A DNA stretch of 64,000 bases from assembly GCA_902777335.1 (NCBI GenBank), contig CACYTF010000005.1, forward strand, positions 1 through 64,000, given 5' to 3'. The stretch is from an uncultured Eubacteriales bacterium (GTDB taxonomy: Bacteria; Bacillota; Clostridia; Christensenellales; Aristaeellaceae). The position numbers were made by a program, and so were the translations under genes. Of the stretch, positions 1 to 64,000 are shown piece by piece; the stretch's first letter is position 1, and each line of letters opens with the position of its first letter. The notes under the pieces were generated by a model. The model worked only from the letters and a program-made list of their open reading frames with translations, ran no database searches and was not told where the DNA came from.

Positions 1-1
1 G

Positions 2-586
2 CGCACCAAGCCCCTGCGCGTCATCCTGAACGGCCTGGGCAAGGACGCCGCCATGATCATCAGCCGCATCAACGGCTTCACCTATGTGCAGACCAAGTAC
101 GACTACCTGTCCGCCGACGTCAAGGAAGACCACGCGCTGACCATCGTCAGCAAGACGGCCTACTCCACCGGCGACCGCGCGAAGGTGAACTGCTATGGCG
201 CGGACGACGTGCGCGAGGGCGTGGCCATCATGTGGCATGAGAACGCCGACGTGTCCATCACCGGCAACTCCACCAACCCCACCCGCTTCCAGCACCCGGT
301 GGCGGGCACCTATAAGAAAGAGCGCTGGGAAGCCGGCAAGAAGTACTTCTCCGTGGCTTCCGGCGGCGGCACCGGCCGCACGCTGCATCCCGACAACATG
401 GCCGCCGGCCCCGCCAGCTACGGCATGACCGACACCATGGGCCGCATGCACTCCGACGCCCAGTTCGCGGGCTCGTCCTCCGTGCCCGCCCACGTGGAAA
501 TGATGGGCTTCCTGGGCATGGGCAACAACCCGATGGTCGGCGCGACCGTCGCCGTGGCCGTGGCTGTGGAAGAGGCCATGAAGTAA
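2..586 (+). CDS. GGGtGRT family protein (5' end outside the window)
   Basis: The reading frame is open from base 2, so this is the last 194 codons of a gene that begins before the window. The protein contains the string GGGTGRT near visible residue 120, the signature that names the GGGtGRT family, followed by a Gly/His/Met-rich stretch (LHPDNMAAG, HVEMMGFLGMG). The family is widespread in anaerobic Bacillota and has no established biochemical role that I know of. It ends in an alanine/valine-rich helix (ATVAVAVAVEEAMK). A Rho-independent terminator follows directly, so it is probably the last gene of its transcript and separate from the next gene. Confidence 0.88.
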   Translation, partial: RTKPLRVILNGLGKDAAMIISRINGFTYVQTKYDYLSADVKEDHALTIVSKTAYSTGDRAKVNCYGADDVREGVAIMWHENADVSITGNSTNPTRFQHPVAGTYKKERWEAGKKYFSVASGGGTGRTLHPDNMAAGPASYGMTDTMGRMHSDAQFAGSSSVPAHVEMMGFLGMGNNPMVGATVAVAVAVEEAMK

Positions 587-602
587 TATCGGTTCCGGTA
601 TC

Positions 603-630
603 GTGAGGCGCCGTCAGGCGCCTCACTTTT
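603..630 (+). terminator. Rho-independent terminator of the GGGtGRT gene
   Basis: A perfect 10-bp stem, GTGAGGCGCC with GGCGCCTCAC, and a 4-base loop GTCA are followed by TTTT. It starts 16 bases after the stop codon and lies only 19 bases before the next start codon, so the downstream gene must either use read-through or a promoter I cannot recognise. Confidence 0.85.
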
Positions 631-648
631 CGCGAGGAGAGGCGTATC

Positions 649-1557
649 ATGAATACGATCGTCAACCTGGTGTTGCTGTTCTTCGCCTATTCGTTCCTCG
701 GGTGGGTGATGGAGGTGACGCTGAAGTACATACAGTTTCACCGGTTCATCAACCGGGGGTTCTTCACCGGGCCGCTGCTGCCCATCTACGGGTCGGGGGC
801 GCTGCTCATCACGCTGGCCGTTGGCGATATGGCGCGGTTTGAGTCGGCCTACGGCACCACGTTTTTGGTGTCCTTCTTCCTGTGCGGGGCCATCGAGTAC
901 CTTTCCAGCTACTTCATGGAGAAGCGGTTTCACGCCCGGTGGTGGGACTACAGCCAGAAGCCCATGAACCTGCACGGGCGCATCTGGATCGGCAACCTGC
1001 TGCTGTTCGGCCTGGGCGGGATCGCCATCGTACACATCATCAACCCCCTGCTGTACCGGCTGATGGGCGGTGCGAGCCTGGCCGCGCGGACGTGGCTGGC
1101 GGGCGGGCTGCTGGCCGTGTTTGCGGCGGACTACGTGATCACCCACTTCGTGCTGAAGCTGATCAAGACCAACGTGGAGCGCAGCGAGGCCGACAACACC
1201 GAGCAGATCAACCGCGAGGTGCGGCTGCTGCTCAGCGACAGGTCCTACTTCTACCGGCGCTTTGCCGACGCCTATCCGGACGTGATCTACCGCACCGAGC
1301 GCATCAGCGCCCGCATGGCCCAGATCAAGGCCGAGACCGAGCGCCTGCGCCGGGAGGCGGAGGCCCGCATCGAATCCGGGCGGGAGCAGCTGGCGGCGTC
1401 GCTTGAACCGGCGGGCGCCATCAAGAACGCGGTGATCGAGCGGCAGACGGAGCTGATCGACATGCTGTACAGCGAAAACAAGGCCACCGAGGCCATGCGG
1501 AAGCTGAAGCGCGAGATCGACAACAACCTGAACCGGCTCAGGAACCGGCGGCCGTGA
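649..1557 (+). CDS. putative ABC-transporter type IV (CmpB-like) membrane protein
   Basis: This 302-residue protein has an N-terminal membrane half (about residues 1-165) of the family called putative ABC-transporter type IV. Recognisable parts are FAYSFLGWVMEV at the start, the N-R-G-F-F-T-G-P-L-L-P-I-Y-G-S-G stretch near residue 37, and the W-W-D-Y-S motif near residue 99 with the following N-L-H-G-R-I. The C-terminal third is charged and looks like a helical cytoplasmic tail rich in Glu and Arg (residues 195-300). The family name comes from weak similarity only; no ATPase partner lies nearby and transport has not been shown. The start is preceded by GAGGAGAGG. It is followed 16 bases later by the hydrolase gene, suggesting co-transcription. 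Confidence 0.82.
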   Translation: MNTIVNLVLLFFAYSFLGWVMEVTLKYIQFHRFINRGFFTGPLLPIYGSGALLITLAVGDMARFESAYGTTFLVSFFLCGAIEYLSSYFMEKRFHARWWDYSQKPMNLHGRIWIGNLLLFGLGGIAIVHIINPLLYRLMGGASLAARTWLAGGLLAVFAADYVITHFVLKLIKTNVERSEADNTEQINREVRLLLSDRSYFYRRFADAYPDVIYRTERISARMAQIKAETERLRREAEARIESGREQLAASLEPAGAIKNAVIERQTELIDMLYSENKATEAMRKLKREIDNNLNRLRNRRP

Positions 1558-1573
1558 CGGGGAGGCGAGAAAC

Positions 1574-2626
1574 ATGAGCAACATGCTGGACTATTTGCGC
1601 TGGCGCGGCGACCTATCGCTGGACGCGGTGCCGCTTTCAGAGGTGGACGGCCTGATCCTGGCGCAGTTGGCCATGCCGCGGTGGGAGAAGGGGCTGGAGG
1701 ATTCCGCGCCGCTGAGTACGCTGGCCCAGCGCATGGCGGGGCAGGTGGTCTCCGACGGCTATGACCCGGACAGCGACGGCAAGCTGGTGGCGCTCACCGG
1801 CGGGAGCGCCCGCTTCGGCGGCGCGGTGGTGAGCGACTACGTGCAGGACTTTGACCCGGCGGCGGAGAAGCAGTTCGCCGCGGTCACGCTGCACCTGTCG
1901 GAGGACATGCACTACGTGGCCTTCCGCGGCACCGACAGCACCATCGTGGGCTGGCAGGAGGACTTCAACATGGCCTTCTCGAAGCCCGTGCCCGCCCAGG
2001 AGGCCGCGCGGGACTACCTGACGCGCATCGCCGGGAAGTACCCGGGCAGGCTGTGGGTCGGCGGCCACTCCAAGGGCGGCAACCTGGCCATGTACGCGGC
2101 GACGACGGTGGAGGACGCCGTGCGGGAGAGGCTCGTCGCGGTGTTCAACTTCGACGGCCCCGGGCTCAGCGACTGCATGGACGCGGCCATGCTGTACGCC
2201 CGCGTCGCGGGCCGCCTGCGCTCGTTCGTGCCCCAGGGCTCCATCGTGGGCATGCTGCTGGCGCACCCGGACGCTTACGCCATCGTCAAGAGCAAGTCCA
2301 TCAGCATCTTCCAGCACGACCCCTATTCCTGGCAGGTGGAGGGGCCCGGCTTTGTGCGGATGCCGGAGCTGTCCGGCGACAGCCGCCGGTTCGAGGCGGG
2401 CTTCCGGCAGTGGCTGGCCGCCCAGGACGAGGTCAGCCGCGCGGAGCTGGTGGACACGCTGTTCGACGTGCTCCGGGCCACCGACGCCCAGAACTTCGGC
2501 CGGGAATTCTGGCTGGGCCTGGCGCAGAACGGCCGGGCGGTGCGCAAGGCCATCAAGGACGTGGGTCCCGAGAAGGCCGCCCGGGTCTGGAAGATGATCA
2601 CCGACCTGGGCAAGCTGTCGCTGTAG
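1574..2626 (+). CDS. Mbeg1-like (DUF2974) alpha/beta hydrolase
   Basis: The 350-residue protein matches the Mbeg1-like/DUF2974 family of lipase-fold proteins: it opens with MLDYLRWRGDLSLDAVPLSEVD, contains YVAFRGTDSTIVGWQEDFNM (about residues 116-135), and has the nucleophile elbow G-G-H-S-K-G-G-N near residue 163. The Ser in GHSKG is the presumed nucleophile, and FNFDGPGL near residue 193 probably carries the acidic residue. No signal peptide is seen, so it should be cytoplasmic. The substrate is unknown. It sits 16 bases after the CmpB-like gene and just ahead of gluQ, so the three are probably one operon. Confidence 0.85.
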   Translation: MSNMLDYLRWRGDLSLDAVPLSEVDGLILAQLAMPRWEKGLEDSAPLSTLAQRMAGQVVSDGYDPDSDGKLVALTGGSARFGGAVVSDYVQDFDPAAEKQFAAVTLHLSEDMHYVAFRGTDSTIVGWQEDFNMAFSKPVPAQEAARDYLTRIAGKYPGRLWVGGHSKGGNLAMYAATTVEDAVRERLVAVFNFDGPGLSDCMDAAMLYARVAGRLRSFVPQGSIVGMLLAHPDAYAIVKSKSISIFQHDPYSWQVEGPGFVRMPELSGDSRRFEAGFRQWLAAQDEVSRAELVDTLFDVLRATDAQNFGREFWLGLAQNGRAVRKAIKDVGPEKAARVWKMITDLGKLSL

Positions 2627-2644
2627 CGGATGGAGGCGAGGCGT

Positions 2645-3556
2645 TTGACGCGCGGAAGGTTTGCCCCGAGCCCCAGCGGGCGGATGCACCTGGGCAACGC
2701 GTTCACGGCGATGCTGGCGTGGCTGTCCGCGAAGTCGGCGGGCGGCGAGGTCGTGCTGCGCATCGAGGATCTGGACCCGAACCGCAGCCGCCCCGAGTAC
2801 ACAGAGGCGCTGATGGACGACCTGCGCTGGCTGGGCCTGACGTGGGACAGCCGCGCCGAGGACCAGAGCCAGCGCGGCGCGGCCTACGCCCGGGCGATGG
2901 ACAGGCTCGACGCGATGGGCCTTCTGTACCCCTGCTACTGCACGCGGGACCAGCTGCACGCGGCCTCCGCGCCCCACGCCTCCGACGGGCGGGTGCTGTA
3001 CGCCGGCACCTGCCGGAGCCTCACGCCCGGGCAGCGCCTGGCGATGGGCACAACGCGCTGCCTGCGGGCGCGGGTCCCGGACGCGGACGTGGCGTTCACG
3101 GACGGCCTGCAGGGGCCTCAGGAGATGAACCTGGCCCGGGAGTGGGGCGACTTCATCGTGCGCCGCTCCGACGGCGTGGCGGCCTACCAGCTGGCCGTGG
3201 TGGTGGACGACGCCGCGGCGGGCGTCAGCGAGGTGGTCCGCGGGCGCGACCTGCTGACCAGCACGCCGGTGCAGCTGTGGCTGTATCGGACGCTGGGCCT
3301 GGAGGCCCCGGCCTTCTGCCACGTGCCGATGCTGCTGTCGCCGGGCGGGCGGCGGCTGAGCAAGCGGGAACACGCGCTGGAGCTGGGCGAGGTGCGCAGG
3401 CGCTGGCCGCCGGAGAAGGTCACGGGCTATTTGGCCTGGCGCTGCGGTCTCATCGACAGGTGGGAGGACGTGCCGCCCGCCGAGCTGGCGCGCCACTTCG
3501 ACTGGCGCCGCGTGCGGCGCGAGGACATCGTGATCGACGAAAGAGAATTTATGTGA
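2645..3556 (+). CDS. gluQ: glutamyl-Q tRNA(Asp) synthetase
   Basis: GluQRS attaches glutamate to queuosine at position 34 of tRNA(Asp); it is a class I glutamyl-tRNA synthetase lacking the anticodon-binding domain. The protein starts TRGRFAPSPSGRMHLGN (HIGH-like motif), has RIEDLDPNRSRP, the Zn-site region CYCTRD with a later TC, and LSKRE as KMSKS equivalent. About 303 residues is the normal length. I prefer the TTG at 2645 because GGAGG lies 8 bases before it and family members begin just there; the in-frame ATG at 2630 has no ribosome-binding site. It implies queuosine-modified tRNA in this organism, though no queuosine biosynthesis gene lies here. Confidence 0.92.
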   Translation: MTRGRFAPSPSGRMHLGNAFTAMLAWLSAKSAGGEVVLRIEDLDPNRSRPEYTEALMDDLRWLGLTWDSRAEDQSQRGAAYARAMDRLDAMGLLYPCYCTRDQLHAASAPHASDGRVLYAGTCRSLTPGQRLAMGTTRCLRARVPDADVAFTDGLQGPQEMNLAREWGDFIVRRSDGVAAYQLAVVVDDAAAGVSEVVRGRDLLTSTPVQLWLYRTLGLEAPAFCHVPMLLSPGGRRLSKREHALELGEVRRRWPPEKVTGYLAWRCGLIDRWEDVPPAELARHFDWRRVRREDIVIDEREFM

Positions 3557-3571
3557 TAAAGGGTGATTGCC

Positions 3572-4144
3572 ATGAAGCGCTACCGTCCCTACTGTGCCGG
3601 GTACATCGTGCTGTACGTGCTGGCCCTGCTGTGCCTGGGCGACGCGGTGTACACCGCCATCCGCCAGGCCCGCGGCGTCAACGACCTGATGACCAACTTC
3701 TCGTTCTTCTCGTACCTGATACTCGCCATGGCGGCGTGCTATACCTGGCACTACGCCCGCGCGAAGGTGGTGATCGACGGCACGAAGCTGCGCTTCGCGT
3801 TCCCGGCGAACGTGCGCGTGAAGCCGGGCCAGCCCCGGGCGTTCTTCCTGTTTCGCCAGGGCGAGCTGGACATGAAGTTCATCGACAAGACCATCGACCT
3901 GAAGAAGCTGGTCAGCTACGGATACGTGGAGGATCTGGGCTACGAGCCCATCGACAAGAGCGGCGCGGGCGAAAAGAACAAGCTGTTCCCGGTGCACGAG
4001 GTGGCGCTGATCACCGATGAAAACAAGCGCTATCACCTGAACGCCGCGGTGTACAGCGCCAGGCAACAGCGCGAGATATTTACGCAGATACGGGATATTT
4101 CGGGCGTCGAGCCCCAGGGGAAGCTGGCGGAGGTGCTGAACTGA
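3572..4144 (+). CDS. unknown membrane protein with two N-terminal helices
   Basis: I do not recognise this 190-residue protein. Two hydrophobic segments are near residues 9-27 and 43-58, followed by a mostly polar, basic domain of about 130 residues that could form a cytoplasmic beta-rich domain (KVVIDGTKLRFAFPANVRVK). Basic residues are frequent at both ends of the helices. The ATG at 3572 is chosen over the GTG at 3563 because AAAGGG precedes it at a good distance. It lies 15 bases after gluQ on the same strand and converges with ybaK, with no convincing terminator in the 14-base gap. Confidence 0.7.
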   Translation: MKRYRPYCAGYIVLYVLALLCLGDAVYTAIRQARGVNDLMTNFSFFSYLILAMAACYTWHYARAKVVIDGTKLRFAFPANVRVKPGQPRAFFLFRQGELDMKFIDKTIDLKKLVSYGYVEDLGYEPIDKSGAGEKNKLFPVHEVALITDENKRYHLNAAVYSARQQREIFTQIRDISGVEPQGKLAEVLN

Positions 4145-4158
4145 GCGGGCTGAATAGA

Positions 4159-4632
4159 TTACCGCCGCGTCAGGTCGACAAACCGCGCCCCGGTGAAGGC
4201 GCGCAGGTCCTCCGGGTTCAGGATCAGCTGGCGGCCCCGGAGCCCGGCGCTCACGTAGATGCGGTCGAACAGCGCCGCGATCTCGTCGATGAAGGTCGGG
4301 TACTTTTTCTTCATGCCGATGGGGGAGCAGCCGCCCCGGATGTAGCCGGTGAGCGGCAGCAGCTCCTTCACGTGGATCATCTCTATGCGCTTCTCGCCGG
4401 CGGCAGAGGCGCATTTTTTCAGGTCCAGCTCCTCGGCCACCGGGATCACGAACACGTACAGGCTGTTGCCCGCGCCGCGGCCCACCAGCGTCTTGAACAC
4501 GCAATCCGGGTCCACCCCCAGCAGCTGCGCCGCGTGGACGCCGCTGAGGTCGCTCTCGTCCACCTCGTACTCGGAGGTATCGAATGGGATGCCGGCCTGC
4601 TTCAAAAGGCGCATGGCGTTGGTGACCGTCAT
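4159..4632 (-). CDS. ybaK: Cys-tRNA(Pro) deacylase, YbaK/EbsC family
   Basis: This trans-editing enzyme hydrolyses cysteine wrongly attached to tRNA(Pro). The 157-residue protein has the usual opening TNAMRLLKQAGI, the conserved K in VFKTLVG near residue 47 (the catalytic lysine of the family), and the G-G-x-S-P-I-G-M-K-K motif near residue 100 that shapes the substrate pocket. Its start codon overlaps the truA stop by ATGA, so it is translationally coupled to truA and is the last gene of the ecfA-ecfT-truA-ybaK unit. Confidence 0.95.
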   Translation of the reverse strand: MTVTNAMRLLKQAGIPFDTSEYEVDESDLSGVHAAQLLGVDPDCVFKTLVGRGAGNSLYVFVIPVAEELDLKKCASAAGEKRIEMIHVKELLPLTGYIRGGCSPIGMKKKYPTFIDEIAALFDRIYVSAGLRGRQLILNPEDLRAFTGARFVDLTRR

Positions 4633-5384
4633 AAAACGTTGCCCCTTTCCGTATAGAACACTTCCATCAGCGTCAGCCCGTGGGCCGGGGCCGTGACGCC
4701 CAGGTCCAGCCGGTTGCCGGTCTCGATGGCGCGGGCCAGCGCGCCGGGCGCCAGCTTGCCGGAGCCGATGTCCCGCAGCGTGCCCGCGATGATGCGCACC
4801 ATGTTGTACAGAAAGCCGTTGCCCTCCACGGTCAGCTCCACGTCGTGATCGCGCCGGGCCACGTCGGCCCGCCAGATCGTGCGCACGGTGTCCTTCACCA
4901 CCGAACCGCTGGCGGCGAAGGCGGCGAAGTCGTGCTCGCCCAACAGCGCCAGCGCCTCCCGCCGCATCAGATCATCGTCCAGCGGATAGATGCTGTGGGC
5001 GTGGGTGTTGCGGTTCAGCGCGCCGGCGTGGGGCGCGTCGTAGAACAGGTAGCGGTAGCGCTTGCCCTTCGACGAAAAGCGGGCGTGGAAGTCGCAGGAC
5101 ACGACCTCGGAGCGCCTAACGCGGATGTCGTGGGGGAGCAGCGCGTTCAGCGCGTAGCTGTACTTCTCGCCGGGGATGCGGCTGTCGGTGTCGAAGTGGG
5201 CGGACTGGCCCAGCGCGTGCACGCCCGCGTCGGTGCGGCTCGCGCCGTGGAGCACGACGGCCTCGCCGGTCAGCCTGCGCAGGGTCTCCTCCAGCACCTG
5301 CTGCACCGCCAGGGCGTTGGCCTGGCGCTGCCAGCCGGCGTAGTTCGTGCCGTCGTATTCGATGGTCAGGTGGATGCGCCGCAT
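4629..5384 (-). CDS. truA: tRNA pseudouridine(38-40) synthase
   Basis: TruA converts U38, U39 and U40 of tRNA anticodon stems to pseudouridine. The 251-residue protein starts MRRIHLTIEYDGTNYAGWQ, carries the catalytic Asp in GASRTDAGVHALGQ near residue 53, and has the C-terminal F-L-Y-N-M-V-R-I-I-A-G-T block near residue 203. Length and motifs are typical. The start at 5384 is 2 bases after the ecfT stop. The order ecfA-ecfT-truA is conserved in many Bacillota, where it usually follows ribosomal-protein genes; those are absent here. Confidence 0.96.
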   Translation of the reverse strand: MRRIHLTIEYDGTNYAGWQRQANALAVQQVLEETLRRLTGEAVVLHGASRTDAGVHALGQSAHFDTDSRIPGEKYSYALNALLPHDIRVRRSEVVSCDFHARFSSKGKRYRYLFYDAPHAGALNRNTHAHSIYPLDDDLMRREALALLGEHDFAAFAASGSVVKDTVRTIWRADVARRDHDVELTVEGNGFLYNMVRIIAGTLRDIGSGKLAPGALARAIETGNRLDLGVTAPAHGLTLMEVFYTERGNVL

Positions 5385-5386
5385 GG

Positions 5387-6196
5387 TCAGAATGCTCCCA
5401 GGGCGTTCAGCGCGATCACCGCGGCCAGCAGCAACAGCAGCGCCAGCCCCGCCAGCAGGTCGATCGTGCCGTACTTCAGCTGCTTCATGCGCGTGCGGCC
5501 CTTGCCGCCGCGGTAGCAGCGCGCGTCCATCGCCAGCGCCAGCTCCTCGGCCCGGCGGAACGCGCCCACGAACAGCGGCACCAGCAGCGGCACCATGGCC
5601 TTCGCCCGGGCCAGCACGCTGCCGGTCTCGAAGTTCGCGCCGCGGGCCTTCTGGGCCTTCATGATCTTGTCGGCCTCGTCCATCAGCGTGGGGATGAACC
5701 GCAGCGCGATGGACATCATCATGGCGATCTCGTGGGCCGGGAAGTGGATCGCCTCCAGCGGCCGGAACAGCGATTCCAGGCCGTCCGTCAGCGCGATGGG
5801 CGACGTGGTCAGCGTCAACAGCTGCGAGCACACCACCAGCAGGATCAGCCGAACGGCCATGAAGCCGGCCATCCGCAGGCCCTGGTCGGTGACGCGCAAA
5901 AAGCCCAGGCGCAACAGCTCCGTGCCGCTGGTCTGGAAGAACAGGTTCAGCACGAACGTGAAGATCACGATGAACATAATGGGCTTCAGGCCGCGGAACA
6001 GAAACTTCAGGTGGATGCCCGTGGACGCCGCGGCGATCAGCACGAAGGCCGCGATGGCCAGGAAGCCGGAGAAGCCCTGGGACACGAACACGATGGCGAT
6101 CAGCGCGATGGTGGCCATCAGCTTCGTGCGTGGGTCCAGCCGGTGAATGAAGGAGTCGCCGGGGAAGTACTGGCCCAGCGTCATGTTCTTAAGCAT
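5387..6196 (-). CDS. ecfT: energy-coupling factor transporter transmembrane protein EcfT
   Basis: EcfT is the membrane scaffold that couples the ECF ATPases to interchangeable vitamin- or metal-binding S components. The 269-residue protein opens with the conserved PGDSFIHRLDPRTKL and has several hydrophobic segments, one around residues 28-60 and more to residue 130. It also has the two coupling motifs with Ala-Arg-Gly character: QKARGANF near residue 185 and AMDARCYRGG near residue 223. The C-terminus is a final membrane helix (LLAGLALLLLLAAVIAL). It overlaps the end of the ATPase gene by 8 bases. No S component lies in the window, consistent with a group II ECF system serving scattered S genes. 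Confidence 0.95.
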   Translation of the reverse strand: MLKNMTLGQYFPGDSFIHRLDPRTKLMATIALIAIVFVSQGFSGFLAIAAFVLIAAASTGIHLKFLFRGLKPIMFIVIFTFVLNLFFQTSGTELLRLGFLRVTDQGLRMAGFMAVRLILLVVCSQLLTLTTSPIALTDGLESLFRPLEAIHFPAHEIAMMMSIALRFIPTLMDEADKIMKAQKARGANFETGSVLARAKAMVPLLVPLFVGAFRRAEELALAMDARCYRGGKGRTRMKQLKYGTIDLLAGLALLLLLAAVIALNALGAF

Positions 6197-7955
6197 CGCC
6201 CGACACCTCCCCGGAAAGGTTGTTCAGTATCGCGCCGCACACGTCCTGAGCGCGGTAGATGCCCTCCGGCATCGCGAAGCCCGCGCCCCGCAGCATCCGC
6301 GCCAGCTTGGCGCACTCGGGCACGTCCAGGCCGATCTCGTGCAGCCGCTGGTCGTGCAGGAACACCTGCTCCGGCGTGCCGGAATAGGCCAGCTCGCCCC
6401 GGTTCAGCACGAACAGGCGGTCGCAGTATCTGCCCACGTCGTCCATCGAGTGGGACACCATCACCACCGTCACGCCGGATTCGTGGATGCCGTGGATCAG
6501 CTCCAGCATCTCCCGGCGGCCGGCCGGATCCAGCCCGGCGGCGGGCTCGTCGAGTATCAGTATGTCGGGCTGCATGGCCAGCACGCCGGCGATGGCCACG
6601 CGGCGCTTCTGGCCGCCGGACAGCTCAAAGGGCGACTTCTCCGCCACCTCCTGAGCGTTCAGGCCCACCTGCGAAAGCGCGCGCTGCACGCGCCGGTCGA
6701 TCTCGGCGCTGTCCAGGCCCAGGTTCGACGGCCCGAAGGCCACGTCCTTCGCCACGGTCTCCTCGAACAGCTGGTACTCCGGGTACTGGAACACCAGGCC
6801 CACCGTCTGGCGCACCGAGATGAGGTCCGCGCCCTTTTCGCCCAGGTCTCTGCCCTTCACGAACACCGTGCCGGGCTCGGAGCGCTCCAGGCCGTTCAGG
6901 TGGGTGATCAGCGTGCTCTTGCCGCTGCCGGTGTGGCCGATGATGCCCACGAATTCGCCGCTTCGTATGGCAAGGCTCACGTCCGAAAGGGCCTTTGCCT
7001 CAAAGGGCGTGCCGGGCAGGTACACGTGGGTCAGGTGCTTCACGTCGATGACGGCGTCGCCTTCGGGCTGAGGGGCATGAGCGCCCGCGCTTTCCGGCGC
7101 GGAGCAGGGCCTGCCGCCGCTTTTACGCAGGCGCGTGAGGGCGTGGGCCATTTCGTTGACGGTCATCAGCCCCTCGGGCAGCTTCAGCCCGCCGGCCTTC
7201 AGCATCCGGGCCAGCTTCATCATCTCGGGAACGTCCAGCCCCAGCGCCAGCACCCGATCCGCCTGGGCGAACACCTCCCGGGGCGCGCCCATCAGCGCGA
7301 TTCGGCCGCTCTCCATGACGGCCAGCCGGTCGGCCAGCGCGGCCTCCTCCATGAAGTGGGTGATCCACACCACCGTGATGCCCTCCTCCACGTTCAGCCG
7401 CCGGGCCAGGGCGAACACGTCGCGCCGGCCGATGGGGTCCAGCATGGCGGTGGATTCGTCGAACACGATGATCCTGGGGCGCATGGCCAGCACGCCGGCC
7501 ACGGCCACGCGCTGCTTCTGGCCGCCGGAGAGCATGGAGGGGGAGGCCTGGGCGAATTCGGACATGCCCACGCTGTGCAGCGCGTCGTCCACGCGGCCGC
7601 GGATCTCCTCCGGCGGCGTACCCAGGTTTTCCAGGCCGAAGGCGCAGTCCTCCTCGACGATGGTGGTCACGATCTGGTTGTCCGGGTTCTGGAACACCAT
7701 GCCGCAGGACTTGCGCACCTCGTAGCAGTCGTCCTCGGTGGAGGGGGTGATGCCGTTCACCGTCAGCGTGCCGGACGTGGGCAGCTGCAGGGCGTTCAAG
7801 AGCTTTGCGAAGGTCGACTTGCCGCTGCCGTTGCGCCCGAGTATCGCCAGGAACTCGCCCTGCTCGACGCTGAGGCTCACGTGGTCGACCGCGAGCGCGC
7901 CGGAACCCTCGTAGCTGAAGCACACGTCGCGCGCTTCGATGATCGTATTGCTCAT
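6189..7955 (-). CDS. ecfA: energy-coupling factor ATPase, EcfA1 and EcfA2 domains fused
   Basis: One open frame of 588 codons holds two complete ABC ATPase domains. Domain 1 (about residues 5-280) has Walker A GRNGSGKST at residues 40-48, signature LSGGQKQRV and Walker B VFDESTAMLDP, the DEST variant typical of EcfA1/CbiO1. Domain 2 (about 315-588) has GHTGSGKST near residue 340, LSGGQKRRV and LILDEPAAGLDP, typical of EcfA2. The two are joined by a Gly/Pro/Ala-rich linker (about residues 290-312). In most Bacillota these are two adjacent genes. The start at 7955 has GGGAGGG 6 bases upstream. It powers EcfT-dependent uptake of vitamins or metal ions. Confidence 0.93.
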   Translation of the reverse strand: MSNTIIEARDVCFSYEGSGALAVDHVSLSVEQGEFLAILGRNGSGKSTFAKLLNALQLPTSGTLTVNGITPSTEDDCYEVRKSCGMVFQNPDNQIVTTIVEEDCAFGLENLGTPPEEIRGRVDDALHSVGMSEFAQASPSMLSGGQKQRVAVAGVLAMRPRIIVFDESTAMLDPIGRRDVFALARRLNVEEGITVVWITHFMEEAALADRLAVMESGRIALMGAPREVFAQADRVLALGLDVPEMMKLARMLKAGGLKLPEGLMTVNEMAHALTRLRKSGGRPCSAPESAGAHAPQPEGDAVIDVKHLTHVYLPGTPFEAKALSDVSLAIRSGEFVGIIGHTGSGKSTLITHLNGLERSEPGTVFVKGRDLGEKGADLISVRQTVGLVFQYPEYQLFEETVAKDVAFGPSNLGLDSAEIDRRVQRALSQVGLNAQEVAEKSPFELSGGQKRRVAIAGVLAMQPDILILDEPAAGLDPAGRREMLELIHGIHESGVTVVMVSHSMDDVGRYCDRLFVLNRGELAYSGTPEQVFLHDQRLHEIGLDVPECAKLARMLRGAGFAMPEGIYRAQDVCGAILNNLSGEVSGDA

Positions 7956-7978
7956 GGCATTCCCTCCCAATCCCCGCA

Positions 7979-7987
7979 AGTATAGCA
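7979..7987 (-). promoter_or_regulatory. extended -10 promoter for ecfA-ecfT-truA-ybaK
   Basis: On the minus strand TGC followed by TATACT (TATACT at 7979-7984) forms an extended -10 box 24 bases before the ecfA start. No good -35 is visible, which fits extended -10 promoters. The 188-base gap between ecfA and pgk holds this and the divergent pgk promoter. Confidence 0.5.
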
Positions 7988-8100
7988 CCTCATCGTTAAG
8001 AGTTTTCCGATTTATGGGCGTTTTTCGGGGCTTTTGCCCGATTCAACGTAAATTTTATAGTGGTCCCGCGCCGAAATCACTTTTAATTTGGGCTGTGATG

Positions 8101-8109
8101 TGGTAAAAT
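8101..8109 (+). promoter_or_regulatory. extended -10 promoter for pgk-tpiA-gpmA
   Basis: TGG followed by TAAAAT (8104-8109) is an extended -10 box 35 bases before the pgk start codon; AAGGAG follows at 8128-8133. The region upstream is AT-rich but has no clear -35 hexamer. No hairpin or operator-like palindrome was noticed in the gap. Confidence 0.55.
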
Positions 8110-8143
8110 ATAGCTATCAATTTGAGGTAAGGAGTGACTCACC

Positions 8144-9337
8144 ATGAATCTGAATAAGATGACCATCGAGGATGTCCAGGTCAAGGGCAAGAAGGTATTG
8201 GTTCGTTGCGACTTCAACGTGCCGCTGGACGCGGACAAGAACATCACCGACGAAACCCGCATCAATGCCGCGCTGCCGACGATCCGCTACCTGCTGGACA
8301 ACGGCGCCGCCGTGATCCTGTGCTCCCACCTGGGCCGTCCCAAGGGCGAGTTCAACATGAAGTATTCCCTGGCCCCCGTCGCCAAGCGCCTGAGCGAGAA
8401 GCTGGGCTTTGAGGTGAAGCTGGCCAAGGACGTCATCGGCCCCGACGCCAAGAAGCTGGCCGCCGAGGTCGAGCCCGGCAAGGCCGTGCTGCTGGAGAAC
8501 GTCCGCTTCCACGCCGAGGAGGAGAAGAACGACCCGGCGTTCGCCAAGGAGCTGGCCTCCATGGCCGAGCTGTACGTGTCCGACGCCTTCGGCACCGTGC
8601 ATCGCGCCCACGCCTCTACCGCCGGCGTCGCCGATTACCTGCCCGCCGTGGCCGGCTACCTGATCGGCAAGGAGCTGAACTTCCTGGGCAACGCCGTGGA
8701 GAATCCCATGCGTCCCTTCGTCGCCATACTGGGCGGCGCCAAGGTCAAGGACAAGATCGGCGTCATCACCAATTTGCTGGAGAAGGTCGACACCCTGATC
8801 ATCGGCGGCGGCATGGCCTACACGTTCTCGAAGGCCATGGGCGGCGAGATCGGCGACTCCCTGCTGGACGAGGAGCGCATCGAGCTGGCGAAGGACATGA
8901 TGAAGGCCGCCGAGGCCAAGGGCGTGAAGTTCCTGCTGCCGGTGGACACCGTGATTGCCAACGACTTCGACAACCCCACCGAGATCAAGACGGTTCCCGC
9001 CGGCGAGATCCCCGAAGGCTTCCAGGGCCTGGACATCGGCCCGAAGACCATCGAGCTGTTCTCCGACGCCGTGAAGTCCGCCAAGACCGTCGTCTGGAAC
9101 GGCCCCATGGGCGTGTTTGAGAAGCCCGAGTTCGCCAAGGGCACCCTGGCCATCGCCACGGCCATGGCCGAGTCCGACGCCACCACGATCATCGGCGGCG
9201 GCGACAGCGCGGCGGCCGTCACCCAGATGGGCCTGGCCCCGAAGATGAGCCACATCTCCACCGGCGGCGGCGCGTCCCTGGAGTTCCTGGAGGGCAAGGT
9301 GCTGCCCGGCGTCGCGTGCCTGAAGGACAAGGCCTGA
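8144..9337 (+). CDS. pgk: phosphoglycerate kinase
   Basis: Pgk makes ATP in glycolysis by moving the acyl phosphate of 1,3-bisphosphoglycerate to ADP. The 397-residue protein has the family pattern throughout: [12 protein letters not shown] near residue 19, the basic-patch S-H-L-G-R-P-K-G near residue 61, [15 protein letters not shown] near residue 145, [13 protein letters not shown] near residue 195, and the C-terminal nucleotide loop GGGDSAAAV near residue 350. Length is standard. It is the first gene of a pgk-tpiA-gpmA operon; gap and eno are not in the window. Confidence 0.98.
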
Positions 9338-9370
9338 TCTAAGCTCAATAACAACGAGGAGGAGATTCCC

Positions 9371-10117
9371 ATGCGCAAGCCCATTATCGCCGGCAACTGG
9401 AAGATGAACAAGACGCCCGAGGAGGCGGCCCAGCTGGTCACCGAGCTGATCCCGCTGGTGAAGGACGCCAAGTGCGACGTGGTCGTCTGCACGCCCGCCG
9501 TCAACTTCGCCGCCGTCAAGGCCGTCATCGCCGGCACCAACATCAAGCTGGGCGCCCAGAACGTCCACTTCAAGGCCTCCGGCGCCTACACCGGCGAGCT
9601 GTCCGCCGACATGCTGAAGGCCGCCGGCTGCGAGTATGTCATCATCGGCCACTCCGAGCGCCGCCAGTACTTCGGCGAGACGGACAAGACCGTCAACCTG
9701 CGCACCGTCGCGGCCGTGAAGGCCGGTCTGATCGCCATCGTCTGCGTCGGCGAGATGAAGGACGAGCGCGAGGCGGGCTACACCGACATGATCGTCACCT
9801 ATCAGACCCAGATGGCGCTGCACGGCCTGACCGCCGAGGAGCTGGACAACGTCGTGGTCGCCTACGAGCCCGTGTGGGCCATCGGCACCGGCCTGACCGC
9901 CACCGACGAGCAGGCGAACGAGACCATCGGCGTCATCCGCAAGGCCATCGCCGAGAAGTTCGGCAAGGAAGCGGCCGAGAAGATCCGCATCCAGTACGGC
10001 GGCAGCATGAAGGGCTCCAACGTGAAGGGCCTGATGGCGCAGCCCGAGATCGACGGCGGCCTGATCGGCGGCGCGTCCCTGAAGGCGGCGGACTTCGCGC
10101 AGGTCGTCAATTTCTGA
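9371..10117 (+). CDS. tpiA: triosephosphate isomerase
   Basis: TpiA interconverts dihydroxyacetone phosphate and glyceraldehyde-3-phosphate. The 248-residue protein has the active-site lysine in AGNWKMNKT (residue 11), the catalytic His in [15 protein letters not shown] (near 95), the catalytic Glu in [12 protein letters not shown] (near 165) with the mobile loop after it, and the phosphate-binding YGGSMKGSN (near 210). It lies 33 bases after pgk with GAGGAGGAG as ribosome-binding site. Confidence 0.98.
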
Positions 10118-10154
10118 CCCGCGCCCTGATAAAAGACAAGGAGGATTGATCCCC

Positions 10155-10901
10155 ATGATGAAGTTGGTTCTGGTTCGCCACGGCGAGAGCGAGTGGAACA
10201 AGCTGAACCTGTTCACCGGCTGGACCGACGTGGACCTGAGCGAAAAGGGCCACGAGGAGGCCAAGGCCGCCGGTCAGCTGCTGAAGGCCGAGGGCTATGA
10301 CTTCGACGTCTGCTACACCTCTTACCTGAAGCGGGCCATTCACACGCTGTATCACATCCTGGACGAGATGGATCGCGCCTGGCTGCCCGTGGTGAAGTCC
10401 TGGAAGCTGAACGAGCGCCACTACGGCGCGCTGCAGGGCCTGAACAAGTCCGAGACCGCGGCGAAGTACGGCGAGGACCAGGTGAAGATCTGGCGCCGCT
10501 CCTTCAACATCAAGCCGCCGGCCCTGGATGAGAGCGACGAGCGCTCCGCGATGAACCAGCCGATGTATCGCGACGTGGACAAGGCGCTGCTGCCCGCCCA
10601 CGAGAGCCTGGAGACCACCATCGAGCGCGCGGTGCCCTACTTCAACGAGGTCATCAAGCCCGATATGCTCTCCGGCAAGCGCGTGATCATCGCCGCCCAC
10701 GGCAACAGCCTGCGCGCGCTGGTGAAGTACTTCGACAACATCTCCGACGACGACATCATCGGCGTCAACATCCCCACCGGCACCCCGCTGGTGTACGAGT
10801 TCGACGACGACTTCAAGGTCATCAAGAGCTACTACCTGGGCGACCAGGAGGCGCTGAAGGCCAAGATGGAGGCCGTCGCGAATCAGGGAAAGAAAAAGTA
10901 A
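10155..10901 (+). CDS. gpmA: 2,3-bisphosphoglycerate-dependent phosphoglycerate mutase
   Basis: GpmA interconverts 3- and 2-phosphoglycerate using a phosphohistidine. The phospho-acceptor His lies in [10 protein letters not shown] near residue 8, followed by [12 protein letters not shown]; the second catalytic His is in [15 protein letters not shown] near residue 180, and E-R-H-Y-G-A-L-Q-G near residue 89 is conserved. About 248 residues is normal. ATG at 10155 is chosen because AAGGAGG ends 10 bases before it; the in-frame TTG at 10146 is too close to that site. Use of the cofactor-dependent enzyme here, rather than the Mn-dependent GpmI, is a choice seen in only part of the clostridia. Confidence 0.97.
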
Positions 10902-10921
10902 AAAGGGATTATTACAGGATG

Positions 10922-10951
10922 GGGGCTGTTGCACAGGCGTGCAGCAGCCCC
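10922..10951 (+). terminator. terminator of the glycolytic operon
   Basis: A perfect 13-bp stem, GGGGCTGTTGCAC with GTGCAGCAGCCCC, and loop AGGC begins 21 bases after the gpmA stop. The T run after it is weak (TATGTTTC), so termination may depend on the adjacent second hairpin as well. Confidence 0.7.
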
Positions 10952-10958
10952 TATGTTT

Positions 10959-10984
10959 CACTTCCCCACCTCGGTGGGGAAGTG
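10959..10984. terminator. second, bidirectional hairpin between convergent gpmA and GNAT genes
   Basis: CACTTCCCCACC and GGTGGGGAAGTG form a perfect 12-bp stem with a 2-base loop, ending 4 bases before the stop of the minus-strand acetyltransferase gene. It can serve transcripts arriving from both sides. Confidence 0.7.
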
Positions 10985-10988
10985 TATG

Positions 10989-11477
10989 TCACGCCTCGAT
11001 CATATAGTGCCGGAATCCGTCCGCCTCGCGCTGGAAGCGGAAGCCGGCCTTCTCCAGCACGCGCTGGCTGCGGGCGTTCTTGATGATGCTGTCCGCGCGA
11101 ACGCGTACAAGGCCCAGCGCGCCGAAGGCGTAATCGACGGCCAGGCGCTCCGCGCGGGTGCCGTAGCCCCTGTTTTTGACCGCGTCGTTTTTCAGGTGGA
11201 TGCTCATCGAGCACTCCCCGGCGGCACGGTTGATGTGCTTCAGACAGACCTCGCCGATCGCCTCGCCGTTCAGCATCACCGCGAAAGAGAGGCTGTCGGC
11301 CTCGGCCTCGCGGCGGTCGTACAGCGCGTCTATCCGCTCGCGGGTATAGACGTAGTTGCGCGCCCGCTCATACAGCGACATGTCGCTGAAGAGGTCCGGG
11401 TCCGGCGCGAAGTCCCGGAACATTTCGTGCATGAGCGCCCGGGTCATCGGCACGAGCGCAATGTAGTCCGCCATCAT
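10989..11477 (-). CDS. GNAT-family N-acetyltransferase
   Basis: The 162-residue protein resembles ribosomal-protein-type (RimJ/RimL-like) acetyltransferases: GEAIGEVCLKHIN, then CSMSIHLKNDAVKNRGYGTRAERLAVDYAF, in which N-R-G-Y-G-T is the acetyl-CoA pyrophosphate loop, and NARSQRVLEKAGFRFQREADG near the end. The substrate cannot be told. Its start is directly next to the uvrA stop with no gap, so it is the last gene of the uvrB-uvrA unit. ATG at 11474 is an alternative start one codon in. Confidence 0.85.
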   Translation of the reverse strand: MMADYIALVPMTRALMHEMFRDFAPDPDLFSDMSLYERARNYVYTRERIDALYDRREAEADSLSFAVMLNGEAIGEVCLKHINRAAGECSMSIHLKNDAVKNRGYGTRAERLAVDYAFGALGLVRVRADSIIKNARSQRVLEKAGFRFQREADGFRHYMIEA

Positions 11478-14312
<2,835 letters not shown>

Positions 14313-14334
14313 ATTGTCCTCGTTTCGGGAAAAA

Positions 14335-14700
14335 TCAGTCGCCCGCGTAAGCGATGGCGTCCAGCTGGAACTGCAGGCCGTCCGGGCCGCCGACGTGGGC
14401 GAACTCGGTCTGTATCGACTTGCGGACCGGGTACTTGCCGCCAAAGCGCTCTTTGATGACCTTCTCCATCACCGGGATGTTCCACACGTCCCGGAACAGG
14501 CAGTCCATCTGGACCACGTTTTCCAGCGTCAGGCCGACCAGCGCCAGCCGCCGCTCCAGGTGGTCGAGGGCCCCGTTCACCTGGGCCTCGATGTCCTGGC
14601 CGATGTTGCCGACGCAGTAGCCGACGAAGCACAGGTTCCCGGCCCTGATGATGCCGGAATGGGCCCATTGCTCGCTGATGTCGTAGCGCTCGATGCTCAT
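14335..14700 (-). CDS. RidA/YjgF/UK114 family protein
   Basis: RidA-type proteins hydrolyse reactive enamine/imine intermediates or act on related small molecules. The 121-residue protein shows the family layout: G-N-L-C-F-V-G-Y near residue 20, the conserved segment [19 protein letters not shown], and an arginine in KYPVRKSI near the place of the active-site Arg. It is a divergent member, so the substrate is uncertain. It lies between the flavin-oxidase-like gene and uvrA on the minus strand with short spacers, which suggests co-transcription from uvrB. Confidence 0.85.
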
Positions 14701-14731
14701 TTGCGATGCCTCCTGTAAACAGACTTCGGTC

Positions 14732-15217
14732 TCATTTGCTGCTGTTCGAGCCGTTGTGCCGGGCGTAGCCGTTCTCCCAGGCCTTGCCCGCGCTCAGCCG
14801 CGTAAGCGCCTCGGCGTCCAGCGCCCCCTTGCCGTCGTAGCGGTAGTATTCCGCGGCATCGGCGGTGAATTCGATCACGCAGTAGTCCGGGTCGTCGACG
14901 CCCAGGGGGTAGTATTTCTCGTCCCCGTTGTTCCACAGCAGCTCTCTAAGGGCCCTGTCGCGGGTGGGGACGGCCCGGCCAGTCAGACAGACGCCCTCGA
15001 AGGTTTCGCTGTCGGCAAAGTACAGGCAGGCCTCGGGATGCTCCGACAGCAGCTTCACGTGCCGGGAGGAGGTGTTCGTGGAGATCAGGTGGCGGCCCGG
15101 GCCCCTGTGCCACACGCAGAACACCCGGCGTATGGCGGGCCGTCCGTCGCCGCCGATGTAGCCCAGGTCGGCAAACAGTGAACGGTCGATCAGGTTTTGA
15201 AGCTCTGCGTGGGTCAT
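14732..15217 (-). CDS. pyridoxamine 5'-phosphate oxidase-like flavin-binding protein
   Basis: The 161-residue protein has the split-barrel layout of the PNPOx-like family that binds FMN or F420: LGYIGGDGRPAIRRVFCVW near residue 18, then H-L-I-S-T-N-T-S-S-R-H-V-K-L-L near residue 43, and CLYFADSETFEGVCLTG near residue 64. Such proteins are often annotated as general stress or flavin reductase-like. It is probably cytoplasmic; the substrate is unknown. The tail (ARHNGSNSSK) is low in complexity. It starts 4 bases before the stop of the upstream TIGR04076 gene, so coupling is likely. Confidence 0.82.
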   Translation of the reverse strand: MTHAELQNLIDRSLFADLGYIGGDGRPAIRRVFCVWHRGPGRHLISTNTSSRHVKLLSEHPEACLYFADSETFEGVCLTGRAVPTRDRALRELLWNNGDEKYYPLGVDDPDYCVIEFTADAAEYYRYDGKGALDAEALTRLSAGKAWENGYARHNGSNSSK

Positions 15218-15221
15218 GACT

Positions 15222-15581
15222 CTATTCCTCCGGTTCCTTCCAGAATCCGCCCGTGTGGAAGTTCTCGTTGCCCGTGGGCTTCGCGGTCAGCCTGAAGATC
15301 ACGCAGCCGTCGGGGCACACGACGGTCTTTTCGTACTGGCCCTCGCCGCCGAGGCTGGTCAGGTTCCCGCCGGCGCGCACGGCCTCCATCAGCGGGTAGA
15401 GCATCATCATGGTCTTGGAGCAGATGCCCTCGCCCTGCGCATTCACCGGACAGCCGTAGCCGCAGGTGTACACGTCGCCGATCTCCTCGCCGTTTCTGCA
15501 ATAGTGCTCCGTGTGGTCGCCCCGCAGAAAGCCGGTGACCTCCACGGTGAATTCATACTCCTCGTCATACCATTTTTTCAT
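15222..15581 (-). CDS. TIGR04076 family protein, copy 1
   Basis: The 119-residue protein resembles the small TIGR04076 family: EEYEFTVEVTGFLRGDHTEHY, then the Cys-rich CGYGCPVNAQGEGICSKTMMM, and PDGCVIFRLTAKPTG at the end. Family members have several cysteines and are of unknown function, found mostly in anaerobes. The start at 15581 is chosen from AAGGGA upstream; a TTG six codons earlier lacks a site. It overlaps the flavodoxin stop by ATGA. A second, more typical copy lies two genes upstream. Confidence 0.72.
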   Translation of the reverse strand: MKKWYDEEYEFTVEVTGFLRGDHTEHYCRNGEEIGDVYTCGYGCPVNAQGEGICSKTMMMLYPLMEAVRAGGNLTSLGGEGQYEKTVVCPDGCVIFRLTAKPTGNENFHTGGFWKEPEE

Positions 15582-16126
15582 AAGATCATCCCTTCGCAAA
15601 ACTGCCGTATCTCATTGATCTTTCCGGCGACATCCTCTCGGCGCTCGACGCCACACAGACCCAGGCGGCCCCGGCACGCGATATCAAGGTGGCCGTAGAA
15701 GTGCTCCAGGGTGTCCAGTATGCGCTCGCACTCCCGCATGCCCGGCCCCGTGCGCAGCGCGACGGCAAAGCCCCGCTTGCCGGGCCTTAGCCGCGCGTGG
15801 GGCTCATGGGTGTTGCACCAGGGCGTGCAGCGGTCTATGAACGCCTTGAACTGTCCCGGCACGTCTGCCCAATAGGAGGGCGATACGCAGACGATCACAT
15901 CCGCGCAGCTGAATTCCTCCATCAGATTGTCCACGCCGTCCCGCTGGACGCAAATCGCGGTGTCGTGGCAGCGTCGGCAGCCCAGGCAGAAGCCGAAGCG
16001 GTAGTCGTCGATGCACACTTCATGTACCGCGTACCGCGCGGAAAGGCGCTGTGCGATGATGCCGGCGATCCGCGCTGTCGCCCCGGTTCGAACGGGGCTG
16101 CAGTTGACAATCAGAGCCTGTTCCAT
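15578..16126 (-). CDS. flavodoxin-fold NAD(P)H-dependent oxidoreductase
   Basis: The 182-residue protein belongs to the FMN-reductase/flavodoxin-fold family: ALIVNCSPVRTGATARIAG holds the FMN phosphate loop. The C-L-G-C-R-R-C segment with a later Cys near residue 48-61 resembles the iron-sulfur flavoprotein branch, and DVIVCVSPSYWADVPGQFKAF is the second flavin-contact loop. ATG at 16126 is chosen because AAGGG lies 9 bases before it; the ATG at 16135 overlaps that site. It probably transfers electrons in the cytoplasm; partner and substrate are unknown. Confidence 0.85.
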   Translation of the reverse strand: MEQALIVNCSPVRTGATARIAGIIAQRLSARYAVHEVCIDDYRFGFCLGCRRCHDTAICVQRDGVDNLMEEFSCADVIVCVSPSYWADVPGQFKAFIDRCTPWCNTHEPHARLRPGKRGFAVALRTGPGMRECERILDTLEHFYGHLDIACRGRLGLCGVERREDVAGKINEIRQFCEGMIL

Positions 16127-16139
16127 CGCGCCCATCCCT

Positions 16140-16454
16140 TCATTCAGCTTCTTCGTCCAGCGCCTCGACCAGGAAGCTGACCGGCCGGAAGCCGTCGTTG
16201 CAGGAGATCATGGCGGACCTCGGGTCCTTCATCCAGCCGTCATACAGGTTTTCCGCCCCGTGGGCCAGCGCCATCACGAAGGGGGAGAGGGTCTCCCACG
16301 CGCTGTCGCACATGCCCTCGGGTTTGGCCCAGCCGTTGCAGGTGAATTGCTGCCCCACCCGCATATGGCAGGCGTGCTCGATGGGGTTCTCGTACTTCTC
16401 GATGAGGTCGTCGTGGCGCGCCGTGCGCATGACGGTGATCCTGACCTTCTTCAT
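16140..16454 (-). CDS. TIGR04076 family protein, copy 2
   Basis: The 104-residue protein is a clear TIGR04076 member: MKKVRITVMRT start, C-H-M-R-V-G-Q-Q-F near residue 30, AKPEGMCDSAWETLSPFVMAL near residue 44, and MISCNDGFRPVSFLVEA at the end. Function is unknown. Its ATG overlaps the stop of the upstream acetyltransferase gene by 4 bases and it is followed after 13 bases by the flavodoxin-fold gene. Sharing an operon with that flavoprotein may point to a redox role, but this is inference. Confidence 0.85.
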   Translation of the reverse strand: MKKVRITVMRTARHDDLIEKYENPIEHACHMRVGQQFTCNGWAKPEGMCDSAWETLSPFVMALAHGAENLYDGWMKDPRSAMISCNDGFRPVSFLVEALDEEAE

Positions 16455-16930
16455 GTGGTTGTCCTCCTGATCTTCTCCAGCCGGTACAGCTTTTCTTCGT
16501 CCAGCCGGTCGTTCCCGTCCTTGTAGGTATAGCCCAGCTTCAGGTAAAACGGCAGCCCGGTGATGGAGGCGGGGACCTCGATGCGCCACGCGCGCCGGGC
16601 GAATTCGTCGGCCTCCAGGGTTTCGACGATCTTCCTGCCGATGCCCCGGCCCTGGCAATCGGGGCGCACGAATATCGAGAACAGGCTGCTCTCATCCTGC
16701 TTGCCCCAATAGGGACCGATGGCCCCGCAGCCGACGACGGCGCCGCCCTCCTCGGCCACGTAGAAGTGGGTCCAGCCGGCCCGCTGCAATATGTTCTCGG
16801 GCTGCTGGTGGAGGATCAGCGCCTCCATGTCCGCCGCGGAATAATCGCGGGTGTTGGAAACGCGCATGGTCTCGACGATCAGCGCCGACACGGCGGGCGC
16901 GTCGGCATCGGCAAAGCGGCGTATTGTCAT
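16451..16930 (-). CDS. GNAT-family N-acetyltransferase
   Basis: The 159-residue protein has the GNAT fold: MTIRRFADADAPAVSALIVE start, F-Y-V-A-E-E-G-G-A-V-V-G-C-G-A near residue 56, SIFVRPDCQGRGIGRKIVE near residue 84 with the Q-G-R-G-I-G acetyl-CoA loop, and LPFYLKLGYTYKDG near residue 124. The substrate cannot be inferred. It starts 18 bases after the uvrB stop and overlaps the next gene by ATGA. Confidence 0.88.
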   Translation of the reverse strand: MTIRRFADADAPAVSALIVETMRVSNTRDYSAADMEALILHQQPENILQRAGWTHFYVAEEGGAVVGCGAIGPYWGKQDESSLFSIFVRPDCQGRGIGRKIVETLEADEFARRAWRIEVPASITGLPFYLKLGYTYKDGNDRLDEEKLYRLEKIRRTTT

Positions 16931-16948
16931 GGTGCGCCTCCCTTCCGG

Positions 16949-18970
16949 TTATCCCGGATTCCTGTGGGTCATCTTCTCTCTTCTGCGGCGCTTCTGCCGC
17001 GACTGCTCGCCGCTGGCCATCACCTTTTCGCCCTTCAGAGAGAGCATCTGATCGCGGTACTTGGCGGCCTTCTCGAAGTCCAGGTTGTTGGCGGCCTGCA
17101 GCATCAGCTCCTCCAGCCGCTCGATGGCCATGCGCTTCTCCTCGTCGTCCAGGCCGGAAGCGGCGGCGTCGTCGGGCGCGCGGGTGACCTCCATCAGCTG
17201 GCGGATGGCGGTGCGCACGGTCTGAGGCTCGATGTGGTGTTCCTCGTTGTACCTTTGCTGGATCTCCCGGCGGCGGTTGGTCTCGGTGATGGCCCGGGTC
17301 ATGGACTCGGTGACGGCGTCGGCGTACATGATGACCCGCCCGTCCACGTTGCGGGCCGCGCGGCCGATGGTCTGGATCAGACTGGTCTCGCTGCGCAGAA
17401 AGCCCTCCTTGTCGGCGTCCAGTATGCACACCAGGCTGACCTCCGGCATGTCCAGGCCCTCGCGCAGCAGGTTGATGCCCACCAGCACGTCGAACTCGCC
17501 GCCGCGCAGGCCGCGGATCAGCTTGATGCGCTCCAGCGTCTCGATGTCGCTGTGCAGGTATTCCACCCGCACGTCCATCTCCTTCAGATATTGGGTCAGG
17601 CTCTCGGCCATGCGCTTGGTCAGCGTGGTGACCAGCACGCGCCCGCCTGTAGATGTGACCTTGTTGATCTCGCCCAGCAGGTCGTCCACCTGGCCGGTGG
17701 CGGGGCGCACGACGATCTCCGGGTCAATCAGGCCCGTGGGCCGTATGATCTGCTCCACCACCTGCTCGGCCCGCTCCAGCTCGTAGGGGCCGGGGGTGGC
17801 GGACACGTAGATGGTCTGGCCCGCCCGCTCCTCGAACTCGTGGAACTTCAGCGGCCGGTTGTCGTAGGCGGCGGGCAGGCGGAAGCCGTAGTCCACCAGC
17901 GTGCGCTTGCGGGCGTAGTCGCCGTTGTACATGGCGCGAATCTGGGGCACGGTCACGTGGGCCTCGTCGATGAAGATCAGAAAGTCCTTCGGGAAGTAGT
18001 CCAGCAGCGTGAACGGGGCCTCGCCGGGCCGGCGGCCGTCGAAGTAGCGGGAGTAGTTCTCAATGCCGCTGCAGTAGCCGATCTCCCGCATCATCTCGAT
18101 GTCGTAGTGCACCCGCTGCTCCAGCCGCTGGGCCTCCAGCAGCCGGCCGCTGTTGCGGAAATCCTCCAGACGCAGGGCCAGGTCCGCCTCGATCTGCTCG
18201 ATGCAGCGGTCCAGCTTGTCCTTGCTGGTGGCGTAGTGGCTGGCGGGGAAGATCAGCACGTGGTTCATCATCCGGAGCACCTTGCCGGTGACGATGTCGA
18301 CCTCGCTGATGCGCTCGATCTCATCCCCGAAGAACTCCACCCGCACGCCCCGCTTTTCCGACGCGGCGGGGATGATCTCGATGACCTCGCCCCGCACGCG
18401 GAAGGTGCCGCGCTCCGGCTCGAAGTCGTTGCGGTTGAACTGTATGTCGATCAGCCGGCGGATCAGGTCGTCCCGGTCGATCTGCATGCCCTCCCGCAGC
18501 GATACGGAAAGCCCCTCGTACTCCTGAGGGTCGCCCAGGCCGTAGATGCAGCTGACCGAGGCCACGATCACCACGTCGCGCCGCTCGGCCAGCCAGCTGG
18601 TGGCGCTGTGGCGCATGCGGTCGATCTCGTCGTTGATGGAGGAGTCCTTCTCGATGAAGGTGTCGGTGGAGGGAATGTAGGCCTCCGGCTGGTAGTAGTC
18701 GTAGTAGGACACGAAGTAGCCCACGGCGTTCTCGGGGAAGAATTCCCGGAATTCCGCCGCGAGCTGGGCCGCCAGCGTCTTGTTGTGGGCGATGATCAGC
18801 GCGGGCCGGTTGGCGTTTTTGATGATGTTCGCCATCGTGAAGGTCTTGCCCGAGCCGGTGACCCCCAGCAGCACCTGGTGCCTCATGCCCTTCTCCAGGC
18901 CCTCTGTCAGCTTCTGTATGGCCTGGGGCTGGTCGCCGGTGGGCTGATAATCTGAATGGAGCTGAAACAT
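16949..18970 (-). CDS. uvrB: excinuclease ABC subunit B
   Basis: UvrB verifies DNA damage handed over by UvrA and recruits UvrC. The 673-residue protein has [18 protein letters not shown] at the start, Walker [11 protein letters not shown] near residue 37, and the beta-hairpin that clamps DNA around [12 protein letters not shown] near residue 93. [11 protein letters not shown] and the C-terminal helicase motifs (QTIGRAARN near residue 540) are also present, as is a C-terminal UVR domain ([20 protein letters not shown]). The start at 18970 has GAGG 6 bases before it. It is first in a nine-gene minus-strand unit that ends with uvrA and an acetyltransferase. Confidence 0.98.
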
Positions 18971-19001
18971 GGCAAACCTCATTGCAGTGTGATATGGTCT
19001 C

Positions 19002-19030
19002 ATTATAACACCAAACGCCCCGCTTGAAAA
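19002..19030 (-). promoter_or_regulatory. promoter of the uvrB-uvrA unit
   Basis: On the minus strand a perfect TATAAT (19002-19007) with TG in the extended -10 position (TGTTATAAT) lies 17 bases from TTTTCA (19025-19030), a 4 of 6 match to the -35. It is 32 bases before uvrB. I saw no LexA/SOS box of the Bacillus type (GAAC-N4-GTTC) here. Confidence 0.75.
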
Positions 19031-19068
19031 CATGAAACGCAACATTTAAACGTATGTTCGACGCGCAT

Positions 19069-19097
19069 TTGACACGGCCCGCCTTTCGGGCTATACT
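19069..19097 (+). promoter_or_regulatory. strong sigma-A promoter for the 19.1-kb gene pair
   Basis: TTGACA (19069-19074), a 17-base spacer and TATACT (19092-19097): a near-consensus promoter 22 bases before the start codon, pointing away from uvrB. Confidence 0.88.
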
Positions 19098-19119
19098 GTA
19101 GGCAGAGGGGGGCTGACCG

Positions 19120-19623
19120 ATGGGCTGGAGGATGAAGACGGTTGTGATATTCGCGGTCGTGCTGTTTGTGGTCACCACCGCGTGGCTGGGCTTCGTGGTG
19201 TACGCGCGCTATCAGAGCAACGACTACTCGGTACAGGTCGCCGCCGCGTTCAACGCGGCTTTACTGGTCAACGGCGAGGAGACCTTCACCGACCCGGAGA
19301 GGGCCGTGATCAGCGGCTATCAGGGGCAGCGGTACGTGATCGTTCCCGAGAACTACAAGGCCATCGTGTCGCTGCTGAGAAAGGACTGCGCCATGCCGCC
19401 GTTCAAGCGGGCGGGGAAGGACGCGCCGCTGACGATCACCGTCTGCGACAGCGCCACGATCCACATAAGGCCCGACGGGGACGGCGTCGACGCGGCGCTG
19501 ATCGACTTCACCGCCGGCGACGGCAGGCGCTACGCGATGCACGTGCGCGGCGGCAACATCTGGAAGCAGTTCGTGGAATACGCCACGGCGGGGCACGGGC
19601 AGAACAAAAACCTGCCGCTGTAG
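19120..19623 (+). CDS. unknown protein with an N-terminal membrane anchor
   Basis: I do not recognise this 167-residue protein. It begins with a basic residue pair and a long hydrophobic stretch (residues 6-27, KTVVIFAVVLFVVTTAWLGF) that should act as signal anchor; the remaining 140 residues are polar and probably outside the membrane. AFNAALLVNGEETF and RYAMHVRGGNIWKQFVEY give no family I know. ATG at 19120 follows GAGGGGGG at good spacing; the ATG at 19132 is a weaker option. It is driven by the strong promoter just upstream and is 20 bases ahead of the tandem flavodoxin gene. Confidence 0.7.
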   Translation: MGWRMKTVVIFAVVLFVVTTAWLGFVVYARYQSNDYSVQVAAAFNAALLVNGEETFTDPERAVISGYQGQRYVIVPENYKAIVSLLRKDCAMPPFKRAGKDAPLTITVCDSATIHIRPDGDGVDAALIDFTAGDGRRYAMHVRGGNIWKQFVEYATAGHGQNKNLPL

Positions 19624-19643
19624 AGCAGGGGGAGAGGGATGCT

Positions 19644-20981
19644 ATGAACATCGTCGTATTGAACGGATCGCCGGCGGGGAAGAACAGCATCACGCTGTAC
19701 ACGCTGCTGTACATCCAGAAGCACTTTCCGGAGCACAACTATGAGATCATTCACGTGGGCCAGCAGATCCGCAAGCTGGAGCAGGACCCCTCTGGCTGGC
19801 AGGCAACGCTTCGGCGCGCCGACCTAATCCTGTTCTGCTACCCGGTCTACACATTCCTGGCGCCGGCGCAGCTGCACCGGTTCGTAGCGCTGATGAAAGG
19901 CCTCGACCTGTCGGGCAAATACGCCACCCAGATCACGACCTCCAAGCATTTCTACGACGTCACCGCCCACCGGTTCATACAGGACAACTGCGTCGACATG
20001 GGGCTGAAGTACGTCCGCGGCCTGTCCGCCGACATGGACGACCTGCGCCACGCCCAGGGCCGCGGCGAGGCGCTGGCCTTCTTCCGGTTCGTGCTGTGGA
20101 ACATGGAGCGCGGGTACTGTGAGCCCGCGGCACGCCTGCCGGAGGATACTCCGGCGGTGCCGGCGCATCCGGAGGCCGAAAGGCTGGATGTCGCCGCGCC
20201 GAAGCGCGTCGTGATCGTGGCGGACTATACCGATTCCGAGGGCGGCGCGCTGCAGGCCATGTGTAAGCGGCTGAAGCACCGGCTGCCCTGCGATACAGAA
20301 ATCGTGGACATCGGCCGGTTTCCCTTCGCCGGCGGCTGCCTGGGCTGCTTTCACTGCGCCTCGGGCGGGCAGTGCGTCTATAAGGACGGCTTTGCCGACT
20401 ACCTGCGCGAGCACATACAGTCCGCCGACGCGCTGGTGTACGCCTACACGATACGGGACCACAGCATGGGCTGCCGGTTCAAGCTGTTCGACGACCGGCA
20501 GTTCTGCAACGGGCACCGGACGGTCACGATGGGAAAGCCCGTGGCCTACCTGGTGGACGGCAATTTGGACGCGGAGCCGAACCTGCAGATGCTGATGGAG
20601 GCCCGCGCCGAGGTGGGCGGCAACGCGCTGGCCGGCGTCGCCTGCAACCGGCGGGATACGGACGCGGCCATCGACCGGCTGGCCGAGACGCTCTGCCACG
20701 TCGTCGCGGAGCGCTACCTGCCGCCCAAAAACTTCTACGGCGTGGGCGGCATGAAGATCTTCCGCGACCTCATCTGGCAAATGCAGGGCCTGATGCGGGC
20801 CGACCACCGGTTCTACAAGCGGCACGGCTTCTATGATTTCCCGCAGAAGAAGCGGGGCACGATGCTGGCCATGTATCTGGTCGGCGGCATGATGAACAGC
20901 CCGAAGCTGCGCAAAAAGCTGGGCGGGAAGATCGACGAGGGCATGATCATGCCGTATCGGAAGGTGTTGGAGGAGGAGTAG
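19644..20981 (+). CDS. protein with two flavodoxin-fold domains in tandem
   Basis: The 445-residue protein holds two NAD(P)H-dependent FMN reductase/flavodoxin-fold domains. Domain 1 (about 1-165) starts MNIVVLNGSPAGKNSITLYT with the FMN phosphate loop and has LILFCYPVYTFLAPAQLHRF. Domain 2 (about 185-350) has VVIVADYTDSEGGALQAM, the Cys motif GGCLGCFHCASGGQC as in iron-sulfur flavoproteins, and ALVYAYTIRDHSMGCRFK. The last 95 residues are basic (HRFYKRHGFYDFPQKKRG) and may touch the membrane. It probably moves electrons between flavin and a small acceptor; the substrate is unknown. A heptamer repeat array begins at its stop codon. Confidence 0.85.
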   Translation: MNIVVLNGSPAGKNSITLYTLLYIQKHFPEHNYEIIHVGQQIRKLEQDPSGWQATLRRADLILFCYPVYTFLAPAQLHRFVALMKGLDLSGKYATQITTSKHFYDVTAHRFIQDNCVDMGLKYVRGLSADMDDLRHAQGRGEALAFFRFVLWNMERGYCEPAARLPEDTPAVPAHPEAERLDVAAPKRVVIVADYTDSEGGALQAMCKRLKHRLPCDTEIVDIGRFPFAGGCLGCFHCASGGQCVYKDGFADYLREHIQSADALVYAYTIRDHSMGCRFKLFDDRQFCNGHRTVTMGKPVAYLVDGNLDAEPNLQMLMEARAEVGGNALAGVACNRRDTDAAIDRLAETLCHVVAERYLPPKNFYGVGGMKIFRDLIWQMQGLMRADHRFYKRHGFYDFPQKKRGTMLAMYLVGGMMNSPKLRKKLGGKIDEGMIMPYRKVLEEE

Positions 20982-21021
20982 GGAACAGGGAACAGGGAAC
21001 AGGGAACGGGGAACAGGGAAC
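20980..21021 (+). repeat. AGGGAAC heptamer tandem array, locus 1
   Basis: Six 7-base units of AGGGAAC (one reads GGGGAAC) start within the TAG stop of the preceding gene and run to 21021, followed by AGGGGCGGCGCCCGC. A similar array lies at 32123-32158, also starting at a stop codon and also followed by AGGGGCGGCG. No coding potential. Confidence 0.9.
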
Positions 21022-21205
21022 AGGGGCGGCGCCCGCTCAATATGGAGTCGTTACTGATCTTATTGTTTGTTAATTTTCACGAATTTTGACGGGTTTTGTT
21101 AACTGGTGGTAGAAAAAACCGGGAAAATATGGTAAACTGATTGTGAATATGACACCGCTCCGCGTAATGGTGGGGCGGTGAAGCGAAGTACGGGGGAGAA
21201 GCACT
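21022..21205 (+). promoter_or_regulatory. AT-rich upstream region of the EAL-domain sensor gene
   Basis: This stretch is far richer in A and T than its surroundings. TGG-TAAACT (21130-21138) is an extended -10 box of the same form as the one before pgk; TTGACG at 21086-21091 is too far from it to be its -35. A small hairpin (CACCGC 21153-21158 with GCGGTG 21175-21180) sits in the leader, and GGGGGAG precedes the start codon. Confidence 0.5.
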
Positions 21206-24115
21206 ATGCGCCTGAAGAGGATGCTGCTGCTTGCGCTGTGCGCGATGATCGCGCTGGGCGCGGGCATACCGCTCGCGGCGCGGGCACAGAAGTCTGAGCC
21301 GAAGGTGGTGCGCGTCGGGTGGTATGAGTCCGCCTTCCACCGCACCGACCAGTTCGGGCGGCGCTCCGGCTACGGCTACGAATACCAGCAGCGCATTGCC
21401 ACCTACACGGGCTGGACCTATGAATACGTGGAGGGCAGCTGGTCGGAGCTGCTCGAAAAGCTGATCGCCGGCGATCTGGACCTGCTCAGCGACGTGTCCT
21501 ACACCGAGGAGCGCGCCCAGAAGATACTGTATTCCACCGAGGCCATGGGCTCGGAGGGCTACCACGTGTTCATCGCGCCGGACAACACCGAGATCCGCCC
21601 GGACGATTTCTCCACGCTGAACGGCAAGCGCGTCGGCGTGAACAAGAACAGCATACAGGAAAAGCTGTTCGTCGAGTGGGCGGCGAACCACAACGTGACC
21701 CCCCAGATCGTGGAATCCACCGAGAAGACGCCGATGCTGCTGGAGATGCTGGCCGGCGGTGAATTCGACGCGCTGGTGACGCTGGACACCTACGGCAATT
21801 CCGCCGACGTGGTCCCCGTCTGGAAGGTGGGCTTCGCCGAATCCTTCTTCGGCATCAACAAGGCCCGGCCCGACCTGAAGCGCGATCTGGACGTGGCGAT
21901 GAACCGCCTGTTTGAGGACAACCGGGATTTCAACCAGCAGCTCACCGAGCGCTTCAACCCCGCCAGCGCGGTCAGCAGCTTCCTGAACGCCGAGGAGAAG
22001 GAATGGGTGGCCGAGCACAGCGTCATCCGCGTGGGCTACAGAGACGATTTCCTGCCTTACAGCGGTCTGGACCCCGCCACGGGCGCGTTGACCGGCGCGC
22101 TGTCAGATTACCTGGCCTTCGCTGAGAACTGCGAAAAGAACGCGAAGCTCGCTTTCCAGACCCGGGCCTTTGAGACCACCGAGGACGCCCTGAAGGCCCT
22201 GACGGACGGCGAGATCGACTGCGTGTTCCCCGTCAACCTGAGCGCCTACGACGGCGAGCAGCTGGGCGTGGTCATCACGGACCCGTACGTGCGCACCGAG
22301 ATGTACGCCGCCGTGCGGGCGACGGATCGCGAGGGCATTTCCTCCGACCGCGAGATGACCATCGCCATGAGGAGCCGCCATCTCAGCCACGAGACCTTCC
22401 TGAAGGATCATTTCCCGAACTGTCAGATCAAGTACTACGACAGCAATGAGGAGACCTTCCGGGCGGTCGGCACGGGCGACGCGGATTGCACGCTCGTCAG
22501 CAACTACCGCATCAACCGGGTCGGCGAGCTGTGTTCCAAGTACAAGCTGTCCACCCTGGCCACCGGCGAGACCATGAACCTGTCCTTCGCCGTCCGGCGG
22601 GAGGACGACTGCCTCTATTCGATACTCAACAAGGTCACCCGGCTCATGCCGGACACGGCCATCAATTCGTCGCTGACCAAGTACGGCTTCAAGGACGAGA
22701 AGGTCACCTTCTTCGACTTCCTGAGGGACAACCTGGTCTACGTGGTGGCCGCCGTGGCCATCATCACCGTGATCATACTGCTGCTGGTGCTGGGCAACGT
22801 GCGGGCGGAGGCCCGGGCCAAGGAGGGCCGGCAGATCATATCCGAGACCGAGCGCGATCCCCTGACGAATCTGTACAGCTGGAACTTCTTCATGGTGTAC
22901 GCCAACCGGCTGTACAAGGAGAAGCCCGACAAGCCGATGGACGCGGTGGTCATGAACATCGACCGGTTCCACTCCATCAACGCCCTGCACGGGCGCGACC
23001 TGGGCGATAAGGTGCTGACCCGGCTGGGCGAGGAGCTCCAGAGCTTTGCCGGCGCCGCGGGGGGCATCGCCAGCCGCCACGAGGCGGACCGCTACTACCT
23101 GTACTGCCCCCACAGGGAGGATTGGCAGACGGTGCTCGAGCGCTTCCAGGCGAGCCTGGACAGCCTGCTGACCGACGGCGTGATCCACCTGCGCATGGGT
23201 GTGAAGCCCTGGCAGACGGGCATGGAGCCCGTGCCGCAGTTTGACTGCGCCCGCACCGCGTGCAACAAATCCCGGGGCGACTTCAAGACCAAGGTCGTGA
23301 TCTACGACGGCGCCATGGGCCAGCGCGAGGAGCGCGACCAGCGCCTGCTGAACGACCTCGGCCTCGCCCTGGAGCAGAACCAGTTCGAGGTGTACTACCA
23401 GCCCAAGTTCAACATACAGTGCGACCCGCCCAGGCTCTCCAGCGCCGAGGCGCTGGTGCGCTGGCGGCATCCGGAGCTGGGCCTGATCTCCCCGGAGGAA
23501 TTCATCCCCCTGTTCGAGCGCAGCGGGCAGATCAGCGCACTGGACAACCACGTGTGGGCCCAGGCCGCCCGGCAGATCGCCGTCTGGCGGGACCGGCTCG
23601 GCACCACGATACCGGTGTCCGTGAACCTCTCCCGTGTGGACGTGTTCGACCCCAACCTGTGCCAGACGCTGGACGGGCTGCTGGCCAAAAACGGCCTGAC
23701 CCCGAAGGACCTGAAGCTGGAGGTCACCGAGTCGGCCTACACCGAAAACGCCGACAGGCTGATCCAGGTCATCGGGCAGCTGCGGGGCAGGGGCTACGAG
23801 ATCGAGATGGACGACTTCGGCTCGGGCTATTCCTCGCTGAACATGCTCTCGTCCATGCCCATCGACGTGCTGAAGATGGACATCGTCTTCATCCGCAATA
23901 TCGAGCGCAACGAGAAGGACTTCCGGCTGGTGGAGCTGATCGTGGACATCGCCCGCTACCTGAAGGTACCGGTGGTGGCCGAGGGCGTGGAGACCGAAGA
24001 CCAGATCAGGCTGCTGAAGAACGCCGGGTGCAACCTGGTGCAGGGCTATTACTTCTCGCGCCCGCTGCCCGCCGACGAATTTGAAAAGTTCATCGCCGGC
24101 AAGGCGGTTGGATAA
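21206..24115 (+). CDS. two periplasmic-type binding domains + degenerate GGDEF + EAL phosphodiesterase
   Basis: The 969-residue protein has a signal segment, then two family-3 solute-binding domains outside the cell (about 35-250 and 255-500), a membrane helix near 508-530 (LVYVVAAVAIITVIILLLVL), a GGDEF-like domain (about 545-700) and an EAL domain (about 715-965). The GGDEF loop is replaced by RHEADRY near residue 625, so diguanylate cyclase activity is unlikely. The EAL domain keeps AEALVRW, EVTES, DDFGSGYSSL, LKMD and AEGVETEDQ, so cyclic-di-GMP hydrolysis is likely. Binding of an amino acid or similar ligand outside would then tune cyclic-di-GMP inside. The ligand is unknown. Confidence 0.92.
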   Translation: MRLKRMLLLALCAMIALGAGIPLAARAQKSEPKVVRVGWYESAFHRTDQFGRRSGYGYEYQQRIATYTGWTYEYVEGSWSELLEKLIAGDLDLLSDVSYTEERAQKILYSTEAMGSEGYHVFIAPDNTEIRPDDFSTLNGKRVGVNKNSIQEKLFVEWAANHNVTPQIVESTEKTPMLLEMLAGGEFDALVTLDTYGNSADVVPVWKVGFAESFFGINKARPDLKRDLDVAMNRLFEDNRDFNQQLTERFNPASAVSSFLNAEEKEWVAEHSVIRVGYRDDFLPYSGLDPATGALTGALSDYLAFAENCEKNAKLAFQTRAFETTEDALKALTDGEIDCVFPVNLSAYDGEQLGVVITDPYVRTEMYAAVRATDREGISSDREMTIAMRSRHLSHETFLKDHFPNCQIKYYDSNEETFRAVGTGDADCTLVSNYRINRVGELCSKYKLSTLATGETMNLSFAVRREDDCLYSILNKVTRLMPDTAINSSLTKYGFKDEKVTFFDFLRDNLVYVVAAVAIITVIILLLVLGNVRAEARAKEGRQIISETERDPLTNLYSWNFFMVYANRLYKEKPDKPMDAVVMNIDRFHSINALHGRDLGDKVLTRLGEELQSFAGAAGGIASRHEADRYYLYCPHREDWQTVLERFQASLDSLLTDGVIHLRMGVKPWQTGMEPVPQFDCARTACNKSRGDFKTKVVIYDGAMGQREERDQRLLNDLGLALEQNQFEVYYQPKFNIQCDPPRLSSAEALVRWRHPELGLISPEEFIPLFERSGQISALDNHVWAQAARQIAVWRDRLGTTIPVSVNLSRVDVFDPNLCQTLDGLLAKNGLTPKDLKLEVTESAYTENADRLIQVIGQLRGRGYEIEMDDFGSGYSSLNMLSSMPIDVLKMDIVFIRNIERNEKDFRLVELIVDIARYLKVPVVAEGVETEDQIRLLKNAGCNLVQGYYFSRPLPADEFEKFIAGKAVG

Positions 24116-24160
24116 GGGCGCGAACCGGCGGCGGACGGCGGAATTTAACGCTATCTTCGC

Positions 24161-24189
24161 TTGCATTGCCCGGGGGACTTTGCTATAAT
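24161..24189 (+). promoter_or_regulatory. promoter of infC-rpmI-rplT
   Basis: TTGCAT (24161-24166), 17-base spacer and TATAAT (24184-24189) with TGC before it (extended -10). It is about 150 bases before infC, leaving a long regulated leader. Confidence 0.85.
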
Positions 24190-24195
24190 ACTTTA

Positions 24196-24337
24196 GGTAA
24201 GCAGAAGCGCCGACTTCTCACCTTGCGACTTGCGTTGTACAGGTTAATGGCAGAATGGACCCTGTATGGGTTTGTTGAGAGCGGCGCGATGCGCCGCTCT
24301 TATTCAATTGGCAGACGATTTTAGGAGGTGTTTCGGT
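24196..24337 (+). promoter_or_regulatory. infC leader with hairpin, candidate L20-type autoregulatory leader
   Basis: The transcript leader is about 140 bases and contains a perfect 10-bp hairpin, AGAGCGGCGC (24278-24287) with GCGCCGCTCT (24291-24300), followed by TATTC, placed 23 bases before the AGGAGGTG ribosome-binding site. In Bacillota the infC operon is repressed by L20 binding to a leader that ends in an attenuator. Position and hairpin fit that role here, but I have not matched the L20-binding fold itself. Confidence 0.55.
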
Positions 24338-24850
24338 ATTAACGATCTCATGATTAACGAGGAGGTTCGCGATCGCGAGGTGCGCGTCGTGGATCAGAAC
24401 GGCGAGCAGCTGGGCGTCATGTCCAGCAGGGATGCGCTGGCCCTGGCCGAAGAGCGTCAGCTCGACCTGGTCAAGATTGCCCCGCAGGCCCGTCCGCCGG
24501 TTTGCAAGCTCATGGACTACGGCAAGTATCGCTTCGAGCAGTCCAAGAAAGAGCGCGAGTTCCGCAAGAATCAGAAGGTCATTACCGTCAAAGAGGTTCG
24601 CCTGTCCGCCACCATCGAGGATCACGACGTCGACGTGAAATTCAAGAACGCCGTCAAGTTCCTGAAGGATGGCAACAAGGTGAAGGTGACGATCCGCTTC
24701 CGCGGCCGTCAGATTACCCACTCCGAAATTGGCCGTCAGGTCATGAATGAGTTTGCCGAGAGGATCAAGGAGTATGGCACCGTGGACAAGCCCCCGCAGA
24801 TCGAGGGCCGCAACATGTCCATGTTCATCTCTCCGAGAGCATCCGATTGA
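24338..24850 (+). CDS. infC: translation initiation factor IF-3, AUU start
   Basis: IF-3 keeps 30S subunits free and checks start codon pairing. The protein reads INDLMINEEVRDREVRVV at its start, with ARPPVCKLMDYGKYRFEQSKKE near residue 50, the linker KKEREFRKNQ, and FRGRQITHSEIGRQVM in the C-terminal domain. AGGAGGTG (24323-24330) lies 7 bases before an ATT codon at 24338 but 19 bases before the first ATG at 24350, so ATT is the start. A rare AUU start is the classic device by which IF-3 limits its own synthesis. 170 residues is normal. It is first in infC-rpmI-rplT. Confidence 0.96.
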   Translation: MNDLMINEEVRDREVRVVDQNGEQLGVMSSRDALALAEERQLDLVKIAPQARPPVCKLMDYGKYRFEQSKKEREFRKNQKVITVKEVRLSATIEDHDVDVKFKNAVKFLKDGNKVKVTIRFRGRQITHSEIGRQVMNEFAERIKEYGTVDKPPQIEGRNMSMFISPRASD

Positions 24851-24882
24851 TCCATACCCAACGATGAGAGGAGGAAAACCCA

Positions 24883-25080
24883 ATGCCCAAGCAGAAGACG
24901 CACAAGGGCGCCGCAAAGCGTTTTAACCTCACCAAGACCGGTAAAGTCAAGCGCGCTCAGGCTTTCAAGCGTCACATCCTGACCAAGAAGCCCACCAAGC
25001 GTACCCGCAACCTGCGCAAGGCCGCCTATCTGACCACCACAGAAGGCCGGACCATGAAGAAACTGATTCCGTACAAGTAA
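24883..25080 (+). CDS. rpmI: 50S ribosomal protein L35
   Basis: The 65-residue, very basic protein has the L35 sequence pattern: [20 protein letters not shown] at the start, then [20 protein letters not shown], and a C-terminal MKKLIPYK. It lies 32 bases after infC with GAGAGGAGG as ribosome-binding site, in the universal infC-rpmI-rplT order. Confidence 0.98.
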
Positions 25081-25095
25081 GGAGGCGAATCAAAA

Positions 25096-25455
25096 ATGGC
25101 AAGAATCAAGCGTGCTGTCAACGCACAGAAGAAAAAGCGTAAGGTCATGAAGTTTGCGAAGGGCTTCTTTGGCGCCAAGAGCAAGCAGTATCGCGCGGCC
25201 AGCGAACAGGTTCGCCGTTCTCTGCGCTATGCCTACATCGGCCGCAAGCTGAAGAAGCGCGACTTCCGCAGCCTGTGGATCGCCCGCATCAACGCGGCGG
25301 CCCGCATCAACGGCCTCAGCTATTCCAGGATGATCAACGGCCTGAAGGTGGCCGGCGTCGACATCAACCGCAAGATGCTGTCCGAGCTGGCGATCTCCGA
25401 TCCCGCCGCGTTCGCGGTGCTGGCGGAGAAGGCCAAGGCCGCGCTGGAGAAATAA
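25096..25455 (+). CDS. rplT: 50S ribosomal protein L20
   Basis: The 119-residue protein matches L20 over its length: [20 protein letters not shown], then [39 protein letters not shown] and the C-terminal [20 protein letters not shown]. It is an assembly protein of the large subunit and, in Bacillota, the repressor of this operon through the infC leader. It is 15 bases after rpmI with AAGGAGG upstream. Confidence 0.98.
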
Positions 25456-25466
25456 ATCTCCCGGAT

Positions 25467-25515
25467 ATAAGCAATGCAGGGAATGCTCTGTCTGAGCATT
25501 CCCTGCATTGCTTAT
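25467..25515 (+). terminator. long hairpin terminator of the rplT operon
   Basis: A perfect 22-bp stem (25467-25488 with 25494-25515) and loop TGTCT. It has no T run on the plus strand, so it may act with the following hairpin or mainly protect the 3' end. Confidence 0.75.
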
Positions 25516-25522
25516 GAAAAGA

Positions 25523-25546
25523 GCCCGAAGGCGTTTGCCTTCGGGC
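25523..25546 (-). terminator. Rho-independent terminator of the tRNA operon
   Basis: GCCCGAAGGC and GCCTTCGGGC form a 10-bp stem with a 4-base loop; read on the minus strand it is followed by TCTTTTC. It starts about 11 bases after the last tRNA. Confidence 0.85.
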
Positions 25547-25556
25547 CTTGACAAGG

Positions 25557-25629
25557 TGACCCATTGGAGATTCGAACTCCAGACACCCTGATTAAAAGTC
25601 AGGTGCTCTACCGACTGAGCTAATGGGTC
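25557..25629 (-). tRNA. tRNA-Lys(TTT)
   Basis: Read on the minus strand: 7-bp acceptor stem GACCCAT/ATGGGTC, D arm AGCTCAGTCGGTAGAGC, anticodon arm CTGACTTTTAATCAG with anticodon TTT, and T arm with GGAGTTCGAATCTCC. The discriminator is A. The 3' CCA is not encoded (ACCTTG follows), unlike its three neighbours. Last of four tRNAs. Confidence 0.97.
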
Positions 25630-25633
25630 GCGC

Positions 25634-25708
25634 TGGCTGGGGCGGCAGGGGTCGAACCTGCGAATGCGGGAGTCAAAGTCCCGTGCCTTACCGCTTGGCT
25701 ACGCCCCA
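25634..25708 (-). tRNA. tRNA-Gln(TTG)
   Basis: Minus strand: acceptor TGGGGCG/CGCCCCA with the U1-A72 pair usual for tRNA-Gln, anticodon arm GGGACTTTGACTCCC with anticodon TTG, T arm GCAGGTTCGACCCCTGC, discriminator G and encoded CCA (25634-25636). It is 4 bases from tRNA-Lys. Confidence 0.97.
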
Positions 25709-25734
25709 TCAGAGCGCCGCACCAATCGAGAAAA

Positions 25735-25812
25735 TGGGGTGGGTAGTGGGGCTCGAACCCACGACCTCCAGGGCCACAACCTGGCACTCTGACCAACTGA
25801 GCTATACCCACC
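25735..25812 (-). tRNA. tRNA-His(GTG)
   Basis: Minus strand: acceptor GTGGGTA/TACCCAC with the extra G at -1 (25812) opposite C73, as required for histidine identity. The anticodon arm CCAGGTTGTGGCCCTGG has anticodon GTG, the T arm is GTGGGTTCGAGCCCCAC, and CCA is encoded (25735-25737). Confidence 0.97.
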
Positions 25813-25818
25813 ATATAC

Positions 25819-25895
<77 letters not shown>

Positions 25896-25939
25896 AATCC
25901 CAGACGCAGGCAGGAGAAATATCCCGCCGACAATTTGAT

Positions 25940-25968
25940 ATTATAGCATCAATCCGGTTTTTTGTCTA
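25940..25968 (-). promoter_or_regulatory. promoter of the Arg-His-Gln-Lys tRNA operon
   Basis: On the minus strand TAGACA (25963-25968), 17-base spacer and a perfect TATAAT (25940-25945) preceded by TGC (extended -10). This is one of the strongest promoters in the window, as expected for stable RNA, and lies 44 bases before tRNA-Arg. Confidence 0.9.
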
Positions 25969-26075
25969 TAGAAGGCAGGAAATAAACCAACATTTTACCT
26001 TGATGCGCTATAGTATACGCAGTACACTGATGCGCGGCATCGACCGGCGCGGACGGGGAAGGGGGCGACGCGGGC

Positions 26076-27389
26076 ATGCTGAAGAGGATCGCGCTGATCG
26101 CCATCGCGGCGGCCCTGTTTGCCTGCGCTGCGCGCGCGGAGGGCCCCCTGTGCGTCTGCGCGGGCGGGGTGGTCGCGCTGACGGACGCGGCGGGGGTCGA
26201 GCTGATCGAAAGCAGCGCGTTCGAGGCGATATTCGCCGTGCGCGAGGGCGCGCTGTACGCGGCGGGCCGCCGGGGCGACTATCGGCTGTACGACGCCTCT
26301 GGCAACGCCCTGGGCGAGGAGCGCTTTGCCATGATCCACGACGAGGGCGGAGCGCTGGTGTTTCGCCGGGACGGCCTCTACGGCGCGATGGACGAGGCCG
26401 GCGCAGTCGTCGTCAGCCCCCGGTGGACCCAGCTGACCGGCGACGGCGCGGACGGCTGGCTGGCGCTGGACGGCGATCCGCTGGACGACCGCCCGGATGA
26501 GATACGCCACCTGGACGCCTCGGGCGAGGCGCGGGGCACCGGGGTCTACACCGCCTGCGGCCTGCGGCCCGTGCGCTGCGACAGGATGCCCTACCAGGCG
26601 GCAAACGGCCTCTACGGGGCGGTAAACGGCCGGGGCGAGGTGGCGGTCAAGCCCACGTGGAAGTGCGTCGGCGCGTATGAGAACGGCCTGGCGAAGGCCT
26701 GGCGGGACTATGGCGTGGGGCTCATCGACGCCGCCGGGAACGTGATCGTGCCGCCGGTGTACGATTGGCTGGAGCGGGGCGGCGCGATGATCGCCGCGCA
26801 GGCCGGGGACCGCATAGACGTGTTTTCGACGGACGGCGCGCAAAGGCTGTTCGGCATACGGGGAGAGGGCGCGGAAGTTGGCCTGGTCGGCAGCTGCCTG
26901 AGCCTGACTGTGAACGGCCGAACTCTGCTGTACGGGCCGGACGGCGCGCTGCTGTACGAGAGCGCCTCCAGAGTCCGCTTTCGCGAAGGCCTGCAGGGCC
27001 GGCTCATCGCCAGCGACGGCGCGTGGGGCGAGGCCTGCGAGTGGCTGACGGACCCGGACGGCAGCCCGGCCTCGGGGCGGTTCCAGCAGCTTCTGCCGCT
27101 GTGCGCCGACCGGTACGCCTATCTTGAGATGGACGGCGTGGAGTACTACAGCGACGAGCTGGGCGCGCTGCAGCGCTCGTGGGACTACGGGCACATGCGC
27201 TACGGGCTCACAGACGGCGCGGGCAACCGGCTCCTGCCGGCCGAATACAGCGAGATCCGCGCCCTCAGCGACGACAGGCTGCTGCTGGTGTCTGAGAATT
27301 CGGTGAGCATCGCGGATCTGAACGGCAGGGCGCTGCACGAATGGGCTATTGCTGAAAGCGAAGCACCCAGCGCTTCAGCAGGCGCCTGA
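26076..27389 (+). CDS. exported WG-repeat protein
   Basis: The 437-residue protein has a signal peptide (residues 1-20, KRIALIAIAAALFACAARA) and then repeated blade-like units of the WG-repeat type, each with a D-x-x-G-N/G core followed by a beta pattern. Examples are RRGDYRLYDASGNALGEERF, FRRDGLYGAMDEAGAVVVSP, AANGLYGAVNGRGEVAVKP, DYGVGLIDAAGNVIVPPVYD and MRYGLTDGAGNRLLPAEY. Such proteins are thought to form beta-propeller-like surfaces for binding; the ligand is unknown. TTGATG (26000) and TACACT (26023), 17 bases apart, are a possible promoter. Its 3' end overlaps the convergent carboxypeptidase gene by 44 bases. Confidence 0.85.
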   Translation: MLKRIALIAIAAALFACAARAEGPLCVCAGGVVALTDAAGVELIESSAFEAIFAVREGALYAAGRRGDYRLYDASGNALGEERFAMIHDEGGALVFRRDGLYGAMDEAGAVVVSPRWTQLTGDGADGWLALDGDPLDDRPDEIRHLDASGEARGTGVYTACGLRPVRCDRMPYQAANGLYGAVNGRGEVAVKPTWKCVGAYENGLAKAWRDYGVGLIDAAGNVIVPPVYDWLERGGAMIAAQAGDRIDVFSTDGAQRLFGIRGEGAEVGLVGSCLSLTVNGRTLLYGPDGALLYESASRVRFREGLQGRLIASDGAWGEACEWLTDPDGSPASGRFQQLLPLCADRYAYLEMDGVEYYSDELGALQRSWDYGHMRYGLTDGAGNRLLPAEYSEIRALSDDRLLLVSENSVSIADLNGRALHEWAIAESEAPSASAGA

Positions 27390-28467
27390 CGGACTGGGCG
27401 AAGCTGCGCCGGGGCACATCCGCCGCGGCCACGAGCTCGCACCGCGCCAGCTCTTTTTCGCCCGCCAGCAGCCGGGCGCTGCCGACGGCCTGCCCGGCCT
27501 GCACCGGGGCCACCAGGCGCTTGGGCAGGGCTTTGCCCAGCTGTACGGCCGTGCCGACATGCACCGCGGCGCGCAGCGGCTGCGCGGCGACCACCGTCAC
27601 CGTCTCGGAAAGGCCGCCCTCCACGGGTAGCTCAACCACCGCCTCGCCCTCCGACAGCGCCGATTCCATGCGGAAGTTTTCGAAGCCGTAGTCCAGCAGC
27701 ACCGTGGCCGTGTCAAACCAGGTGGGGCAGTTCAGCACGGCCCCGATCAGCGACAGCCCGTCCCGCTCGGCGCTGAACACCAGGCAGCGCCCCGCCCGGC
27801 GCGTATAGCCGGTCTTGCCGCCGGTGGCGCCCTCATAGGTCCGAAGCAGCCGGTTCTTGTTCTCAAGAACCCGGCTGTATTCGTTTCCGATCCAGGGAAT
27901 GACCTTGCGGCGCGTGCCGGTGATCCTGCGAAAGTCCTGGCGCTTCATGGCCTCCCGCATCACCAGGGCCAGGCCGAGGGCCGATGTGCGGTGGCCCGCC
28001 GCGTCCAGCCCGTGGGGATTGACGTAGTGGGCGTCGGCGCCCAGCTCGGCGGCGCGGCTGTTCATCATGTCGGCAAAGGCCGAAACGCTGCCCGCCACGT
28101 GCTCGGCGATGGCCACGGCGGCGTCGTTGCCGCTGCGCAGCATGAGCCCGTAGAGCATCTGTTCCATCGTGAGCGTCTCGCCCACGGACAGGTACAGCGA
28201 GGTCCCGGTCACGCCGCTGGCGTTCTTTCCCGCGGTGACCAGGTCGCTCAGTTCTGCGTTTTCGAGGGCGATCAGCGCGGTCATGACCTTCGTGGTGGAG
28301 GCCATGGGCAGCTGCCGGTTTTCGTCCTGGCCGAACAGCACCGCGCCGGTCTCATCTTCGATCAGCACCGCGCCGCCGGCCGCCACCGTGAAGGGCTCCG
28401 ACGCCCGGGCGGGCAGGGGACTGGCGATGAGCGCGAGCAGCACAAGGAGTATGCGGATGCGTTTCAT
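27346..28467 (-). CDS. D-alanyl-D-alanine carboxypeptidase (DacF/PBP5 type)
   Basis: This serine peptidase trims the terminal D-Ala from peptidoglycan stem peptides. The 373-residue protein has a signal peptide (residues 1-23), the SxxK motif ASTTKVMTA near residue 56, the SGN motif MLRSGNDAAVAIAEH near residue 111, and the KTG motif GGKTGYTRRAG near residue 215. A beta-rich C-terminal domain and a final basic amphipathic helix (SVRRLLKRWVLRFQQ), which should hold it on the membrane, follow. The start at 28467 has GGAGG upstream. It overlaps the end of the opposite WG-repeat gene, so their transcripts are complementary at the 3' ends. Confidence 0.95.
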   Translation of the reverse strand: MKRIRILLVLLALIASPLPARASEPFTVAAGGAVLIEDETGAVLFGQDENRQLPMASTTKVMTALIALENAELSDLVTAGKNASGVTGTSLYLSVGETLTMEQMLYGLMLRSGNDAAVAIAEHVAGSVSAFADMMNSRAAELGADAHYVNPHGLDAAGHRTSALGLALVMREAMKRQDFRRITGTRRKVIPWIGNEYSRVLENKNRLLRTYEGATGGKTGYTRRAGRCLVFSAERDGLSLIGAVLNCPTWFDTATVLLDYGFENFRMESALSEGEAVVELPVEGGLSETVTVVAAQPLRAAVHVGTAVQLGKALPKRLVAPVQAGQAVGSARLLAGEKELARCELVAAADVPRRSFAQSVRRLLKRWVLRFQQ

Positions 28468-28492
28468 GGCGTGCCTCCGGTAAAGCAAGTAT

Positions 28493-28548
28493 CGCCCGCA
28501 GGCCGCCCGCCCTGAGTCTTTCGTATCAGGGAGGGCGGCCTGCGGGCG
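28493..28548 (-). terminator. long hairpin between DUF1836 and carboxypeptidase genes
   Basis: Two 23-base arms (28493-28515 and 28526-28548) pair with a single mismatch around a 10-base loop. It lies after the DUF1836 stop and before the carboxypeptidase start. No clear T run follows on either strand, so it may be a partial terminator or a processing site. Confidence 0.65.
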
Positions 28549-28576
28549 TCCTTAACTCATATGCGGCAAAGCCCTG

Positions 28577-29080
28577 TTATTGAACCGCGTCGTCTTCGGA
28601 TTTGAGCACCGCGGCGCAGCCGGCGGTGTAGCCGGCGGCCAGTATCGCGAAGTCCAGCGCGGATCTGGGGGCCTCGACGCTCCCGGCGCCCGTGCACATG
28701 CTCTCCAGCACGTGGCTGAAGCGGGCGCAGAAGGCGGTGTACAGCGCCTGCGTCGAGGCGCTGTCGTTGGCGGTCAGCATGCGGCGGATGTCCTCCATGC
28801 TGCAGGTCTGCTTCAGCGCCACGATCATCATCAGCAGCGCGATCTGCTCCCGGCTGTACTTCTTACCCGTGGGCCGGGGGATCAGCCGGCTCTTGACGTA
28901 GTTGTTGATCATCGATGGCGAGAGGCTGCCCCGCAGGCCCGCGCCGTACAGCGGCTCGTAGACCCGGGAGATGAAGGTCACCACCTGGTCCATATACAGA
29001 CCGAGGTCGGGAATCTGGGCCCATGGAATGGGCCTGTAGCCCTCGAGGGGCGCGAGTATGCTGCGGATGTCGCCGCTCAT
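28577..29080 (-). CDS. DUF1836 domain protein
   Basis: The 167-residue protein matches DUF1836: IPDLGLYMDQVVTFISRVYE near residue 23, then SLSPSMINNYVKSRLIPRPT, which looks like a MerR-type helix-turn-helix start, and GKKYSREQIALLMMIVALKQ. The family is common in Bacillota and is suspected to bind DNA, but its target is unknown. It is 28 bases after rqcH on the same strand and is probably co-transcribed with it. Confidence 0.85.
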   Translation of the reverse strand: MSGDIRSILAPLEGYRPIPWAQIPDLGLYMDQVVTFISRVYEPLYGAGLRGSLSPSMINNYVKSRLIPRPTGKKYSREQIALLMMIVALKQTCSMEDIRRMLTANDSASTQALYTAFCARFSHVLESMCTGAGSVEAPRSALDFAILAAGYTAGCAAVLKSEDDAVQ

Positions 29081-29108
29081 GAAAATGCCTCCTGACGGTG
29101 TTCCAAAA

Positions 29109-30833
29109 TCAGACGTTGGTCTGTTCTTCGGCGGGCTGCACGTACAGCGTGCGCTGGTTGGTGTAGATCACAAACCCCGGCTTCGCGCCGCCGGGCTTTT
29201 TCACGTACCGGCGCAGCGTGTAGTCCACCGGCACGCGGGAGCCCGTGCCGCCCTTGGAGTAGCGGGCGGCCAGGCGCGCGGCGAAGCGTATCGTGTCCTC
29301 GTCCGGGCCTTCGCCCACGATGATCACGTGGGAGCCGGGCATGTCCTTGGCGTGCAGCCACACCTCGTTGGGCTGGGCCGTGCCGGTCAGCTTGTCGTTC
29401 TGCAGGTTGTTCTTGCCCACCAGAATCACCCTGCCAGAAGGCGCGGTGAAGCGCATGGGCTTTGACGGCGGCAGCTGCTTCATCTGCCTACGGCTGCGGT
29501 TGGCCCGCACGTAGCCGAAGCGCTCCAGCTCCTCCCGAAGCTCGGAGAGCTCCGCCTCCTCGGCGCACTTGCCCAGATTGTCCATCTGGCCCTCTAAGTA
29601 GTTCAGCTCGGCCTCGGTCTTCTCGATCTGCTCCGCGGCCAGCGTCTGGGCGTTCCGGGCCTTCTGGTACAGCTTGAAATAGCGCTGGGCGTTTTGGCCG
29701 GGCGACAGCTTCTCGTCCAGCTCCACCGTCAAAGGCGGCATGTCCGGCTCGTAGTAGTTGGGCACCTGAACGCTGCGCATGCCCTTCTGGGCCAGGTGCA
29801 GATTCGCCGTCAGCAGCTCGCCCTTCAGGCGGTACTCCTCCATCCGCCGGCTGCCCAGCAGCGCCTCGTTCTGCAGCGCCAGTTTGCGCTCGCAGCGCTC
29901 GATGTTGGTCTTCAGCGCCCGGTGCAGCGCGGCGCTCTTCTGCTTGATGCGCTCGGCCATGTCCCGGGAGCGGTAGAAGGCGTCCATGGCCTCCGAGATC
30001 GTCGGGTACGCTTCCGATTTCAAATGGCGGCGGCTCAGGTAGGGGAAGGCGGCCACGTCCACCGGCGCGCCGTCCTCGCCGAAGAGTATGGCGGGGGACA
30101 CCTGATCCGGGATGGCGGCCAGGTTTTCCGCGACGCTTTTGCAGGCGGCGAAGAGGTCGATCTCGCTGGCGTGGGCCTCCTCGTTCCCGGTGGCCCGGTA
30201 GGCCAGCTCCCGGGCGGTCTGGGCGGACATGCCGCTGATTGACTGGGCGATCAGCCGGTGCAGCGGCCCGTTCATGCCCGCCATGGCGGCCAGCAGCGCC
30301 TCGGCGTCCACGTGGTCGTAGGGCAGCTTGCCGTGGGCCGGGGGCAGCTCGTAGCGCAGGCCGGGCAGCACCTCGCGCACCGAGGAGATCTGCTCGGTGA
30401 CGTGCCGTGCGCTGTCGATGATGCGCCCGTCGCCGCCCACGAAGATCAGGTTGGAGTGCTTGCCCATGAACTCGCAGATGAGCTTCTTGCGCGCCCTGTC
30501 GCCCAGCTCGTCGAAGTGCTCGATCTCAATTTCCAGGATGCGGTCGCTCTCGACGGCGCGCACGCCGCACACGCGCCCGCCGGTGATGTGCTTGCGCATC
30601 AGCATGCACAGCGCGGGCGGCTCCAGCGGGTTGTTCTTCCGGGTGGTGGTCAGGTGGGCCCGGGCGCAGTTGGCCGTGGCCGACAGCAGCAGCTGGCGGT
30701 TTTCGCCGCCGCTGCGGACGGTCAGTATCACCTCGTCCCGCTCGGGCTGTATGATCTTATTGATGCGCCCGCCGGTCAGCGCGGCGTCCAGCTCCCGCGC
30801 CACCAGGCCCAGCGTCAGTCCGTCAAAGGGCAT
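29109..30833 (-). CDS. rqcH: ribosome quality control protein RqcH (NFACT family)
   Basis: RqcH binds stalled 50S-peptidyl-tRNA complexes and adds C-terminal alanine tails that mark the chain for degradation. The 574-residue protein has an NFACT-N domain starting MPFDGLTLGLVARELDAALT, and the conserved acidic-Arg pair in AVESDRILEIEIEHFDELG. A long coiled-coil middle (about 280-440) precedes the C-terminal NFACT-R domain with WLHAKDMPGSHVII and YSKGGTGSRVPVDYTL. Older annotations call this a fibronectin-binding protein. The start at 30833 has GGAGGA upstream. Confidence 0.95.
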   Translation of the reverse strand: MPFDGLTLGLVARELDAALTGGRINKIIQPERDEVILTVRSGGENRQLLLSATANCARAHLTTTRKNNPLEPPALCMLMRKHITGGRVCGVRAVESDRILEIEIEHFDELGDRARKKLICEFMGKHSNLIFVGGDGRIIDSARHVTEQISSVREVLPGLRYELPPAHGKLPYDHVDAEALLAAMAGMNGPLHRLIAQSISGMSAQTARELAYRATGNEEAHASEIDLFAACKSVAENLAAIPDQVSPAILFGEDGAPVDVAAFPYLSRRHLKSEAYPTISEAMDAFYRSRDMAERIKQKSAALHRALKTNIERCERKLALQNEALLGSRRMEEYRLKGELLTANLHLAQKGMRSVQVPNYYEPDMPPLTVELDEKLSPGQNAQRYFKLYQKARNAQTLAAEQIEKTEAELNYLEGQMDNLGKCAEEAELSELREELERFGYVRANRSRRQMKQLPPSKPMRFTAPSGRVILVGKNNLQNDKLTGTAQPNEVWLHAKDMPGSHVIIVGEGPDEDTIRFAARLAARYSKGGTGSRVPVDYTLRRYVKKPGGAKPGFVIYTNQRTLYVQPAEEQTNV

Positions 30834-30873
30834 GTCTGTTCCTCCGTATGATTTCAGCTTGTTTTCAAAACCA

Positions 30874-30902
30874 ATTATAGCGCATAACCGTCGATTGCGC
30901 AA
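30874..30902 (-). promoter_or_regulatory. promoter of rqcH-DUF1836
   Basis: Minus strand TTGCGC (30897-30902), 17-base spacer and perfect TATAAT (30874-30879). Its -35 overlaps the -35 of the divergent GerMN promoter in the palindrome TTGCGCAA. Confidence 0.75.
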
Positions 30903-30923
30903 CCGCCGGTTTTGTGGTAGAAT
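30895..30923 (+). promoter_or_regulatory. promoter of the GerMN gene
   Basis: Plus strand TTGCGC (30895-30900), 17-base spacer and TAGAAT (30918-30923) with TGG before it (extended -10), 77 bases before the start codon. Confidence 0.75.
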
Positions 30924-30999
30924 ACAAAATGTGCCCGGCATACCCCCTTGCCCCGTCGAATACATTGAATCGAAACGGGTGAAGCAAGGAGGGTTCCAC

Positions 31000-32124
31000 A
31001 TGAAATTATCCGGAAATCAGCGCAGGATGTACCTGCTGGCGCTGGTGCTGATGGTCATCGCCGTGGCGCTGGCGTGCACGTGGTCGCTGTGGCGCGGTCC
31101 CGCAGACGCGGTGCTCTCGCCGGGGACCAACGCCCAGGCGCCCCAGGGCGCGGAGCCCTCCGCGCCGCCGGCGGCGACGCCGCAGCCCCAGGACGCGCAG
31201 ACAGGCGCGCAGGCGGACGCGAAGGCGGGGGCGTCGAAGGTCTCCACCATCGTGTACTACCAGGACAACTACGGGTACCTGGTGCCGGTGATGTGCTCGG
31301 TGCCCATGGAAGACGGCATCGCCAAGGCCACGCTGAATTTGATGGTCCAGAGCGTCGGCAACGACATGCAGGCCGCCCGGCTGGGGCTTCGGACCGTGCT
31401 GCCGGAGAACACGAAGATCGACCTGGACATCTCCGGCGGACTGGCCCGCATCGACCTGAGCGCCGAGGTGCTGAACATGGCCGACGCGGCGGCCGAGGCC
31501 AACATGATCAACGCCATCGTGCAGACGCTGACCGAGTTTGAGAGCGTGGACCGCGTGACGTTTTTGATCGACGGCCAGAAGCGGGAGAAGCTGCCCCACG
31601 GCACGCCGGTGGGCGGCGAGTTCACCCGGGGCGACATCAATTTAGAGAGCGCCGAGCCCACGCTGAGCCTGGCCTCCTGCAAGCCGGTGACGCTGTACTT
31701 CCCGGCGGATTCCGGGGCGGTGATCGTGCCGGTGACCCGCATGGTCTACGCCAAGCCGGACATCAACACCGCGGTGATGGAGCTGGCCAAGGGACCCAGC
31801 CGCGAGGACATGCTGGAGAGCGTGGTGCCCGCGGGCTGCGGCCTGATCGACGTGAAGGTGGAGGACGGCGTCGCCAAGCTGAACTTCACCGGGGAGTTCG
31901 TGAACCTGGTGCAGAATTCCGACGGCGGCCGCATGGCCCTGAAGGCGCTGGTGCTGACCTGCACCCAGTTCGAGGGCATCAAGTCGGTGGAGATCTACGT
32001 GGACGGGAAGAAGTACGACGCCGCCCAGGGCGAGCTGGGCGTGCCCAGCTTCATGAACGTGGCCGATTCCATCGTGTACGACTATATACAGACCCAGTCG
32101 GCGATGCTGTTTGATTTTGAATAG
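31000..32124 (+). CDS. exported protein with two GerMN domains
   Basis: The 374-residue protein has a signal anchor (residues 10-30, MYLLALVLMVIAVALACTW), a Pro/Ala/Gln-rich linker to about residue 80, and two GerMN domains (about 95-205 and 225-345). GerMN domains are known from sporulation/germination protein GerM and from LpqB-like lipoproteins; in each domain the pattern T-x-L-x-I-S/V-x-x-G-x-A-x-I/L-x-x-S/T can be seen (IDLDISGGLARIDLS and DVKVEDGVAKLNFT). No lipobox is evident: the Cys near residue 27 lacks the usual context. AAGGAGGG precedes the start. An AGGGAAC array begins at its stop. Confidence 0.88.
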   Translation: MKLSGNQRRMYLLALVLMVIAVALACTWSLWRGPADAVLSPGTNAQAPQGAEPSAPPAATPQPQDAQTGAQADAKAGASKVSTIVYYQDNYGYLVPVMCSVPMEDGIAKATLNLMVQSVGNDMQAARLGLRTVLPENTKIDLDISGGLARIDLSAEVLNMADAAAEANMINAIVQTLTEFESVDRVTFLIDGQKREKLPHGTPVGGEFTRGDINLESAEPTLSLASCKPVTLYFPADSGAVIVPVTRMVYAKPDINTAVMELAKGPSREDMLESVVPAGCGLIDVKVEDGVAKLNFTGEFVNLVQNSDGGRMALKALVLTCTQFEGIKSVEIYVDGKKYDAAQGELGVPSFMNVADSIVYDYIQTQSAMLFDFE

Positions 32125-32179
32125 GGAAACAGGGAACAGGGTACAGGGAACAGGGAGTAGGGGCGGCGATGCGCCGCCC
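32123..32179 (+). repeat. AGGGAAC heptamer array, locus 2, with GC hairpin
   Basis: Five imperfect units (AGGGAAAC, AGGGAAC, AGGGTAC, AGGGAAC, AGGGAGT) start within the TAG stop of the GerMN gene, followed by a hairpin GGGCGGCG (32161-32168) with CGCCGCCC (32172-32179). The organisation is the same as the locus at 20980. Confidence 0.88.
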
Positions 32180-32211
32180 GCCGTTTGGGAAATACAAAGG
32201 AGGCATAATAC

Positions 32212-33540
32212 ATGAATGATATCAATCGGGCGGCGGATGAGATGCGGCTGGTGCGCATCGTGCCGGACTATACGGAGATGGCCGCGGGCTCGGTGCTGAT
32301 CGCCTGCGGCCGGACCAGGGTGATCTGCACCGCGTCGGTGCAGGAGGGCGTCCCGGCGTTTTTGAAGGGCAAGGGGAAGGGCTGGCTGACGGCGGAATAC
32401 GCGATGCTGCCGGGCTCCACGCCCCAGCGCAAGGCGCGGGACGGCGTGAAGAAGGACGGGCGCGGCGTGGAGATCCAGCGGCTGATCGGCAGGAGCCTGC
32501 GGGCGGCCTGCGACCTGACCCGGCTGGGCGAGCGCACCGTGTACATCGACTGCGACGTGATCCAGGCCGACGGCGGCACGCGCACGGCCTCGATCACCGG
32601 GGCCTTCGCCGCACTGTGCATCGCGGTGGACCGGCTGATCCAGCAGGGTCAGCTGGTCGACTCCCCGATCATCCGCCAGGTGGCGGCGGTGTCCGCCGGC
32701 GTGGTGGACGACGTGTGCACCCTCGATCTGGAATACGCCCAGGACAGCCGCGCCCAGGTGGACATGAACATCGTCATGACCCGGGACGCCTCCGGCGAGA
32801 TGGGCTATGTGGAGGTCCAGGGCACCGGCGAGGGCCGCTGCTACACCAAGGACGAGCTGGACCGGCTGCTGGCGCTGGGGCGGCAGGGCTGCGAGGCGCT
32901 GATGCAGGCCCAGACCGAGGCGCTGGGCAGCCGGGCCCAGGTCATCTGCCAAAAGCCGAAGCTGGTGCTGGCCAGCAACAACTTCGGCAAGCTGCGCGAG
33001 CTGAAGCAGCTGCTGGGCGACCGCTACGACGTGCGCTCCATGCGGGAGATGGGCATTGAGATCGACGTGGAGGAAAACGGCGAGACCTTCGAGGCGAACG
33101 CGCTGATCAAGGCGAACGCGCTGATGGAGATCTGCCGCTGCGCCACGCTGGCCGACGATTCCGGGCTGTGCGTGGACCAGCTGAACGGGCGGCCCGGCGT
33201 ACACTCGGCGCGCTACTGCGGCGTGCACGGCGACGACGAGGCGAACAACCAACTGCTCTTAAAAGAGCTCTCGGACAAGCCCGCGCCGCATCACGCCCAC
33301 TACGGCGCGGCGGTGGCGCTGTGCCGCCCCGGCCACGCGCCGCTGACGGCCTACGGGCGCTGCGACGGCGAGATCATCGATCAGTACCGGGGCGAGGGCG
33401 GCTTCGGCTACGACCCGCTGTTCCTGTCCAACGACCTGGGCGTCACCTTCGCCGAGGCTGACGCCGAGGCGAAGAACCGGGTGTCTCACCGGGCTCGGGC
33501 GATACAGGCGCTGCTTGAGAAGCTGGAGGCCGAAGCGTGA
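32212..33540 (+). CDS. rph: fused ribonuclease PH and XTP/dITP diphosphatase
   Basis: The first 240 residues are RNase PH, a phosphorolytic 3' exonuclease that trims tRNA precursors. Signatures are LTAEYAMLPGSTPQRKARDG, GRSLRAACDL, and GGTRTASITGAFAAL with the phosphate-binding Arg. The last 195 residues are RdgB/HAM1, which removes non-canonical purine nucleotides: LVLASNNFGKLRELKQLL, LADDSGLCVDQLNGRPGV, GEGGFGYDPLF and KNRVSHRARAI. One frame of 442 codons covers both without a break. Such fusions occur in some Bacillota. AAAGGAGG precedes the start, and the yfcE start overlaps its stop. Confidence 0.96.
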   Translation: MNDINRAADEMRLVRIVPDYTEMAAGSVLIACGRTRVICTASVQEGVPAFLKGKGKGWLTAEYAMLPGSTPQRKARDGVKKDGRGVEIQRLIGRSLRAACDLTRLGERTVYIDCDVIQADGGTRTASITGAFAALCIAVDRLIQQGQLVDSPIIRQVAAVSAGVVDDVCTLDLEYAQDSRAQVDMNIVMTRDASGEMGYVEVQGTGEGRCYTKDELDRLLALGRQGCEALMQAQTEALGSRAQVICQKPKLVLASNNFGKLRELKQLLGDRYDVRSMREMGIEIDVEENGETFEANALIKANALMEICRCATLADDSGLCVDQLNGRPGVHSARYCGVHGDDEANNQLLLKELSDKPAPHHAHYGAAVALCRPGHAPLTAYGRCDGEIIDQYRGEGGFGYDPLFLSNDLGVTFAEADAEAKNRVSHRARAIQALLEKLEAEA

Positions 33541-34016
33541 CCCGCCTGGGCATCGTCTCGGACAGCCACGGCCGGGATATCTGGCTGGAGCGCTACCTCA
33601 AGGTCTGCAAACGGGAGAAGTACGACGCCGTGTTCCACCTGGGCGACCTGAACTCAGACGCCCGGTGGCTCCAGAGGCGCATGGACACGCCCCTGATCGC
33701 GGTGGCCGGGAACTGCGATTACTGGTCCGAACAGGCCCGCATGGCCCGGGCCAGCTACGGCGTCCACCGGATCGTGGCGGTCCACGGGCACCTGCAGGAC
33801 GTGAAGTACGGCTACGAGCGCCTGTCCTACTACGCCGAGGAGCAGAACGCGACCATCGCGCTGTTCGGCCACACCCACCGGGCCTACGCGGGCTGGGTGG
33901 GCAATGTGCTTTTGATCAACCCCGGCGCGCTGATGGACGGCCGCTACGCCGAGCTCACCCTGGACGGCAACAACGCGGTACCGATGCTGCTGGACCTGCA
34001 TGAATCGGGGAAATGA
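33537..34016 (+). CDS. YfcE-type metallophosphoesterase
   Basis: The 159-residue protein has the calcineurin-like metal sites: GIVSDSHGRDIW at the start, VFHLGDLN, VAGNCDYW, VAVHGH and LFGHTHRAYAG, then LLINPGAL. It is a small cytoplasmic phosphodiesterase; the natural substrate is unknown. It begins at a GTG overlapping the rph-rdgB stop, a pairing also seen elsewhere in Bacillota. Its last 63 bases are repeated 735 bases downstream, beyond a toxin-antitoxin pair. The present C-terminus reads HESGK, while the downstream copy would give HESRMK before a terminator. Confidence 0.93.
   Translation: MTRLGIVSDSHGRDIWLERYLKVCKREKYDAVFHLGDLNSDARWLQRRMDTPLIAVAGNCDYWSEQARMARASYGVHRIVAVHGHLQDVKYGYERLSYYAEEQNATIALFGHTHRAYAGWVGNVLLINPGALMDGRYAELTLDGNNAVPMLLDLHESGK
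33945..34007 (+). repeat. 63-bp direct repeat, copy 1 (3' end of yfcE)
   Basis: Identical to 34680-34742 except for 2 bases. It lies within the yfcE coding region and flanks the toxin-antitoxin segment on the left. Confidence 0.97.
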
Positions 34017-34069
34017 TGGATGTGAGACAGTACGATGCAGGTATACCCTGGGATTCTCCCGAGACCGGC

Positions 34070-34098
34070 TTGATTTTGCCCTTGGTTTTGCGTATAAT
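34070..34098 (+). promoter_or_regulatory. promoter of the toxin-antitoxin pair
   Basis: TTGATT (34070-34075), 17-base spacer and perfect TATAAT (34093-34098), 59 bases before the antitoxin start. The segment is distinctly A+T-rich compared with its surroundings. Confidence 0.8.
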
Positions 34099-34156
34099 AT
34101 TATCAGCTTACAGAATGTTAATCATGCTTCGTGGTCTGATACAGGGAGGCAGAAAT

Positions 34157-34351
34157 ATGCTTGAAGAGAAAATGATCATACAGGACGCATCAGAGGTTGA
34201 TCCCAATTTGCTTCGCATGCTGGACAGGGGTCTGGAAGATATAGAAGCGGGAAGAACGCTGCCTCATGAGGAAGCCATGGCGGAGGTTCGGAGAATACGG
34301 GATACTCGTCGCTTTGCAAGGTCAAACACAGGAGCAGCGGCCAATGAATGA
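34157..34351 (+). CDS. type II antitoxin (small, acidic)
   Basis: The 64-residue acidic protein (DASEVDPNLLRMLDRGLEDI, then AGRTLPHEEAMAEVRRIRD) resembles short antitoxins paired with ParE/RelE toxins, in which the C-terminal segment after the Pro wraps the toxin. The start at 34157 follows GGGAGG. The frame is open further upstream to 34013, but that extension would run through the promoter and is not supported. Its last 8 bases overlap the toxin start. Codon use is more A+T-rich than neighbours, suggesting arrival by transfer. Confidence 0.8.
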   Translation: MLEEKMIIQDASEVDPNLLRMLDRGLEDIEAGRTLPHEEAMAEVRRIRDTRRFARSNTGAAANE

Positions 34352-34679
34352 CTATGATGTTGTATGGTCGCGAGAGTCGATATATGATGTGGCCGATATA
34401 GCGGATTATATTGAGCTTCGCTTTGGACGGGAAAGAGCCGACCGTTTCAATGATGAGATTGAGATGATATGTAAGGCTCTTGGACGTGATTTTCGGATGT
34501 ATACAGGAACGGGGATTTACTACAGAAAGAGACTGATTCTGAAAAGGGTGTTTGATCCATCCATTATCTTCTACTATGTTGACGATGTCATGCAAACCGT
34601 TTGTATTATTCGCGTTTTAAGGCATGAACGGAACTGGCAAAAAATACTCCGAGAGGGAATTGGCTATACTTTCGATTGA
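34344..34679 (+). CDS. RelE/ParE superfamily toxin
   Basis: The 111-residue protein has the ParE/RelE pattern: VVWSRESIYDVADIADYIEL at the start (two helices), then the beta-sheet region GIYYRKRLILKRVFDPSIIF and VCIIRVLRHERNWQKILRE at the end with the R-V-L-H/R-x-R-x-W motif. RelE members cut mRNA on the ribosome and ParE members poison gyrase; the sequence does not decide between them. It overlaps the antitoxin by 8 bases, the usual arrangement. It ends one base before the second copy of the yfcE repeat. Confidence 0.85.
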   Translation: MNDYDVVWSRESIYDVADIADYIELRFGRERADRFNDEIEMICKALGRDFRMYTGTGIYYRKRLILKRVFDPSIIFYYVDDVMQTVCIIRVLRHERNWQKILREGIGYTFD

Positions 34680-34742
34680 TACGCCGAGCTGACCCTGGAC
34701 GGCAACAACGCGGTGCCGATGCTGCTGGACCTGCATGAATCG
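34680..34742 (+). repeat. 63-bp direct repeat, copy 2
   Basis: Second copy of the yfcE 3' end, starting directly after the toxin stop. Read in the yfcE frame it would give an ending ...HESRMK and a TAA at 34752-34754, inside the terminator hairpin, so it looks like the original end of yfcE. Confidence 0.97.
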
Positions 34743-34746
34743 AGAA

Positions 34747-34780
34747 TGAAATAAACTCCGCGCGTGCGGAGTTTATTTCA
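34747..34780. terminator. bidirectional terminator between TA/yfcE and csoR-like gene
   Basis: A perfect 15-bp stem (34747-34761 with 34766-34780) and loop GCGT. It reads TTTATTTC on the plus side and mirrors this on the minus side. It includes the stop codon of the minus-strand repressor gene. Confidence 0.9.
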
Positions 34781-35143
34781 CATATACTTGTCAATGGCCT
34801 CGCACAGATCGTCGATGGCCTTCCGGTCGCCCTCGGCGGCGGCCTCCATGATGCAGTGCTTCAGATGGTCCTGCAATATCAGCTTGCCGGTGTTGTCGAT
34901 GGCGGAGCGCACCGCGGCGATCTGGATCAGCACCTCGCTGCAGTCCCGGCCCTCCTCCACCATGCTGCGCACCGACTGCAGATGGCCGATGGCCCGGGAC
35001 AGCCGGTTCAGCACGGCCTTCGTGTTCTCGTGGCTGTGGCTGTGGTTGTGGGCATGGGTGTGGGGAATGCCGTGCGCGTGCATGTACTCGTGGCTCGGGG
35101 ACGCCTGGGGCGCGCCGTCAAGGGGCTTGTTGGGTTTGCTCAA
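34778..35143 (-). CDS. metal-sensing repressor of the CsoR/RcnR family with His-rich N-terminus
   Basis: The 121-residue protein contains the all-helical DUF156/CsoR fold from residue 38: NRLSRAIGHLQSVRSMVEEG, then DCSEVLIQIAAVRSAIDN and LILQDHLKHCIME. The Cys in DCSEV and the H-x3-C in DHLKHC match the Cys-His-Cys copper site of CsoR. Before it lies a His-rich tail (HAHGIPHTHAHNHSHSHEN) that is unusual for the family and may bind Ni, Zn or Cu. No metal exporter or chaperone is adjacent, so its target is not visible in the window. Confidence 0.88.
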   Translation of the reverse strand: MSKPNKPLDGAPQASPSHEYMHAHGIPHTHAHNHSHSHENTKAVLNRLSRAIGHLQSVRSMVEEGRDCSEVLIQIAAVRSAIDNTGKLILQDHLKHCIMEAAAEGDRKAIDDLCEAIDKYM

Positions 35144-35171
35144 TGACTGTCACCTCGCGATACATACATCT

Positions 35172-35501
35172 CTACAGGAAATCCTCGCGCATCGGCGCGA
35201 ACATGTCCAGCAGCACGCCCTTCTCCAGGCACACGGTGCCGTGGGGCACGCCCGACGGGAGGGCCAGCGTGTCCCCGGGGCCGACCTCCACCGGCTCGCC
35301 GTCTATGGTGAAGCGGAACCGGCCGGACAGCACGTAGGTGTTCTGGCAGTGGGGGTGGCTGTGCACGCTGCCGGCGCTGCCCTTTTCAAAGTGGACCTCG
35401 ACCACCATCAGCTGCTCGGTGTGGGCCAGCACCCGGCGAAAGACGCCGCCGCCCAGGTCCCGGAGCTCTGCCTCGCTGTGATACACGATGTTCGCCTTCA
35501 T
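35172..35501 (-). CDS. small cupin-domain protein
   Basis: The 109-residue protein is a single cupin barrel: GSAGSVHSHPHCQNTYVLSG carries the metal-binding H-x-H and later E/Q-H type positions, and GDTLALPSGVPHGTVCLEKG has the second motif with its His. It may be a sugar- or metal-related isomerase or binding protein; pectin-related cupins (KdgF-like) look similar, which would fit the uronate island nearby, but this is not proven. ATG at 35501 is used because GAGGAGG lies just upstream; the ATG at 35507 overlaps that site. Confidence 0.83.
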   Translation of the reverse strand: MKANIVYHSEAELRDLGGGVFRRVLAHTEQLMVVEVHFEKGSAGSVHSHPHCQNTYVLSGRFRFTIDGEPVEVGPGDTLALPSGVPHGTVCLEKGVLLDMFAPMREDFL

Positions 35502-35516
35502 GGTCATCCTCCTCGT

Positions 35517-36047
35517 TCAATGGATCGTCCTTGCTTTATTGCCCATGTGCTTTTCGATGTACGCCCATAATTCGTCCGCCGGGGCGTCGGCCTGGCCGTC
35601 GGGCAGCAGGAACGCCCGGGCGGCGTTCACGTACAGGTACGCGCAGCCCTTCGCGCGAAAGGCCGCCTGCACGTCCTTCCAGGGCGCGTCCAGCTGTTCC
35701 TCGGCCTTCCGGTCGTTGGTCACGTGCACGCCCTCCCGGTTCAGCCGCACGGTGTACACGTTCCGGGCCGGCTTCAGCTCGTGGCGGAGCACCTGCATGT
35801 TCACCTGCGAAAAGAAGGTGCCGAAGTAGACCACCGGCAGGCCGACGCCCACCGCCAGCAGCACCGCGGCGATCATGCCGGACTGGGGCCTGCGGGAGAA
35901 GAGCGCCACGGCGGCGAACGCGATCATGATCAGCGCGAACACCGTGGGGCGCACCCACTTTTTGCGCAAGCGCAGCGTGTCGAACCGGCAGAAGCGCTTG
36001 AAGGTCTTCGCGTCCAGCCTGACGCGTACGGTGTATTCCTGGCCCAT
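35517..36047 (-). CDS. YcxB-like membrane protein
   Basis: The 176-residue protein has two close membrane helices (about residues 34-50 and 57-75) between an N-terminal beta segment (EYTVRVRLDAKTFKRFCRF) and a C-terminal domain with YTVRLNREGVHVTNDRKAEE and PWKDVQAAFRAKGCAYLYV. The latter pattern (W-x-D-V, then A-Y-L-Y) is that of the YcxB-like family. Function is unknown. It lies 22 bases after the AraC gene and 15 bases before the cupin gene, all on the minus strand. Confidence 0.75.
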   Translation of the reverse strand: MGQEYTVRVRLDAKTFKRFCRFDTLRLRKKWVRPTVFALIMIAFAAVALFSRRPQSGMIAAVLLAVGVGLPVVYFGTFFSQVNMQVLRHELKPARNVYTVRLNREGVHVTNDRKAEEQLDAPWKDVQAAFRAKGCAYLYVNAARAFLLPDGQADAPADELWAYIEKHMGNKARTIH

Positions 36048-36068
36048 ATGTATCCCTCCTCGCCCGCG

Positions 36069-36965
36069 TCACTGCGCGGGCGATTCCAGCTTCACGCCGC
36101 TTTCGGCGCTGCTGGCGCATTCCCTGGGGCTGACGCCGTAGGTCTGGCGAAAGGCCCGGTAGAACGCGCTGTAATCGGAAAAGCCGCACTCGTGGCAGCT
36201 CTCGGTGATGCCCGCGCCGTGGGTGATCATCATGTAGGCGGCGTCCAGCCGCTTGCGCCGGATGCACTCCGCCGGCGTCATGCCGGTGACCAGCTTGAAC
36301 TGGCGGGTGAGCGTGTTCTTGTCCATGAAGAACTGCTCCGACAGCGCGGTGATGGAGAGCTCGTCCTTCAGGTGGGCGGAGATGTAGTCGTAGACGGCCA
36401 TGATCTCCTTGTAGCGCTGGGCATTGCGGTGGGGGAGGCCGCCGGCCCCGATGGAGAACGCCCGGCTGATGTGGATCAGCAGCTGGGCCATCACCAGACG
36501 GTTCAGCGAGGCGCTGTCCATGTCGTTCAGCTGCTTTTCGTGCAGCAGCGAGAACAGCATGCCCAGCATCAGCTCGTAGGTCTCCGCGTCCGGCGTGATC
36601 ATGTTCCGGCCCTGCAGGTCCTGGGCGGTGAGGTTGCGCACGCGGGGCAGCAGGCCCTTCAGCGAATCGATGAAGCCGGGGTTCACCCACAGCACGAAGC
36701 GCTCCACCACCAGCCCCGGCACGGCCACGTCGGAATAGTGCACCTGCCCCGGCGCGATCAGAAGCAGCGACCCCGGGCTCAGCCGGAAGCGCCGCCCGTC
36801 CACCATGTAGCTGACGCCCTCCACGCGGGGGAAGTAGATCTCGTAGAAGTCGTGGGAGTGGGGGCTGATGTAGCCCGAGGCGGTGTCCATGCGGTGGAAG
36901 ATCTCAAAATCGTCCTGCTGCATGACCTGACGGACAACAAATGGCGAGATATAGGACAAATTCAT
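36069..36965 (-). CDS. AraC-family transcriptional regulator
   Basis: The 298-residue protein has an N-terminal cupin-like sensing domain (SPHSHDFYEIYFPRVEGVSY, then GSLLLIAPGQVHYSDV) and a C-terminal AraC DNA-binding domain with two helix-turn-helix units (LSITALSEQFFMDKNTLTRQ and GITESCHECGFSDYSAFYRA, ending FRQTYGVSPREC). It is divergently placed next to the TRAP transporter gene that opens the uronate island, so it most likely senses a hexuronate or a breakdown intermediate and activates those genes. The sensed molecule is inferred from position only. Confidence 0.92.
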   Translation of the reverse strand: MNLSYISPFVVRQVMQQDDFEIFHRMDTASGYISPHSHDFYEIYFPRVEGVSYMVDGRRFRLSPGSLLLIAPGQVHYSDVAVPGLVVERFVLWVNPGFIDSLKGLLPRVRNLTAQDLQGRNMITPDAETYELMLGMLFSLLHEKQLNDMDSASLNRLVMAQLLIHISRAFSIGAGGLPHRNAQRYKEIMAVYDYISAHLKDELSITALSEQFFMDKNTLTRQFKLVTGMTPAECIRRKRLDAAYMMITHGAGITESCHECGFSDYSAFYRAFRQTYGVSPRECASSAESGVKLESPAQ

Positions 36966-36995
36966 CCGCGCGCCGCTCCCTTCCTTTTGCTCAGT

Positions 36996-37024
36996 ATTAT
37001 ACCTGATTTTGATGTTTTTTGCAA
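36996..37024 (-). promoter_or_regulatory. promoter of the AraC gene
   Basis: Minus strand TTGCAA (37019-37024), 17-base spacer and perfect TATAAT (36996-37001), 31 bases before the start codon. Confidence 0.75.
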
Positions 37025-37176
37025 TGTTGTTCGTGATAAAAACTATAGACTTTCACCCATAAATGTGATTAAATATATCCGTCGGGTTTACAAGACGGCA
37101 ACAAGACTGGTAAATCCGTCCGAAACCGAATCCTTGCGGCACAGCCGCTGGAATAATAAAAAGGAGGATCCTCTCA
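37025..37176 (+). promoter_or_regulatory. A+T-rich regulatory region and leader of the TRAP/uronate operon
   Basis: A weak promoter is possible (TAGACT at 37046 and TAAATA at 37070, spacer 18), as expected for an AraC-activated gene. The leader holds two small hairpins: CCGTC (37079-37083) with GACGG (37094-37098), and GCGGC (37136-37140) with GCCGC (37144-37148). AAAAGGAGG precedes the start. I recognise no known riboswitch. Confidence 0.45.
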
Positions 37177-38166
37177 ATGAAGAAGCTGTTTAGTATCGTT
37201 CTCGTGCTGGCCATGATCCTGGCCTGCTCCGCGGCGCTGGCCGAGGAACCCATCACCCTGACCTATTCCGAAGTCAACCCGCTGGACGGCACCATCGTCG
37301 GCGAAATGGCCAAGGCCTTCAAGGAGAAGACCGAAGAGCTGACAGGCGGCTCCGTCGTCATCGACATCCAGGCCGGCGGCGTGCTGGGCTCTGAGGACCA
37401 GATTCTGGACAACCTGCTGGGCGGCGGCAACATCACCGACGTCGGCCGCTTCTCCGCCTTCGCCTTCACCCAGTACGGCTGTGACAAGGCCAAGCTGCTG
37501 TCCATCCCCTACACCTTCGTGAGCGAGGATCACTTCTGGAATTTCGCCGCCAGCGATCTGGCCAAGGAATTCCTGAACGAGCCTGAAGAGCTGGGCCTGG
37601 GCATGAAGGGCCTGTGCTACGGCGAAGAGGGCTTCCGCCACTTCTTCTTCACCAAGCAGGTCAACGGCCTGGACGACATCAAGGGTATGAAGCTGCGCGT
37701 CTCCAGCGACCCCGTCATGACCGGCATGGTCAGCGGCCTGGGCGCTTCCGCCACCACCGTTCCCTTCACCGAGCTGTACAGCGCGCTGCAGACCGGCGTT
37801 GTCGACGGCGCTGAGCAGCCGATCGCCAACTACCTGTCCAACGCCTTCCAGGAGGTCGCCCCCTTCGTCATCAAGGACGGCCACACCCTGGGCGCCATCC
37901 AGATCGTCATCACCGACGCCGCGCTGGCGAAGCTGAGCGACGAGCAGCAGGCCGCCATCCAGGAGGCCGCCGATTACGCCTCCCTGGTCTGCAAGCAGAA
38001 GGTTGCCGAGATCGAAGGCACGACCTACGACAAGCTGGCTGAGGCCGGTGTGACCGTGGTCGAGGTCGAGGACAAGGCGCCCTGGGTCGCCGCCTGCCAG
38101 CAGGTCATCGACGAGAACACCGCTACTCAGGCCGAGCTGTATCAGCAGATCGTGGCCATGCAGTAA
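37177..38166 (+). CDS. dctP: TRAP transporter substrate-binding protein DctP
   Basis: This is the extracellular binding protein of a tripartite ATP-independent transporter. The 329-residue protein has a signal peptide (residues 1-22, ending ALAEE) and the DctP pattern. That pattern includes AGGVLGSEDQILDNLLGGGN, KGMKLRVSSDPVMTGMVSGL with the conserved Arg that binds the substrate carboxylate, and YSALQTGVVDGAEQPIANYL. It stands first in an operon of hexuronate genes, so the ligand is likely glucuronate or galacturonate. A terminator-like hairpin after it should make binding protein exceed the membrane parts. Confidence 0.95.
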   Translation: MKKLFSIVLVLAMILACSAALAEEPITLTYSEVNPLDGTIVGEMAKAFKEKTEELTGGSVVIDIQAGGVLGSEDQILDNLLGGGNITDVGRFSAFAFTQYGCDKAKLLSIPYTFVSEDHFWNFAASDLAKEFLNEPEELGLGMKGLCYGEEGFRHFFFTKQVNGLDDIKGMKLRVSSDPVMTGMVSGLGASATTVPFTELYSALQTGVVDGAEQPIANYLSNAFQEVAPFVIKDGHTLGAIQIVITDAALAKLSDEQQAAIQEAADYASLVCKQKVAEIEGTTYDKLAEAGVTVVEVEDKAPWVAACQQVIDENTATQAELYQQIVAMQ

Positions 38167-38196
38167 GCGCAACGCCAATATTGCCGAACCCGAGGG

Positions 38197-38228
38197 GGCG
38201 CAGGGATTAACCCCTGCGCCTTTTCTTT
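38197..38228 (+). terminator. partial terminator after dctP
   Basis: GGCGCAGGG and CCCTGCGCC form a 9-bp stem with a 6-base loop, followed by TTTTCTTT. It separates dctP from dctQ within one gene set, a usual way to raise binding-protein levels. Confidence 0.85.
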
Positions 38229-38258
38229 ACCTTGAACAGCCTCGAGGAGGAAGAGACA

Positions 38259-38804
38259 ATGCCTTCTGTATTCAAGACCCTCGAAAAGATCAGGCCGCTG
38301 TACGATTGGACATACAAAATCATCATGTTCATCTGCAAGCTGCTTCTGATCGGGGATATCGTCATTACCACATGGGCGGTGCTGGGCCGCTATGTCCCCT
38401 TCATCGACGACCCGCACTGGTCGGAGGAGATCGTGCTGACCTTCATGGTCTACATGGCGGTGCTCTCCGCCACGCTGGCCATACGCAAGCGCGCCCACAT
38501 CCGCATGACCTCGTTTGACAACAAGCTTCCCAAGCGCGCCATACAGGTGCTCGACCTGGCCGCCGACCTGGCGGTGATGGCGCTGGGCGTGGTGCTGTTG
38601 ATCTACGGCATCAAGTCCGTCAACTCGCCGCTGAGCCTGCGCGGGCACTACGCGTCGCTGCCCAACCTCAGCAAGATGTGGCAGTACCTGCCCGTGCCGA
38701 TCGCGGGCCTGGGCATGATCGTGTTTGAACTGGAGCAGGTCTTCCTGCGCATCGAGGATTTCTTCATCAAAGACGATGATAAAAAGGAGGTGACCGGCGC
38801 ATGA
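38259..38804 (+). CDS. dctQ: TRAP transporter small permease DctQ
   Basis: The 181-residue protein has four hydrophobic segments (about residues 20-45, 58-75, 95-115, 140-158), with WSEEIVLTFMVYMAVLSATL, which is typical for the small TRAP subunit, and the later RKRAHIRM. It forms the membrane complex with DctM. ATG at 38259 follows GAGGAGG; an upstream in-frame TTG overlaps that site region and is not used. It overlaps dctM by ATGA. Confidence 0.93.
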   Translation: MPSVFKTLEKIRPLYDWTYKIIMFICKLLLIGDIVITTWAVLGRYVPFIDDPHWSEEIVLTFMVYMAVLSATLAIRKRAHIRMTSFDNKLPKRAIQVLDLAADLAVMALGVVLLIYGIKSVNSPLSLRGHYASLPNLSKMWQYLPVPIAGLGMIVFELEQVFLRIEDFFIKDDDKKEVTGA

Positions 38805-40102
38805 ACGCTGAGACCCTTTCCACGCTCATACTGCTGGGCAGCTTCCTTCTGATGGTGTTCCTGCGCTTCCCGATCGCCTATTCCGTGGGCATCTCCACGG
38901 TGCTGTGCCTGATCAGCATGGGCGAGCAGCTGACGACCCTTCCGACGCAGATGGTCAAGGGCGTCTGGTCCTTCAGCCTGATGGCGGTGCCCTTCTTCAT
39001 CACCATGGGCGTGCTGATGGGCTCCGGCGGCATATCGGAGAAGCTGATCGCGCTGGCCAACAGCCTGGTGGGCTGGATGCGCGGTGGACTGGCCATGGTG
39101 AACATCGTGGCCTCCTACTTCTTCGGCGGCATCTCCGGCTCCGCCGCGGCGGACACCGCGTCGCTGGGCTCCATACTGATCCCGATGATGGTGGACCAGG
39201 GCTACGACGCCGACTTCTCCACCGCCGTCACCATCACCTCCAGCTGCGAGGGCCTGCTGGTGCCCCCCAGCCACAACATGGTCATCTACGCCACCACCGC
39301 GGGCGGCATCTCCGTGGGCGCGCTGTTCATGGCGGGCTACCTGCCCGGCGCGATACTGGCCCTCAGCCTGATGGTGGGCAGCTACATCATCTCCGTCAAG
39401 CGCAACTACCCCAAGGGCGAGCCCTTCTCCGTCACGCGCTTTCTGAAGCAGCTGGGCACCTCGTTCTGGGCCCTGGCCGCGATACTGATCGTGGTCGTGG
39501 GCGTGGTCGGCGGCGTGTTCACCGCCACCGAGTCCGCCGCCATCGCGGTCATCTATTCGCTGGTCGTGTCCGTGTTCATCTACAAGGGCCTGAACTGGAA
39601 GGGCGTGTGGCAGAACCTGGAGCACTGCATCGAGACGCTGTCCATCGTGCTGATACTGATCGCCATGTCCGCGGCCTTCGGCTATTGCCTGACGAAGCTC
39701 CACGTGCCGGCGAAGGCGGCCACGCTGATCACCAGCATCTCTTCCAGCCCCGTGGTCATCGCGCTGCTGTTGAACCTGATCCTGCTGGTGCTGGGCATGA
39801 TCATGGACATGGCGCCGATCATACTGATCGCGACGCCGATCCTGCTGCCCGTGGCGACGGGCATCGGCATCAGCCCCATCCAGTTTGGCATCATGATCGT
39901 GCTGAACTGCGGCATCGGTCTTCTGACGCCGCCCGTGGGCGCGGTGCTGTTCATCGGCTCCGCCGTGGCGAAGCTGCCCATGGAGAAGGTCGTCAAGGCC
40001 ACGCTGCCCTTCTACCTGTGCATGCTGATCGCGCTGCTGCTGATCACGTTTATCCCGCAGATCTCCCTGTGGCTGCCCAGCCTGTTCGGCTACGCCATGT
40101 AA
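38801..40102 (+). CDS. dctM: TRAP transporter large permease DctM
   Basis: DctM is the sodium-coupled transport subunit. The 433-residue protein is mainly hydrophobic with about 12 helices and has the family signs: FLRFPIAYSVGISTVLCL at the start, YFFGGISGSAAADTASLGSI near residue 104, SCEGLLVPPSHNMVIYATTA near residue 147, TATESAAIAVIYSLVVSV, and ILLPVATGIGISPIQFGIM and GLLTPPVGAVLF near the end. Its ATG overlaps the dctQ stop. With dctP and dctQ it should import hexuronates. Confidence 0.95.
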   Translation: MNAETLSTLILLGSFLLMVFLRFPIAYSVGISTVLCLISMGEQLTTLPTQMVKGVWSFSLMAVPFFITMGVLMGSGGISEKLIALANSLVGWMRGGLAMVNIVASYFFGGISGSAAADTASLGSILIPMMVDQGYDADFSTAVTITSSCEGLLVPPSHNMVIYATTAGGISVGALFMAGYLPGAILALSLMVGSYIISVKRNYPKGEPFSVTRFLKQLGTSFWALAAILIVVVGVVGGVFTATESAAIAVIYSLVVSVFIYKGLNWKGVWQNLEHCIETLSIVLILIAMSAAFGYCLTKLHVPAKAATLITSISSSPVVIALLLNLILLVLGMIMDMAPIILIATPILLPVATGIGISPIQFGIMIVLNCGIGLLTPPVGAVLFIGSAVAKLPMEKVVKATLPFYLCMLIALLLITFIPQISLWLPSLFGYAM

Positions 40103-40120
40103 TAAGCGAGGTGCAACGCT

Positions 40121-41197
40121 ATGAAAATGACATTCCGCTGGTACGGCTCCGGGTCCGATCCGATACCGCTGAAGTACGTGAAGCAGATTCCCGGCATGAC
40201 GGGCCTGATGGGCCTTCTGGACAAGCCCGCCGGCGTGGACTGGCCGGAGGAGGAGTTCAAAGCCCTGGTGGACGAGGTGCACGCCGCGGGGCTGGAGCTT
40301 GAGGTCATCGAGAGCGTGAACGTTCACGAGGACATCAAGATGGGCCTGCCCACGCGGGACGAGTACATCGACAACTACATCTCCACCGTGCGCATGCTGG
40401 CCCGCAACGGCGTGAAGGTGGTCATCTACAACTTCATGCCGGTTTTCGACTGGCTGCGCACCGACCTGGCCCGGGTAATCCCGGAGGACGGCAGCAACAG
40501 CCTGTATTTCGACGAGAAGGACCTGGGCGAGATGGGGCCGCTTGAGATCGTGCGCAAGACCGCCGAGGACAGCCACGGCTTCAGCCTGCCCGGCTGGGAG
40601 CCGGAGCGCCTGGCGCTGCTGGAGAAGACGCTGAAGCAGTACGAGGGCATGACCGGGGACGACCTGCGCCGCCACTACAAGTACTTCCTGGACGCCGTGA
40701 TCCCGGTGTGCGAGGAGGTGGGCGTGCGCATGGCCTGCCACCCGGACGACCCGGCCTGGCCCATCTTCGGCCTGCCGCGCATCGCCCACAGCCAGGCGGA
40801 CTTCGACAAGATCGTAAAGCTGCACGACAGCCCGGCCAACACCGTGTGCCTGTGCACCGGCTCCCTGGGCTCAAACCCCGAAAACGACGTGGTCGCCGCC
40901 ATCCGCCACTTTGGCGCCATGGACCGCATCGGCGCCATGCACGTGCGCAACGTGAAGTTCCTGGGCCACCACCACTTCCGCGAGGCCGCGCACCTGTCCA
41001 GCACCGGCGATCTGGACATGTACGCCATCATGAAGGCCATCTACGACACCTGCCCCGACACCTATGTGCGCCCCGACCACGGGCGCATGATCTGGGACGA
41101 GGTCGGCCGCCCCGGCTACGGCCTGTACGACCGCGCCCTGGGCGCGACGTACCTGAATGGGCTGTGGGAGGCGATTGTTAGAACAAATAATGGATAA
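40121..41197 (+). CDS. uxuA: mannonate dehydratase
   Basis: UxuA dehydrates D-mannonate to 2-keto-3-deoxygluconate. The 358-residue protein starts [20 protein letters not shown] and has [35 protein letters not shown]-type residues (here [14 protein letters not shown]), [31 protein letters not shown] and [11 protein letters not shown], which carries metal-binding residues. It belongs to the short UxuA branch typical of Bacillota. Its last four codons (N-N-G-stop) lie inside a 19-bp inverted repeat, so the element may have replaced the original tail. Confidence 0.96.
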
Positions 41198-41258
41198 TGG
41201 AAAATGTACCGAGTGAAAGCAAATGGATTGACATACGCAATTTTCCATTATCCATTAT
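41187..41258. repeat. 19-bp perfect inverted repeat (MITE-like) between uxuA and uxuB
   Basis: Arms at 41187-41205 (ATAATGGATAATGGAAAAT) and 41240-41258 are exact reverse complements around 34 bases. The arms are A+T-rich, unlike the neighbouring genes, and contain the short repeat TAATGGA/TAATGGA. The element is 72 bases long and carries the uxuA stop codon; it encodes nothing and has no T run typical of a terminator. Confidence 0.92.
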
Positions 41259-41285
41259 CTGACGATTATTGGAGGTTGAACAACC

Positions 41286-42893
41286 ATGCAATTATCCTAC
41301 AACGGTTTGCAGGACCGCGCCGCTTGGGAAGCCGCCGGCGTGAAGCTGCCGGGGCATGACTGGAAGGCCATGTGCGCCGAGACGGAGGAGAGGCCGGTTT
41401 GGGTCCACTTCGGGGCGGGCAACATATTCCGCATATTCATCGCGGGGCTGATGCAGAAGCTGCTGGACGCGGGCGAGGCCAAGGCGGGCATCGTGGCGGT
41501 GGAGACCTTCGACAGCGAGGTCGTCGAGAAGATCTACGTGCCCCACGATTCGATGACCCTGGCCGTCAGCCTGCTGGCGGACGGCGGCATCGACAAGTCG
41601 GTGGTGGCCTCGGTCGCCAAGGGCGTTGTCGTCCGCGACCCGGCGGACTGGGAGGCGCTGAAGGCCATCTTCCGCAAGCCCTCGCTGCAGATGCTCTCCT
41701 TCACGATCACCGAGAAGGGCTACGCCCTGAGGGACATGAAGGGCGAGCTGAGCCCCATTGCGAAGGGCGACATCGAAGCGGGACCTGCGCACCCGGTCCA
41801 CGCCATGGGCGTGGTGGCGGCACTGCTGCTGGAGCGCTACAACGCGGGCGCGACGCCCATCGCCGTGGTGAGCATGGACAACTGCTCCCACAACGGCGAA
41901 AAGCTGCGCGCGGGGGTCACCGAGATCGCCCGGGCGTGGCACAAGAAGGGCTTCGTGACGGCGGACTTCATCGCGTGGCTGGAGGACGAGGCCAAGGTCT
42001 CCTTCCCGTGGAGCATGATCGATAAGATCACCCCGCGGCCCGCCGAGGCGGTTCAGAAGCAGCTCACCGCGCTGGGCATCGAGGACATGGCGCCCATCGT
42101 CACCGAGAAGCACACCTACATCGCGCCGTTCGTGAACGCCGAGGCGCCCCAGTACCTGGTGATCGAAGACCGCTTCCCCAACGGCAGGCCGCCGCTTGAA
42201 AAGGCCGGGGTCTACATGACCGACCGGGACACCGTGAACAAGACCGAGCGCATGAAGGTGACCACCTGCCTGAACCCGCTGCACACGGCGCTGGCGGTGT
42301 ACGGGTGTCTCTTGGGCTATGAGAAGATCTGCGACGAGATGCGCGACGGTGAGCTGGTGAAGCTCATCATGCGCATCGGCTACGACGAGGGCCTGCCGGT
42401 GGTGACCGACCCGGGCATACTCAGCCCGAAGGCGTTCATCGACGAGGTGGTCGAGCGGCGCTTCCCGAACCCGTTCATGCCGGACACGCCCCAGCGCATC
42501 GCCTGCGACACCAGCCAGAAGGTGCCGATCCGCTTCGGCGAGACCATCAAGAGCTACATGGCCGACCCGCAGAGAAATGCCGCGGACCTGAACTGCATAC
42601 CGCTGGCCATCGCCGGCTGGCTGCGCTACCTGCTGGGCGTGGACGACGGGGGAAACGCCATGCCCGTCAGCCCCGACCCGATGCTGCCGACGCTGCAGGC
42701 GGCCCTTGAGGGCGTGAAGCTGGGCGACCCCGACAGCGTGGACGGGAAGCTGGACGCGATACTATCAAACCCCAACCTGTTCGGCGTGAGCCTCATTGAC
42801 GCGGGGCTGGGCGGCAAGGTCACGGGCTATCTGAAGGAGCTGCTCGCCGGCCCCGGCGCGGTGCGCGCGACGCTTAAAAAGTATCTGGACTAA
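41286..42893 (+). CDS. uxuB: fructuronate reductase (mannitol dehydrogenase family)
   Basis: UxuB reduces D-fructuronate to D-mannonate with NADH. The 535-residue protein is a polyol-specific long-chain dehydrogenase: VHFGAGNIFRIFIAGLMQKL near residue 39 is the nucleotide-binding loop. VVSMDNCSHNGEKLRAGVTE and ITPRPAEAVQ are family markers, and KMKVTTCLNPLHTALA (here ERMKVTTCLNPLHTALAVYG) holds the catalytic Lys/Asn/His set. It lies between uxuA and kdgK, matching the glucuronate branch, while the other dehydrogenase in this island fits the galacturonate branch. Confidence 0.93.
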   Translation: MQLSYNGLQDRAAWEAAGVKLPGHDWKAMCAETEERPVWVHFGAGNIFRIFIAGLMQKLLDAGEAKAGIVAVETFDSEVVEKIYVPHDSMTLAVSLLADGGIDKSVVASVAKGVVVRDPADWEALKAIFRKPSLQMLSFTITEKGYALRDMKGELSPIAKGDIEAGPAHPVHAMGVVAALLLERYNAGATPIAVVSMDNCSHNGEKLRAGVTEIARAWHKKGFVTADFIAWLEDEAKVSFPWSMIDKITPRPAEAVQKQLTALGIEDMAPIVTEKHTYIAPFVNAEAPQYLVIEDRFPNGRPPLEKAGVYMTDRDTVNKTERMKVTTCLNPLHTALAVYGCLLGYEKICDEMRDGELVKLIMRIGYDEGLPVVTDPGILSPKAFIDEVVERRFPNPFMPDTPQRIACDTSQKVPIRFGETIKSYMADPQRNAADLNCIPLAIAGWLRYLLGVDDGGNAMPVSPDPMLPTLQAALEGVKLGDPDSVDGKLDAILSNPNLFGVSLIDAGLGGKVTGYLKELLAGPGAVRATLKKYLD

Positions 42894-42923
42894 AGCAGTT
42901 TTCATGAGAGGAAGGAGACCGAC

Positions 42924-44024
42924 ATGTTGAATCTGAATCTGAAGCCCGCCGGTTCGTGCCGCTACGACGCGGTGTCCCTGGGCGAGATCATGCTGAGGCT
43001 GGACCCCGGCGAGGGGCGCATCCGCACGGCCCGGGAGTTCAAAGCCTGGGAGGGCGGCGGCGAGTACAACGTGGTGCGCGGCCTGCACAAGTGCTTCGGC
43101 ATGAACACCGGCGTGCTGACCGCCTTCGCGAACAACGAGGTGGGCCGCCTGCTGAAGGACCTCATCGAGCAGGGCGGCGTGGACACGAGCCTGATCTACT
43201 GGAAGAAGACCGACGGCATCGGCCGCATCTGCCGCAACGGCCTGAACTTCACCGAGCGGGGCTTCGGCATCCGCGGCGCGGTGGGCTGCTCCGACCGGGC
43301 CAACACCGCCATCTCCCAGGCCACGCCCGAAGACTTTGACTTCGAGCATGTGTTCGGCGAGCTGGGCGTGCGCTGGCTGCACACCGGCGGCATCTACGCG
43401 GCGCTGTCGGAGCAGAGCTGTGAGACCGTCATCGAGGCCTGTAAGGTCGCCAAGAAGCACGGCACCGTCATCTCCTACGACCTGAACTACCGGCCCTCCA
43501 TGTGGTCCGCCATCGGCGGCATCGACAAGGCCCGGGAGGTCAACCGCGAGGTGGCCAAGTACGTGGACGTGATGATCGGCAACGAGGAGGACTTCACCGC
43601 CTGCCTGGGCCTGAAGGTGGAGGGCAACGACGAGAACCTGAAGACGCTGAACCTGGACGGCTACTACCGCATGATCGAGGAGGCCGCCCGCCAGTTCCCG
43701 AACTTCAAGGCCATCGCCACCACGCTGCGCACGGTCAAGACCGCCACGATCAACGACTGGAAGGCCATCTGCTGGGCCGACGGCCAGGTGCACATGTCCC
43801 ACGCCTTCGACAACTTGGAGGTCCTGGACCGCGTGGGCGGCGGCGATTCCTTCGCCTCCGGCCTGATCTACGGCCTGATGACCACCGGCGACCCCCAGCT
43901 GGCCGTGAACTACGGCGCGGCCCACGGCGCGCTGGCCATGACCACCCCCGGCGACACCAGCATGGCCAGCCTCGAGGAGGTCGAGGCCGTCGTAAAGGGC
44001 GGCGGCGCGCGAGTAAAGCGGTAA
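42924..44024 (+). CDS. kdgK: 2-keto-3-deoxygluconate kinase (PfkB family)
   Basis: KdgK phosphorylates 2-keto-3-deoxygluconate to KDPG. The 366-residue protein has PfkB features: SLGEIMLRLDPGEGRIRTAR near residue 15, EGGGEYNVVRGL near residue 43, YDLNYRPSMWS near residue 190, and the catalytic loop VGGGDSFASGLIYGLM near residue 305. The gene context (uxuA, uxuB, uxaC, aldolase) supports KDG as substrate. Its start follows GGAAGGAG. 366 residues is slightly longer than usual bacterial KdgK. Confidence 0.92.
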   Translation: MLNLNLKPAGSCRYDAVSLGEIMLRLDPGEGRIRTAREFKAWEGGGEYNVVRGLHKCFGMNTGVLTAFANNEVGRLLKDLIEQGGVDTSLIYWKKTDGIGRICRNGLNFTERGFGIRGAVGCSDRANTAISQATPEDFDFEHVFGELGVRWLHTGGIYAALSEQSCETVIEACKVAKKHGTVISYDLNYRPSMWSAIGGIDKAREVNREVAKYVDVMIGNEEDFTACLGLKVEGNDENLKTLNLDGYYRMIEEAARQFPNFKAIATTLRTVKTATINDWKAICWADGQVHMSHAFDNLEVLDRVGGGDSFASGLIYGLMTTGDPQLAVNYGAAHGALAMTTPGDTSMASLEEVEAVVKGGGARVKR

Positions 44025-44040
44025 GACAGGAGGGGAGAAA

Positions 44041-45459
44041 ATGTTCCTGGACAAGGACTTTTTGCTGAATACCAAGACGGCCCAAAGGCTGTATCACGAG
44101 GCGGCGGAGAACTGCCCGATCATCGACTATCACTGCCACATCAACCCCCGGGAGATCTGGGAGGACCGGCGCTACGACAACATCACCCAGGTCTGGCTGG
44201 GCGGCGACCACTACAAGTGGCGTCTGATGCGCTCGGCGGGCGTGCCGGAGAAGTACATCACCGGCAGCGAGACGAGCGACCACGACAAGTTCGTCAAGTG
44301 GGCCGAGGTGCTGGGCAAGGCCATCGGCAACCCGCTGTACCACTGGAGCCACCTGGAGCTGCGCCGCTTCTTCGGCTACGAGGGCGTGCTGAACAGGGAC
44401 ACCGCCGAGGAGGTCTGGACGCTGGCGAACGAAAAGCTGAACAGCGCGGGCTACAGCGTGCGGGGCCTGATCGAGCGCAGCAATGTGGAGACCATCTGCA
44501 CCACCGACGACCCGGTGGACAGCCTGGAGTGGCACGAGAAGTTAGCGGCGGACGCCACGTTCAAGACCGCCGTGCTGCCCGCGTGGCGGCCCGACAAGGC
44601 CATGAACCTGGAAAAGCCCGACTGGCCGGACTACATCCGCAAGCTTGAGGCCGCCGCCGGCATGAAGATCGACAGCTTCGGGGCGCTGAAGGAAGCGCTG
44701 AAAAAGCGCATGGCCTTCTTCAGCGACCACGGCTGCAAGCTGAGCGACCACGGGCTGAACTACGTGATGTACGCCCCGGCGGAAGAAAATGAGATCGAGC
44801 GCATATTCGCGGACCGCATGGCCGGGAAGCTGCCCTCGCGGCTGGAGGAGGACCGGTTCAAGCACGCCTTCATGCTGTTCATGGCGGGCGAGTACAAGCG
44901 CCTGGGCTGGGTGATGCAGCTGCACTACGGCTGCCGCAGGGACAACAACGGCCCCATGTTCCGCAAGATGGGCCCGGACACCGGCTTTGACTGCGTGGAC
45001 AACGGCGCGTCCTCCACCGACACCGCCGCCTTCCTGGGGGCGCTGGCCGAGGAAGACAAGCTGCCCAAGACCATACTGTACAGCCTGAACACCAACGACA
45101 ACGCCGCCATCGACACGATACTGGGCTGCTTCCAGCGGGACGAGGCCGTGGGCTACATCCAGCACGGCTCCGCCTGGTGGTTCAACGACCACTTCGACGG
45201 CATGACCGAGCAGATCAAGTCCCTGGCGTCGCTGGGGTATCTGGCGGGCTTCGTGGGCATGCTCACCGACAGCCGGAGCTTTCTCAGCTACCCCCGCCAC
45301 GAGTACTTCCGCCGCATACTGTGCCGCGTGATCGGTGAATGGGTGGAGGACGGCATGTACCCGGACGACTTTGACACGCTTTCCGAGATCGTCCGCGCCA
45401 TCAGCTACGGCAACGCCCGGGCGTACTTTGGCTTTGAGGGAAAACAGACCGGAGTTTAA
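44041..45459 (+). CDS. uxaC: glucuronate/galacturonate isomerase
   Basis: UxaC converts D-glucuronate to fructuronate and D-galacturonate to tagaturonate, feeding both branches. The 472-residue protein has the amidohydrolase-like barrel: PIIDYHCHINPREIWEDRRY near residue 25, CTTDDPVDSLEWHEKLA near residue 158, LPAWRPDKAMN, MQLHYGCRRDNN near residue 300, and GSAWWFNDHFDGM near residue 375. Length is standard. It lies 16 bases after kdgK and 23 before the aldolase gene. Confidence 0.97.
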   Translation: MFLDKDFLLNTKTAQRLYHEAAENCPIIDYHCHINPREIWEDRRYDNITQVWLGGDHYKWRLMRSAGVPEKYITGSETSDHDKFVKWAEVLGKAIGNPLYHWSHLELRRFFGYEGVLNRDTAEEVWTLANEKLNSAGYSVRGLIERSNVETICTTDDPVDSLEWHEKLAADATFKTAVLPAWRPDKAMNLEKPDWPDYIRKLEAAAGMKIDSFGALKEALKKRMAFFSDHGCKLSDHGLNYVMYAPAEENEIERIFADRMAGKLPSRLEEDRFKHAFMLFMAGEYKRLGWVMQLHYGCRRDNNGPMFRKMGPDTGFDCVDNGASSTDTAAFLGALAEEDKLPKTILYSLNTNDNAAIDTILGCFQRDEAVGYIQHGSAWWFNDHFDGMTEQIKSLASLGYLAGFVGMLTDSRSFLSYPRHEYFRRILCRVIGEWVEDGMYPDDFDTLSEIVRAISYGNARAYFGFEGKQTGV

Positions 45460-45482
45460 TTGAATAAAGGAGGCATACATAT

Positions 45483-46118
45483 ATGCTTACGGTTGAACAG
45501 GTTGCGGCCTGCGGCGTGGTGCCGGTGGTCGTATTGGAGGACGCGGAACAGGCCGTGCCCACCGCGAAGGCGCTGCTGAAGGGCGGCATCACCGCCATGG
45601 AGATCACCTTCCGCACCGCCGCGGCGCGGGACAGCATCGCCAAGGTGGCCGCCGAGGTGCCCGAGATCACCGTCGGCGCGGGCACCGTGGTCAATGTGGA
45701 GCAGCTGCACCAGGCCGTGGAGGCCGGCGCGAAGTTCATCGTGTCGCCCGGCACGGACGAGGCCATCGTCGCCGAGGCCTGCCGCATGGGCATGCCGATG
45801 ATGCCCGGCGTGGTGACGCCCAGCGAGATCATGGTGGGCCTGAAGCACGGCATACGGGTGTTCAAGTTCTTCCCGGCGGAAACCTTCGGCGGGCTCAAGA
45901 CCATCAAGGCGCTGAGCGGCCCGTTCCCGCAGATCAAGTTCATACCCACCGGCGGCGTGAACCAGGCCAACGCGCCGGAGTACTTCAAGAACCCGAAGAT
46001 ACTGGCCGTGGGCGGCAGCTGGATGGTGACCAAGGACATGGTGGCCGCCGGCGACTTCGACGGCATCACCGAAAAGTCCGCCGCGGCGACATCGCTGTTC
46101 AAGGAGATGCGCGGCTGA
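45483..46118 (+). CDS. kdgA: KHG/KDPG aldolase
   Basis: This class I aldolase cleaves KDPG to pyruvate and glyceraldehyde-3-phosphate. The 211-residue protein has the conserved Glu in AMEITFRTAAARDSIA (near residue 40), VGAGTVVNVEQLHQAVEAGA, KFIVSPGTDEAIVAEA, the Schiff-base Lys in FKFFPAETFGG (near residue 130), and FIPTGGVNQANAPEYF as phosphate loop. It completes the pathway from uronates to central metabolism. AAAGGAGG precedes the start. A hairpin ends this plus-strand segment. Confidence 0.96.
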   Translation: MLTVEQVAACGVVPVVVLEDAEQAVPTAKALLKGGITAMEITFRTAAARDSIAKVAAEVPEITVGAGTVVNVEQLHQAVEAGAKFIVSPGTDEAIVAEACRMGMPMMPGVVTPSEIMVGLKHGIRVFKFFPAETFGGLKTIKALSGPFPQIKFIPTGGVNQANAPEYFKNPKILAVGGSWMVTKDMVAAGDFDGITEKSAAATSLFKEMRG

Positions 46119-46126
46119 CGCAAAAA

Positions 46127-46160
46127 CAGGGTGTGTCCCCAGTGACGGGGACACACCCTG
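46127..46160. terminator. hairpin terminator between kdgA and kduD
   Basis: CAGGGTGTGTCCCC and GGGGACACACCCTG form a perfect 14-bp stem with a 6-base loop between two convergent genes. It has only weak T runs, so it may be a palindromic repeat used as terminator. Confidence 0.7.
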
Positions 46161-46179
46161 CAGGATGCGCGGCGGGGGA

Positions 46180-46983
46180 TTACGGCTGCTTGCCGATGTA
46201 GGCGAGTATGCCGCCGTCCACGTACAGCACGTGGCCGTTGACGAAGTTCGAGGCGTCGGAGGCCAGGAACACGGCCGGGCCCATCAGATCCTCGGTGGTG
46301 CCCCAGCGGGCCGCCGGCGTCTTGGCCACGATGAACTGGTCAAAGGGGTGGCGGCTGCCGTCGGGCTGGCGCTCTCTGAGCGGCGCGGTCTGCGGCGTGG
46401 CGATGTAGCCCGGGCCGATGCCGTTGCACTGGATGTTGTGCTCGCCGTACTCCGAGCAGATGTTGCGCGTCAGCATCTTCAGGCCGCCCTTGGCCGCCGC
46501 GTAGGCGGACACGGTCTCCCGGCCCAGCTCGCTCATCATTGAGCAGATGTTGATGATCTTGCCGTGGCCCTTTTGGATCATCGAGGGGATCACGGCCTTG
46601 GAGACGATGAACGGGGCGATCAGGTCCACGTTCACGACCTTGGCGAACTCCTCGGCGGGCATCTCGGTCATGGGCACGCGGCGGATGATGCCGGCGTTGT
46701 TGACCAGTATGTCCACCACGCCCACCTCGGCCTCGATGCGCTTCACCAGCGCCTGCACGGCGGCCTCGTCGGTCACGTCGCAGACGTAGCCCGTCGCGTC
46801 GATGCCGGCCTCGCGGTAGGCCGCCAGGCCCTTGTCCACCAGCTCCTGGTTGATGTCGTTGAACACGATCTTCGCGCCGCACTGGGCGTAGGCCGTGGCG
46901 ATGGCGAAGCCGATGCCGTAGCTGGCGCCGGTGATCCAGGCGATCTTGCCCTCCAGGCTGAAGTTCTTCAGAAAGTCATTCAT
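46180..46983 (-). CDS. kduD: KduD-like short-chain dehydrogenase
   Basis: The 267-residue protein is a classical SDR: TGASYGIGFAIATAYAQCGA (cofactor loop) near residue 19, NNAGIIRR near residue 92, the catalytic Ser in ICSMMSELGRE, and YAAAKGG with the catalytic Tyr/Lys near residue 160. Next to kduI it most likely reduces 3-deoxy-D-glycero-2,5-hexodiulosonate to KDG. The same subgroup is often labelled gluconate 5-dehydrogenase, which is the main alternative. It lies 41 bases after kduI on the minus strand and forms an operon with it. Confidence 0.88.
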   Translation of the reverse strand: MNDFLKNFSLEGKIAWITGASYGIGFAIATAYAQCGAKIVFNDINQELVDKGLAAYREAGIDATGYVCDVTDEAAVQALVKRIEAEVGVVDILVNNAGIIRRVPMTEMPAEEFAKVVNVDLIAPFIVSKAVIPSMIQKGHGKIINICSMMSELGRETVSAYAAAKGGLKMLTRNICSEYGEHNIQCNGIGPGYIATPQTAPLRERQPDGSRHPFDQFIVAKTPAARWGTTEDLMGPAVFLASDASNFVNGHVLYVDGGILAYIGKQP

Positions 46984-47024
46984 GGGTATCTCCTCCTTTG
47001 AATCGCGTCGGTGGGGCGCGCAGA

Positions 47025-47873
47025 TTATTTCAGGTCGGGCGTGGCGATGTTGTCCATGTCGTCAAAGGCCTGGTTCTCGCCGCCCATGGCCCAGATGAAC
47101 GTGTAGTTCGAGGTGCCCGCGCCGGCGTGGATGGACCAGGAGGGGCTGATGACGGCCTGCTCGTTGGTCATCACGATGTGGCGGGTCTGATCTCCCTGGC
47201 CCATGAAGTGGAAGACCACCTGGTCGTCCGGCACTTCAAAGTAGAAGTAGATCTCCATGCGCCGCTCGTGGGTGTGGGCGGGCATGGTATTCCAGACCGA
47301 GCCGGGGGCGAGCACCGTCATGCCCATGGACAGCTGGCAGGTCTTCAGCACGTCCGGGTGGATGAACTGGTTGATGACGCGCTGGTTGCTGGTCTCGGCG
47401 CTGCCGCAGGGCTTCTTGGCCGCGTCGGCGATGCGGATCAGCTTGTTCTCGTAGCGGGTGTGGGCCGGGGCGGACACCAGGTAAAACTTCGCGGGCTTTG
47501 CCAGGTCGTCGCTTTCAAAGGTGACGCTGCGCGCGCCGCGGGTGATGTACAGGCAGTCCTTGTAGTCGAGTGGGTAGACCTGGCCGTCCACGTTCACCTT
47601 GCCCGCTCCGCCCACGTTGAACAGGCCGCACTCCCGGCGCTCCAGGAAGTAATCGGTGCCGAAGTTCTTCCACACGTCGATGCCCTTGTCGATGGGCAGC
47701 GGCTCGCCCGCGGGCATGATGCCCAGGGCCACCATGCGGTCCACATGGCTGTACACGGCGACCACCTCGCCGGGGGTAAACAGGTTTTCAATCAGGAATT
47801 CCGCGCGGGTCTCTTCGGTGTTGTAGCGCTGAAAGTCGCGCGGGCTGCAGGAATAACGTATATCCAAGTTCAC
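47025..47873 (-). CDS. kduI: 5-keto-4-deoxyuronate isomerase
   Basis: KduI isomerises 4-deoxy-L-threo-5-hexulose uronate, the product of pectin or alginate-type lyase digestion, to the KduD substrate. The 282-residue protein has the cupin metal ligands in MPAHTHERRMEIYFYF (His, His, Glu, near residue 195-205) and SWSIHAGAG (His near 246), plus VDRMVALGIMP near the start. Length is typical. A strong promoter lies upstream. Its presence means the organism can use unsaturated galacturonate from pectin, though no pectate lyase is in the window. Confidence 0.97.
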   Translation of the reverse strand: MNLDIRYSCSPRDFQRYNTEETRAEFLIENLFTPGEVVAVYSHVDRMVALGIMPAGEPLPIDKGIDVWKNFGTDYFLERRECGLFNVGGAGKVNVDGQVYPLDYKDCLYITRGARSVTFESDDLAKPAKFYLVSAPAHTRYENKLIRIADAAKKPCGSAETSNQRVINQFIHPDVLKTCQLSMGMTVLAPGSVWNTMPAHTHERRMEIYFYFEVPDDQVVFHFMGQGDQTRHIVMTNEQAVISPSWSIHAGAGTSNYTFIWAMGGENQAFDDMDNIATPDLK

Positions 47874-47917
47874 GCCTCGCTTTGCTGGTTATTCGATGCG
47901 CAAAGGCATCTATTGGA

Positions 47918-47947
47918 ATTATACTGTCACGGACGGAGTTTTGTCAA
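47918..47947 (-). promoter_or_regulatory. near-consensus promoter of kduI-kduD
   Basis: Minus strand TTGACA (47942-47947), 18-base spacer and TATAAT (47918-47923), both hexamers perfect, 44 bases before kduI. No equally good promoter for the divergent uxaB is visible; a TATACT at 47920-47925 on the plus strand shares the same bases. Confidence 0.85.
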
Positions 47948-47997
47948 CGCCGCGGCACAAGAAAATTGGAATCATTTGACAGGAGGATGGAATTCAC

Positions 47998-49494
47998 ATG
48001 GCACAGCTCAACTATGAAGTGTTGCGCAAGTCCGGTTACGAGGGCTTTGTACAGGAAAAGGGCGTCGAAAAGGTGATGCAGTTCGGCGAGGGCAACTTCC
48101 TGCGCGCCTTCGTGGACGACTTTTTCGACATCGCCAACGAAAAGGCCGGGTGGAACGGCAAGGTGGTGCTGGTGCAGCCCATCGCCGGCGGCCTGTCCGA
48201 GCTGATCAACCGGCAGCAGGGCCTCTACACCCTGTACCTGCGGGGCAGCCAGAACGGGAAAAAGATCGACGAGAAGCGGGTCATCTCCGCCGTCAGCCGT
48301 TGCCTGAACCCCTACGGCGAGTGGGACAAGGCGCTGGAGTTCGCCCGCTCCGATGCCCTTGAGATCATCGTGTCCAACACCACCGAGGCCGGCATCGTGC
48401 ACGACAGCGAGAGCGCGTTCGACCAGGTGCCGCCTACAAGCTTCCCGGCCAAGCTCACCCGCGTGCTCTACGAGCGCTACACCGCCGGCAAGCCGGGCAT
48501 CGTGATGCTCAGCTGCGAGCTGATCGACAACAACGGCAAGGAACTGTTGAAGTGCGTCAATCAGTACATCGACGACTGGAAGCTCTCCGAGGACTTCCGG
48601 CGCTGGGTGAACGAGGAGAACACCTTCTGCTCCACGCTGGTGGACCGCATCGTTCCCGGCCGCATAAGGGACGAGGCCGAGGTAACGCGCCTGAATGGCA
48701 TCAACGGCTACGAGGACCCGCTGACCGACGTGGGCGAGTGCTTCGGCGTGTGGGTCATCGAGGGCCCGGCATGGCTGGAAGAGAAGCTGCCCTTCAAGGC
48801 CGCCGGCTGCCCGGTGATGGTGGTGCCGGACGTGACGCCCTACAAGAAGCGCAAGGTGCGCATACTCAACGGCGCGCACACCGGCTTTGTGCTGGGGGCG
48901 TACCTGGCGGGCTACGACATCGTGCGGGACTGCATGCACGACGACACGGTGCTGGGCTACATGAACAAAATGCTGTACGAAGAGGTCATCCCCACCCTGC
49001 CCCTGGACAAGGAGGACTGCCGGCAGTTCGCCGCGGCGGTGCAGGACCGGTTCAACAACCCCTTCGTCAACCACGAGCTGATGAGCATATCGCTGAACTC
49101 CACCAGCAAGTGGCGCGCCCGCAACATGCCCACGTTCCTGGACTATGTGGACCAGTTCGGCAGGCTGCCCGCCTGCCTGACCACGTCGTTCGCGGCCTAT
49201 ATCGCCTTCTATACCAGCGATATACAGGCCTTGAACGACAGCGGCCTGGTGTGCCGCCGGCCCAAGGGCAACACCTACACCGTGTCCGACGACCGCTGGG
49301 TGCTGGAATTCTACTATGCCCACAGAAACGACGGCGACGCCGCGCTCATACACGCCGTGATGACCAACGCCGACATGTGGGGCCGGGACCTGACCGAGGT
49401 GCCGGGCTTCGAGCAGGCGGTCGCGCGCATACTGGGCGTCATCCGCGGAGAGGGCGCGCTGGCGGCCTACAGGGCGGCGCTTCAGGCCGAATGA
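47998..49494 (+). CDS. uxaB: tagaturonate reductase
   Basis: UxaB reduces D-tagaturonate to D-altronate with NADH. The 498-residue protein has MQFGEGNFLRAFVDDFFDIA near residue 27 (nucleotide loop), EIIVSNTTEAGI near residue 122, KLTRVLYERY, and KKRKVRILNGAHTGFVLGAY near residue 283 with the catalytic Lys, Asn and His. It is a different branch of the polyol dehydrogenase family from uxuB and is paired with uxaA, which supports the assignment. AGGAGG precedes the start. Confidence 0.96.
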   Translation: MAQLNYEVLRKSGYEGFVQEKGVEKVMQFGEGNFLRAFVDDFFDIANEKAGWNGKVVLVQPIAGGLSELINRQQGLYTLYLRGSQNGKKIDEKRVISAVSRCLNPYGEWDKALEFARSDALEIIVSNTTEAGIVHDSESAFDQVPPTSFPAKLTRVLYERYTAGKPGIVMLSCELIDNNGKELLKCVNQYIDDWKLSEDFRRWVNEENTFCSTLVDRIVPGRIRDEAEVTRLNGINGYEDPLTDVGECFGVWVIEGPAWLEEKLPFKAAGCPVMVVPDVTPYKKRKVRILNGAHTGFVLGAYLAGYDIVRDCMHDDTVLGYMNKMLYEEVIPTLPLDKEDCRQFAAAVQDRFNNPFVNHELMSISLNSTSKWRARNMPTFLDYVDQFGRLPACLTTSFAAYIAFYTSDIQALNDSGLVCRRPKGNTYTVSDDRWVLEFYYAHRNDGDAALIHAVMTNADMWGRDLTEVPGFEQAVARILGVIRGEGALAAYRAALQAE

Positions 49495-49512
49495 GCGGCG
49501 GGAGGAATCGCA

Positions 49513-50994
49513 ATGGACAGACTGGTACAGATCGCGCCCCGGGACATGGTGGCCGTGGCGCTTCAGCCGATAAAAGCGGGGGAGCCGGCGGCCTGCGCGG
49601 CCGGCGCGGTGACGCCGCTTGAGGACATACCGATGGGCCACAAGGTGGCGCTGTGTGACATACGGGCGGGGGAGCAGGTGATCAAGTACGGCTTTCCCAT
49701 CGGCAAGGCCACCCGGGACATCCGCCGGGGCGAGCACGTGCACACCCACAACCTGAAGACCGGGCTCTCCGGCGCGCTGGAATACGAATACCGGCCCACC
49801 CACCCCGCGCTGGCGCCCCGTCAGGCGGCCACGTTCATGGGCTATCCCCGCGCCGTCGGCCGCGCCGGCATACGCAACGAGCTGTGGATCATCCCCACCG
49901 TGGGCTGCGTGAACGACAACGCCCAGGCGCTGGCGCGGATGGCGCAGAAGCTGGTGGGCGGCTCGGTGGAGGGCGTGTACGCCTTTACGCACCCCTACGG
50001 CTGCTCCCAGATGGGCGGCGACCAGGAGAACACCCGCCAGGCGCTGGCGAACCTGGCCACCCATCCCAACGCCGGCGGCGTGCTGCTGCTGGGCCTGGGC
50101 TGCGAGAACAGCGGCGTCGGCGAGATCGTGGCGCGCCTGGGCGAACACGACCCCCAGCGGCTGCGCACGCTGATCTGCCAGGACGTGGAGGACGAGCTCG
50201 AGGCCGGCATGGCTCTCATTGAGGAACTGGCCGCGCGGATGCGCAAGGACGTCCGAAGGCCCTGCCCGGCAAGCGAGCTGGTGGTGGGCCTCAAGTGCGG
50301 CGGCTCCGACGGCCTGTCCGGCATCACCGCCAACCCGACCATCGGCGTGTTCTCCGACATACTGACCTCGATGGGCGGCAGCACGATACTGACAGAGGTC
50401 CCGGAGATGTTCGGCGCGGAGACGATCCTGATGGACCGGTGCGCCGACGAGGCGCTGTTTGAAAAGACGGTGCGCCTCATCAATGACTTCAAGGGCTACT
50501 TCGAGGCCCATCACATGCCGGTGTACGAGAACCCCTCGCCGGGCAACAAGGCGGGCGGCATCACCACGCTGGAGGACAAGGCCCTGGGCTGCACCCAGAA
50601 GAGCGGCTCCGGCCCGGTGACGGGCGTGCTGAAGTACGCCGAGAAGCTCGAGGCCCCCGGCCTCAACCTGCTGAGCGCCCCCGGGAACGACCTGGTGGCC
50701 TCCACGGCGCTGGCCCTGTCCGGGGCGCAGCTGGTGCTGTTTTCCACCGGCCGCGGCACGCCCTTCGGCTGCCCGGTGCCCACGGTGAAGATCGCCAGCA
50801 ATACGCCGCTGGCGACCAAAAAGCGCAACTGGATCGACTTTGACGCGGGACGCCTGCTGTCGGGCATGACGCTTCCTCAGCTGGGCGAGGAACTGGCACA
50901 GTACGTGCTGCGGGTGGCCGGCGGGGCGCAGACGCGCAACGAGATCAACGGCTTCCACGACCTGGCCATATTCAAGCAGGGCGTGACGCTGTAG
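49513..50994 (+). CDS. uxaA: altronate dehydratase
   Basis: UxaA dehydrates D-altronate to KDG. The 493-residue protein joins an N-terminal SAF-like domain (KVALCDIRAGEQVIKYGFPI, then GEHVHTHNLKT) to the large UxaA core with GYPRAVGRAGIRNELWIIPT, FTHPYGCSQMGGDQENTRQ, LGLGCENS, LKCGGSDGLSGITANP, EVPEMFGAE and FSTGRGTPFG. Both parts are encoded in one gene as in Bacillus and E. coli. It follows uxaB by 18 bases and ends the uronate island. Confidence 0.97.
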   Translation: MDRLVQIAPRDMVAVALQPIKAGEPAACAAGAVTPLEDIPMGHKVALCDIRAGEQVIKYGFPIGKATRDIRRGEHVHTHNLKTGLSGALEYEYRPTHPALAPRQAATFMGYPRAVGRAGIRNELWIIPTVGCVNDNAQALARMAQKLVGGSVEGVYAFTHPYGCSQMGGDQENTRQALANLATHPNAGGVLLLGLGCENSGVGEIVARLGEHDPQRLRTLICQDVEDELEAGMALIEELAARMRKDVRRPCPASELVVGLKCGGSDGLSGITANPTIGVFSDILTSMGGSTILTEVPEMFGAETILMDRCADEALFEKTVRLINDFKGYFEAHHMPVYENPSPGNKAGGITTLEDKALGCTQKSGSGPVTGVLKYAEKLEAPGLNLLSAPGNDLVASTALALSGAQLVLFSTGRGTPFGCPVPTVKIASNTPLATKKRNWIDFDAGRLLSGMTLPQLGEELAQYVLRVAGGAQTRNEINGFHDLAIFKQGVTL

Positions 50995-51009
50995 CCGTGA
51001 AAAACGACG

Positions 51010-51036
51010 GGGCGGCGGGCAAAATGCCTGCCGCCC
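51010..51036 (+). terminator. terminator after uxaA
   Basis: A 12-bp stem with one G-T pair (GGGCGGCGGGCA with TGCCTGCCGCCC) and loop AAA, followed by TTGACTTATC. It separates the uronate island from the VTC/CotH cluster. Confidence 0.8.
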
Positions 51037-51067
51037 TTGACTTATCACAATTATATCACTGCCGCGC

Positions 51068-51096
51068 TTGACAGATGAAGAAATGATCGATAAAAT
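51068..51096 (+). promoter_or_regulatory. promoter of the VTC-CotH cluster
   Basis: Perfect TTGACA (51068-51073), 17-base spacer and TAAAAT (51091-51096), 77 bases before the VTC gene. It is the only good promoter I see for the next nine genes. Confidence 0.85.
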
Positions 51097-51113
51097 GATT
51101 CAGATAAAGCGCG

Positions 51114-51153
51114 TTTGTACCGATACAAATCGACTGCGTACAAATCGACCGCG
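51114..51153 (+). repeat. palindrome plus tandem 15-bp repeat in the cluster leader
   Basis: TTTGTA-CCGA-TACAAA (51114-51129) is a perfect palindrome. Its right half opens a tandem 15-base repeat: TACAAATCGACTGCG (51124-51138) and TACAAATCGACCGCG (51139-51153), one base different. Both start about 20 bases after the -10 box, a fitting place for a repressor operator or RNA-binding site. Confidence 0.85.
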
Positions 51154-51172
51154 GGAAGCACGGTGATCGAAC

Positions 51173-51898
51173 ATGAACAGGCTGGTGCGCGAGGGCGAGA
51201 AGTACCGCCATGAGCTGAAATACATCTGCCACAACACGGAGCTGGAGGTCATCGAGCGTAAGCTGCGCTGCGTGATGCAGCCCGACAGCCACGCCGACGC
51301 CAACGGCGAATACCTGATCCGCAGCGTCTACTTCGACGATTACCGGCGCAGCTGCTATTACGAAAACGAAGACGGGGTGGACCCCCGGGAAAAGTTCAGG
51401 CTTCGCATCTACAACTACCAGGACGGGCGGATCTCCCTGGAAAAAAAGAAGAAGAACCGGGGCATGACCGGCAAGGAGAGCTGCCTGGTGGACCGGGAGA
51501 TATGCGACAAAATGCTTCGGGGGCAGCCCATCCGGGATAAGCTGGGCCGCCACAGGCTGCTGGACGAGTGGATCATACGCAGCGAAACCGAGCGCCTGAG
51601 GCCGGTCATGCTGGGGGAGTACGTTAGAAAGCCGCTGGTCTACCGGCTGGGCAACGTGCGCATCACGTTCGACAGGAACATCTGCGCGTCGCCCCAAATG
51701 ACGGACATCTTTGAGCGGAACGTATCGCGGGTGGCCGTGCTGCCCACCGGCTACCACGTGCTGGAGGTCAAGTACGACAACTACCTGCCGGACGTCATCT
51801 ACCAGCTGATCGACAACGGACATCTTCAGCAAACCACGTTTTCTAAATTCTATCTGGGATGCAAAGCAATAGGAGGTATCGTCAATGAGCTTTCGTGA
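51173..51898 (+). CDS. VTC-domain (polyphosphate polymerase-type) protein
   Basis: The 241-residue protein is a VTC domain, the tunnel-shaped catalytic domain that in yeast Vtc4 makes polyphosphate from ATP. Signs are YRHELKYICH (E-x-K-Y) near residue 12, IRSVYFDDYRRSCYYE near residue 49, and KFRLRIYNYQDGRISLEKKK near residue 75 with the R-x-R and E-K-K tunnel residues. MLGEYVRKPLVYRLGNVRIT-type strand residues and LEVKYDNYLPDVI near residue 203 are also present. No SPX or membrane domain is attached. The DUF4956 gene begins inside its end (14-base overlap), a pairing seen widely in bacteria. Whether it makes polyphosphate or another phosphopolymer here is open. Confidence 0.9.
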   Translation: MNRLVREGEKYRHELKYICHNTELEVIERKLRCVMQPDSHADANGEYLIRSVYFDDYRRSCYYENEDGVDPREKFRLRIYNYQDGRISLEKKKKNRGMTGKESCLVDREICDKMLRGQPIRDKLGRHRLLDEWIIRSETERLRPVMLGEYVRKPLVYRLGNVRITFDRNICASPQMTDIFERNVSRVAVLPTGYHVLEVKYDNYLPDVIYQLIDNGHLQQTTFSKFYLGCKAIGGIVNELS

Positions 51899-52559
51899 CA
51901 TCTTTAGGAAGGGGTTTCTGACATCCTACGCCAACCGGGAGATCACCTTCAAGTACGCGGTGATCTGCATGGCCATCTGCCTTGCGATCGCGCTGGTCAT
52001 CTGCGCGGTGTACTACATGAAGTCCCGGAAGTACTTCTTCTCCAAGGAGTTCGCGGTGTCGCTGGTGGGCCTGTCGGTGATCACCGTGTCGGTCATACTG
52101 ACGATACAGTCCAGCGTGGTGGTTTCGCTGGGCATGGTGGGCGCGCTGTCCATCGTCCGCTTCAGAACGGCCATCAAGAACCCGCTGGACCTGGTGTTCC
52201 TGTTCTGGTCGATCTCCATCGGCATCATCTGCGGCGCGGGCCTGTTCTACATCGCCGTGCCGCTGACGCTGATCCTCGGCGTCGCCATACTGCTCTCCGA
52301 CGAGGTGCCGGGCTTGCCCCGCAACCGCATACTGGTGCTGGACGGCAAATATCCCCATGACGAGGCCGCCATGCTGGCCATACTGAAAAAGTACGTCAAG
52401 TGGTACAACATCCGCACCGAGAGCGTGCACAACGACAGCGTCAACCTGATCATCGAGGTGCGCCGGGTGAAGAACAGCGCCGAACTGATTCGGGAGATGA
52501 AGGGCCTGGGCGCCTTCAGCGACGTTTCGCTGCTCATTCAGGAGGGCAGCGTCGACTGA
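51885..52559 (+). CDS. DUF4956 membrane protein, copy 1
   Basis: The 224-residue protein has three to four membrane helices in its first 140 residues (YAVICMAICLAIALVICAVY, FAVSLVGLSVITVSVILTI, then the conserved SSVVVSLGMVGALSIVRFRT and FWSISIGIICGAGLFYIAVP). A cytoplasmic domain of about 85 residues follows (VKWYNIRTESVHNDSVNLII). The S-L-G-M-V-G-A-L-S-I-V-R-F-R-T block is the hallmark of DUF4956. The family travels with VTC and CotH genes; its function is unknown, and a membrane partner or channel for the polymerase is a reasonable guess. Translation is coupled to the VTC gene by overlap. Confidence 0.92.
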   Translation: MSFRDIFRKGFLTSYANREITFKYAVICMAICLAIALVICAVYYMKSRKYFFSKEFAVSLVGLSVITVSVILTIQSSVVVSLGMVGALSIVRFRTAIKNPLDLVFLFWSISIGIICGAGLFYIAVPLTLILGVAILLSDEVPGLPRNRILVLDGKYPHDEAAMLAILKKYVKWYNIRTESVHNDSVNLIIEVRRVKNSAELIREMKGLGAFSDVSLLIQEGSVD

Positions 52560-52573
52560 CGCCGGAGTGCACC

Positions 52574-54275
52574 ATGAACGCTAAGCCTGCAAAGTTACTG
52601 GCATGCGCGGCGGGCGGCATTTGCATTGCGATGCTGCTGGTAGCGGCGCTGCTTTCGCCGAAGACGAACGGCCGGGGCGTCGGCGCGGTGGCAATGTCCC
52701 GGGCGTCGGGGTTCTACGACGCGCCCTTCGATCTGGAGCTGAGCTTTGACGGCAGAATCTACTACACCCTGGATTCCAGCGACCCGGATGAAAATGCCAT
52801 ACCCTATGAGGGGCCCATTCACATAACGGATGCCAGCGTCAACCCCAATGTCTATGCCATGATCACCGATGTCTGCCTGGAGTATCAACCCGAGCAGATC
52901 GCCCATTCCGGTAAAAAGCCGCACTTCGGCTTCCAGTTGCCCGAGCAGCCCGTAGACAAGTGCACGGTGGTGCGCGCCGTGGGCATTGACGGGAACGGCA
53001 ATCGCAGCGACGTGACCACCGGCGTTTACTTCGTGGGTTTCCAGGAAAAGACGGGCTATCAGGGCATGGGGATCATCAGCATCACAACCGATCCCGAGAA
53101 CCTGTTTGGCTTTGAAAAGGGCATCTATGTGCTGGGCAAGACCTTCGCGGATTGCCTGGAGGACGACGGGCTGTATCCGGTCACGAAAGATGACTACGTG
53201 TTCTGGAAATCCAACTACAGAAAGCACGGCATCGACTGGGAGCGCGAGGCGAACATCTGCTGCTTTGATGCCGACAGAAACCTTCTCTTCTCCGGCAATT
53301 ACGGCGTCCGGATACAGGGAAGGGTGAGCCGCGCCTTCCTGCCGAAGAGCTTCAACCTGTTTGCGCGCAGCCGGTATGGCTCAACCGCGTTCTCCGGCAT
53401 GGATCTGTTCGGCGAAAACTGGCAGCTTGGCAGTTTGAACCTGCATTCGGGCGCGCATGCGATCGTGACCAAGCTCAACGATTATCTGATCAATGACCTG
53501 GTGAGGGATCTGGACATCGATACCCGCATCTACAGGCCCTTCGAGCTGTTCCTGGATGGCGAGTATTGGGGGGGTGTACTGGCTGACACCCCGGTATGAG
53601 AAGGAGTGTTTTCAATACAAGTACGGCGTACAGGACGACGAGGTCGTACAGATCAAGGAGAAATCGGTGGAGATCGGCAACGAGGACGACGAGGCCCTCT
53701 ACAAGGCTTTTGTGTCATTCGTTACCGGGCATGACATGAAGGATCCGGCCCAGTATGCCCAGGCCTGCGCGCTCTTTGACCTTGAAAGCTGCATCGATTA
53801 CTACGCCACGGAGATCTACATCGCCAACCACGATTGGCCGCGGACCAACTACTCCGTGTGGCGCACGCGGCAGAAGGGCGGGGGAGCCTGTGGCGATGGG
53901 AAGTGGCGCTGGATACTGTTCGATGTGAACATGGCCATGGCGCTCGGTGAAACCCAAGCGGATACCATCGCGAAGGCGAAAAAGTATGACAGGGTATTCA
54001 GACATCTGATGAAAAACACGGAATTCGCAAACGCCCTCACCGACAAACTGGTGGAGCTGGCCGATAACACCTTCAATCCGGCCAGAGTAGAAGCCCGGAT
54101 CAGGGAATACGAGGCGTTTATGGCGAATGCCATCGAAAACGAATACGCGCGATACTACAACAACACGAAAAGTGAAGAGGATTTTATAGCCAAGTGTGAA
54201 AACAAGATCCGCTTCTTCTACGAACGCAACGCCTATATCAAAGAGATGTATGGAGACGGAAGAGTCGTGCGATGA
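52574..54275 (+). pseudogene. cotH: CotH-family kinase with CHB_HEX_C domain, copy 1, interrupted by +1 frameshift in G7
   Basis: The gene reads in frame to GEYWG near 53565, where seven G (53568-53574) shift the frame; removing one G restores the same reading as copy 2 (GEYWGVYWLTPRYEKE). The joined gene would then have 566 codons before the stop, the same as copy 2. Without correction the protein stops at 53599 after about 341 residues, losing the C-terminal half with WRWILFDVN. The N-terminus is a signal anchor (residues 6-29), then a chitobiase-type C-terminal-like domain (ASGFYDAPFDLEL, YYTLDSSDPDENAIPYEGPI), then the CotH kinase-like domain. It could be a broken gene, a phase-variable gene or a sequencing error. 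Confidence 0.85.
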
Positions 54276-54317
54276 CCGGCGTCGGAGCCTGCGGCGCCGG
54301 TGCAGATGGAGAAGGGC

Positions 54318-56018
54318 ATGAGCAGCAAACGCAAGAGGATCATCAGTTGTGTCATCGGCGGCATCGTATTGGCGATGCTGTTGTTCGGCGCACTGCGGTC
54401 GCCCCGGACAAACAGCTCCGGCGTCGATGCCGTGACGTTCTCCCGCGCGTCCGGCTTCTACGACGACCCGTTCGACCTGGAACTGCGCTTTGACGGCGGG
54501 AAGGTCTACTACACGCTGGATTCCAGCGATCCAAACGAGCATTCCACGCCCTACGAAGGGCCGATCCACATCGCGGACGCCAGCGCAAACGAGAATGTGT
54601 ACTGCATGAACGAAGACCTGTCGCTGGAGTACCACCCGGACATCATCAAGCACGCCGGCCACTCGGTGCACTACGGCTACAAGCTGCCACAGTCCAAGGT
54701 GGACAAGGTCACGGTGGTGCGGGCGGTTGGCGTCGACGCCGCGGGCAATCGCAGCGACGTGGTCACCGGCGTCTATTTCGTGGGGTTTCAGAATAAGACG
54801 GGCTATGACAACTTCGGCATCATCGCCATCACAACAGATCCGAAGAACCTGTTTGACCCGGAACACGGAATCTACGTGCTGGGCAATGCCTTCGCAAAAA
54901 AGCTGGTCAACGGATACTTCAAAAAGACGAGCGCGCTGTACGAAGCCTGGCCGGCCAACTATAACAGGCGGGGCAGGGAATGGGAGCGGGAGGCCGCGGT
55001 CGCCTGCTTTGACACCGACAGGCGCCTGCTGTTTTCAGGCAACCTCGGCATTCGCATACAGGGCAAGATGGCCCGCGGCATGCTGCCCAGAAGCCTGAAC
55101 CTGTTCGCCCGGAAGGAATACGGTCAGGTCGACATCCCGGCGCTCGACCTGTTCGGTGAAAACTGGCGGTTGAGCAGCCTGAATCTGCACGCGGGCGCGC
55201 ATACCATGCGGGACATGCTGCGCGACTATCTGGCCAACACCCTGACCAGCCATCTGAATTTTGACACGCGCGTCTACAAGCCTTACCAGCTCTTCCTTGA
55301 CGGGGAATACTGGGGCGTCTACTGGCTGACGCCGCGGTATGAGAAGGAGTATTTCCAGTCCAAATACGGCGTGCCCAGCGACGAAGTCATCGATGTCAAG
55401 GAGGATAAAATCGAAATCGGCAGGGCGGAGGATATTGAGCTCTACAACGAGATGAAGTCCTTCATCACGGACAACGACATGAGCGATCCGGCCATGTACG
55501 CCCGGGCCTGTGAGCTGGTCGACATGTCCAGCTGCATCGACTACTACGCGACGGAGATCTACATCGCAAATACGGACTGGCCCCATGGGAACGTGGCCCT
55601 TTGGCGAACCCGAGGCAATGACAGCGGCGTATATGGTGACGGCCGGTGGCGCTGGATACTGTATGACCTGAACCTGGCCATGGCCCTCAAGCATTCGGAA
55701 ACGGATACTGTAACACGTTCGATGAAGCAATCCCCGATGCTGGCCAGCCTGATGGACAGCCCCGATTTCACGCAAGCCCTGCACGCCCGTCTGGTCGAGC
55801 TGGCGGAGAATGAATTCAACCCGGCCCGTATTGAGACCTTCATCCGCGACTACGAGACGTTCATGGTGGACGCCATGGAGAACGAGTATATCCGCTTCTA
55901 CGATGCAGAAAAGACCGCGGACGATTTTATACGGATGTGTGAGAACGTTGTGACGTTCTTCCAGCGGCGCTGCGTGTACATACTTGAAAACTACGGTGAC
56001 GAATTGGAACGGAAGTGA
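54318..56018 (+). CDS. cotH: CotH-family kinase with CHB_HEX_C domain, copy 2, intact
   Basis: The 566-residue protein has a signal anchor (residues 8-28, IISCVIGGIVLAMLLFGALR) and a chitobiase C-terminal-like domain (SRASGFYDDPFDLELRFDGG, YYTLDSSDPNEHSTPYEGPI). The CotH domain from about residue 170 has SLNLHAGAHTMRDMLRDYL, LFLDGEYWGVYWLTPRYEKE and GRWRWILYDLNLAMAL. CotH is known as an atypical secreted kinase that phosphorylates spore-coat proteins; relatives exist in non-sporulating bacteria with unknown targets. ATG at 54318 follows GGAG at 6 bases. It is about as long as the repaired copy 1 and similar throughout. Confidence 0.9.
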   Translation: MSSKRKRIISCVIGGIVLAMLLFGALRSPRTNSSGVDAVTFSRASGFYDDPFDLELRFDGGKVYYTLDSSDPNEHSTPYEGPIHIADASANENVYCMNEDLSLEYHPDIIKHAGHSVHYGYKLPQSKVDKVTVVRAVGVDAAGNRSDVVTGVYFVGFQNKTGYDNFGIIAITTDPKNLFDPEHGIYVLGNAFAKKLVNGYFKKTSALYEAWPANYNRRGREWEREAAVACFDTDRRLLFSGNLGIRIQGKMARGMLPRSLNLFARKEYGQVDIPALDLFGENWRLSSLNLHAGAHTMRDMLRDYLANTLTSHLNFDTRVYKPYQLFLDGEYWGVYWLTPRYEKEYFQSKYGVPSDEVIDVKEDKIEIGRAEDIELYNEMKSFITDNDMSDPAMYARACELVDMSSCIDYYATEIYIANTDWPHGNVALWRTRGNDSGVYGDGRWRWILYDLNLAMALKHSETDTVTRSMKQSPMLASLMDSPDFTQALHARLVELAENEFNPARIETFIRDYETFMVDAMENEYIRFYDAEKTADDFIRMCENVVTFFQRRCVYILENYGDELERK

Positions 56019-56023
56019 TGACC

Positions 56024-56698
56024 ATGACACTGACAGAGGCCTTCAAAAACCGCTTCCTGAACGCCTATGCCAGCCAGGGGGCAGGTATAAAGCAGGTCGT
56101 GCTCGCGATGGCCGCCTGCCTGCTGCTCTCGGCGGCGATCGATCTGGTGTACTGCATGCGCAAATGCAAGCATGGGTTTTCGCGGCGCTTCATGGTGTCT
56201 CTGACGGCCGTTTCGCTGATCACACTGGCCTTCGTGCTGACGATCGAGTCCAGCATCGTCGTGTCCCTGGGCATGATCGGCGCGCTCTCCGTCATCCGCT
56301 ATCGCATGGCGGTAAAGGGCCCGCTGGAGATGATGTTCCTGGTCTGGTCCGTTTCGGTGGGCATCATCTGCGGCGCCGGGCTGTACTACATCGCCGTGCC
56401 GCTGACCGCGCTGGTGGGGCTCGTCGTTCTCCTTTCAGACCGGGCGCCAGGCGCGGCGCGCAACCGGCTGCTGGCGCTGGACGGCCGCTATCCCTATGAC
56501 GCGGCGCGGCTGGAATCGGTGCTGAAGCGCCATGCGCGCTGGCACCGCGTGCGCACGGAGAACATACACAACGGCGATGTGAACCTGGTGATCGAGCTGC
56601 ACCGAACGCAGGACGAGGCCGCGCTGATCGAAGAGATCCGGCAGATGAGCGACTTCCACGACGCAACGCTCCAGACGCAGGAAGGGGTTGTGGACTGA
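56024..56698 (+). CDS. DUF4956 membrane protein, copy 2
   Basis: The 224-residue protein is a paralogue of the first DUF4956 gene, identical in length when started at 56024 and with the same block, here SSIVVSLGMIGALSVIRYRM, then MFLVWSVSVGIICGAGLYYI and RWHRVRTENIHNGDVNLVIE. It lies directly after CotH copy 2 (TGATG overlap region). Having two different DUF4956 proteins with one VTC protein suggests a membrane complex of two related subunits or two assembly states; this is inference. Confidence 0.92.
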   Translation: MTLTEAFKNRFLNAYASQGAGIKQVVLAMAACLLLSAAIDLVYCMRKCKHGFSRRFMVSLTAVSLITLAFVLTIESSIVVSLGMIGALSVIRYRMAVKGPLEMMFLVWSVSVGIICGAGLYYIAVPLTALVGLVVLLSDRAPGAARNRLLALDGRYPYDAARLESVLKRHARWHRVRTENIHNGDVNLVIELHRTQDEAALIEEIRQMSDFHDATLQTQEGVVD

Positions 56699-56699
56699 C

Positions 56700-57338
56700 A
56701 TGAGAGAGATTTTGGGAAAACGGCTGTTCATCGCGGCGATGGCCATCTGCCTTCTGCTGGTCTGCGCGCTGTCCTGGAGCGATGTGCGCCATGTCGAGGC
56801 CGGGTCGGCCGCGAAGACGCCTGAAAACGAAACGCTGACCATCGAGGTGTCCCCGAGTGGTACGGTGTACATCGGCGGCGAGGGCGAGCTGACGTCAAAC
56901 GATATGAACCTGCTGATGCAAAGCAAGCAGATCAAGACGCATCAGGTCAACGGCATCGTACTTGGCGACGGCATCACCGAGGTGGGCTACAACGCGATCA
57001 ACGGCTATAGCTATTTGCAGACGCTGAAGCTGGGCGCGGGCATGTGCGTGGTCAACAACGGCGCGATCAAGAGCTGTATCGCACTGGAATACGTGTTCGT
57101 CCCCAAGACGGTCCAGCGCCTGGGCAAGGACTTTCTGTACCGGTGCGGCGACGCGATCGTCGTGACCGACGGCGAGGCCAAGGACCTTCCGAAGATGAAG
57201 AACGTGCCGTCGGAGCGGGTTTTCGCGCAGGTGGATTCCTATGATTCGCTGCTGGCGCGGCGCGCGGCGCTTATCCCCGCAGGGGGAGAGGCCGAGGCGC
57301 CCGAAGTGCCCGAGGCCTGCCGTGAATGGTGGCAATGA
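56700..57338 (+). CDS. exported protein with leucine-rich (BspA-like) repeats
   Basis: The 212-residue protein has a signal anchor (residues 8-26, RLFIAAMAICLLLVCALSW) and a BspA-type leucine-rich region (about 70-145: HQVNGIVLGDGITEVGYNAI, YSYLQTLKLGAGMCVVNNGA, CIALEYVFVPKTVQRLGKDF). Such repeats usually bind proteins or surfaces. The last 60 residues are less ordered and acidic. It starts one base after the DUF4956 stop (TGACATGA), so it belongs to the same transcript. I cannot name the bound partner. Confidence 0.8.
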   Translation: MREILGKRLFIAAMAICLLLVCALSWSDVRHVEAGSAAKTPENETLTIEVSPSGTVYIGGEGELTSNDMNLLMQSKQIKTHQVNGIVLGDGITEVGYNAINGYSYLQTLKLGAGMCVVNNGAIKSCIALEYVFVPKTVQRLGKDFLYRCGDAIVVTDGEAKDLPKMKNVPSERVFAQVDSYDSLLARRAALIPAGGEAEAPEVPEACREWWQ

Positions 57339-57371
57339 GACCTTACAGACAACCGCTGGGAGAGAATACCG

Positions 57372-58508
57372 ATGGCAATACGTAGAACGGCGCGCCGGCG
57401 CGGCGCGCTGGAATGGCTGCGCCGGCAGCTGTCAAGACGGCCCCTGCCGCTGTGGATGGTCCTGACCGCCCACGTGTTGGCGCTGGGCGTCGCCATGCTG
57501 CTGTACGCGCTGCCGCACCACGTGATCCCCCACGGCGAGGCGTCCATCGGCATCGTCTCCACGCGCGGCGGCGCGGCGGCCATGTCTCAGGCGGCGGAGC
57601 CCGCGCCGTCGGAAGCGGCCGAACCGGCGGCTGAAACGGCGGAGGACGAAGCGGCGGCCGGAGCCGTGGACGCGCAACAGACCATCGCGCCGACCCCGGC
57701 GCCGACGGTGGACCCGAAGACGGTGGGCAACTTCAGGGAAAAGTACGCGGGCAAGTTTACCAGCGGCGAGGTCCGCGTCACCGAGGACAGCTACCAGAGC
57801 GAGAACCTGAACATACAGGTCATCAAGAAGTACATCGAGGACCTGCCGGCGTGGGTCTACGTGGTGGACATCTACATCGCGGACATCAGCTGTCTGCAGA
57901 CCGCCTTCGGCAAGGACACCTACGGCCGCGGCTATACCGAGTGGGTCACCAAGGTGGCGGAGCGCTACGGCAGCGTGGTCACGATGAACGGCGACTACTA
58001 CGGCACCCGGGACACCGGCGTGGTGATCCGAAACGGCATGCTGTACCGCGACAACAAGACCACCCACGACATCGCCATACTCTACTGGGACGGGCACATG
58101 GAGACCTTCTCCGCCGACGCCTTCGACGCCAAGCGGGAGATGGACCGCGGCGCGTACCAGAGCTGGTGCTTCGGCCCCTCGCTGCTGAATGAGACGGGCT
58201 CGCCGAACACTTCATTCGATGATTACGCCGACAACCTGCTCAAAAGGAATCCGCGCTCGGCCATCGGCTACTTCGAGCCGGGGCACTACTGCTTCCTGGT
58301 GGTGGACGGCCGCAGCAAGGAGTCCAAGGGCGCGCGCATGACCCAGCTGGCCAATTTGATGGCCGGCGTCGGCTGCAAGATCGGCTACAACCTGGACGGC
58401 GGACAGACCTCGCTGCTGGCCGTCGGCACGCAGCTGTACAACCACCCGTCGGACGGCGGGCGCAACAGCAGCGACTACATCATGATCATAGACGCGGTCA
58501 CCGAATGA
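57372..58508 (+). CDS. phosphodiester glycosidase (NAGPA-like) with membrane anchor
   Basis: The 378-residue protein has one N-terminal helix (residues 27-48), an Ala/Glu/Pro-rich linker (about 65-115) and a NAGPA domain. This domain type removes N-acetylglucosamine from GlcNAc-1-phosphodiesters in the lysosomal pathway and is called phosphodiester glycosidase in bacteria. Visible motifs are VTMNGDYYGTRDTGVVIRNG near residue 205, SWCFGPSLL near 257 and YNLDGGQTSLLAVG near 338 (Asp-Gly-Gly loop). The active part should be outside the cell. Beside a phosphate polymerase and kinases it may trim or cap a phosphodiester-linked surface polymer; this is inference. Confidence 0.88.
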   Translation: MAIRRTARRRGALEWLRRQLSRRPLPLWMVLTAHVLALGVAMLLYALPHHVIPHGEASIGIVSTRGGAAAMSQAAEPAPSEAAEPAAETAEDEAAAGAVDAQQTIAPTPAPTVDPKTVGNFREKYAGKFTSGEVRVTEDSYQSENLNIQVIKKYIEDLPAWVYVVDIYIADISCLQTAFGKDTYGRGYTEWVTKVAERYGSVVTMNGDYYGTRDTGVVIRNGMLYRDNKTTHDIAILYWDGHMETFSADAFDAKREMDRGAYQSWCFGPSLLNETGSPNTSFDDYADNLLKRNPRSAIGYFEPGHYCFLVVDGRSKESKGARMTQLANLMAGVGCKIGYNLDGGQTSLLAVGTQLYNHPSDGGRNSSDYIMIIDAVTE

Positions 58509-58555
58509 CGCGGCACCGGCCGCGGGAGAATGTGAGAAGAGAATGGAGTCGGGCG

Positions 58556-59038
58556 ATGATGCTGAAGAGGGCTGGCAGGCTGCTGCCGCACGCCGCGATA
58601 CTGCTTTGCAATATGTATATCGTGCTCTACCTGATCGACCGCGTGAATCCGGCGATGAATTTCATCGACAACGGCCTGACCAAGGGGCTGCTGCTGTTGA
58701 TGTGCGCCGTCGCGCTCATCAACGCGCGGCGTCTGCTCGCGCGGCCCGCCCACCAAAGCGCCCGCCGGGCGAGCTACGCCCCGGGGCGGCAGGCGCGCCC
58801 CGCTTACGCCCGGACCGACGGCCATCGTCGCGCGCCGGAGCCGTCCCGCCCGCGGGCGGGCTATCGCGAACCGGACCGATACGCCCGCGCCTCCGGGCGG
58901 TACGAGGCGCGGCCCGGCTATGCGCAGCGGACCGTGAGCACCGGATACGCGCGGCAGTCGCGCTATGGGCAGCCGGACGGCCGCGAAAGCTATCCGCGGC
59001 GCGGCACAGGCTATGACAGGGAGGGCGTGCGCCGATGA
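58556..59038 (+). CDS. small two-helix membrane protein with Arg/Tyr-rich tail
   Basis: The 160-residue protein has two helices (about residues 8-28 and 42-58: ILLCNMYIVLYLIDRV, KGLLLLMCAVALINAR) and a long C-terminal tail rich in Arg, Tyr, Pro and Gly. The tail carries short repeats (GRYEARPGYAQ, STGYARQSRYGQ, SYPRRGTGYDRE). ATG at 58556 follows GGAG at 7 bases; the ATG at 58505, overlapping the previous stop, has no site. The helical part resembles the next gene product. The tail suggests binding to an acidic polymer such as polyphosphate or nucleic acid, but nothing proves this. Confidence 0.65.
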   Translation: MMLKRAGRLLPHAAILLCNMYIVLYLIDRVNPAMNFIDNGLTKGLLLLMCAVALINARRLLARPAHQSARRASYAPGRQARPAYARTDGHRRAPEPSRPRAGYREPDRYARASGRYEARPGYAQRTVSTGYARQSRYGQPDGRESYPRRGTGYDREGVRR

Positions 59039-59271
59039 GTAACTGGCAAAGGCTGCTGCCCGCGGTCAGCGCGCTGCTGTGCGCCGTGCTGATGATACTG
59101 CTTTTGATCGACGCCATCTGGCCGCTGGCCAATCTCTTTCTGAACCCGTTTGTGAAGCTGCTGGCGCTCGTCACCGGCCTGATCGCCGCGGTCTGCGGCA
59201 TATTGCTCGCCGCCAGGGAGCGGCGGCGCATCCGCTACGGCCAACGGGCCAGGCGCGGAACCTACCGATAA
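59035..59271 (+). CDS. small two-helix membrane protein, relative of the preceding one
   Basis: The 78-residue protein has two helices ([20 protein letters not shown] and [20 protein letters not shown]) and a basic tail ([18 protein letters not shown]). It lines up with residues 7-65 of the preceding protein without gaps, sharing LLC, LID, P, N, N and K positions in the two helices. Its ATG overlaps the upstream stop (ATGA). It is the last gene of the cluster; fhs starts 38 bases later without a terminator between. Confidence 0.65.
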
Positions 59272-59309
59272 GCATTAAGCACGCCCAGGGCGTTAAGGAG
59301 GAATCAGAC

Positions 59310-61070
59310 ATGCTTGATCCCACGATCTACAAGGACTGGCAAATCGCGGAAGAGGCAGAGAAGACGCTGCCGCCGGTAGAGCATTTCCGGCAGAAGCTGG
59401 GCCTGCTGCCAGAGGAGATCATCCCCTACGGCAAGACGCCGAAGCTGGACTTCATACGCATCATGAACCGGCTGAAGGACAAGCCAGACGGCAAGTTCAT
59501 CGAGGTCACCGCCATCACGCCCACGCCGCTGGGCGAGGGCAAGTCCACTGTGTCGCTGGGCCTGATCGAGGGCCTGGCCAAGATCGGCAAGAACGTGGGC
59601 GGCGCGCTGCGCCAGCCCTCCGGCGGCCCCACGATGAACGTGAAGGGCACCGCCGCCGGCGGCGGCAACGCGCTGCTGATGCCGATGACGGAGTTCTCGC
59701 TGGGCCTGACCGGCGACATCAACGACATCATGAACGCCCACAACCTGGCCATGGTGGCGCTGAACGCCCGCATGCAGCACGAGCGCAACTATTCCGACGC
59801 GGAGATGGCGAAGCACAACATGGGCCGCCGCCTGGACATCGACCCCAAGCGGGTGGAGATGGGCTGGGTGCTGGACTTCTGCGCCCAGGGCCTCAGGAAC
59901 ATCATCATGGGCATCGGCGGCAACCGGGACGGCTACCTGATGGAGAGCAAGTTCGGCATCGCCGTGGGCTCCGAGCTGATGGCCATACTGGCCGTGGCCA
60001 GGGACCTGAAGGACCTGCGCCAGCGCATCGGCAACATCGTGGTGGCCTACAGCCGCAGCGGCGAGCCGGTGACCTGTGAAGACCTGGAGGTCGCCGGCGC
60101 GATGACCGCCTGGATGCGCAACACCATCAACCCCACCATGTGCTACACCGTGGAGCACCAGCCGGTGCTGATCCACGCGGGCCCCTTCGCGAACATCGCC
60201 ATCGGCCAGAGCTCCGTCATCGCGGACCGGCTGGCGCTGAAGCTGTTCGACTACCACGTCACGGAGTCCGGCTTCGCCGCGGACATCGGCTTTGAGAAGT
60301 TCTGGAACGTGAAGACGCGCCTCTCCGGCCTCACGCCGAACGTGTCGGTGATCGTGGCCACCGTGCGCGCGCTGAAGATGCATGGCGGCGGCCCGAAGGT
60401 TGCCCCCGGACGCCCGCTGCCGGAGGAGTACACCCGGGAGAACCTGGAGCTGGTGGAGAAGGGCTGCGAGAACCTGTTCCACCACGTGAACACGGTCAAG
60501 AAGTCCGGCATCGTGCCGGTGGTGTGCGTCAACCGCTTCTACACCGATACGGAAGAGGAGATCAAGCTGATCAAGCGCCTGTGCGCCGAGCGCGGCGTGC
60601 GCTGCGCCCAGTCCGACCACTGGCGCTACGGCGGAGAAGGCGCGGTGGAGCTGGCCGAGGCCGTGGCGGACGCCTGCGAGCAGAAGCCGGAGATCAAATT
60701 CCTGTACGACCTGGACATGCCGCTCACCGAGCGCGTGGAGCGCATCGCCCGCGAGGTCTACGGCGCGGACGGCGTGGACTGGGCTCCCCTGGCCGTGGAG
60801 AAGGCCAAGCGCTTTGAGAGCGACCCGAAGTACGCCGACTACTGCACGATGATGGTCAAGACCCACCTGTCGCTGACCCACGACCCGGCGCTGAAGGGCG
60901 TGCCGAAGGGCTGGCGGCTGCCCATCCGGGATATCCTCGAGTACGGCGGGGCCAGGTTCCTGTGCCCGATGGCCGGCACGATCTCGATGATGCCCGGCAC
61001 CGCGTCGGACCCGGCCTATCGCCGCGTGGACGTGGATACCGAGACCGGCAGGGTTTCGGGGCTGTTTTGA
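59310..61070 (+). CDS. fhs: formate-tetrahydrofolate ligase
   Basis: Fhs makes 10-formyl-tetrahydrofolate from formate, THF and ATP. The 586-residue protein has [20 protein letters not shown] at the start, the ATP loop [11 protein letters not shown] near residue 70, [20 protein letters not shown] near residue 95, [20 protein letters not shown] and HPGPFANIA-like [17 protein letters not shown] near residue 285, and [13 protein letters not shown] near residue 350. It is about 30 residues longer than the common 556. AAGGAGG precedes the start. With fchA and folD downstream it forms the methyl-branch entry of folate metabolism. Confidence 0.97.
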
Positions 61071-61080
61071 TGAAGATCAA

Positions 61081-61101
61081 GGGGCGGCGGATCGCCGCCC
61101 C
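61081..61101 (+). terminator. GC hairpin between fhs and fchA
   Basis: GGGGCGGCG and CGCCGCCCC form a 9-bp stem with loop GAT, 10 bases after the fhs stop. No T run follows, so it is more likely a stability or repeat element of the same type as those next to the heptamer arrays. Confidence 0.6.
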
Positions 61102-61125
61102 CGCTTGCGTATGGAGGACGGTTAT

Positions 61126-61749
61126 ATGACACGGGATTGCACGCAGCATACCTGCCGGGAATTTGTTTCCGTGCTGGCCTCCGCCGCGCCCGCGCCGGGC
61201 GGCGGCGGCGCGGCGGCGCTGGTGGGGGCCGTAGGCGCGGCACTGGGCAATATGGTGGGCGCGCTGACGGTGGGCAAGAAGAAATACGCCGCCGTAGAGG
61301 GCGAGATCGCGGCCCTGATGGAGAAGTGCGACGCGCTTCAGACGGCGCTTTTGGACCAGGTGGCCGCCGACGCCGAGAGCTTTGAGCCGCTGGCCCGGGC
61401 TTACGGCATACCAAAGGACGACCCTTCCCGCGCCGATGTGATCGAGGCGGCCACCGTCGCGGCCTGCGAAGCGCCGCTGCGCATCATGGAGCTGTGCTGC
61501 GAGGCCATCCGGGCCGTGGCGGTGTTCGCGGAAAAGGGCTCGCGGCTGGCGGTTTCGGACGCGGGCTGCGCCGCGGCCTGCTGCCGGGCGGCGCTTGAAA
61601 GCGCGTCGCTGAACGTACTGATCAACACGCGCGCTCTGCGCGACCGGGCACTGGCCGAGGGGATGAACGCCCGCGTCGAGGCGATGCTCGGCGAGTATGT
61701 GCCGATGGCGGACCGGGTTTATAAGGCCGTTCGCGCAGGGCTGGTATAA
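61126..61749 (+). CDS. fchA: formiminotransferase-cyclodeaminase family protein (FchA)
   Basis: The 207-residue protein is the stand-alone cyclodeaminase/cyclohydrolase type. It has SAAPAPGGGGAAALVGAVGA (folate-binding Gly loop) near residue 24, then GNMVGALTVGKKKYAAVEGE and an all-helical body with C-x-x-A/C-rich helices (DAGCAAACCRAALESASLNV). In acetogens FchA is methenyl-THF cyclohydrolase. ATG at 61126 lies 7 bases after GGAGGA; the ATG at 61111 overlaps that site. Standing between fhs and folD it probably acts on methenyl-THF. Confidence 0.9.
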   Translation: MTRDCTQHTCREFVSVLASAAPAPGGGGAAALVGAVGAALGNMVGALTVGKKKYAAVEGEIAALMEKCDALQTALLDQVAADAESFEPLARAYGIPKDDPSRADVIEAATVAACEAPLRIMELCCEAIRAVAVFAEKGSRLAVSDAGCAAACCRAALESASLNVLINTRALRDRALAEGMNARVEAMLGEYVPMADRVYKAVRAGLV

Positions 61750-61774
61750 TCATCACGGACGGGAGGGTTAAGCT

Positions 61775-62680
61775 ATGGCGAAGCTGTTGCCGGGCAAGCC
61801 TGTGGCGGAGGCGCTGAACGCCAAGGCGCGCGAGGAAATCGCTCGGTTGCAGGCGCGGGGCGTCGCGCCGAAGCTGGCCATCGTGCGCTGCGGGGAGGAC
61901 GCCTCCCAGCTGGCCTATGAAAAGGGCGCTGTGGCGCGGGCCGAGGCGGTGGGCGTGGCGGTGGCGCGTGTCGCGCTGCCGGAGGACGTGCGCGCGGAGG
62001 CGCTGATCGAGACAATCCGACAGATCAACGGCGATAACGGCATCCACGGCGATAACGGCATCCACGGGGCGCTGCTGCTGCGGCCGCTGCCCAAACACCT
62101 TCGGGCCCGGGAGCGGGAGATCTGTGACGCGCTGGACCCGGTCAAGGACGTGGACGGCATGACAACCCTGTCCTGCGCGGGGGTGTTCGAGGGCCTGGAC
62201 GGCATGGGCTATCCGCCCTGCACGCCCCGGGCCTGCATCGAGCTGCTGGACCACTACGGCGTCGACCCAAAGGGCAAAAGCGCCGTCGTGATCGGGCGCT
62301 CGCTGGTGGTGGGCAGGCCGGTGGCGATGATGCTGCTGGCGCGGCACGCCACCGTCACCGTGTGCCACACCAAAACGCCGGACGTGGCCGAGGTGACCCG
62401 CCGGGCGGACATCGTCGTCTCCGCGGCGGGGGCGCTGGGCTCGCTGACTGCGGCCCACGTGCGGCCCGGCCAGGTGATCGTGGACGTGTCCGTGAACTGG
62501 GACCCCGCAAAGCCCAACGCGAAAGGCGGTATGGGCGCGCTGTCCGGGGACGCGGCGTTTGACGAGGTTTCGCGGGTGGTGGACGCCATCACGCCGGTGC
62601 CCGGCGGGGTCGGCGCGGTGACCACCAGCGTGCTGATGCGCCACGTGGTTCAGGCCGCCGCCCGGCAGTCGGAAAGCTGA
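61775..62680 (+). CDS. folD: methylenetetrahydrofolate dehydrogenase/cyclohydrolase
   Basis: FolD oxidises methylene-THF to methenyl-THF and hydrolyses it to formyl-THF. The 301-residue protein has RCGEDASQLAYEKGAVARAE near residue 39, LLLRPLPKHL near residue 100, KDVDGMTTLS near residue 124, VVIGRSLVVGRPVAMMLL near residue 170 (NADP loop) and ITPVPGGVGAVTTSVLM near residue 272. It belongs to the clostridial branch in which the usual Y-x-x-x-K site is altered to YEKG. An exact 18-base tandem duplication gives GDNGIHGDNGIH at residues 86-97, six residues longer than I recall for relatives. Confidence 0.95.
   Translation: MAKLLPGKPVAEALNAKAREEIARLQARGVAPKLAIVRCGEDASQLAYEKGAVARAEAVGVAVARVALPEDVRAEALIETIRQINGDNGIHGDNGIHGALLLRPLPKHLRAREREICDALDPVKDVDGMTTLSCAGVFEGLDGMGYPPCTPRACIELLDHYGVDPKGKSAVVIGRSLVVGRPVAMMLLARHATVTVCHTKTPDVAEVTRRADIVVSAAGALGSLTAAHVRPGQVIVDVSVNWDPAKPNAKGGMGALSGDAAFDEVSRVVDAITPVPGGVGAVTTSVLMRHVVQAAARQSES
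62030..62065 (+). repeat. 18-bp in-frame tandem duplication inside folD
   Basis: Two identical copies of an 18-base unit (62030-62047 and 62048-62065) encode G-D-N-G-I-H twice. They lie just before the conserved HG-x-L-L-x-R-P-L-P strand of the active site. Confidence 0.95.
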
Positions 62681-62707
62681 CGCCCGCGCATACGGAGGAA
62701 AAAGCCC

Positions 62708-64000
62708 ATGGGATACCGCCGACTACAGGATATCGAAACCGGACGCGCGCTCCGGGCGCTGATGTGCGCATTCACGGCGGCCTTCGCCGTCGCGGCGCTG
62801 CTGTCGCCGGACCGGGCGCAGATGCTGTCTGCCCTGCGGCGCATCTGCACGGCCCCCGCCCAGCTGACCCGGGACTACTTCAAGCCGGAGTTGGGCGGCG
62901 TTTCCGGCGCGATGCTGAACTGCGCGCTGGTCGGTGCGGTGTGTTGCGGAATGATGTTTCTGCCGGGGGCGCAGGTGAACGGCGGCACGGTGCTGGCGTT
63001 CTTTCTGACGGTGGGCTTTTGTACCTACGGCATGAATATACTGAACATACTGCCGCTGCTGCTCGGCGCGCTCATCTATGCCCGAATCCGGCGCGTGCCC
63101 TTTTCAAAGCAGATCAATATGGCGATGTTCAACACGGCCATAGCGCCGCTGATCACGCAGCTGCTGTTCTACTATCCCCAAATGGGCGACGCGCCCGCGT
63201 TCTCATGGACGGGCCTGTTGCTGGCGCTTTTTGTGGGCCTCGTGGCCGGCTGCGCCATGCCCGCGCTGTGCGCCCATGCGCCGGGGCTGCACAGGGGCTT
63301 TGACCTGTACAACGCCGGCCCCGCCGCGGGCTTTCTGTGCTTTTTCCTGTACGCGCTGCTGTACCGGACGCCAGGCGTAGAGGCCCCGGCCATCGGCGCG
63401 GACCTGGGGGCGGGGGAGAAGGCCTTTGTCAACGGCTTTTGCCTCACGGCCTTTGGGCTGACCGCCGCCTGCGGGCTGCTGCTCGGCGGCGGGAAGGACT
63501 ATCTCAAGCTGCTGCGGGAGCCGGGTTACAAGGCCGATTTCACACAAAAATACGCCGCGGGCGCGAACGTGATGCACGTGGGCGTCTACGGCCTGTTCAT
63601 TGTCGCCTACTATAATTTGATCGGCGCTGTGTTCACCGGCCCCACGATGGGCGCGGTGTTCTGCATGCTGGCCTGCTGCTGCGCCGGGGCCACGCCGCTG
63701 AACGTGCTGCCGGTCATGCTGGGCTACGGGGCCATGGGGCTTTTGCACCGGCTGGGCGTCACGGCCTTCGCGCTGAACGCCCAGGCCATCGTGGTGGGGC
63801 TGTGCTTTGCCAGCGGCCTCGCGCCCATCTCCGGCGTTTACGGCCCGATCGCGGGCGTGCTCGCCGCGATGATGCACTACGCGCTGGTGACGGGCCTGCC
63901 GGTGCTCCACGGCGGCTTCAACCTGTACAACGGCGGCTTCACCGCCGGGATCGTCTGTTTCCTGTTCGTGCCGGTGCTGGAGCACTTCTTCCCGAACGCG
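62708..64000 (+). CDS. DUF1576 family membrane protein (3' end outside the window)
   Basis: The frame is open from ATG 62708 to the window edge (431 codons so far). The protein is strongly hydrophobic with many helices. Gly-rich repeats such as HRGFDLYNAGPAAGFLCFFL in the first half and LHGGFNLYNGGFTAGIVCFL in the second suggest an internal duplication with two-fold symmetry, as in DUF1576. The family is thought to be a transporter, substrate unknown. GGAGGA precedes the start, 27 bases after folD. Nothing links it to folate apart from position. Confidence 0.85.
   Translation, partial: MGYRRLQDIETGRALRALMCAFTAAFAVAALLSPDRAQMLSALRRICTAPAQLTRDYFKPELGGVSGAMLNCALVGAVCCGMMFLPGAQVNGGTVLAFFLTVGFCTYGMNILNILPLLLGALIYARIRRVPFSKQINMAMFNTAIAPLITQLLFYYPQMGDAPAFSWTGLLLALFVGLVAGCAMPALCAHAPGLHRGFDLYNAGPAAGFLCFFLYALLYRTPGVEAPAIGADLGAGEKAFVNGFCLTAFGLTAACGLLLGGGKDYLKLLREPGYKADFTQKYAAGANVMHVGVYGLFIVAYYNLIGAVFTGPTMGAVFCMLACCCAGATPLNVLPVMLGYGAMGLLHRLGVTAFALNAQAIVVGLCFASGLAPISGVYGPIAGVLAAMMHYALVTGLPVLHGGFNLYNGGFTAGIVCFLFVPVLEHFFPNA

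Follow-up and report, generated by a model that had tools for sequence, protein, structure and literature searches.

We found that positions 51,074–57,357 of the window (the whole 64,000-nucleotide stretch of DNA analyzed here, on contig C5 of the 3.64 Mb genome, in 107 contigs, of a rumen bacterium) constitute a presence/absence cassette that varies between close relatives, and we define a four-gene form of this cassette consisting of CotH, VTC, DUF4956, and a leucine-rich-repeat (LRR) protein. The firmest result to emerge from the analysis is that the VTC protein has DUF4956 as its constant membrane partner.

The cassette belongs to a run of nine genes, all on the forward strand behind one promoter, whose spacing ranges from overlap to gaps of about 40 nt. 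The gene families, common strand, and promoter named in a preliminary description of this DNA were borne out: Pfam assigns VTC, DUF4956 (twice), CotH, and NAGPA, while LRR_5 matches below threshold and two small membrane proteins complete the set. No NCBIfam model scored above its cut-off for the proteins of the nine-gene set. The features are as follows.

51068–51096, forward strand: sigma-A type promoter, TTGACA-17-TAAAAT, 11 of 12 consensus matches
51074–57357, forward strand: cassette block VTC–DUF4956a–CotHa–CotHb–DUF4956b–LRR, absent from the relative G023
51173–51898, forward strand: VTC (triphosphate-tunnel) polymerase, 241 aa, assigned by Pfam, residues, and fold
51885–52559, forward strand: DUF4956a, membrane protein of 224 aa with a C-terminal ACT-like domain (residues 147–218)
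52574–54275, forward strand: CotHa, broken by a +1 shift into fragments 52574–53599 and about 53574–54275
54306–56018, forward strand: CotHb, intact, with CHB_HEX_C_1/Fn3_assoc and CotH kinase domains
56018–56698, forward strand: DUF4956b, a diverged paralogue common to the relative G015, RxR kept
56700–57338, forward strand: BspA-type LRR protein, membrane-anchored, of a cassette-specific family
57372–58508, forward strand: NAGPA-domain protein, membrane-anchored, of a separate module
58505–59038, forward strand (the start may be 58556): p9, two-helix membrane protein of the separate module
59035–59271, forward strand: p10, two-helix membrane protein of the separate module, homologous to p9

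The promoter is the better of only two such sites in 9.2 kb, for which shuffled sequences yield 2.7 by chance. We did not find a convincing terminator between the nine genes and the FTHFS gene (59310), and the transcript may accordingly extend further.

In G023, a close relative (98% identical in FTHFS and 92% in NAGPA), the NAGPA–p9–p10–FTHFS series comes immediately after uxaA. Alignment of the two loci shows homology ending at window position 51073/51074, where the −35 box ends, and resuming at 57358, such that 124 bp in G023 replace 6.28 kb of the window. This empty site reveals a module boundary inside the nine genes, which had been proposed to act as one unit and which instead form two modules. 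The GC content of the cassette block is 58.6%, compared with 64.2% for the window and 66–69% for uxaA, NAGPA, and FTHFS. As to the direction of the event, the sharing of DUF4956b with G015 favors loss by G023, and the low GC of the block favors transfer, that is, gain by the genome studied here (G000).

The VTC protein scores 138 bits with the PF09359 profile (cut-off 23), and the profile in turn finds yeast Vtc4 with an E-value of 7e-17. Absence of the tunnel residues had been named as one finding that would refute the proposal, yet they are present: Vtc4 residues K200, R264, R266, K281, K294, R361, R373, E426, S457, and K458, which we take from the Vtc4 structures to have tunnel and metal roles, are all matched in VTC, with R253 represented by Lys in the VTC profile and the K455 position being variable. 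An AlphaFold model of the protein (pLDDT 90.6) finds as its best fold match Vtc4 with AppNHp-Mn (3g3r; E 3.5e-15, TM 0.69), and the same search also returns tunnel-fold triphosphatases. Hydropathy indicates no membrane segment. The yeast VTC complex (Vtc4; PDB 3g3r, 8i6v) thus has the tunnel fold, the catalytic residues, and a membrane partner in common with the bacterial proteins; in contrast to it, the bacterial VTC protein (241 aa) lacks both an SPX domain and fused membrane helices, and a sequence search with DUF4956 matched no VTC-complex chain. In the literature, we found no biochemical evidence of polyphosphate synthesis by any bacterial VTC protein.

Both DUF4956 proteins exceed the PF16316 cut-off of 30.6 bits (65.4 and 43.5 bits). 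The predicted structure consists of about five long helices followed by an ACT-like domain, the latter recognized by fold (Z about 10 over 70–76 residues), while the membrane part is poorly modeled (pTM 0.54). Among 27 sequences, the invariant residues include G86, R92, R94, and G113, with R92 and R94 forming an RxR motif; the DUF4956b copies from the window and G015 make up a long separate branch within the cassette group. The DUF4956 sequence has no real match in the PDB, and the fold search matched the ACT-like part only. DUF4956 may share with MgtC/SapB membrane proteins a layout of membrane helices plus a C-terminal ACT-like domain, which in DUF4956 is based on fold for the ACT-like part and on hydropathy for the poorly modeled membrane helices. 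DUF4956 nevertheless differs from that family in scoring below its cut-offs (12.6 and 19.6 bits with MgtC profile PF02308, cut-off 31.4) and in carrying its own SLGMVGALSIVRFRT-type motif.

The assignment of DUF4956 as the membrane component of the system, made in the preliminary description, is upheld by its distribution. VTC and DUF4956 occur in the identical 21 of 149 genomes sampled across the phylum (genomes that are not independent of one another), with no genome carrying just one of the two, and in the same 3 of 14 controls. In the phylum-wide carriers the two genes are usually adjacent, and CotH often comes next. Among 60 relatives, 58 of 65 DUF4956 open reading frames lie no more than 1 kb from a VTC gene of the same strand; of the other seven, six are the second copy in a cassette or sit at contig ends. 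DUF4956 thereby gains a firm functional tie, since in the phylum-wide sample it is never found without VTC, nor VTC without it.

The LRR protein likewise holds its proposed place as a member, being a real cassette gene that is kept even in an AT-rich contig from a relative (L155, 38.7% GC), where a tight CotH–VTC–DUF4956–LRR series follows GT4 glycosyltransferase domains and a GtrA protein. This contig (L155:726-10918), from an uncultured Clostridiales bacterium, also encodes an FkbM methyltransferase. With the LRR_5 profile (PF13306, cut-off 27.7), the window protein scores a sub-threshold 21.2 and its L155 homologue 28.7. Members of the LRR family are membrane-anchored and have an invariant Trp-Trp pair close to the C terminus; by hydropathy, CotH, LRR, and NAGPA each have one N-terminal membrane segment. 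All strong LRR matches (E 1e-31 or better) fall within these cassettes, in seven other genus members, one of which (G009) is represented by a contig that carries only LRR and flanking genes. Nearly all of the named relatives that the LRR profile retrieved are uncultured Clostridiales of the RGIG series, which originates from sheep duodenum, and of the RUG series of rumen genomes.

Copy number and order of the cassette genes vary, as in G026 (CotH–VTC–DUF4956–LRR–CotH–DUF4956–LRR). Upstream of the cassette in G010 and G026 lie a sulfatase-domain membrane protein with a weak LtaS match and a protein of about 540 aa without family assignment, which in G026 are preceded by an MBOAT protein with a sub-threshold DltB score. 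Free variation of neighboring genes between relatives, which had been named as evidence against a conserved system, is true outside CotH, VTC, DUF4956, and LRR but not for those four.

VTC–DUF4956 pairs also occur elsewhere in this genome. A paralogous pair forms part of a CotH–VTC–DUF4956 group with LTD and PIG-L proteins (L005), and another accompanies a secreted protein resembling Cthe_2159 (L004), a family assignment made on the corresponding L055 protein. The former is a genus-wide PIG-L/CotH-LTD/VTC/DUF4956/LTD locus (L005:5700-15300), which type IV pilus genes adjoin in this genome; a pilus link was dropped, as neither PilM nor PilD turned up next to this locus in relatives. The latter arrangement, VTC-DUF4956 with a Cthe_2159-type carbohydrate-binding protein, is seen at L004:9587-16150, L055, and L060, with a two-component system nearby in G033 and G029.

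Both CotH genes match the PF08757 profile above cut-off, CotHb at 121.6 bits and CotHa in two pieces. CotHb comprises an N-terminal membrane anchor, a CHB_HEX_C_1/Fn3_assoc region, and the CotH kinase domain, and its invariant D422 and D452 are suitably placed as candidates for the catalytic Asp pair (D228 and D251 in B. subtilis CotH). The Pfam CotH domain is shared with the CotH spore-coat kinase (PMC7821199), from which the cassette proteins differ by their membrane anchor and chitobiase-like domain and by their location in a VTC operon rather than a coat locus. A search of the PDB with the CotH profile found no CotH chain. Of the two copies each of DUF4956 and CotH that had been described, the DUF4956 pair stands and the CotH pair does not, since CotHa is split at a run of seven G residues.

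The genes of the cassette have relatives in described systems, and the core is therefore not undescribed, as had been suggested. In streptococci and clostridia, CotH–PPP–DUF4956–DUF4832 genes are contiguous with pel (pelDEADAFG; PMC7112168), and in S. intermedius the pel accessory genes are SIR_1591-1594 (PMC12345266). Deletion of DUF4956 there leads to more Pel and deletion of CotH to less, with aggregation decreased in both, and deletion of the VTC gene SIR_1593 was not reported to alter aggregation or Pel (PMC12345266). These Gram-positive accessory genes have in common with the window a contiguous, one-strand set of CotH, a VTC-type polymerase, and DUF4956 (PMC7112168; PMC12345266), whereas the window cassette contains LRR, lacks DUF4832 and PelG, and has two copies each of DUF4956 and CotH. 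A double VTC locus with CotH is also known from C. perfringens NELoc-2, where two VTC genes are each followed by a small 'tubulin/FtsZ' membrane protein and then CotH (PMC2879425); judged by position and size, that protein is probably DUF4956. NELoc-2 differs from the window cassette in that its VTC gene is duplicated, a resolvase separates the pairs, a glycosyl transferase lies nearby, and no LRR is described.

The CotH-VTC-DUF4956 trio has been reported to occur solely at Pel (PMC12345266). We found no pel genes in the neighborhood of the window cassette; PelG was absent from this genome and from the eight genus members tested, and 18 of 20 phylum-wide VTC carriers also lacked it; in G158 one of three VTC–DUF4956 pairs is located about 4 kb away from PelG. 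The absence of PelG from the tested cassette carriers and most phylum carriers indicates that the trio is in most cases independent of Pel, which runs against the published statement.

We tentatively propose, at somewhat less than even confidence, that the cassette is a surface-polymer module in which VTC–DUF4956 acts as a membrane-coupled synthase of the polyphosphate type and CotH modifies a surface glycopolymer. Specifically, VTC, by its residues and fold, would use nucleotide to build a phosphate chain at the membrane's cytoplasmic face, and DUF4956, its obligate partner by genomic pairing, would anchor it through helices bearing the invariant RxR that probably conduct or regulate the product, while the ACT-like domain may sense a ligand. 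Based on topology and family, CotH and LRR would be anchored outside, the former phosphorylating surface proteins or polymer and the latter binding them. The output would be an altered amount or adhesiveness of surface glycopolymer, as in the S. intermedius pel DUF4956 and CotH mutants, with NAGPA-p9-p10 as an independent neighbor. The connection to a surface polymer, already drawn in the preliminary description, is supported by the gene neighbors (LtaS-like, DltB-like MBOAT, GT4, and GtrA) and by the published pel mutants (PMC12345266), which together suggest the glycopolymer role. Against this reading, no polysaccharide synthase lies within the window cassette, and an extracytoplasmic kinase is left without an obvious phosphate donor. 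The literature result on bacterial VTC activity, the S. intermedius VTC deletion, and the poor model of the DUF4956 membrane part count against it as well.

Alternatively, VTC and DUF4956 could serve as an intracellular sensor of phosphate or polyphosphate that merely regulates polymer synthesis and exports nothing, with DUF4956 acting like MgtC through its ACT domain and VTC hydrolyzing or binding triphosphates. The weak MgtC-like matches and ACT fold, the increased Pel of the DUF4956 mutant, and the many triphosphatases among tunnel-fold enzymes, some of them recovered by our own fold search, are consistent with such a role. We nonetheless consider it rather unlikely, as both fold and sequence point first to the Vtc4 polymerase, with its lysine/arginine set, and not to a triphosphatase, the MgtC matches remain below cut-offs, and the extracytoplasmic CotH and LRR proteins would be unexplained. 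A bolder version of the synthase proposal, to which we assign a low probability, is that VTC-DUF4956 serves bacteria in general as a polyphosphate synthase-translocase that exports its product past the invariant arginines of DUF4956, whose membrane part would be unrelated to yeast Vtc1, and that extracytoplasmic CotH uses polyphosphate rather than ATP as donor to modify surface proteins or glycans. If the pair does make or export polyphosphate, this would account for how anaerobic gut bacteria might phosphorylate surfaces without external ATP.

We also considered whether the cassette in this genome is a decaying mobile remnant, with CotHa a pseudogene, DUF4956b evolving fast, and the block being lost. 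The CotHa frame is broken (+1) at the seven-G run (53568–53574), the sole G or C run of seven or more in the window. At this site, CotHb and eight same-cassette CotH copies from relatives read TGGGGCGT (WGVYW or a close variant). The two CotHa fragments, which carry an N-terminal membrane anchor, chitobiase-like domain, and CotH domain, are each 56–60% identical to CotHb. The frameshift may reflect a sequencing or assembly error, phase variation, or true loss. Although this lesion, the long DUF4956b branch, and the absence of the block from G023 fit decay, the genes for VTC, DUF4956a, CotHb, and LRR are unbroken and their conserved motifs are in place, DUF4956b retains its RxR and also occurs in G015, and an assembly error may account for the frameshift; we regard decay as quite improbable. 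The G7 run itself is a possible phase-variable tract.

The NAGPA protein scores 89.5 bits with PF09992 (cut-off 25) and matches 3ohg and the NAGPA structures 6pkg/6pku. At 16 loci retrieved from relatives, NAGPA–p9, often with p10, occurs with no VTC genes, next to FTHFS or to MBOAT and DHHW/AlgX-like genes, for example. NAGPA was not found beside the LRR cassettes of five genomes (G008, G009, G010, G018, and G026). The order in G015 is LRR–p9–p10–NAGPA, and probably the same in G022 across a contig break, indicating that the two modules are neighbors at a shared FTHFS locus; NAGPA–p9 also adjoins the VTC–DUF4956–Cthe_2159 locus in G033 and G029. That all nine genes form one system, with NAGPA editing a phosphodiester-containing polymer that VTC and CotH help make, is very unlikely: the single promoter without a terminator, the LRR-NAGPA adjacency in the window, and the arrangements in G015, G022, G033, and G029 speak for it, but the G023 empty site, the 16 VTC-free loci, and the five LRR cassettes without NAGPA alongside speak against it. 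On the basis of the empty site and independent distribution, we rejected NAGPA and p9/p10 as cassette members, contrary to the initial proposal. Also rejected was a polymer-binding role for the Arg/Tyr-rich basic tail of p9, which is variable rather than conserved and is predicted to be cytosolic by the positive-inside rule.

We found nothing direct in the literature on NAGPA in exopolysaccharides. A conserved unnamed module in this family (57372–59271 and L129-L148) consists of NAGPA and, after it, a two-helix membrane protein, often with a homologous second one; the two-helix protein has a conserved loop like DRVNxAMNFIDNGLTKGLLL. At L135, L136, and L137, NAGPA-p9-p10 adjoins MBOAT and DHHW/AlgX-like genes, which suggests that the module works on an O-acylated polysaccharide. 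The p9 and p10 proteins are homologous hairpins, and they occur as a natural fusion in G017 (L133:10547-10996).
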